Positions 1 to 26,019 of a stretch of 26,019 bases of DNA are shown one piece after another. The translations under genes were made by a program, and so were the position numbers. A model generated the notes under the pieces. It saw only the letters and a list, made by a program, of their open reading frames with translations. It was not told the DNA's origin and did no database searches. The first letter of the stretch is position 1, and the number at the start of each line of letters is the position of its first letter. Location of the stretch: IMG/VR virus record IMGVR_UViG_3300030104_005080, positions 24,753 to 50,771 of that record; one strand, written 5' to 3'. This stretch comes from a virus.

Positions 1-1101
1 GGAAATCCTAATGGAGTAACTTTATTAGATAAGATCCCAATTAATATGGGTATGGGTTATTGGAAAAGTGCATCTTTAATTAAACAGATTACAGAAAGAA
101 GTAGAACTAGAAGATCTTATGCTGGTAAATTGATGGGACTTGCTGGATATGGAACTGTAAAAGAAAAAATGTTACCACATCTTCGTCAATTTTTTATAAC
201 AAGAGATGGGAAGATTTTAGATAAGATAAACAATGGAATTTTTTATGATGGAAATGGTGGCAAAAATCTTGCAGCAACAATACAAAAAACTCTTGAGAAT
301 ATATTATTTGAAGAATTGGATAAGTATCATTCTAATATACCATTGATAGTTACTGGTGGATGTGCGTTGAATGTTATTATTAATGAGAAGATAAAGGACA
401 GGTATAAGAGAGAAGTATATGTTCCACCCAATCCTCATGATGGTGGATTATCATTAGGACATATGTTTTGTTATCAGACACCGAAAGAGAGAGTTGATGT
501 CACATATAATGGATTACCATTACTTGATAGGGATAAATTAAAGGATTATGAAACTAAGAAAGTTACTAAGAAAGATATTGCTAGATTACTAAAGGATGGT
601 AAAATAATAGGATTGATCTATGGTGATTCGGAAGTTGGGCCTCGTGCATTAGGTAATCGTTCGATTGTATGTGACCCTAATATTGCTAATATGAAGGACA
701 TATTAAATTCTAAAGTCAAGCATAGGGAATCATACAGACCCTTCGCACCTTTCTGTAAGAAAGAAGATGTTCATAAGTATTTTGAATCTAGAGATTTTGA
801 AAACATGGAGTACATGAGTTTTGCTGTTAAGGTTAAAGTAAATACTCTTCCATCTATCACACACGTTGATGGCACAGCAAGACTTCAGACTGTGACAGAA
901 GAATCTCATTCACATTTTTATGAGTTACTTACTGAGTTTGGTAAGATTTCTGATACGAATGTATTATTGAATACTTCATTCAATACTAGGGGTAAACCTA
1001 TACTATCTACAATATCTAACGCTGTTGATATATTAAATAAAACCGATTTGGATTATGTTGTAGTAAATGATCACCTTATCCTAAATAATTTTATAGATTA
1101 A
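1..1101 (+). CDS. Carbamoyltransferase, NodU/CmcH family (5' end missing)
   Basis: The frame is open from base 1, so the gene starts upstream of the window and about 366 C-terminal residues are visible. The family moves a carbamoyl group from carbamoyl phosphate to a hydroxyl of a sugar or antibiotic. Family signatures in order are TGGCALNV, PNPHDGGLSLG, the block GDSEVGPRALGNRSI followed by KVKHRESYRPFAPF, THVDGTARLQTV and NTSFNTRGKPI; the last blocks are typical of the C-terminal carbamoyltransferase domain. The in-frame ATG at 46 is internal because conserved-looking sequence precedes it. A small gene starts 7 nt after the stop. The substrate is not evident; a phage or host surface sugar is an inference. 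Family call is confident, role is not. Confidence 0.9.
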   Translation, partial: GNPNGVTLLDKIPINMGMGYWKSASLIKQITERSRTRRSYAGKLMGLAGYGTVKEKMLPHLRQFFITRDGKILDKINNGIFYDGNGGKNLAATIQKTLENILFEELDKYHSNIPLIVTGGCALNVIINEKIKDRYKREVYVPPNPHDGGLSLGHMFCYQTPKERVDVTYNGLPLLDRDKLKDYETKKVTKKDIARLLKDGKIIGLIYGDSEVGPRALGNRSIVCDPNIANMKDILNSKVKHRESYRPFAPFCKKEDVHKYFESRDFENMEYMSFAVKVKVNTLPSITHVDGTARLQTVTEESHSHFYELLTEFGKISDTNVLLNTSFNTRGKPILSTISNAVDILNKTDLDYVVVNDHLILNNFID

Positions 1102-1108
1102 TTGAATT

Positions 1109-1450
1109 ATGGCTATAACACATACAAATACAGTTACTTTAATGGAGGTTCTTACTGCTAATAGTGATAATATTGTTGGTATAGTAAAAGTTAATATATC
1201 CTCTAGTGATGATTCTAATCCTTCAAAATATAAATGGGAGGGTGTTGAAGAGTTTACTTTAACAACATCTGGCATTACTACTTCTACATCTGGATTTGTG
1301 GTATATGAAGATTTAACTGAGAGTGCTGTTCTTGGATGGGTTTCTTCAGGTATTTCTACTTCTAAGGTTAAGGCTAGTAATATATCTAGAATTAATGAAT
1401 TGATTGCATTTGACAACCGTACTACTACAGATAAGGCACTCCCTTGGTGA
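1109..1450 (+). CDS. Small protein of unknown function, Ser/Thr-rich
   Basis: 113 aa, starting 7 nt after the carbamoyltransferase stop and ending just before a strong promoter. No catalytic motif is visible. It is rich in Ser, Thr, Val and Ile, with beta-prone stretches (TTSGITTSTSGFVVYEDL) like those of the fibre proteins downstream, so a small virion or accessory protein is possible but unproven. No clear Shine-Dalgarno precedes the ATG, so translation may depend on the upstream gene. The antisense frame over the same bases is a shadow. Confidence 0.7.
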   Translation: MAITHTNTVTLMEVLTANSDNIVGIVKVNISSSDDSNPSKYKWEGVEEFTLTTSGITTSTSGFVVYEDLTESAVLGWVSSGISTSKVKASNISRINELIAFDNRTTTDKALPW

Positions 1451-1452
1451 GG

Positions 1453-1481
1453 TTGACAAAATTACCTATATATGTTATGAT
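1453..1481 (+). promoter_or_regulatory. Sigma70-type promoter
   Basis: A perfect -35 TTGACA (1453-1458), a 17-bp spacer and a -10 TATGAT (1476-1481) with the extended TGT before it. The start of transcription would lie near 1488. The SD GGGAGA at 1491-1496 then serves the ATG at 1503. It would be read by host-type RNA polymerase and drive the two small genes before the fibre gene. Confidence 0.8.
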
Positions 1482-1502
1482 ACTTGAAATGGGAGACTGT
1501 CC

Positions 1503-1763
1503 ATGCATGACAACGCCTACGTTGATAGTGTAGTTATTGATGTATGTAAACGTACTTTTCGTATAGTTAGTGATCAAGGACATAGCCAAATAGTGCAATG
1601 TGATTCAACGAAAGAATTTATGGATGTACTAGGTGTATGTCATGATTTCTTATTAGAAGATGAGATAGAATATTCAGATATAGTTACTAAACCAAAAACT
1701 AAAAGAAAAAGAAAAACTAGAACTAGAAAAAAACCAACATCAGATTCCAATGAAAAAGTTTAA
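1503..1763 (+). CDS. Small protein with strongly basic C-terminus
   Basis: 86 aa, function not recognised. The first ~55 residues look like a small folded domain (MHDNAYVDSVVIDVCKRTF onward). Residues ~60-80 are an unstructured Lys/Arg/Thr-rich tail (KPKTKRKRKTRTRKK) that could bind nucleic acid. The start is supported by an SD at 1491-1496 six bases before the ATG and by the promoter just upstream. Its end overlaps the next gene by 14 nt in another frame, implying coupled translation. Confidence 0.75.
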   Translation: MHDNAYVDSVVIDVCKRTFRIVSDQGHSQIVQCDSTKEFMDVLGVCHDFLLEDEIEYSDIVTKPKTKRKRKTRTRKKPTSDSNEKV

Positions 1764-2010
1764 TCAATTTGCAGAAGATGTAGATAAGGTAGCAGCACTT
1801 CGTGACAGGCAAAAAGCTGCTGTCGCAAAATTTAAACAAGATTCAGAACCCAGAGAAGTCAAAAAACCTGAAAGAAAAGTTCACTCTGGAGATATTGCAA
1901 CTAAAGATTTAATTCAAAGAAAATCTGAGCAAAAGCAAGCAGCAGCAAAAGCAGCAGCGAGAAAAGCAGAGATTCGTGCTGAAATCCAGAACGAAAAAGA
2001 CGATAAATAG
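1750..2010 (+). CDS. Small charged, Ala/Lys-rich helical protein
   Basis: 86 aa, unknown function. The whole protein is highly charged and predicted helical, with an Ala/Lys/Glu stretch near the end (KQAAAKAAARKAEIRAE) like a coiled coil. It overlaps the preceding gene by 14 nt, so both are probably translated from the same message. Its last two codons and stop (GAT AAA TAG) contain a late-promoter box for the fibre gene that follows. Confidence 0.75.
   Translation: MKKFNQFAEDVDKVAALRDRQKAAVAKFKQDSEPREVKKPERKVHSGDIATKDLIQRKSEQKQAAAKAAARKAEIRAEIQNEKDDK
2002..2009 (+). promoter_or_regulatory. T4-type late promoter box GATAAATA
   Basis: GATAAATA matches the NATAAATA late motif described for T4-like cyanophages. 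It overlaps the stop of the upstream gene and lies about 28 nt before the 2179-aa fibre ATG, the right place for late transcription of the structural block. The equivalent AATAAATA precedes the second fibre gene. Confidence 0.5.
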
Positions 2011-2037
2011 AAAGAAGACATATTTTGTAGATAAGCG

Positions 2038-5000
2038 ATGCCTCTCAATAAGTTAGAGAATTTTATAAAGAACACCGAGGGTAGAATTCTCTATGTAAAT
2101 CCGAATGACATAGACGCAACGGATAGTGTTTCAAATCAGGGTAATTCATTAGCACAACCCTTCAAAACGATTCAAAGAGCCCTACTTGAATCTGCTAGAT
2201 TTTCGTACCTAGAAGGAAATAATAACGATTTAATCGAGAAGACCACAATATTACTTTTTCCCGGAGAACATCCTGTAGATAATAGGCCTGGTTTTGGTAT
2301 AAAAAATGTAGGTGGTGTAGCAAAGGCAGTAGCACCTGATGGATCAGGATCAAATGGCACACAAACTACAGCATCAGAAACTTTATCGCTTAACTTAACT
2401 TCGGTATTTGATTTAACACAAGAAGATAATATCCTTTACAAGTTTAATAGTATTCATGGTGGTGTAATTGTTCCTCGTGGTACATCACTTGTTGGACTAG
2501 ATTTAAGAAAGACAAAGATAAGACCAAAGTATGTTCCAAACCCTACAGATACAGGAGTATCTACAAGTGCGTTATTCAGGATTACTGGTACATGTTACTT
2601 CTGGCAATTCTCTATCTTTGATGGAGATGAATCTGGATTGGTATTTACAGACAGTTCTGATTTCTCTACAGCAAATAGATCAAAACCAACTTTTTCTCAC
2701 CATAAACTTACTTGTTTTGAGTATGCAGATGGTGTAAACCTTGATGATCGTTTTGCTTTAACTGATCTTGCAATTTACTATAGTAAGTTATCAAACGCAT
2801 TTAACAAGGTTCCTGATAGAGAGATTCTTGCACAAGATAGATTCCCTCTTAGTTCTACTGGATTTGCAGCTCAAAGACCTGAATTTGAAATTGTTGGTGC
2901 TTTTGCGTCAGACCCAATTAACATTGCATCAATTAAATCTGGTGATGGTTCAACACCAAACTCAATTATTACTGTTACCACAACAGCAGATCATACACTT
3001 ACAACTGGAACACCAATTAAGGTAAAAGGTATTGGTGATATTAGGTATAATATCTCAGCAAAAGTTCAGAGTGTAACTGGGTTAAGAACATTTACTTATC
3101 TACTTCCATTTGTTCCTGATGATATAGATCCAAATCCAAGTTCAGCATCTGGAACTGTAACCATTGAAACTGACACTGTATCAGGTGCATCACCATATAT
3201 CTTTAACATATCATTGCGTTCAGTATATGGTATGAACGGTATGCTTGCTGATGGTAATAAAGCCACTGGATTCCGTTCAATGGTTGTTGCTCAGTTTACT
3301 GCGATCTCACTTCAAAAGGATGACCGTTGTTTTGTTAAGTATGATAAAGTTTCTAGAACTTATAAAGGAATAACTTTACCCCCAACTGCATCAACTGGAT
3401 CTGAATTATCTACCTTATCATCTTCGCAGGATGCAACACAGGTATTCCACTTAGATTCTGATGCTGTATATCGTAAAGGATTTGAGACACAGCATATTAG
3501 ATTGACCAATGATGCAGTTATGCAGATTGTATCTGTATTTGCTATTGGATTTAATAAGCATTTCAATGCAGAGACAGGTGCTGATGCTTCAGTTACTAAC
3601 TCTAACTCTAACTTCGGTCAGTTTGCGATTGCTTGTGATGGATTTAAGAAAGATGCATTTGCAAAAGATGATGCTGCTTTCATAACTCAAGTCATTGCAC
3701 CAAAAGAAATAACATCAACCAGCACAAACGTTGATTGGCAGAGACTTGACGTTGCAAGAACAGCAGATATTAATGCTAATAATCGCCTGTATCTATTTGG
3801 ATTTGATACGTTAGATAATGTACCACCAACAACTGTTCAAGGTTATCGTGTCGGTGCTGCTACAAGTGATAGATTATTTGTTGATTTCACAAATACAAAT
3901 GCTAGTACTGAAAATTATGCAATAACAGAGGCAACCATTCGTATGCAGGTGCCATCTGCTAGTACTGGAGAGGTTTCAAGTGTTAAAAAATATAAGGTAA
4001 CTTCTGGCCCAACGAATAATACATTTGTCATAGGTACACACCAATTAACTACTGGTGAAAAGGTTAGAATTTTAAGTGATGATGCAGATCTTCCAGAAAA
4101 TCTAACAGAGAATACAATTTACTTTGCGATAGTAATTGCTGGTGCACCAAGTAATCAAATACAATTAGCATCATCTAAAACAAATGCAGATTTAGATATC
4201 CCTCTGATAGTTCATGGTGGAACTAAACTTAGAATTGAGAGTCGTGTATCTGATAAAGATGCTGGTGACATAGGATCTCCTTTACAATTTGATGCCACCT
4301 CACATAACGTTGACTTTGGTGATGGTGCTGGTGCTATATCAGTTGTTGGTGGATGGTATCTTACTGTAAATGCTAATAGTGGCATCCAAACAAGTATTAT
4401 TAAGTTAGGGCCTACAGCGTCAACCACCAATTTGTCAGGATTTAGTGGTTTAGGACTTAATACTCCTGCTGGATTTATAACAAGAACTCCTGATGAAAGA
4501 TCTCTTGATGAGAAAATCTATAAGTTAAGAGTTGTTGTACCAAAAGAAAGTAAAAATGCTAAGAATCCAGAGGAAGGATTTATTCTACAGGAGTCTAGTA
4601 CAACAGGTATTAGATCAGATAACTCTAAGATCTTACAGAACTTAAATGAAAATGATTATGACTTTGAACGTAATATAAGATTTATTAGTACAGCTTCTGA
4701 AGCATCTGATGTAGTTACTGTTGTTTCAGTTGCACCTCATGATCTGAAAGTTGGTGAAAGAATATTTGTTAAGAACTGTAAGGATAATGATGTAAATGGA
4801 ACATCAACAGGTGAATTTGATAAAGGATTCAATGGATCATTCACTGTTGCAACAGTGGTAGATGATAAAACATTTACATATAGTGCTCAAGATACTGAAG
4901 GAGTTACTCACTCAATAGGTAATTTTACAAGTGATACAACAACTGATGCTTCTAAGACTATAACACTTCCTAGATTTGAAAGGAATGATTTGAAGAGTAA

Positions 5001-8000
5001 TCTCTACATTTATAGAAATGAAACAATAACTCCATTCATTAAGGATACTCAGGATGGTATCTATCATTTATTTGTCTTGCATGCAGACAATGCAATTAGT
5101 GAGGAATTTACAGATATTAAGTATGGACAGAATGTTGTTGACTTGTATCCTCAATTAGATCGAGATAATAATGATTCTAATCCACAATCATCTGTATCAT
5201 TTGCAAAACGTAACCCACTTGGTGATGTTGCAACAGATGACCTTAAGAAGAGTATCACTAGGGAAACCACAGATAAAATCCTAAAGGATTTTGGATATGC
5301 TAGAAGAATAACAGGTGTATCAACAGCATTTACAGCAACTAATGTTGGTGTTGCTACTATCACATTTGATAGGCCTCATGGATTTGGTGGAGTTAAACAT
5401 GGTACGATAAGTCAAGCAGGTGCTAATTTAACAAATGGCACATTCCATAATATTAAATTATTTAATTCAGGGACTACTGATTGGCATGGTGCGAGAGCAA
5501 CTGTCATAATTTCTGGTGGCACAGTTGGTGTTGCTACGGTCACAGAAGGTGGATCTGCATATACAACAGAAACACTTGACATTGATAGGCAATTTATTGG
5601 AGGAACATCTGGCACCACAGTTGCAAAACTTACAATAACTAATGCTCATGGTTCATCAGGTATTTCTACAAACATAGGTGATGTAGTTAATATAACTGGT
5701 GTTGGAACTGCGAATGACGCACTTTATAAAATCGATCATATTCCATCTACCACAAAAGTAGCAGTTGCATTGACAGCAACATCTGCACGTCCACAAATTG
5801 ATCAATATGTAGTTAACCTTGGCCCATCTATTAATATTAATGGAACACCAAGTTTTAGTAATACAGTAACTACATTCACTACAGTTTCTGGACATGGACT
5901 TGTAAGTGGTCAGAAGTTTCAGGTAACTGATGCAAATAATAATAATCTTGGAATATTCACTGTAAAAACAAAAGTATCTGCAACATCATTTACTGCTGTC
6001 ACTACAAATGCATTACCAAGTCCTAAATTCATTCTTCCAGACGGTTTAGCATCAGCAACTCCAATCTCTGATAAGGAAAAAGAGAACCTTGGATCAAGAG
6101 GAATAAGTTTCTATGATAATGATTTCTTCTTCCTAGCAGCAAATGCTAACTCTGGAAGTCTAGATGAAATTTCACTTACATTACCAAATGCTGGTACAAC
6201 AGCAGGTATAGGTGCGAGATTCCCAATCGGTTCTTATCTACAGGCTGGTGATGAGATAATGAGGGTGAAGAGTACCAGTGTTACAGGTGGTAATACTATT
6301 AAGGTTATTCGATCTGCACTTGGAACTCCACAACAAGCACATCTATCTGGAGAACCAGTTAGAAAGATTAAACCAAGAGCACTTGAATTCCGTAGACCAT
6401 CTATCATTCGTGCATCTGGTCATACATTTGAATATCTTGGATTTGGGCCCGGTAACTATTCAACTGCACTACCACAGGTTCAGGTCAGAACACTATCAGA
6501 ACGTGAAGAGTTCTTAACACAATCACAAGAGAGATCATGTGGTACTGTTGTTTACACTGGTATGAACAACAGAGGTGACTTCTTCATTGGTAACAAGAGA
6601 GTTAGTTCTGCAACTGGTCAGGAAAGAACATTTGATGCACCAATTCCAACTGTAACAGGTGAAGATCCATCAAGACTATCAGTTATCTTTGATGAAGTAA
6701 TTATCAAAGAGAGATTAGTTGTTGAGGGTGGTAAATCAAACACAATTCTTTCACAGTTTGATGGCCCAGTTACATTCAATAAGTTAGTTAGAATTAGTGA
6801 TCAGATAACCGTTGATGGTATTCTTAAATTAAATAATGAGTTCCAAATTAACTCTACCTTAGATTCGGATAGTAAGGATACTGGATCCATAAGAACTGAA
6901 GGTGGTGTTGGTATTGAGAAAAATGCTAATATTGGTGGAAACTTAAACGTACAGGGGACTTCAATTCTTGAGGGTAACACAACCATTGGTGATGCTTCTA
7001 GTGATGCACATACATTTAATGGAACGGTAACATTCAACCATACTGTTGATTTCAATGGTGGTCTTGATATTGCTAACGTTGATATTGGTACAACTGACGC
7101 AAACACTATCACTACTGACACTGGTGATTTAAAACTTGATTCTCAAACAAATAACGTTCAAGTTAACGCTGCATTATCAGTTGCAGGTAATCTTTCTGCA
7201 CAAAGACTTGATGTTGATAATATCAGGATAGATGGTAATGCAATAGACGCTACAAATTCAGGTGGTTCTGTTGTCTTAGATGAAATTGACGTTAACGGTG
7301 GAGAGATTGATGGAACACCAATTGGTGCAAATTCACACAGCACAGGTAAATTTACAACTCTACAAACCACTGGTCTAGCAACACTTGCTAGTTTCAAGGG
7401 TGCATCGGGTGTAACTGTAGATAAGATACTTGATGAAGACAATTTCGCATCAAACGATGCAACAGCACTGGCAACACAGCAATCTATTAAAGCACTTGTT
7501 GGTTCTCAGATTGGTGGTATAGTAACTGAGTTGGCTGTTTCAGCAGATAGTGGAACGAATCAGGCTATTAATTTAGCAACTGAAATTTTAGATATTGAAG
7601 GAACCACAAATGAAATCGAAACTGCAACAGGCACCAACAAGGTAACTATTGGACTTCCAAATAATGTTACCATTGGAAATAATTTAACCGTTACTGCTGG
7701 ACTTATTGCAAATGGTAATGTAGATCTAGGTAATGCAACATCAGATACCGTTACAGTAACAGGTAGATTTGATAGTGATTTAATCCCTAGCAGTGATGGT
7801 AATAGAAATCTAGGTACATCATCATTAGAATGGAACAACTTATTCATTGATGGCACTGCGAATATAGATTCATTAGTCGCAGACACAGCTGATATTAATG
7901 GTGGTACTATTGATGGAGCAACCATTGGTGGAAGTGCCGCAGCAGTTGGTTCATTCACCAGAGTTAACGCTGACAATGTAAGATTAGATGGCAACAAGAT

Positions 8001-8577
8001 TGAAAGCACATCAGGTAATTTGACTATTGAGTCAAGCGGTGGTACAACCACTCTTGCAGGTAATGTTAATGTTGGTGCTAACTTAAGTATTAGTGGAACA
8101 TTTAGTGCATCTTCTCTAACTGGTGGTAGTGTTACTCTATCTGGAAATACAGTCAGTTCTACTGGTTCCCTTACAATTAACGGTGGTGGTTCAACCACAA
8201 CAATTTCAGAGGCTTTACAAGTTAATGGAAACCTTAGTGTATCTGGTTCTGGATCATTCACAGGTGATGTCACTGCATTTGCTTCTGATAAGAGATTGAA
8301 GACTGATATTGAACCTATTGAAAATGCAATCGACAAGGTATTGAAATTGAATGGATTCACATACAAACATAATGAAACTGCTGGCAATTTAGGACTAGAT
8401 ACTAATACCAGATATGCAGGTGTATTTGCTCAAGAACTTCAGGAAGTCTTACCTGAAGCAGTGAAGACTGCACCAGCAAGTGATGAGTATCTCACAGTTC
8501 AGTATGAAAAGGTCGTACCACTCTTAATCGAAGCGATTAAGGATCTCAAAGCAGAAATAGAGGAGCTTAAAAAGTAA
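2038..8577 (+). CDS. Giant tail-fibre / virion structural protein with C-terminal S74 chaperone domain
   Basis: 2179 aa. The N-terminus (NPNDIDATDSVSNQGNSLAQ, PFKTIQRAL, PGEHPVDNRPGF, PRGTSLVGLDLRKT) resembles cyanophage fibre proteins with a pectate-lyase-like beta-helix entry, some annotated VrlC-like. The middle carries repeated small beta modules of the type 'HGL..G..v' followed by 'FTy' (about 2955-3110, 4000-4135, 4700-4890, 5310-5410, 5850-6000), then trimeric-fibre repeats (NLNVQGTS, NVDLGNATSD). Residues 2083-2179 are an endosialidase-type intramolecular chaperone (Peptidase_S74): SDKRLKTDIEPI, GVFAQELQEVLPEAV and a C-terminal coiled coil. In this family the fibre trimerises and the chaperone cleaves itself off before that Ser. 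TAATG overlap with the next gene. Residues 1797-1889 recur in the second fibre. Confidence 0.9.
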   Translation: MPLNKLENFIKNTEGRILYVNPNDIDATDSVSNQGNSLAQPFKTIQRALLESARFSYLEGNNNDLIEKTTILLFPGEHPVDNRPGFGIKNVGGVAKAVAPDGSGSNGTQTTASETLSLNLTSVFDLTQEDNILYKFNSIHGGVIVPRGTSLVGLDLRKTKIRPKYVPNPTDTGVSTSALFRITGTCYFWQFSIFDGDESGLVFTDSSDFSTANRSKPTFSHHKLTCFEYADGVNLDDRFALTDLAIYYSKLSNAFNKVPDREILAQDRFPLSSTGFAAQRPEFEIVGAFASDPINIASIKSGDGSTPNSIITVTTTADHTLTTGTPIKVKGIGDIRYNISAKVQSVTGLRTFTYLLPFVPDDIDPNPSSASGTVTIETDTVSGASPYIFNISLRSVYGMNGMLADGNKATGFRSMVVAQFTAISLQKDDRCFVKYDKVSRTYKGITLPPTASTGSELSTLSSSQDATQVFHLDSDAVYRKGFETQHIRLTNDAVMQIVSVFAIGFNKHFNAETGADASVTNSNSNFGQFAIACDGFKKDAFAKDDAAFITQVIAPKEITSTSTNVDWQRLDVARTADINANNRLYLFGFDTLDNVPPTTVQGYRVGAATSDRLFVDFTNTNASTENYAITEATIRMQVPSASTGEVSSVKKYKVTSGPTNNTFVIGTHQLTTGEKVRILSDDADLPENLTENTIYFAIVIAGAPSNQIQLASSKTNADLDIPLIVHGGTKLRIESRVSDKDAGDIGSPLQFDATSHNVDFGDGAGAISVVGGWYLTVNANSGIQTSIIKLGPTASTTNLSGFSGLGLNTPAGFITRTPDERSLDEKIYKLRVVVPKESKNAKNPEEGFILQESSTTGIRSDNSKILQNLNENDYDFERNIRFISTASEASDVVTVVSVAPHDLKVGERIFVKNCKDNDVNGTSTGEFDKGFNGSFTVATVVDDKTFTYSAQDTEGVTHSIGNFTSDTTTDASKTITLPRFERNDLKSNLYIYRNETITPFIKDTQDGIYHLFVLHADNAISEEFTDIKYGQNVVDLYPQLDRDNNDSNPQSSVSFAKRNPLGDVATDDLKKSITRETTDKILKDFGYARRITGVSTAFTATNVGVATITFDRPHGFGGVKHGTISQAGANLTNGTFHNIKLFNSGTTDWHGARATVIISGGTVGVATVTEGGSAYTTETLDIDRQFIGGTSGTTVAKLTITNAHGSSGISTNIGDVVNITGVGTANDALYKIDHIPSTTKVAVALTATSARPQIDQYVVNLGPSININGTPSFSNTVTTFTTVSGHGLVSGQKFQVTDANNNNLGIFTVKTKVSATSFTAVTTNALPSPKFILPDGLASATPISDKEKENLGSRGISFYDNDFFFLAANANSGSLDEISLTLPNAGTTAGIGARFPIGSYLQAGDEIMRVKSTSVTGGNTIKVIRSALGTPQQAHLSGEPVRKIKPRALEFRRPSIIRASGHTFEYLGFGPGNYSTALPQVQVRTLSEREEFLTQSQERSCGTVVYTGMNNRGDFFIGNKRVSSATGQERTFDAPIPTVTGEDPSRLSVIFDEVIIKERLVVEGGKSNTILSQFDGPVTFNKLVRISDQITVDGILKLNNEFQINSTLDSDSKDTGSIRTEGGVGIEKNANIGGNLNVQGTSILEGNTTIGDASSDAHTFNGTVTFNHTVDFNGGLDIANVDIGTTDANTITTDTGDLKLDSQTNNVQVNAALSVAGNLSAQRLDVDNIRIDGNAIDATNSGGSVVLDEIDVNGGEIDGTPIGANSHSTGKFTTLQTTGLATLASFKGASGVTVDKILDEDNFASNDATALATQQSIKALVGSQIGGIVTELAVSADSGTNQAINLATEILDIEGTTNEIETATGTNKVTIGLPNNVTIGNNLTVTAGLIANGNVDLGNATSDTVTVTGRFDSDLIPSSDGNRNLGTSSLEWNNLFIDGTANIDSLVADTADINGGTIDGATIGGSAAAVGSFTRVNADNVRLDGNKIESTSGNLTIESSGGTTTLAGNVNVGANLSISGTFSASSLTGGSVTLSGNTVSSTGSLTINGGGSTTTISEALQVNGNLSVSGSGSFTGDVTAFASDKRLKTDIEPIENAIDKVLKLNGFTYKHNETAGNLGLDTNTRYAGVFAQELQEVLPEAVKTAPASDEYLTVQYEKVVPLLIEAIKDLKAEIEELKK
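7426..7702 (+). repeat. Shared fibre module, copy 1
   Basis: Encodes residues from ILDEDNFASN through LATQQSIKA, GTTNEIETATG and IGLPNNVTIG. The same order of motifs is found in the second fibre at 12723-12990. The DNA is clearly diverged, so this is an old module swap or duplication. Confidence 0.8.
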
Positions 8578-9698
8578 TGGCTTTATCTTCATCAGGATCA
8601 ATAAGTGCAAGTCAAATTGCAAATGAATATGGTTACACTACTGGTAATTCAACTTTTAGTTTAGGGGGTTATCGAACTATAGCAGGTGGAGGTAATTATC
8701 CACAACAAGTTGGTGAATTGTCATTTTCTTCTATTGACGGTGGCGGTTCAGTTGCTACAGGATCAAATGCGATAACTATGGGTAGTTTTAGGGGTACTAG
8801 ATTACAAACAGTTGTTAATTTTTGGTCAGCCGCAGCTGCTGGTGGAGTTAGACTTATAGCAAGAGATCGTTACAACTCTAATGGATCTATAGGTAGTGAT
8901 GCTCATGTAGCAACTATTGGTGGTCATAGAACAAGACCCAATAATTCTAGTGGAACAAAGGTACATATTCATGTAAAACGAAATATAGATAATGTAAGCA
9001 CTCAAGGACAAGCAAATTCATTACATGATCAAAGAACATGTGCGTTCAGAACAGGATCATGGGAATCTGGCACACAATTGCAGATTGATGTTGCAAATGG
9101 TGGAAGGATACAAGGTGCTGGTGGCTGGGGTGGTGCTGGTGGTAGTCCAAGATCTGGTGCTGGTGGTAATGGTGGTGCTGGAACTTCAGGATTAGGTGTT
9201 CAGTATAGTGGAACTGTTGTTAATATTACTGGTTCAGGTGTTATCTCTGCTGGCTACGGTGGTGGCGGCGGTGGCGGTGGTGCCTATGATGAAGATGGAT
9301 CTGGATTATGGGGTAAAAGTAGAAGACCTGCCTCTGGTGGTGGAGGTGGAGGTGGTGCAGGTAGGCCTGGAGGTGCAGGTAATATTCCTGGCTCTGGTGG
9401 ATCAGGAGGTGCTAATGGTGGAAACGCAGGAAATGATGGTGAGACCTTTGGAGAAGGTGGTGCAGGAGGAAATAATGGTAATGAAGCAATCGGTGGAACT
9501 GGTGGAGATGGTGGATCTCGCAACGAATTATCAGATGCAGGTGGTAATGGATCTGGTAATGCAGGAACAGGTGCTGGTGGTGGTAGAGGCCCAACAGGTG
9601 CAGCAATTAGGCGAAATTCAGGAATATCTGTTACAATAAATGACCCAACCAATTCATTAAATGGAAGGGGATCAACCACTGCAACTGGTGTTCAATGA
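8577..9698 (+). CDS. Polyglycine adhesin-like tail protein
   Basis: 373 aa. The N-terminal ~80 residues (SGSISASQIANEYG, then ITMGSFRGT) look like an attachment domain common in marine phage tail proteins. Residues ~180-342 are extremely Gly-rich (GAGGWGGAGGSPRSGAGG and similar), interrupted by short polar loops, ending in a non-Gly cap (SGISVTINDPTNSLNG). This layout resembles gp38 adhesins of T2/S16-like phages, where Gly stretches stack as polyglycine-II helices and the loops bind the receptor. It directly follows the S74 fibre with a TAATG overlap, like the gp37-gp38 order in those phages. Assignment to host-receptor binding is inference; the fold cannot be proved by eye. The long antisense and +1 frames here are shadows caused by GGT repeats. 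Confidence 0.75.
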   Translation: MALSSSGSISASQIANEYGYTTGNSTFSLGGYRTIAGGGNYPQQVGELSFSSIDGGGSVATGSNAITMGSFRGTRLQTVVNFWSAAAAGGVRLIARDRYNSNGSIGSDAHVATIGGHRTRPNNSSGTKVHIHVKRNIDNVSTQGQANSLHDQRTCAFRTGSWESGTQLQIDVANGGRIQGAGGWGGAGGSPRSGAGGNGGAGTSGLGVQYSGTVVNITGSGVISAGYGGGGGGGGAYDEDGSGLWGKSRRPASGGGGGGGAGRPGGAGNIPGSGGSGGANGGNAGNDGETFGEGGAGGNNGNEAIGGTGGDGGSRNELSDAGGNGSGNAGTGAGGGRGPTGAAIRRNSGISVTINDPTNSLNGRGSTTATGVQ

Positions 9699-10222
9699 GA
9701 AAAAGACTTGGTGTTATGTGTTCTGGTAACGGAACAAATTTTGAAAATATTATTAAATCGTGCTGGAACCATGAAGTTGTACTGATGATATACAACACTA
9801 AGGATTGTGGAGCAATGAAGAGAGCAGCAAAGTGGGGTGTTCCAGCTGCATATTTTCATAGTAATGAACAAATAAAAATAGCAAATGAATTTCAATGGGC
9901 TAGAGTGGATCTGATCGTTCTTGCAGGATATATGAGGATATTATCAAAAGCATTTGTGGATAGTTTTCCAAATAAAATTATAAATGTTCACCCATCACTA
10001 CTCCCAAAGTATAAGGGATTGCATGCTGTCGAACAAGCAATAGATGCTGGTGAGGAAATCACTGGATGTACAGTTCATTATGTAAATGAAGAATTAGATG
10101 CAGGAGATATAATTAAACAGGCAAAGGTTCCTATACTTGAGGATGATACTGTAGATACTTTAACTAAGAGAATACAACGAGAAGAATATCGTATCTTGCC
10201 AGAAGTAATAGATATGCTATAA
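9695..10222 (+). CDS. purN: Phosphoribosylglycinamide formyltransferase (GAR transformylase)
   Basis: 175 aa. PurN transfers formyl from 10-formyl-tetrahydrofolate to GAR in purine synthesis. Motifs: SGNGTNFENII near the N-terminus, LAGYMRIL, NVHPSLLPKYKGLHA with catalytic Asn97 and His99, and GCTVHYVNEELDAGDII with Asp135 matching the E. coli Asn106/His108/Asp144 set. It is shorter than E. coli PurN (212 aa), mainly in the N-terminal half. The ATGA overlap with the adhesin gene shows it is co-translated with tail genes. purN is a known cyanophage auxiliary gene that feeds nucleotide supply. A sugar N-formyltransferase role is a weaker alternative suggested only by its neighbours. Confidence 0.92.
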   Translation: MRKRLGVMCSGNGTNFENIIKSCWNHEVVLMIYNTKDCGAMKRAAKWGVPAAYFHSNEQIKIANEFQWARVDLIVLAGYMRILSKAFVDSFPNKIINVHPSLLPKYKGLHAVEQAIDAGEEITGCTVHYVNEELDAGDIIKQAKVPILEDDTVDTLTKRIQREEYRILPEVIDML

Positions 10223-10244
10223 TAAAACCACAAGATTTTAAATT

Positions 10245-10817
10245 ATGGCTTTTGAAAGTGATTTGATAAGAAGATATAGTGGTGCCTTTTCAAAAGAAGA
10301 TTGTACTCAAATATTAGAGGGTCTTAAATTTTTTGAAGATAATCATCTACTATTCTATAATAAAACGAAATTAAATAGAATGGATCATGAGGATGTTAAT
10401 GTTACTCATAACTATAATTTTTCAGCATCAAGCAGACTCGCTGGTGAAGTATTACCAAAATTTAAACCTTGTGTAGATGAGTATCTGGAGGCATTTGGTG
10501 TATTGGGTTTAAGACAATTTTTGTTGCATGATGTCAAATTAAAGAAAATACCTGCTGGAGGTGGATTTCATGCTTGGCATTTTGAAAATGGTAGTGTAGA
10601 GACATCATTAAGACAGTTTGTAGTTCAATTATATTTGAATGATGATTTTGATGGAGGGGAGACAGAATTCTTATATCAACAACGTAGAGAGAATGCAGTA
10701 ACAGGAGATGTTCTTATCTTTCCAGCTGGATTTACCCATACACACAGAGGTAATCCACCTTTAGGAGGTGTAAAATACATTGTCACTTCATGGGGAATGA
10801 TTCAGCAAGAACCATGA
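10245..10817 (+). CDS. 2OG-Fe(II) oxygenase, prolyl-4-hydroxylase-like
   Basis: 190 aa. This superfamily hydroxylates its substrate using Fe(II), O2 and 2-oxoglutarate. Iron ligands are visible as HAWHFE (His112, Glu114) and the distal His in PAGFTHTHRGNPP (His165 most likely). Lys177 in GGVKYIVTSW is placed to bind 2-oxoglutarate. YLNDDFDGGETEFLY is the typical core strand. It lies 22 nt after purN and overlaps the next oxygenase by 4 nt. Substrate unknown; nearby fibre proteins are possible targets but this is only an inference. Similar genes are common in cyanophages. Confidence 0.85.
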   Translation: MAFESDLIRRYSGAFSKEDCTQILEGLKFFEDNHLLFYNKTKLNRMDHEDVNVTHNYNFSASSRLAGEVLPKFKPCVDEYLEAFGVLGLRQFLLHDVKLKKIPAGGGFHAWHFENGSVETSLRQFVVQLYLNDDFDGGETEFLYQQRRENAVTGDVLIFPAGFTHTHRGNPPLGGVKYIVTSWGMIQQEP

Positions 10818-11437
10818 TAGAAGATTTAGTTGCAGACGCTTTTGTTAGTCCATTCCCACATCTTATCTTTCGTAATTTTTACAATGAAGATGAGTTAAAA
10901 TTAATATGGGAGGAACTAGATTTTTATACAAAGAAAGATAAACTATTTGAAGCAAAGGATTTTGGTGGTGTAGTTGATAAAACTAATTCAAAAGCAATTT
11001 GGTTGGATAAAGTTTATAAAAAACCATATAGAAGTCTCTCTAATATATTAACAGTTAATAGAAAACTTTTTGATGCTGGAATACTTAAAGCATTTTCTCG
11101 AATACATGATTGTTGTTCGATTGCCGAAACAACTAATTTTGATGTAACTAAAGTTAGATATTATCATAATGGAGATTATTATGAACCACATACAGATAAA
11201 ACAGTACAATTTTTAGGTTTTTCTTATTTCTATCGTGAACCTAAAAAGTTTGAGGGAGGTGAGTTAGTCTTCCCTAAATATAATTACGCTTTTCCGTGTG
11301 ATAATAATTCGTTAATCATGATGCCCGGCTGGGTAGAGCATGGTGTTAGTGAAGTTAAGATAGATGACTTCGATTACTATGGAGGTTATGGTAGATATGC
11401 CATTACGAGTTTTTTTGGCAATAAGGAAAAGGAATAA
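10814..11437 (+). CDS. Second 2OG-Fe(II) oxygenase
   Basis: 207 aa from the ATG at 10814, chosen because it makes a 4-nt ATGA overlap with the previous stop. An ATG at 10790 in frame would add 8 residues and overlap more. The iron triad is complete: His126 and Asp128 in YYEPHTDKT, His176 in PGWVEHGVSEV. Arg194 in GRYAITSFF is the 2-oxoglutarate anchor and FEGGELVFP is the core strand. It differs from the upstream oxygenase in length and spacing, so the two are distant relatives, not a recent duplicate. A late promoter box overlaps its end. Confidence 0.85.
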   Translation: MIEDLVADAFVSPFPHLIFRNFYNEDELKLIWEELDFYTKKDKLFEAKDFGGVVDKTNSKAIWLDKVYKKPYRSLSNILTVNRKLFDAGILKAFSRIHDCCSIAETTNFDVTKVRYYHNGDYYEPHTDKTVQFLGFSYFYREPKKFEGGELVFPKYNYAFPCDNNSLIMMPGWVEHGVSEVKIDDFDYYGGYGRYAITSFFGNKEKE

Positions 11438-11440
11438 ATA
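11433..11440 (+). promoter_or_regulatory. T4-type late promoter box AATAAATA
   Basis: AATAAATA overlaps the stop codon of the oxygenase gene and sits 20 nt before the ATG of the second fibre, the same arrangement as GATAAATA before the first fibre. Confidence 0.5.
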
Positions 11441-11459
11441 ACTAAAAATCTTATTATAA

Positions 11460-14345
11460 ATGGCTGATATAAGAAAGACGTTTAACTTCCGAGATGGCGT
11501 ACAAGTAGATGACGAAGTTCTAGTTGTACGGGGGAGTCGAGTGGGTGTGGGCACTACGAGCCCGCAAACGAAATTGGATGTAAGAGGAAACGCAGGGGTA
11601 GTAGGAGTATTAACTGCTAATAATACAATAGTAAGTGGAGTCGGAACATTCGGGGGTGTATCGTTAGGATCAACAATAATTTTAGACGCAACAAGTGGAG
11701 TTATAACAGCATCATCATATAAAGGAGACGGATCAACCTTATCAAATCTACCCACTTCACAGTGGACAGATACAGCAGTAGGAGCAGGAGTATCACCAAT
11801 ATATGTTAACGGATCAGTTGGTATTTTAACAGATATTCCTCATCATTCTTTAGCAGTCGGTGGTAATCCAAATACTGGAACTGGTGTAGGTATAAGTTCT
11901 TTAGGAGACATAAAAGTATCAGGAATAATCACAGCAACTACGTTCTCTGGAAATCTGGTTGGGAACGTAACTGGTGATCTCACAGGCGATGTTACTGGAA
12001 CTGCGTCAACAGCTACGCTGGCGAATACAGCAACAGTCGCAGTCAACGCACAGGGATTGACTGGATCACCTAGTATTACTGTTACGAATATAAATGCGTC
12101 AGGTGTAGGAACTGTATTAACACTTGATACTACAAATTTGGAAGTAGAAACTGTCAAGGGATTCAGTTCACTTCGATCACCACATAATGCTACTGCCACC
12201 TCTATAGTTGTTACAGTTGCAGCAAAGACAGCAGCACACAGATACAATGGCTCAGGGAGTAGTAACGCATTTGTACTAGATGGAACTCAAGCACCATTTA
12301 TAACATTAACTCCCGGCCGATCATATAAATTTGATCAATCAAATGGATCTAACGTAGGACATCCATTACGTTTTTATTATGATGTAGATAAGACAACTGC
12401 ATACACTACAGGTGTAACAGTTTCAGGCACAGCAGGCCAAGCAGGTGCTTTTGTGCAGTTGGATGTAACTGATACCACACCAACGGTGCTGCATTATCAA
12501 TGCCAAAGTCATGGCAAGATGGGTAATGCCGTACAAACAAATTCAAACGTACTAGATACGGAACATAATGCCACAGTGAGAGGTGAGGTTGGAATTACTA
12601 GCACTCTAACTGTAACTGGTGCTATTGATGCTAATGGTGGTGTAGATATTTCTAATGGTTTAAATGTAACTGGTGTTACAAGCATTGCTAATTTGAAAGT
12701 TGGTAGTGTTACTGCCACTGCTATTCTTGATGAGGATAACTTAGGGTCTAATAGTGATACTTCACTGGCAACTCAACAATCCATCAAGGCATATGTTGAT
12801 ACACAGGTAACAGCACAGGATTTAGATGTTGCTGGTGACAGTGGAACTGGTGCTGTTGATCTAGACAGTCAGTCATTAACCATTTCGGGAACTGCTAACG
12901 AAATAGAAACTTCAGCATCTAATCAAACAATCACTATTGGATTACCTAATGATGTAACCATAGGTGCTGCATTAACGGTAACTGGTAATATCGATGCGAA
13001 TGGTGAACTAGATGTAGATGGAATGTCCAACCTTGATGATGTGAATATCTCAGGTGTAGGAACAGTTACAAGAGCATTTGCAACCACTCTATCTGTATCA
13101 GGTGTATCTACATTCACTGGTGCTATTGATGCGAATGGAAATGCAACCATCGCAGGAACTTTAGATGTAGATGGCACGACTGAACTTGATGATGTTAATG
13201 TATCATCTGCGGCCACAATTTCAAGAGCAGTTGTTACTGCATTGAATGTATCAGGTGTCACAACATCTACAGGTGGATTTGTTGGAAATCTTACTGGTAA
13301 TGCGACTGGAACTGCTGGAGGGTTAAGTGGTTCACCAAATATTATTGTTACCAATATTAAGTCAACTGGTATTTCAACTCTAGGTGTTTCTACTGCTACG
13401 AGTTTAGGAATTGGAACCGATACTGCTAATGCAGACATACAAATACACAAGGAGTCTGCAGCCTCTTCGATTGTAATTGGTAAGAATTCCTCTGTAGGAG
13501 ATAATAACTTACAGTTAAGGTATGGTGGCGGTGCATCTGCATTTAGTGGTTCGGAAGCACTAGATTTAATTAACTATGGTGATGGAAACTTTAACTACTT
13601 CTTAACAGGAACAAGTAGTTTTGTATGGCACAAGGGTAATGCAGATGCCTTGATGGCTTTGACCAGCACAGGTAATTTGGGTGTTGGAAATACAAACCCA
13701 ACTGATAAACTAGCAGTTGCAGGAAATGTTAATGTAACAGGTATCGTAACTGCCACAAACGGATTTATTGGAAATCTTACTGGAAACTCTTCAGGATTGA
13801 CTGGAAACCCAAGTATTACTGTCAATAGTGTTAATACATCAGGTATTTCAACATTTAGAGATGTTGTTTTAACTGGTACTGGAGCTGGAATTGGTATTGG
13901 TGTAACTGCTGGTAATAATTCGCTGAGTGCATGTGTAAATGCACCTGACAGATTTATTATTTCTACCACTGGTGAGGTAGGAATTAAAACATCAATCGGA
14001 AGTAATATAGGTGGTGGAGATAAACCAGCACTTGAAGTCAGAGGTATTGTTAAATTTATAGGTGGTGCATTAAAAGTTGGTGGACAACCACATACTTCTG
14101 CCATAACACCAAGGGCACAAGTTGATTTCAGTGATTTGAATACAACCACCAGCGATGCTACCTCTTTGGCAACCACTGGTTATATGATTATGCCAAGAGT
14201 TACTACAACACAACGAAATGCTTTAGTGGATGGTATAAGTAATAATTCAACTCTATTGTCGGGTTCAGTGATTTACAATACAACATCGAATAGATTAGAA
14301 TTATGGACAGGTGGTGCATGGTGTGGAATTGCAACTGTTGTTTAG
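11460..14345 (+). CDS. Second tail-fibre protein with cupredoxin-like insert
   Basis: 961 aa virion fibre. It opens with RVGVGTTSPQTKLDVRG, a common start of phage fibre shafts. Residues ~256-358 form a cupredoxin-like domain: VLDGTQAPFITLTPGRSYKF, VGHPLRF and HYQCQSHGKMGN, which supply His301, Cys348, His351 and Met354 in type-1 copper order. Residues 422-511 repeat a module also found in the first fibre. A motif FxGNLxGN...GLxGxPSITVTN...SGxST occurs three times (near 11943, 13278 and 13764). The C-terminus (MIMPRVTTTQRNAL, SGSVIYNTTSNRLELWTGGAW) is a standard fibre tip. No S74 chaperone is present, unlike the first fibre. The first ~120 bases look richer in G and C than the rest. Confidence 0.88.
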   Translation: MADIRKTFNFRDGVQVDDEVLVVRGSRVGVGTTSPQTKLDVRGNAGVVGVLTANNTIVSGVGTFGGVSLGSTIILDATSGVITASSYKGDGSTLSNLPTSQWTDTAVGAGVSPIYVNGSVGILTDIPHHSLAVGGNPNTGTGVGISSLGDIKVSGIITATTFSGNLVGNVTGDLTGDVTGTASTATLANTATVAVNAQGLTGSPSITVTNINASGVGTVLTLDTTNLEVETVKGFSSLRSPHNATATSIVVTVAAKTAAHRYNGSGSSNAFVLDGTQAPFITLTPGRSYKFDQSNGSNVGHPLRFYYDVDKTTAYTTGVTVSGTAGQAGAFVQLDVTDTTPTVLHYQCQSHGKMGNAVQTNSNVLDTEHNATVRGEVGITSTLTVTGAIDANGGVDISNGLNVTGVTSIANLKVGSVTATAILDEDNLGSNSDTSLATQQSIKAYVDTQVTAQDLDVAGDSGTGAVDLDSQSLTISGTANEIETSASNQTITIGLPNDVTIGAALTVTGNIDANGELDVDGMSNLDDVNISGVGTVTRAFATTLSVSGVSTFTGAIDANGNATIAGTLDVDGTTELDDVNVSSAATISRAVVTALNVSGVTTSTGGFVGNLTGNATGTAGGLSGSPNIIVTNIKSTGISTLGVSTATSLGIGTDTANADIQIHKESAASSIVIGKNSSVGDNNLQLRYGGGASAFSGSEALDLINYGDGNFNYFLTGTSSFVWHKGNADALMALTSTGNLGVGNTNPTDKLAVAGNVNVTGIVTATNGFIGNLTGNSSGLTGNPSITVNSVNTSGISTFRDVVLTGTGAGIGIGVTAGNNSLSACVNAPDRFIISTTGEVGIKTSIGSNIGGGDKPALEVRGIVKFIGGALKVGGQPHTSAITPRAQVDFSDLNTTTSDATSLATTGYMIMPRVTTTQRNALVDGISNNSTLLSGSVIYNTTSNRLELWTGGAWCGIATVV
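12225..12533 (+). other. Cupredoxin-like domain inside the second fibre
   Basis: Codes for residues 256-358. The ligand set His, Cys-x2-His-x2-Met equals the spacing of amicyanin-type blue copper sites. Such plastocyanin-like modules recur in marine phage fibres; whether copper is bound is unknown. Confidence 0.65.
12723..12990 (+). repeat. Shared fibre module, copy 2
   Basis: Encodes ILDEDNLGSNSD, LATQQSIKAYVDTQV, GTANEIETSA and IGLPNDVTIGAALTV, collinear with copy 1 at 7426-7702 in the first fibre. Protein identity is high at these motifs while codons differ. Confidence 0.8.
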
Positions 14346-14353
14346 TCAAATAC

Positions 14354-14381
14354 TTGACAATTATACATACCTTTGTATGAT
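14354..14381 (+). promoter_or_regulatory. Sigma70-type promoter upstream of a short RNA
   Basis: Perfect TTGACA at 14354-14359, a 16-bp spacer and TATGAT at 14376-14381. Expected start near 14388. It lies 9 nt after the fibre stop and about 55 nt before a strong terminator, so it produces a short RNA or an attenuated helicase leader. Confidence 0.75.
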
Positions 14382-14387
14382 TGCTAG

Positions 14388-14457
14388 AGAGACTCTATAA
14401 TTTTTTAAAGGAACCAGTGTCGAAAGTGTCACAGCCCCCTGCACAGGGGGTTTTTTT
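14388..14457 (+). ncRNA. Candidate ~70-nt small RNA or attenuator leader
   Basis: Bounded by a consensus promoter and an intrinsic terminator with no ATG-initiated ORF between. It contains two AGTGTC copies (around 14416 and 14425) before the terminator hairpin. In-frame read-through from the TTG at 14381 exists, but that TTG is part of the -10 region and is an unlikely start. Function unknown. Confidence 0.45.
14435..14457 (+). terminator. Intrinsic terminator
   Basis: Stem CCCCCT (14435-14440) pairs with AGGGGG (14445-14450) around the loop GCAC, followed by seven T. It separates the late fibre block from the helicase operon. Confidence 0.9.
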
Positions 14458-14458
14458 A

Positions 14459-14467
14459 TGCTATGAT
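14459..14467 (+). promoter_or_regulatory. Extended -10 promoter TGCTATGAT
   Basis: Starts one base after the terminator T-run. The TGn extension can replace a -35 box. Transcription would start near 14474, 15 nt before the helicase ATG. The same design follows the terminator at 19112. Confidence 0.55.
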
Positions 14468-14488
14468 ATATTCATTAATGAGAGATTT

Positions 14489-15667
14489 ATGCCCCTAAGA
14501 CCTCACCAAGAAAAAGCATTGCAAGCAATGACCAAGCACTCCAAAGGTCAGATCATTGTTCCTACAGGTGGTGGTAAAACTCTTGTTGCCATCAATGATG
14601 CCTTATCACAATTTGATACTGGTTGGAAAACTATTGTTGTGGTCGCTCCACGCATCCTATTAGCAGAGCAACTATCGTCTGAGTTTTTGGAAGTGATAAG
14701 AGAGAAATACAAATATGTTCAGGTGATGCATGTTCACAGTGGTGATACAAAGCATTTCAGCACAACCAAACCAGTAGAAATTGCTGAGTGGTGTAAGTTC
14801 AGTAAAGGTAATAAGATCATCTTTACAACATATCATTCACTCCATAGAATACAAGAGAGTTATGCTCATGTTGATACAATATACTTTGATGAAGCACATA
14901 ACTCAGTTCAGAAAAACTTTATCCCATCAGTAGAGTATTTCTCAATGTATGCTGAGAGATCATACTTCTTTACTGCAACACCAAAGCACAGTCTAACACC
15001 ATTCAAAGTGGGTATGAATGAACCTGATATATTTGGTCAGGTTATTTGTAATGTACCAGCACCTAAGTTAGTAGAGCAAGGTTATATTCTACCACCAAAG
15101 GTGAAAGTATATAAGAGTGAGATCAGACAGAAAGATGAGATTACATTTGATGTGGAATGTAATCAGATCATGGATAATATTGATGACCATAACACTAAGA
15201 AGATTCTTGTATGTGCTAAGGCTACAAAGCAGATTACAGGTCTTGTTTCATACTCTAAGTTCATAGATGAGTTAGCATGGAGAGGTTATTCTTGCATGTA
15301 TATCACATCTAAGACTGGTGCAGTTATAGATGGTAAGAATGTAAGTAGAGATGAGTTCTTTAATGTATTGAGTGCATGGGGCAAGGATGAAGATAAGAAG
15401 TTTGTTGTGTTGCACCACAGCATATTATCTGAGGGCATCAACGTAAAAGGACTTGAGGCAGTCTTATTCTTAAGATCTATGGATTATATCGGTATTAGTC
15501 AAACAATCGGTAGAGTGATCCGTACAGGGTCGAAAGAGAAGACCTATGGTCTAGTATGTGTACCAGTTTACTCTAAAGTTGGTATCAGTACAGCAAGAAA
15601 GGTACAAGCAGTTGTTGACACTGTATTTGAGCAAGGTCAACCAGCAATTAGCGTTGTAAGATCATGA
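14489..15667 (+). CDS. DEAH-box superfamily 2 helicase
   Basis: 392 aa from the ATG at 14489. An in-frame TTG at 14381 would have to read through the terminator and promoter, so it is rejected. Motifs: I PTGGGKT (Lys30), II DEAH (134-137), III TATP (162-165), V SEGINV (314-319), VI QTIGRVIR (338-345). This is an ATP-driven DNA/RNA translocase. It resembles the UvsW/RecG-like and RAD25-like helicases of T4-like phages used in recombination and fork repair, but it is shorter than T4 UvsW (about 500 aa) and lacks an evident N-terminal extra domain, so the symbol uvsW is not assigned. The next gene starts 4 nt before its stop. Confidence 0.88.
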   Translation: MPLRPHQEKALQAMTKHSKGQIIVPTGGGKTLVAINDALSQFDTGWKTIVVVAPRILLAEQLSSEFLEVIREKYKYVQVMHVHSGDTKHFSTTKPVEIAEWCKFSKGNKIIFTTYHSLHRIQESYAHVDTIYFDEAHNSVQKNFIPSVEYFSMYAERSYFFTATPKHSLTPFKVGMNEPDIFGQVICNVPAPKLVEQGYILPPKVKVYKSEIRQKDEITFDVECNQIMDNIDDHNTKKILVCAKATKQITGLVSYSKFIDELAWRGYSCMYITSKTGAVIDGKNVSRDEFFNVLSAWGKDEDKKFVVLHHSILSEGINVKGLEAVLFLRSMDYIGISQTIGRVIRTGSKEKTYGLVCVPVYSKVGISTARKVQAVVDTVFEQGQPAISVVRS

Positions 15668-16176
15668 TTTTAATACAAGATAATTTTTTTGATAATCCAG
15701 AGGATTTAAGAGATTTGGCCTTGTCAACCAGATTTTTTAGTGCTGAAGAAAAAAATTATGACGTTGGATGGAGAGGGTATAGAACTAATGAGATGAGGGA
15801 TTTGGATAATAATGTGTTAGAAGTATCTTGTCAAAAAATTAGAGATGAATTAATAAAATTTTTTGATCTAAAAATTGATAAAGATGAGGGTAATTTCTAT
15901 TTTCATATCGCATTATCACATACAAAAAACACTTTAGAAGATTTTGACACAAATAAATTTCACATAGATGACTCTAAATTTGCAGGTATCGTGTACTTAA
16001 GTCCTAATCCACCACCGAAAACTGGAACTACAATCATCATTAATAATGAAAATAAAGATATAGAAAATAAATTTAATAGATTAGTTGCATATCCCGCATC
16101 TTTAATACATGCTCCAAGTGATTTATTTGGCGACACTATGGAGACAGGTCGATTAACAATCTCTTTTTTTGTATGA
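15664..16176 (+). CDS. 2OG-Fe(II)-fold protein, DUF6445-like
   Basis: 170 aa. The C-terminal half has the dioxygenase pattern: His100 and Asp102 in KFHIDDSKFAGIVYL, His149 in SLIHAPSD, Arg163 in TGRLTISFF. YLSPNPPPKTGT matches the 'YLnp...GGT' strand. The N-terminus (ILIQDNFFDNPEDLRDLAL) matches the usual opening of DUF6445-type proteins, which in bacteria are found beside tryptophan halogenases. Here it overlaps the helicase stop by 4 nt and the halogenase start by 4 nt. A joint role with the halogenase is inferred from this coupling. Substrate unknown. Confidence 0.72.
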   Translation: MILIQDNFFDNPEDLRDLALSTRFFSAEEKNYDVGWRGYRTNEMRDLDNNVLEVSCQKIRDELIKFFDLKIDKDEGNFYFHIALSHTKNTLEDFDTNKFHIDDSKFAGIVYLSPNPPPKTGTTIIINNENKDIENKFNRLVAYPASLIHAPSDLFGDTMETGRLTISFFV

Positions 16177-17264
16177 AATATAAAATAGCTATTGTTGGTG
16201 CTGGTAATGCAGGTTGTATAACAGCCTTGCATTATCATAGGTATCTTAGAGGAGATCATGAGATAAGTATATACCATAGTCCAGATACACATCCAATAGA
16301 GAGAGTTGGTCAGGGAACTATCAGTCCAGTTGTGGAGCTTGTAGGCACAGTATTGGGTATAGACTGGTATAATAATCCGATAGATGCCACGCTTAAAACT
16401 GGTGTTTTGTATGAAGGATGGGGTAAGAAAAATGATAAGTTTCATCATTCATTTAAGATGGATGAAATGTCGATGCATTTTGTTCCACAAAAGTTATCAA
16501 ACATAGTATTAAATTCAGGTTATTTTAATGTTGTTGAAAAGGTTATAACTGAACCTGAAAGAGAAGTGGATGCTGATTTCATATTTGATTGTAGAGGTAG
16601 GCATAATAGAGATAAGAAAAACTATGATACTCTTATCAATCCTTTGAATAGTGTTCTCTTATCCAAGAAACAGGGAAGAGATCCCGACCTTACATATACA
16701 AGATGTGTTGCTACACCACATGGGTGGACATTTGTTATTCCAAATGTTGATAGTATATCCTATGGGTATTTGTACAATGATACTATAACATCAACTCAAG
16801 TAGCAAGAGAGGATTTCTTAGAAAGATTTAATCTTGATGAAACTGATGGAACTAATTTACGTTTTGAAAATTATATGGCCAAGAATATGTTTGTTGGTGA
16901 AAGGACAATACTACAAGGAAATATGTTTGGATTCTTAGAACCATTAGAAGCAACCTCATTAGGGATATACCAAACTATCTGTAGAGAGTCGTGGGATGTT
17001 TTATTGAGTGGCAAAACATTTGATGTATGTAATAATAATGTTAGGAATTTCATGAAAAAAGTGGAGACATTTATACTATGGAATTATCAGTATGGATCTA
17101 AGTATGATACTCCATTTTGGGAGTATGCTAAGTCACTTCCATTTAATCCTGATGTAAATTTCAAATACATCTTAAGTAATCCTATTAAACATGATTTGCA
17201 TTATGCTTTATGGGAAGGATGGAATTTCAAACAATTCAAACAATATTATGAGGTATCAACATGA
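16173..17264 (+). CDS. Flavin-dependent (tryptophan-type) halogenase
   Basis: 363 aa. The family uses FADH2, O2 and halide to make hypohalous acid, which travels to a catalytic lysine and halogenates an aromatic substrate. Visible: FAD motif GAGNAG (9-14), DATLKTGVLYEGW with Lys75 at the position of the PrnA catalytic Lys79, WTFVIP (185-190; usual form WxWxIP, second Trp replaced by Phe), and FLEPLEATSLG (254-264) with Glu259 matching the catalytic Glu. The usual 'GEaT' near residue 46 is VGQGT. It is much shorter than PrnA/RebH (over 500 aa). A cyanophage halogenase, VirX1 from Syn10, is known to iodinate diverse substrates and is the natural comparison. ATGA overlaps on both sides. Confidence 0.87.
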   Translation: MKYKIAIVGAGNAGCITALHYHRYLRGDHEISIYHSPDTHPIERVGQGTISPVVELVGTVLGIDWYNNPIDATLKTGVLYEGWGKKNDKFHHSFKMDEMSMHFVPQKLSNIVLNSGYFNVVEKVITEPEREVDADFIFDCRGRHNRDKKNYDTLINPLNSVLLSKKQGRDPDLTYTRCVATPHGWTFVIPNVDSISYGYLYNDTITSTQVAREDFLERFNLDETDGTNLRFENYMAKNMFVGERTILQGNMFGFLEPLEATSLGIYQTICRESWDVLLSGKTFDVCNNNVRNFMKKVETFILWNYQYGSKYDTPFWEYAKSLPFNPDVNFKYILSNPIKHDLHYALWEGWNFKQFKQYYEVST

Positions 17265-17485
17265 CTAAAACACCAGAAGAAAAGAAGGAACTCAAAGCAA
17301 TCGCCAGATTCTATAAGGATGCCACTGAGGGCTTTGCTACTAATGATGGATACTATGGAGTACCGTCAGATGGTAAGAAGATAGCAGTCATTCACGAGGG
17401 TGAGGTGCTTAAATTCTGCCGTAATGAACAGTCTGCCAGAAATTTCGTGGTTCAGCACAGAAAGAAGACAGTTAAGAAAGTGTAA
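17261..17485 (+). CDS. Small basic protein of unknown function
   Basis: 74 aa. It starts in the ATGA that ends the halogenase gene, so it belongs to the same message. It is Lys-rich with a helical N-terminus (TPEEKKELKAIARFYKDA) and a mixed strand region (GKKIAVIHEGEVLKFC). No catalytic motif is seen. Confidence 0.75.
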   Translation: MTKTPEEKKELKAIARFYKDATEGFATNDGYYGVPSDGKKIAVIHEGEVLKFCRNEQSARNFVVQHRKKTVKKV

Positions 17486-17510
17486 CAAGGCATGTCCATA
17501 TCAGTGAGGA

Positions 17511-17521
17511 TATGATATGAT
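17511..17521 (+). promoter_or_regulatory. Possible -10 element, overlapping TATGAT copies
   Basis: TATGATATGAT contains two overlapping TATGAT hexamers 24-34 nt before the 46-aa gene. No -35 box is found at the right distance, so this is tentative. Confidence 0.35.
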
Positions 17522-17544
17522 GTAATCAAGTAATTCCCTACGTC

Positions 17545-17685
17545 ATGAATCACTCAGTTGAACTCTATGTTGCTGGCCGTGTCTTTAAAGAGCAGGTCTA
17601 TGCAAGAAACTACGATGAGGCAAAGCAAGTAGCACTTGCAAGGAATCCAAATGCAAGGGTTGTGAGTGTAACAGCTGTTCTATAA
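17545..17685 (+). CDS. 46-aa protein of unknown function
   Basis: ATG at 17545 to TAA at 17683-17685. Begins MNHSVELYVAGRVFKEQVYA and continues RNYDEAKQVALARNPNA, a strand-turn-helix pattern with normal phage codon use. The stop lies inside the late promoter box that follows. It fills an otherwise 220-nt gap. Function unknown. Confidence 0.7.
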   Translation: MNHSVELYVAGRVFKEQVYARNYDEAKQVALARNPNARVVSVTAVL

Positions 17686-17688
17686 ATA
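17681..17688 (+). promoter_or_regulatory. T4-type late promoter TATAAATA
   Basis: TATAAATATATC (17681-17692) is the best late-promoter match in the gene-dense part. The same 12 bases occur at 24809 and 24970. It lies 19 nt before the next ATG at 17707. Confidence 0.65.
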
Positions 17689-17706
17689 TATCAGATTGAG
17701 ATTATT

Positions 17707-17943
17707 ATGGAAGATCATAACAGTATTCAAGATGATGAAAGTAGAGAGGTGAAATGGGATAGAGCAAAGACTTTATTTTTAGAGTCTCTCTATAAACCAG
17801 ATCATGAACTCAGAGGATGTGCTCACAATCAAAAATGTTATAATGAATTGATGGAGATTAGAGATTGGGCTATAGAACAAGTCAAGTCTAACATTAAATC
17901 CACACCTTTTATTAATCCTTGGCACAAAGATGAAGGAATTTAA
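17707..17943 (+). CDS. Small acidic helical protein
   Basis: 78 aa, unknown function. Predicted mainly helical (WDRAKTLFLESLYKPDHELR, NELMEIRDWAIEQVKSNI) with two Cys in GCAHNQKC. A late promoter precedes it. Its end overlaps the DUF4385 gene by 14 nt. Confidence 0.7.
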   Translation: MEDHNSIQDDESREVKWDRAKTLFLESLYKPDHELRGCAHNQKCYNELMEIRDWAIEQVKSNIKSTPFINPWHKDEGI

Positions 17944-18394
17944 TTATGAAATCAATTACAAGACCACTGACTTTAAAGTTGCGAGAAATCGTAAACTTTA
18001 TCGTATTGGAAGGGGAGAGCAAGGAGTTCTACTGGTTCGCCCTTATACTAACGATATTTGTGCTCATTGGAGATTCAAAACTCCTAATGAGGCAATAGTA
18101 TCATCTAATAAAATACAAGATATGTATCTCGAATATAGAGATGTAAAAGATTTTATTGGCATGGATATGTGTCGTAAGTTTTTAGAGATGGGTTTCACTA
18201 GGGCAAGAAGGTACGCTAATCACAACTCAGGTAGAAAGTATAAGAAGGGAACAAAGGAGATCTTACCACAAGAAAAAGATCATGCAACCAGTAAATATGC
18301 TCAATCGGCAACAATATTCAAAAAAATAAGAGATATAGTTGCCAAGGATGAGATATATGTTACAATGAGAAAAGCATGGAGAGAGTCTGAATGA
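17930..18394 (+). CDS. DUF4385 family protein
   Basis: 154 aa. Family signatures are strong: the N-terminal FNYEINYKTTDFKVARNRKL, YRIGRGEQGVLLVRPY, HWRFKTPNEA, DFIGMDMCRKFLEMGFTRAR and RRYANHNSGRKY. The family occurs in bacteria and phages and has no established biochemical role. It is basic and compact. It overlaps the upstream gene by 14 nt and the downstream gene by 4 nt. Confidence 0.85.
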   Translation: MKEFNYEINYKTTDFKVARNRKLYRIGRGEQGVLLVRPYTNDICAHWRFKTPNEAIVSSNKIQDMYLEYRDVKDFIGMDMCRKFLEMGFTRARRYANHNSGRKYKKGTKEILPQEKDHATSKYAQSATIFKKIRDIVAKDEIYVTMRKAWRESE

Positions 18395-18573
18395 TGAGCC
18401 CTTTCGGAGTTGTAAGGAACACAAGAGAAAGTTACAGTCGATTTTATCAGGAGATTTTTACAGAAGTCGAAGTTCAATTTGGAGATGAAAATCCATCATG
18501 GATACCACTTGACACACTACTAGCAATTCAATCTTACTTAGGAGATTCAAATGTCAGACCTAGCAACGACTGA
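18391..18573 (+). CDS. 60-aa protein of unknown function
   Basis: Starts at ATGATGA, overlapping the DUF4385 stop; the second ATG (18394) is an equally possible start. SYSRFYQEIFTEVEVQFG and IPLDTLLAIQSYLGD are helical stretches. Its 3' end overlaps the next gene by 23 nt. Confidence 0.6.
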   Translation: MMSPFGVVRNTRESYSRFYQEIFTEVEVQFGDENPSWIPLDTLLAIQSYLGDSNVRPSND

Positions 18574-18829
18574 AAGTCACTATGAAGAATTTGATGACCA
18601 TAAACGATACATCTTAGAAAACCTACACGAAACAATTCGTGAAGCTCTTAACTCAGATCTATGTTCAAGAGAAATCTATGAGTGTATTCTATCAGCAATT
18701 AATGTTGATATGTACTATCATAAGACCCTGATGAGTAAGGAGGACAATTTAATGCATATGATAGTGCCTGATCGAAGTGATAATCTAAATCAGGAACTTA
18801 AAGAGATTCAAAAAGACATGGAATCCTAA
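18551..18829 (+). CDS. Small acidic helical protein
   Basis: 92 aa, unknown function, mostly helical and acidic (YEEFDDHKRYILENLHETIR, QELKEIQKDMES). The start has a strong SD (AGGAGATTC, 18540-18548) inside the preceding gene. A short spacer follows before the next leader. Confidence 0.7.
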   Translation: MSDLATTESHYEEFDDHKRYILENLHETIREALNSDLCSREIYECILSAINVDMYYHKTLMSKEDNLMHMIVPDRSDNLNQELKEIQKDMES

Positions 18830-18869
18830 CACACCCTTTACCTAAATACTATTGTACGAGGAGATTCTT

Positions 18870-19097
18870 ATGAAATCAATAGAAGATCACATTCAGAAGG
18901 ATAAAGAACTGGTTTCTGATCCTACAATAAATCCAGCTGCTCGTAGACATTTTAAAGAAGAATTACATGAACTGGAAGTCTATGCAGATCATCACCACGA
19001 TGAGATAGAGGCTGGAGATCATCATGATCCTAATTGTTTAGAGTTGTTTTGTGAGATGCACCCAGATGAACCAGAGTGTCTGGTGTATGACGATTAA
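18870..19097 (+). CDS. Small acidic His-rich protein
   Basis: 75 aa from ATG 18870. The SD GAGGAG at 18858-18863 fixes this start; a TTG at 18852 would put the SD inside the gene. It is helical at the N-terminus (MKSIEDHIQKDKELVSD). The middle has a striking His/Asp cluster (HHHDEIEAGDHHDPN) followed by CLELFCEMHPDEPEC. The mix of His, Cys, Asp and Glu could bind metal, but this is only suggestive. A terminator follows 14 nt after the stop. Confidence 0.72.
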   Translation: MKSIEDHIQKDKELVSDPTINPAARRHFKEELHELEVYADHHHDEIEAGDHHDPNCLELFCEMHPDEPECLVYDD

Positions 19098-19111
19098 AGA
19101 ACTGTCACAAG

Positions 19112-19133
19112 CCCCCTTGCAAGGGGGTTTTTT
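19112..19133 (+). terminator. Intrinsic terminator
   Basis: CCCCCTTGCAAGGGGG (19112-19127) is a perfect palindrome followed by six T. TGTCACA precedes it as at 14435, showing a shared cassette. Confidence 0.9.
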
Positions 19134-19135
19134 AA

Positions 19136-19144
19136 TGCTATATT
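19136..19144 (+). promoter_or_regulatory. Extended -10 promoter TGCTATATT
   Basis: Begins two bases after the terminator T-run and matches the TGCTATGAT after the terminator at 14435. It would serve the 19150-19371 stretch. Confidence 0.5.
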
Positions 19145-19257
19145 AGATGCATGGGAAACAAAACAGGTATCCAATGGGTAAGACATACTTCTTACAACAA
19201 TCATTGAATGTAAATCCTGTTTTTGTTTCTCGCACCCGTTGTTCGTAATTTTTCGCC

Positions 19258-19371
19258 ATGACCAGAAACTTTGCAGAGTTCCTTCTTGACAATGCAGACA
19301 CATCTACAGATGTTCTTTCTGTCCTAGATGACATCGTAGAAGTAGTAGAGACAGGAGGAACCGATCTATAA
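19258..19371 (+). CDS. 37-aa acidic protein
   Basis: ATG 19258 to TAA 19369-19371. MTRNFAEFLLDNADTSTDVL then SVLDDIVEVVETGGTDL: amphipathic helices and acidic. It lies between an extended -10 promoter and a terminator, so it could form its own transcript of about 250 nt. No clear SD. Between the promoter and this gene (19150-19257) only a doubtful 24-codon frame is seen. Confidence 0.5.
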   Translation: MTRNFAEFLLDNADTSTDVLSVLDDIVEVVETGGTDL

Positions 19372-19383
19372 AGTGTCCACTAA

Positions 19384-19410
19384 CCCCACCATTTTCCTTG
19401 GTGGGGTTTT
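19384..19410 (+). terminator. Intrinsic terminator merged with a -10 box
   Basis: CCCCACC (19384-19390) pairs with GGTGGGG (19400-19406) around a 9-nt loop, then TTTT. The last T is the first base of a TATAAT. TATAAAGTGTCCACTA precedes it. Confidence 0.85.
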
Positions 19411-19444
19411 ATAATATAAGAGTAAACCAAAAGGAGTTCCCCCT
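19410..19444 (+). promoter_or_regulatory. -10 box and stereotyped RBS leader
   Basis: TATAAT at 19410-19415, then AAAGGAGTTCCCCCT (19430-19444) directly before ATG 19446. The 15-nt leader is identical at 22253-22267 and near-identical at 20446-20459. Confidence 0.6.
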
Positions 19445-19445
19445 A

Positions 19446-19919
19446 ATGACTGCAACCCCAGTACAAACAACACTTGAAGAAAGAGTTCTTGAGTGGACAG
19501 AGCAATTATGTGATTCACTTGCTGAGAACTACAAGCGTTATCACAGAAGAATGATTGAAAGAAATAGTGCATACTTTAATGGTGATGGTAGCAAAGTAAA
19601 ACTATCACAGTATGCTCAAGATCAGTTGGATGCAATGGATAATGGAACTGCTAACTTAATGAAGTTTAGAATACAGAAGGGTAGAAAGTATTATAAGATC
19701 ATCCAACAGGACTTTGACACCTTCAGAGATCTAAATGAGTATCGTGATGGTGGAGTTCATGCTTTTGTTGATAAGAAGACTGGTGAAGTATTCAAACCAG
19801 CATCATGGAAGTCTCCAGCAAAGTATGTACGCTATGATATGAGAATCATCAGAGATCGTGAGTATGTACTTAATCCTGACAACTGTGGTTGGGCAGGTGG
19901 TTACCTTTACCTAAAGTAA
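19446..19919 (+). CDS. Conserved-type phage protein of unknown function, basic
   Basis: 157 aa from ATG 19446, fixed by the SD AAGGAG at 19431-19436. A longer frame back to 19398 would run into the terminator and promoter. The N-terminal half is helical (LEERVLEWTEQLCDSLAENY) with an Arg/Lys/Tyr patch (KRYHRRMIERN). The C-terminal half is strand-rich (VHAFVDKKTGEVFKPASWKS, then KYVRYDMRII). No catalytic motif is recognised. Confidence 0.8.
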   Translation: MTATPVQTTLEERVLEWTEQLCDSLAENYKRYHRRMIERNSAYFNGDGSKVKLSQYAQDQLDAMDNGTANLMKFRIQKGRKYYKIIQQDFDTFRDLNEYRDGGVHAFVDKKTGEVFKPASWKSPAKYVRYDMRIIRDREYVLNPDNCGWAGGYLYLK

Positions 19920-19923
19920 GCAA

Positions 19924-20040
19924 ATGAGCAACCAACTATCTTCCAAAGAAAAACTCCTTTTTATTGCATCATTCTTTTGGGTGATGCACTGGGGAGTAAA
20001 TATCTTCAATTTTTTGTTCTTTAAGTACGCACTCTATTAA
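19924..20040 (+). CDS. 38-aa single-span membrane peptide
   Basis: ATG 19924 to TAA 20038-20040. After a short polar start (MSNQLSSKEK) comes a long hydrophobic stretch (LLFIASFFWVMHWGVNIFNF) that would span a membrane once. It fits exactly between the neighbouring genes (4 and 2 nt gaps). Role unknown; a small host-membrane protein is plausible. Confidence 0.65.
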   Translation: MSNQLSSKEKLLFIASFFWVMHWGVNIFNFLFFKYALY

Positions 20041-20042
20041 TC

Positions 20043-20432
20043 ATGTTTTACACAACAGGCCACAATGTACACCCAGACATGACGAATGACATTGTGGCAT
20101 TTTTCGTAAGAAGAAAGTTTCCAACTTTAGAAAACTATGAGGTGGAATTCCACTTCACAGATCTAAGTGAGGATGGTGTCAAAGGATGGCAACAAAAAAC
20201 AGAAGAAGGATTCTTAATTGAGATAGATAATCGTATTGAGGATACAATCGAAGTAATCAAAACTCTATTCCATGAGTTGATACACTGTTCTCAGGACATT
20301 GATCGACCTAACCTATCAAATGATGATAGGGAAAACGAAGCATACCAGCTAGAGGAGCAGTATTGCAAGGAGTTCTGTGCCAGTTACATTAGTGACCCAC
20401 AAAATCCCTCATACTGCACAAATCCATTATAA
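20043..20432 (+). CDS. Zincin-like protein with HExxH motif
   Basis: 129 aa. TLFHELIHCSQ gives the HExxH zinc motif (His77, Glu78, His81). ENEAYQLEEQY, 16-18 residues on, offers a Glu (Glu97 or Glu99) as third ligand, like gluzincin or SprT-type proteins. It has no signal peptide, so it would act in the cytoplasm. It is very short for an active protease. The upstream half has beta strands (NYEVEFHFTD, GFLIEIDNRI). Its target could be a host or phage protein; this is not known. The stop overlaps a TATAAT. Confidence 0.65.
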   Translation: MFYTTGHNVHPDMTNDIVAFFVRRKFPTLENYEVEFHFTDLSEDGVKGWQQKTEEGFLIEIDNRIEDTIEVIKTLFHELIHCSQDIDRPNLSNDDRENEAYQLEEQYCKEFCASYISDPQNPSYCTNPL

Positions 20433-20459
20433 TAAGAGAGTAATCAAAGGATTCCCCCC
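20428..20459 (+). promoter_or_regulatory. -10 box and stereotyped RBS leader
   Basis: TATAAT at 20428-20433 overlaps the upstream stop. AAAGGATTCCCCCC at 20446-20459 is immediately followed by ATG 20460. No -35 box is visible. Confidence 0.5.
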
Positions 20460-20810
20460 ATGAGCATTGAAAAAATCAAATTTTACGAAGAGAAAATGAC
20501 TGAACCAGCATTTCTACTAACCGAAAATGAGTATGAGTTGTTAGAGGAAGCACTTAGTGTTTATCTCAATCAACAGAATGATGGTAGGGGCAATACCCTT
20601 CTCAATCGTCAGTCAGGTAGATTGTTAGCAAAACTATCTGAAGTCACTGATAAACCAAAAGCAACATATCAGGAAATGGTTGATGCTGGTTATGAAATGA
20701 CTGCTGATGGTATTTGGTGGCCAAAGGATACAGGTGAGGAGATACCTGACTACTCCAGTCCAGCTGTATGTGCTAAGATAGATATGTTAGCGGGGGATAA
20801 TCGAAACTAA
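20460..20810 (+). CDS. Small helical protein, member 1 of a local paralogue family
   Basis: 116 aa. Residues ~18-36 (FLLTENEYELLEEALSVYL) carry the pattern shared with four nearby small proteins. The C-terminus (TYQEMVDAGYEMTADGIWWP) looks like a separate small motif. The start is given by an SD (AAAGGA). It shares TAATG with the next gene. Function unknown. Confidence 0.75.
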   Translation: MSIEKIKFYEEKMTEPAFLLTENEYELLEEALSVYLNQQNDGRGNTLLNRQSGRLLAKLSEVTDKPKATYQEMVDAGYEMTADGIWWPKDTGEEIPDYSSPAVCAKIDMLAGDNRN

Positions 20811-20980
20811 TGAAAATGCCTTACTTCTCACTTCATTTGTCACAAGATGAATATGAGATACTTGAAGACATCCTTACAGACTCTTATGTAAGAAATACTT
20901 GTGAGTCTGTCAACAGTGAATTCTTCATATCTATTGCAGATAAAATGCCATCCTTCAAATACAGGGTACGTCACCAATGA
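20810..20980 (+). CDS. 56-aa paralogue, member 2
   Basis: ATG 20810 overlaps the upstream TAA; TGA 20978-20980 overlaps the next ATG. FSLHLSQDEYEILEDILTD matches FLLTENEYELLEEALSV of member 1. The rest is SEFFISIADKMPSFKYRV. The perfect overlaps at both ends support it. Confidence 0.7.
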   Translation: MKMPYFSLHLSQDEYEILEDILTDSYVRNTCESVNSEFFISIADKMPSFKYRVRHQ

Positions 20981-21300
20981 GTCAAATCTATTCACATCCA
21001 ACACTTGGTTACAAGTGTTTTGAAAATGCAAATCGATCAACTGGAAGTTACCTTCTATGCTCTGACCTTAAAACTAAGGAAAGACGTTATGTGACTTACA
21101 TTTTTGATGGATACTTTGAAGGACACTATCTTGTACAGTCACCCAGTAAAGCAGCAGCAAATCCATTTAATCAGGAGAATAAATGGTGGTTGAGTAATAA
21201 TGATAATGAACAATACACAATAGATAGAATGTGGCCAAAAGCAATCTATTGTCAAAAGAAAAAGAAGTATGTTGTTACAGGGAGGGGCTATGTTAGTTGA
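20977..21300 (+). CDS. Small protein of unknown function
   Basis: 107 aa, beta-rich with many aromatic and basic residues (RRYVTYIFDGYFEGHYLV, NKWWLSNND, KKKKYVVTGRGYVS). It overlaps member 2 by 4 nt at the start and member 3 by 11 nt at the end. No known motif. Confidence 0.72.
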   Translation: MSQIYSHPTLGYKCFENANRSTGSYLLCSDLKTKERRYVTYIFDGYFEGHYLVQSPSKAAANPFNQENKWWLSNNDNEQYTIDRMWPKAIYCQKKKKYVVTGRGYVS

Positions 21301-21430
21301 TCTCAAAAAAGAGGAATTGGAATTCATTGTCAGTTCCTTATGGAAGTGTCGCAAGTCAGAAGAGAAGTGTGAGGAGCTTTACAACAAAATGAGACCCTTA
21401 CTTGAGGTATGCACCTGTAAAGAGTCCTGA
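21290..21430 (+). CDS. 46-aa paralogue, member 3
   Basis: ATG 21290 with a strong SD GGAGG at 21281-21285, TGA 21428-21430. VDLKKEELEFIVSSLWKC follows the shared helical pattern. Four Cys (one in WKC, one in EKCEE, two in CTC) are unusual for so short a protein. Confidence 0.65.
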   Translation: MLVDLKKEELEFIVSSLWKCRKSEEKCEELYNKMRPLLEVCTCKES

Positions 21431-21519
21431 TGTATCATTTGATACCAAAACACTCCTCTCAGATTCGCCTGTGGCTGCCCTCTAATCTTTCTTAGGTACG
21501 TTACTAACCCCCCAAAATC

Positions 21520-21693
21520 ATGACTATAGCACAAATCAAAGTTAATCGCTATACTAGGGCTGGACACAATGGTAAAGAGATTATCTGTCCTCATTGTGAT
21601 GCATCATCAAGAGTCTACCATTTTGCATGGTCAGCATTAGGTTGTCAGTGGTGTAAATCAATGGTAGAAAAACAAGAATGGAGTTTACGCTGA
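21520..21693 (+). CDS. 57-aa zinc-ribbon protein
   Basis: ATG 21520 to TGA 21691-21693. CPHC (Cys23, Cys26) and CQWC (Cys42, Cys45), 15 residues apart, form a four-cysteine zinc ribbon as in small nucleic-acid- or RNA-polymerase-binding proteins. TGATG overlap with the next gene. Partner unknown. The 89 nt upstream contain the hairpin GTATC-ATTT-GATAC and no gene. Confidence 0.7.
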   Translation: MTIAQIKVNRYTRAGHNGKEIICPHCDASSRVYHFAWSALGCQWCKSMVEKQEWSLR

Positions 21694-21896
21694 TGTTAAA
21701 GTCAAAGAAGTTTTTACTCACTCAAGATCAGTATGATCTGATTGTTTACTGTTTAGAGAATCAGTGGTTAGACTTCAATCCACAGGAAGAAATGGACGCA
21801 AGCATTGTAATTGATGTTCTGAAAGATGTGACAGAGTTTGTTACACCTGACAAAGCTGCACACGTTCATCACCGAACTGACTTGGATACCCTATAA
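21693..21896 (+). CDS. 67-aa paralogue, member 4
   Basis: Start taken at ATG 21693, which overlaps the upstream stop (TGATG); ATG 21678 would add 5 residues. FLLTQDQYDLIVYCLENQW fits the family pattern. The C-terminus is SIVIDVLKDVTEFVTPDKAA. Unknown function. The stop overlaps a TATAAT box. Confidence 0.72.
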   Translation: MLKSKKFLLTQDQYDLIVYCLENQWLDFNPQEEMDASIVIDVLKDVTEFVTPDKAAHVHHRTDLDTL

Positions 21897-21902
21897 TAGG
21901 TA
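21887..21902 (+). promoter_or_regulatory. -10 box inside a palindrome
   Basis: TACC-CTATAATA-GGTA: TATAAT (21892-21897) is enclosed by inverted 4-bp arms. This may be a promoter with an overlapping operator for the gene at 21930. No -35 box. Confidence 0.4.
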
Positions 21903-21929
21903 CATACCAATCAAGGACACCCAGAAGTC

Positions 21930-22181
21930 ATGGCTACACCAAACTTATTCGAGCAAATGTTCCAGACAGTTCTCTCAATGCACTTTGGAAGAACATTCTG
22001 GTTAGATGAGGATGATAATTTCTGTTCAGCACCAACTCACAAGGATGGTACAACTGACTGGGATATGTGGGATTATGTATCAGAGTGGGATATGGAAGGA
22101 GTTGACTTTGAGAGACTATTCGCTGTTCATAAGCACTTAGTTACTGATGCTGTTACAGAATACGAACAGATGAGAGCATAA
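21930..22181 (+). CDS. Small acidic protein
   Basis: 83 aa, acidic and Trp/Asp-rich (DWDMWDYVSEWDMEGVDF). The N-terminus is amphipathic (NLFEQMFQTVLSMHFGRTFW). Unknown function. It is followed by an 87-nt intergenic region with a promoter. Confidence 0.7.
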   Translation: MATPNLFEQMFQTVLSMHFGRTFWLDEDDNFCSAPTHKDGTTDWDMWDYVSEWDMEGVDFERLFAVHKHLVTDAVTEYEQMRA

Positions 22182-22219
22182 GGAGACAGTTTAATATGTG
22201 TCACACACTACCACGCATA

Positions 22220-22267
22220 GGGTACAAAATACCCTATAATAAGTATATCCACAAAGGAGTTCCCCCT
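22220..22267 (+). promoter_or_regulatory. Inverted repeat, -10 box and stereotyped RBS leader
   Basis: GGGTA-CAAAA-TACCC (22220-22234) abuts TATAAT (22235-22240). The leader ends in AAAGGAGTTCCCCCT (22253-22267), identical to 19430-19444, just before ATG 22269. Confidence 0.55.
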
Positions 22268-22268
22268 C

Positions 22269-22517
22269 ATGAAGTTTTTAGTCACTCAAGTTGAGTTTGA
22301 CATCGATCAAGAAGACCCTGATCAATTTGGATCTGTTGTTGGTGCAATCGAGTACACCGAACAACTTCAAAGAGAACTTAAGATTCAAGCACTTGGTATT
22401 TGGGAGGTCGATGATGAAGAAGAATTAGTTGATAAGATATCTGATAGTTTAGGATACTGCATCCGATTCATTGATTACACCAGTGATCTACTTCACCCAC
22501 TCACATCTTATCTTTAA
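22269..22517 (+). CDS. Small acidic protein
   Basis: 82 aa, unknown function, strand-helix pattern (KFLVTQVEFDIDQ, VGAIEYTEQLQRELKIQALG). Net negative. The RBS is the stereotyped leader. Twelve nt separate it from the next gene. Confidence 0.72.
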   Translation: MKFLVTQVEFDIDQEDPDQFGSVVGAIEYTEQLQRELKIQALGIWEVDDEEELVDKISDSLGYCIRFIDYTSDLLHPLTSYL

Positions 22518-22529
22518 GGAGGCAAACCA

Positions 22530-22853
22530 ATGACCTATTCTCAGAAAACAAATCCAAACGCAACCAACTCTGAATTGGATGCAAAGGTGATTATCAAGCA
22601 TCCAACATTAACATCTGCTCAAAGGGCAGAATTAATTGCACAGTATGTTGAGATCGTTGTTGATCGTTTAAGTGTGGAAGATTTAGTACAAATGGTGACT
22701 GAAGATATAACATATAGATATGAAGATATGACTGATGTTGAATTTAGAGATCATGTAGTTGAAATGGAAAATGGTGGATGTCCTGAAGATAATTTGTATG
22801 ATGAGTTGGTAGAGAACATTCAAATCACAGATCTAATGAAGGAGGTAGACTAA
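22530..22853 (+). CDS. Small acidic helical protein
   Basis: 107 aa. A strong SD AAGGAGG at 22517-22523 fixes the start. Long helices (LTSAQRAELIAQYVEIVVDR, LSVEDLVQMVTEDIT) and a net negative charge. Function unknown. TAATG overlap with the next gene. Confidence 0.75.
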   Translation: MTYSQKTNPNATNSELDAKVIIKHPTLTSAQRAELIAQYVEIVVDRLSVEDLVQMVTEDITYRYEDMTDVEFRDHVVEMENGGCPEDNLYDELVENIQITDLMKEVD

Positions 22854-23077
22854 TGAATCACAATTACAAAGACATTCTACACAATGTAGATTTGACAGAA
22901 GGCCAAATTAGTATTATACTTAATTCACTTGAGTCATATACACTTGGCCGAAAGGACACTGATTTTTTAAATGATGTAGATGACATCTTTAAAGTACTGG
23001 AAGGAAGTGTAGATCGTTTCTATGATAAATTAGAAAAGAAACAGGAAGCATTACCTGACCCAATGTGGACAGAGTAG
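22853..23077 (+). CDS. 74-aa paralogue, member 5
   Basis: Start overlaps the previous stop and has the SD AAGGAGG in the upstream gene end. VDLTEGQISIILNSLESYT matches the family pattern. The C-terminal helix is FKVLEGSVDRFYDKLEKK. The -35 of the next promoter lies inside its end. Confidence 0.72.
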   Translation: MNHNYKDILHNVDLTEGQISIILNSLESYTLGRKDTDFLNDVDDIFKVLEGSVDRFYDKLEKKQEALPDPMWTE

Positions 23078-23094
23078 TTCTTTTATAGTATAAT
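23066..23094 (+). promoter_or_regulatory. Sigma70-type promoter
   Basis: TGGACA (one mismatch to TTGACA) at 23066-23071, 17-bp spacer, perfect TATAAT at 23089-23094. Start near 23101, 15 nt before ATG 23116. It drives the last three genes of the block. Confidence 0.75.
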
Positions 23095-23115
23095 ACACGT
23101 AATGAATTCTCTAAC

Positions 23116-23559
23116 ATGAGCAGTAAATCGGAAATTGATTTAATTTCATCCCATGAAGATCTTCTTTTGGCACAAGAACATCTATTAAGAGTTAAATCAC
23201 TATTAGCAGGAAATCGATATGAGACATACTTATACGATTCCATTACTACACTTGAAGCCGAACTAGCAAGGCAATTAAGATTAACGAAAACCAAGGATAA
23301 AAAGAAAAAGGAAAACACAGAGGATAGTCCAAGTAAAAGAGTTAACAAAGTAGTAGAGGAAGCAGCTAATCAGATGGTAGAGAAGAATAAACTCTATGAT
23401 GTATTAGAACTGCAAACAAATGGATATTTCCCCCCTGATACTTCATATACTTCATTAACGAGGGAGGCAGCGAGCTCGAAATATGAGGAATTAATCCAAG
23501 AGGGAGTGTCACCAGATTATATAAAAGTCGTAACAAGCCGCCAAGGAAAATATGTATGA
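23116..23559 (+). CDS. Charged helical protein of unknown function
   Basis: 147 aa. N-terminal helical hairpin (SSHEDLLLAQEHLLRVKSLL, YDSITTLEAELARQLRL), a Lys-rich linker (KTKDKKKKENTED) and a C-terminal domain (LYDVLELQTNGYFPPDTSYT). A DNA- or protein-binding adaptor is possible but unproven. No clear SD. Overlaps the next gene by 8 nt. Confidence 0.75.
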   Translation: MSSKSEIDLISSHEDLLLAQEHLLRVKSLLAGNRYETYLYDSITTLEAELARQLRLTKTKDKKKKENTEDSPSKRVNKVVEEAANQMVEKNKLYDVLELQTNGYFPPDTSYTSLTREAASSKYEELIQEGVSPDYIKVVTSRQGKYV

Positions 23560-23938
23560 ACCTGAAGTTGATGATTATGTAGTCTGGGAGAGACCAAATG
23601 GAGATCACGAAGAAGGGTGGGTATATTTTAAAGGAGAACCGACTGAGAAGAAAAGAGGATTTCCATATCATCCGCATTATATTACAATAGAGGTATCTGT
23701 AAGACCTAAACCACATTGTAGGTATTCTAAGGGTGATCCACATAAGATGATTCATAGTTTACTATTATGTTATGTTGGGCAATGGAAAGAGTTGAGGTAT
23801 GTAAAGAGCCGTAAGCATGCGAAAGATAGTGTGGAAAGAGATGAGATTGATTATATTGAATATACAAAGATACATAAACCCCCAAAAGAGGAAAGTACTT
23901 ATCACAGTCAACAGTATCGTTATGAGGATGTACAATGA
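23552..23938 (+). CDS. Cyanophage-type protein of unknown function
   Basis: 128 aa, beta-rich start (PEVDDYVVWERPNGDHEEGW) and a conserved-looking core (KPHCRYSKGDPHKMIHSLLL, then CYVGQWKELRYVKSR). His and Cys in the core might bind metal. Similar proteins occur in T4-like cyanophages as far as I recall. It is between two overlapping genes in one operon (8 nt and 4 nt overlaps). Confidence 0.75.
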   Translation: MYEPEVDDYVVWERPNGDHEEGWVYFKGEPTEKKRGFPYHPHYITIEVSVRPKPHCRYSKGDPHKMIHSLLLCYVGQWKELRYVKSRKHAKDSVERDEIDYIEYTKIHKPPKEESTYHSQQYRYEDVQ

Positions 23939-24750
23939 AGGATAGGAAAGTTGCATTAGTCACAGGAGGATTTGATCCATTACATGATGGACATCTTGCA
24001 TTATTTCGTCATGCCAGAGAGTATGGTGATTATTTGTTTGTTGGTGTAAATTCAGATTATTGGCTGGAACGAAAGAAGGGAAAAGCATTTATGGAAAAAG
24101 AAACAAGGTTGAATATTATCAAAGAGTTATCATGTGTAGATAATGCACTGTTCTTTGATGATCGTGATGGTACTGCGATAGATGCAATTCATAAGTGTTT
24201 AAGATGGTATTCTAAAGTTGTATTTGTCAATGGTGGTGATCGTACTGAAAAGAATACACCAGAGTTTGATACATTTAAGGATAATGGTAGAGTGGAATTT
24301 GTATGGGAAGTAGGAGGAGGAGATAAGAAGAATAGTAGTAGTTCAATCTTAGAGAATTGGAAGAGTCCGAAGACAATACGGCCATGGGGATACTATCGTG
24401 AGTTGTATGAAGGGAAAGACTTTAAAGTAAAAGAATTAGTAATTAATCCTCATTCAAGTCTGTCAATGCAACGTCATCAATATCGGAGTGAAACATGGAA
24501 TTTAGTTAGTGGTAATTGTAGTGTAAGAATGATTGATATGAACCGTAGATTATTACATACACAGAGAGTAATCAGTACGTTTGAAATACCAAAATTTACA
24601 TGGCATCAAGGAACAAATATGAGTGATGAACCATCTCATGTAGTAGAGATCTGGAGGGGCGATAGTGGACAGTTATCAGAGACAGATATAGAGAGAATTG
24701 ATATAGATGCAGTAGAGAAACTTATACAATCAGGAATAAGACCAGATTGA
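23935..24750 (+). CDS. Cytidylyltransferase-like domain fused to PMI-type cupin
   Basis: 271 aa. Residues 1-~142 are a nucleotidyltransferase of the HldE-C/TagD type: GGFDPLHDGHL with the HxGH motif (His17, His20), ERKKGKAFMEKETRLNIIKE, NGGDR and SSSSILENW. Residues ~147-255 are a type-II mannose-6-phosphate-isomerase-like cupin: RPWGYYREL, LSMQRHQYRSETWNLVSG with likely metal ligands Gln179, His181 and Glu186, then His224, ending GDSGQLSETDIERID. The pair would activate a sugar phosphate to a nucleotide sugar or related compound. Substrate unknown. The start overlaps the previous stop (ATGA). It is the last gene of the + strand block. Confidence 0.85.
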   Translation: MKDRKVALVTGGFDPLHDGHLALFRHAREYGDYLFVGVNSDYWLERKKGKAFMEKETRLNIIKELSCVDNALFFDDRDGTAIDAIHKCLRWYSKVVFVNGGDRTEKNTPEFDTFKDNGRVEFVWEVGGGDKKNSSSSILENWKSPKTIRPWGYYRELYEGKDFKVKELVINPHSSLSMQRHQYRSETWNLVSGNCSVRMIDMNRRLLHTQRVISTFEIPKFTWHQGTNMSDEPSHVVEIWRGDSGQLSETDIERIDIDAVEKLIQSGIRPD

Positions 24751-24797
24751 ACATAATTGTATCAAGCTCTGTTACATTTTATGTTTAAAATAAGGTT

Positions 24798-24944
24798 TTA
24801 AATGGCTTTATAAATATATCTTTGCTTTTTATAAGGATAGTATCCTATAGTATCTTTCTGATAAGGTAGCCACTTCTTGTGACCTTTGCGAGCGTACCAT
24901 GAGGAAGGCGTGTTGTCAAGCCACAGGACGGGAAAAATCAGCAA
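24798..24944 (-). CDS. Candidate minus-strand small basic membrane protein (possibly broken)
   Basis: A minus frame of 48 residues from a TTG at 24944-24942 to TAA at 24800-24798. It reads LIFPVLWLDNTPSSWYARKG then HKKWLPYQKDTIGYYPYKKQ: a hydrophobic start and a basic, Tyr/Trp-rich tail. It looks protein-like, but no ATG or SD fits. An ATG-started frame just upstream (MIFLCSFADFSRPVA) ends in TGA in another phase, so this could be a frameshifted gene. It overlaps a late promoter box on the + strand. A + strand 40-codon frame (24899-25021) covers part of it and looks less protein-like. Confidence 0.35.
   Translation of the reverse strand: MLIFPVLWLDNTPSSWYARKGHKKWLPYQKDTIGYYPYKKQRYIYKAI
24809..24816 (+). 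promoter_or_regulatory. T4-type late promoter TATAAATA, copy 1
   Basis: Part of the 16-bp sequence 24807-24822 repeated exactly at 24968-24983. No convincing + strand gene follows within 150 nt, so the product may be an untranslated RNA. Confidence 0.5.
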
Positions 24945-24969
24945 AAGAACACAAAAATATCATAAGTTT

Positions 24970-24977
24970 TATAAATA
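24970..24977 (+). promoter_or_regulatory. T4-type late promoter TATAAATA, copy 2
   Basis: Second exact copy of the 16-bp repeat. It lies 34 nt upstream of the -35 of the next promoter, so the acidic-peptide gene could be expressed both early and late. Confidence 0.5.
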
Positions 24978-25010
24978 TATCTTGTGTCTTGATTAGAACA
25001 TCTGTACCAG

Positions 25011-25039
25011 TTGACATCTAGTCGAGATTCATGTATAAT
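25011..25039 (+). promoter_or_regulatory. Perfect-consensus sigma70 promoter
   Basis: TTGACA (25011-25016), exactly 17 bp, TATAAT (25034-25039). This is the best promoter in the window. Start near 25046, leader ~20 nt, then GAGATTCTTATG shared with the RBS of the gene at 18870. Confidence 0.85.
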
Positions 25040-25306
25040 AAGTTTAAATCTAGGCGAGATTCTTATGGACGATTTCACTCTCGACTATGATATGTCATAC
25101 GACAGCTATGATGCACTAGACGAGGATTATAACTGGGATCTCGACGAGGATCGCAGAGACAATCTCGACTATGTACAACTGTCATATAGACATTACGCAT
25201 AACGTAGATCTCGTCGAGATATGTGCATAGGCATATAGCTCACGTACACTACGAGATATATCATGGTGCCTAGACATAAGTGCACGAGATATGCATACGA
25301 GATACA
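25022..25306. repeat. Cluster of CGAGAT/ATCTCG elements
   Basis: CGAGAT or its complement occurs near 25023, 25055, 25139, 25162, 25207, 25212, 25252, 25286 and 25298, with related CTCGAC/ACGAGG forms between. It includes the perfect palindrome TCTCGTCGAGA (~25207-25217). It spans the acidic gene and the noncoding 25203-25324, which is also full of GCATAT/ATATGC. CATTACGCATAA is repeated at 25190-25201 and 25323-25334. Confidence 0.6.
25065..25202 (+). CDS. 45-aa strongly acidic Asp/Tyr-rich protein
   Basis: ATG 25065 to TAA 25200-25202. A frame extended to TTG 25011 would use the promoter as coding sequence and is rejected. Sequence MDDFTLDYDMSYDSYDALDE then DYNWDLDEDRRDNLDYVQLS: 13 Asp and 2 Glu against 3 Arg, so a net charge near -12. 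Small acidic phage proteins can mimic DNA and block host DNA-binding enzymes; that is only a hypothesis here. Its codons contain several CGAC/CGAG elements of the repeat cluster around it. The perfect promoter suggests strong early expression. Confidence 0.65.
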   Translation: MDDFTLDYDMSYDSYDALDEDYNWDLDEDRRDNLDYVQLSYRHYA

Positions 25307-25324
25307 CATATGCATATATGCACA

Positions 25325-25453
25325 TTACGCATAATCAATATCCCCGCGTATATACGCATCTAGATCGAACTTATCTGTACCCGCAGTCAGGAGCGAGTCA
25401 ACATAGCTCTGCTCATCTTCTAGGAGAGCATCAAGAATCTGTTCGTTTTCCAT
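25325..25453 (-). CDS. 42-aa acidic protein on the minus strand
   Basis: Minus ATG at 25453-25451, stop at 25327-25325. Reads MENEQILDALLEDEQSYVDS, then LLTAGTDKFDLDAYIRGDID and YA. It is acidic, with an amphipathic first helix, and looks protein-like throughout. It converges with the acidic gene at 25065; both proteins end in Tyr-Ala. A plausible minus promoter lies at 25477-25505. No SD is obvious. One of very few minus-strand genes in the window. Confidence 0.5.
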   Translation of the reverse strand: MENEQILDALLEDEQSYVDSLLTAGTDKFDLDAYIRGDIDYA

Positions 25454-25476
25454 AGGGTATAATAAGATACAATGGT

Positions 25477-25505
25477 ATAATATCAAAGAGGGGACGATAT
25501 TGCAA
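25477..25505 (-). promoter_or_regulatory. Possible minus-strand promoter
   Basis: On the minus strand TTGCAA (25505-25500), 17 bp, TATTAT (25482-25477). Two TATAAT hexamers also occur on the + strand at 25458-25463 and 25476-25481, without -35 boxes. The site may be bidirectional. Confidence 0.35.
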
Positions 25506-25640
25506 TCGACCTTGTGCCAGTTCGTCGATTGGCAGGAGTAACAAATATTACATAAGATGACTAATATTATTTTATTGCAGGGGGAGTGGCGAAGGTTGTT
25601 CAGTAGAGCGACCCTGCTCCCGTCTTTGCTTGTTACACAT

Positions 25641-25690
25641 ATTATAAATCATATGACCATGAAATGGGGGCACTAGTAGACACTTTATAA
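25641..25690 (-). promoter_or_regulatory. Degenerate minus-strand copy of the terminator/promoter cassette
   Basis: Read on the minus strand it gives TTTATAAAGTGTCTACTA, then CCCCCATTTCATGG, then TTATAAT. This follows the order at 19366-19415 (TATAAAGTGTCCACTA, hairpin with CCATTTTCCTTGG, TTATAAT). The GGGG arm of the hairpin is lost, but the -10 (25646-25641) remains and points toward the minus-strand gene. Confidence 0.4.
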
Positions 25691-25927
25691 ACTGGCACAC
25701 TTCTCTACGCATTCTCTATAGAGTCGGTTATATTAAATGAGTCGGTCAGGGATGTGCAATTTCGTGGGAACTCTGAGCATGAGATCTTTACAAATTTGTT
25801 CAGTGGAAATTCCATATCAGGGGAACCTGACCGACCCCGCAAGGGTACCGGCCGTGCGGCCAAAATCAGTTCCCAAACTGTCACAAGACTGCTTGATTTT
25901 TGCCCCATTATGTGAGATTATAATAAT

Positions 25928-26019
25928 ATGTTCAATCCTAACACCACTTTTAATCCCGCATTCCCTTATGCGGTTGTCTGCTCTGCAGCACCTCATGAAA
26001 ACTCAGTTTTCAAAACTTT
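25928..26019 (+). CDS. Possible start of a gene running off the window
   Basis: ATG 25928, open for 30 codons to the end: MFNPNTTFNPAFPYAVVCSA then APHENSVFKT. No SD. A different + frame from ATG 25737 is also open to the end, so at most one is real. Too short to identify. Confidence 0.3.
   Translation, partial: MFNPNTTFNPAFPYAVVCSAAPHENSVFKT

Follow-up and report, generated by a model that had tools for sequence, protein, structure and literature searches.

Why does the gene of a flavin-dependent halogenase (FDH) overlap that of a protein of a family without assigned function, DUF6445, in a phage, and do the two products work together? The window, i.e. the whole stretch of DNA analysed (26,019 nt), comprises bases 24753-50771 of the 50,771-base virus record IMGVR_UViG_3300030104_005080. 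Its UvsW protein is closest to those of single-cell marine viruses and of Prochlorococcus phages P-SSM5/P-SSM2, the latter being the nearest named isolates (~65%), and the window is therefore regarded as a T4-like cyanophage relative. Overlaps of 4 nt join UvsW, the DUF6445 gene, the FDH gene and a 74-aa ORF into a four-gene chain (Table 1). The UvsW stop codon overlaps the DUF6445 start through ATGA, and the DUF6445/FDH overlap has the same size. Coordinates, lengths, overlaps and residues given for these two genes in a preliminary description of the DNA were re-checked and are correct.

Table 1. Features of the halogenase locus (positions in the window).
Feature	Position	Strand	Basis or remark
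UvsW-type DNA helicase	14381..15667	+	Pfam ResIII/DEAD; phrog_16
DUF6445 protein, very probably with PHD-type Fe(II)/2-oxoglutarate dioxygenase fold, 170 aa	15664..16176	+	Pfam PF20043; AF2
Compact variant-A flavin-dependent halogenase (FDH) by family, 363 aa	16173..17264	+	Pfam Trp_halogenase; alignment; AF2
Presence/absence and probable recombination tract compared with L004	15661..17171	+	DUF6445 and divergent FDH
74-aa ORF, overlaps FDH stop	17261..17485	+	Judged outside the module

The DUF6445 protein scores 33.3 bits against PF20043 (curated cut-off 24; 20.1 bits in a six-frame search of the record), the match spanning residues 131-170 only, and is by sequence a divergent member of this family. 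It had been described as a putative 2OG enzyme with an intact HxD...H...R set, a reading supported by both the residues and the predicted fold. H100, D102, H149 and R163 are kept in 96, 96, 95 and 96, respectively, of 96 viral and MAG relatives, which were collected with an HMM and by conserved stretches outside the triad. Counting was restricted to viral and MAG sequences; the bacterial set contained three likely wrong-strand ORFs (L162, L176 and L181, judged by residues), which were also left out of the bacterial adjacency rows below. The AF2 model (pLDDT 95.7) has a double-stranded beta-helix fold, and its best structural matches are prolyl hydroxylases. The fold is common to P. putida prolyl-4-hydroxylase (P4H; 4j25; Z 17.0 over 153 residues, rmsd 2.7) and human PHD2 (Z ~16), at just 12-17% identity; a DUF6445 profile gave no match to PDB sequences up to E 1. 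Because of the conserved triad and the prolyl-hydroxylase fold, the protein is very probably an Fe(II)/2OG dioxygenase of the PHD type. In PHROG, DUF6445 is labelled ‘minor coat protein’; this was rejected, as triad and fold point to an oxygenase. The term ‘DUF6445’ was absent from the papers searched, and the family would gain a testable identity, i.e. a PHD-type dioxygenase tied to halogenation in phages and bacteria.

The FDH scores 129 bits against Pfam Trp_halogenase. It was aligned with PrnA, RebH and 9luq, and K75 and E259 align with K79 and E346 of PrnA (hand-counted on the printed alignment). Both residues are invariant in 30 FDHs with 20-70% identity to the window FDH, as are G9, G11 and G14 of the GxGxxG motif, and the earlier placement of Lys75 and Glu259 at the catalytic positions agrees with these results. 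The top structural matches of the AF2 model (pLDDT 91.6) are FDHs (Z 29-38); modelling against VirX1 and PrnA, which the preliminary description had suggested, recovered the FDH fold with Z 29.3 (over 349 residues) and 33, respectively. Judged by fold and catalytic pair, and despite a deviating WxWxIP motif, the protein is by family a compact variant-A FDH. In alignments, the window FDH lacks ~70-100 residues of full-length FDHs after position 95, and the compact clade differs from six long phage FDHs in having no middle insertion and a shorter C-terminus. VirX1 of cyanophage Syn10 (PDB 6qgm) has the same phage variant-A halogenase fold; with 531 aa compared to 363 aa, it contains a middle insertion and a C-terminal part most of which are missing from the window FDH, whose clade is also set apart by Q47 and F187. 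VirX1 is an active phage FDH which prefers iodide (PMC8407142). Compact prnA genes of 1104-1167 nt have been on record in cyanophages since 2010 (PMC3037559), thus the size of the FDH alone is not new. The cyanomyovirus genes (T4-GC 212, e.g. S-ShM2) are of the same compact type with ~40% identity to the window FDH, but in S-ShM2 the FDH overlaps talC instead of a DUF6445 gene.

For determining how often the two genes occur together, viral contigs were searched with a DUF6445 alignment. An FDH HMM was used to score the 80 loci thus obtained, and redundancy was removed at 90%. Genes less than 150 nt apart were termed adjacent and those within 5 kb near. An FDH was adjacent in 12, near in 7 and absent in 34 of the non-redundant viral and MAG DUF6445 rows (n = 53); the corresponding numbers for Pseudomonadota (n = 26) were 8, 3 and 15, and ‘absent’ is an upper bound since many contigs are short. 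In a tree, the 21-row DUF6445 clade of the window contains ten adjacent, six near and five rows without FDH, and supported branches force at least eight changes of the adjacent label, with the bootstrap not fully settled. DUF6445 precedes the FDH in L040-L043, L045-L050 and L069/L070, the order is reversed in L065/L066 and also in bacteria, and adjacent genes lie on opposite strands in L170 and L166. Rarity of adjacent homologues had been named as grounds for giving up the pairing; instead, adjacency recurs in phages and bacteria, up to fusion.

Among isolates, the window DUF6445 had five matches in 50,697 phage records, belonging to three phages by name (S-SRM01, S-SSM6b and S-SSM4). The FDH of S-SRM01 lies ~26 kb from its DUF6445 gene, and in S-SSM4 no FDH is annotated within 6 kb, where many genes are ‘hypothetical’; at the sensitivity of this search, the pair was not seen in the S-SRM01 and S-SSM4 neighbourhoods. 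PF20043 was present in 30 of 398 sampled Pseudomonadota genomes. One bacterial locus (L168) has the Pfam-confirmed order TonB receptor, alpha-galactosidase, DUF6445, FDH, Cupin_8, SapC, TonB receptor. As in the window, the FDH is directly beside the PF20043 protein, here also beside a Cupin_8 protein, but the FDH is of full length, the DUF6445 protein is canonical (~240 bits) and, in place of phage genes, TonB receptors and a glycoside hydrolase are encoded nearby. SapC- and cupin-like ORFs were recognized by eye in L165, L169, L172, L177 and L191, with Pfam confirmation for L168 only. In the literature searched, no paper was found that links a halogenase to SapC or to both cupin and TonB, and none that describes the DUF6445-FDH pairing.

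In two phage loci (L064 and L067), a single in-frame ORF of 681 aa holds both FDH and DUF6445. The two fusions are 89% identical without gaps, with dN 0.06 and dS 0.50 in a simple Nei-Gojobori estimate (DUF6445 part: dN/dS values 0.04/0.47), and are under purifying selection. A second, separate FDH follows directly after the fusion in L064 (5512-7023), and the fusion of L067 is likewise followed by a second FDH. Because adjacency recurs in differing contexts and orders, the genes overlap by 4 nt and the proteins occur fused, we consider it fairly probable that FDH and DUF6445 protein form an exchangeable two-enzyme module for halogenation and hydroxylation of one shared substrate, which would be passed among marine cyanomyoviruses and other phages. 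As suggested by residues and fold, the FDH would form HOX from host-supplied FADH2, O2 and halide; HOX would travel through the tunnel to K75, which together with E259 would halogenate an electron-rich aromatic group. The DUF6445 protein would, judging from triad and fold, hydroxylate the same substrate before or after this step. We know of no natural substrate of a phage halogenase; the recurrent partner, and above all the natural fusion, narrows the search for one, and with a single purified fusion polypeptide halogenation and hydroxylation could be examined on one and the same substrate. Counting against a module, many 2OG genes are found in cyanophages (PMC3037559), which raises the chance adjacency for 2OG genes generally.

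Trp-FDHs are marked by the Trp3 and Trp4 motifs (PMC8269204). Neither motif nor a YYHGxxxYS-like C-terminal stretch was found in the window FDH by inspection of alignments, and free L-Trp is an unlikely substrate since the stretches holding the motifs appear to be missing. For the proposed module, a bulky and possibly protein-bound substrate would tentatively be the likeliest, with tail adhesins and host proteins as candidates, because the FDH is without the ~70-100 residues and the free-Trp C-terminal stretch, and its partner has the fold of protein hydroxylases. Alternatively, the pair could act as auxiliary metabolic genes on a free host metabolite such as an indole or phenol during infection. 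VirX1 accepts varied aromatic substrates (PMC8407142), and modification of host metabolites by phage FDHs has been proposed in a review (PMC10452541). However, no metabolite pathway gene was seen consistently beside the pair, and with L-Trp improbable for the reason given, we regard this possibility as rather unlikely. FDHs acting on peptide-bound Trp are known, e.g. MibH (5uao; Z 32.8 to the window FDH) and SrpI (PMC10858898). Unlike the window FDH, both sit in peptide natural-product clusters. To our knowledge, neither has a DUF6445 partner.

Fibre or adhesin homologues accompany 9 of the 19 DUF6445 rows with an adjacent or near FDH and 2 of the 27 viral rows without (Fisher’s p = 0.0036). 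The association of the pair with fibre modules is only a lead, because the rows share ancestry and these phages are themselves the source of the reference fibres. That phages, and perhaps bacteria with the same gene pair, use a coupled FDH-PHD pair for post-translational halogenation and hydroxylation of a surface or receptor-binding protein, and that the compact phage FDH gave up much of its small-molecule pocket to take a protein substrate, is an extension of the module that we think quite improbable; protein modification of this kind is not known to us from phages.

The pairing is not obligate. Starting from 22 non-redundant FDH loci, DUF6445 was adjacent in three and near in two; in two of the three (L021 and L022) the DUF6445-like protein is divergent, and in L019, which clusters with L021, it scores 22.6 bits, just below the cut-off. 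In L003 and L004, UvsW overlaps the FDH directly and DUF6445 is absent, although both match the window closely (L003 98.6-99.5%; L004 99.7-99.9% in two aligned segments). The tight genetic pairing proposed earlier thus holds in that it recurs widely but is not fixed, being absent from these two loci and from most compact-FDH loci. Of the SNPs that separate the window from L004, 20 fall in the FDH, while the ~5.5 kb upstream hold 6 and the ~5.4 kb downstream 1; since these 20 lie between near-identical flanks, the FDH was probably exchanged in the same stretch as DUF6445, and the tract is a probable recombination tract, which by covering DUF6445 plus the FDH fits the proposed module. The window FDH begins with MKYKIAI, as in L002 and L013, but that of L004 with MKIGIIG, which suggests a gain on the side of the window. 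Across seven paired loci, the identities of DUF6445 and FDH are uncorrelated (rho 0.02); this points to an exchange of partners and speaks against a tightly co-adapted complex. Each enzyme can probably work alone, as most compact FDHs are without DUF6445 and most DUF6445s without a nearby FDH.

This loose coupling would also be expected if both were independent cargo genes which share the variable fibre/UvsW region as a hot-spot and no function. The diverse upstream neighbours of the FDH (MTase-like, NifU-like, PurM, talC, UvsW) fit such an explanation as well as the uncorrelated identities and the two loci devoid of DUF6445 do. It is nevertheless improbable, since two distinct phages have the genes fused in frame and the fusions are under purifying selection, since the gene order is reversed in some loci, and since the two families are also paired in Pseudomonadota, in L168 beside Cupin_8, SapC and TonB receptors.

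Coming back to the shared-substrate module, its first step depends on the chemistry of the compact FDHs. The window FDH has the signatures VGQGT, WTFVIP and FLEPLEATSLG, which contain Q47 for E, F187 for W and A260 for S, and with these three deviations halogenation by compact FDHs would not be assured. Q47 and F187 occur in all FDHs of the compact clade (24/24), whereas six long phage FDHs have E and W (6/6). In WTFVIP, the second W of the WxWxIP motif is replaced by F187. Compared with the tunnel motif Fx.Px.Sx.G, FLEPLEATSLG has F254, P257, S262 and G264, but at the spacing of PrnA (FLEPLESTG), A260 and S262 are found at the S and G positions. WxWxIP has been proposed to prevent monooxygenation (PMC8407142), and its alteration, together with Q for E and a reduced substrate region, would suit compact FDHs that ceased halogenating and are now flavin oxidases or monooxygenases accompanied by DUF6445 as a hydroxylase, to which we give little credence in view of the invariant K75 and E259 and of the absence of WxWxIP or variants of it from a number of FDHs, e.g. 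Bmp5 (PMC8407142).

The preliminary description had counted the small third gene as part of the module, which does not hold. A homologue of the 74-aa ORF is followed by a homologue of the next gene (17707-17943) in L005, L008, L011, L014 and L016, and its place relative to the FDH varies among them; hence, the ORF was rejected as a module member and is taken to form, together with the gene that follows it, a block distinct from the module.

Several further observations were made. Two full-length FDHs with one gene between them are present in L033 (4140-7978) and L034 (3134-6939), the intervening gene of L033 belonging to phrog_7084. P4H- or 2OG_5-like ORFs are located upstream of an FDH in the phage loci L025 (1276-2821) and L029 (4939-5999), the last of them overlapping the listed FDH ORF. 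The window itself contains two more, mutually overlapping 2OG-Fe(II) oxygenase genes at 10245-11437, beside PurN and fibre genes. At 23935-24750, a 271-aa protein is encoded in which, according to Pfam, a cytidylyltransferase-like domain is fused to a cupin of the mannose-6-phosphate isomerase type; a relative with 145-146 aa is present in L008, L011 and L012. The region 25100-26019 contains short ORFs only, has a raised GC content (0.40-0.46) and matched no Rfam family at gathering score; it shares 89 nt with Marine virus AG-345-F15 at 91% identity and 116 nt with AG-345-L05 at ~80%.
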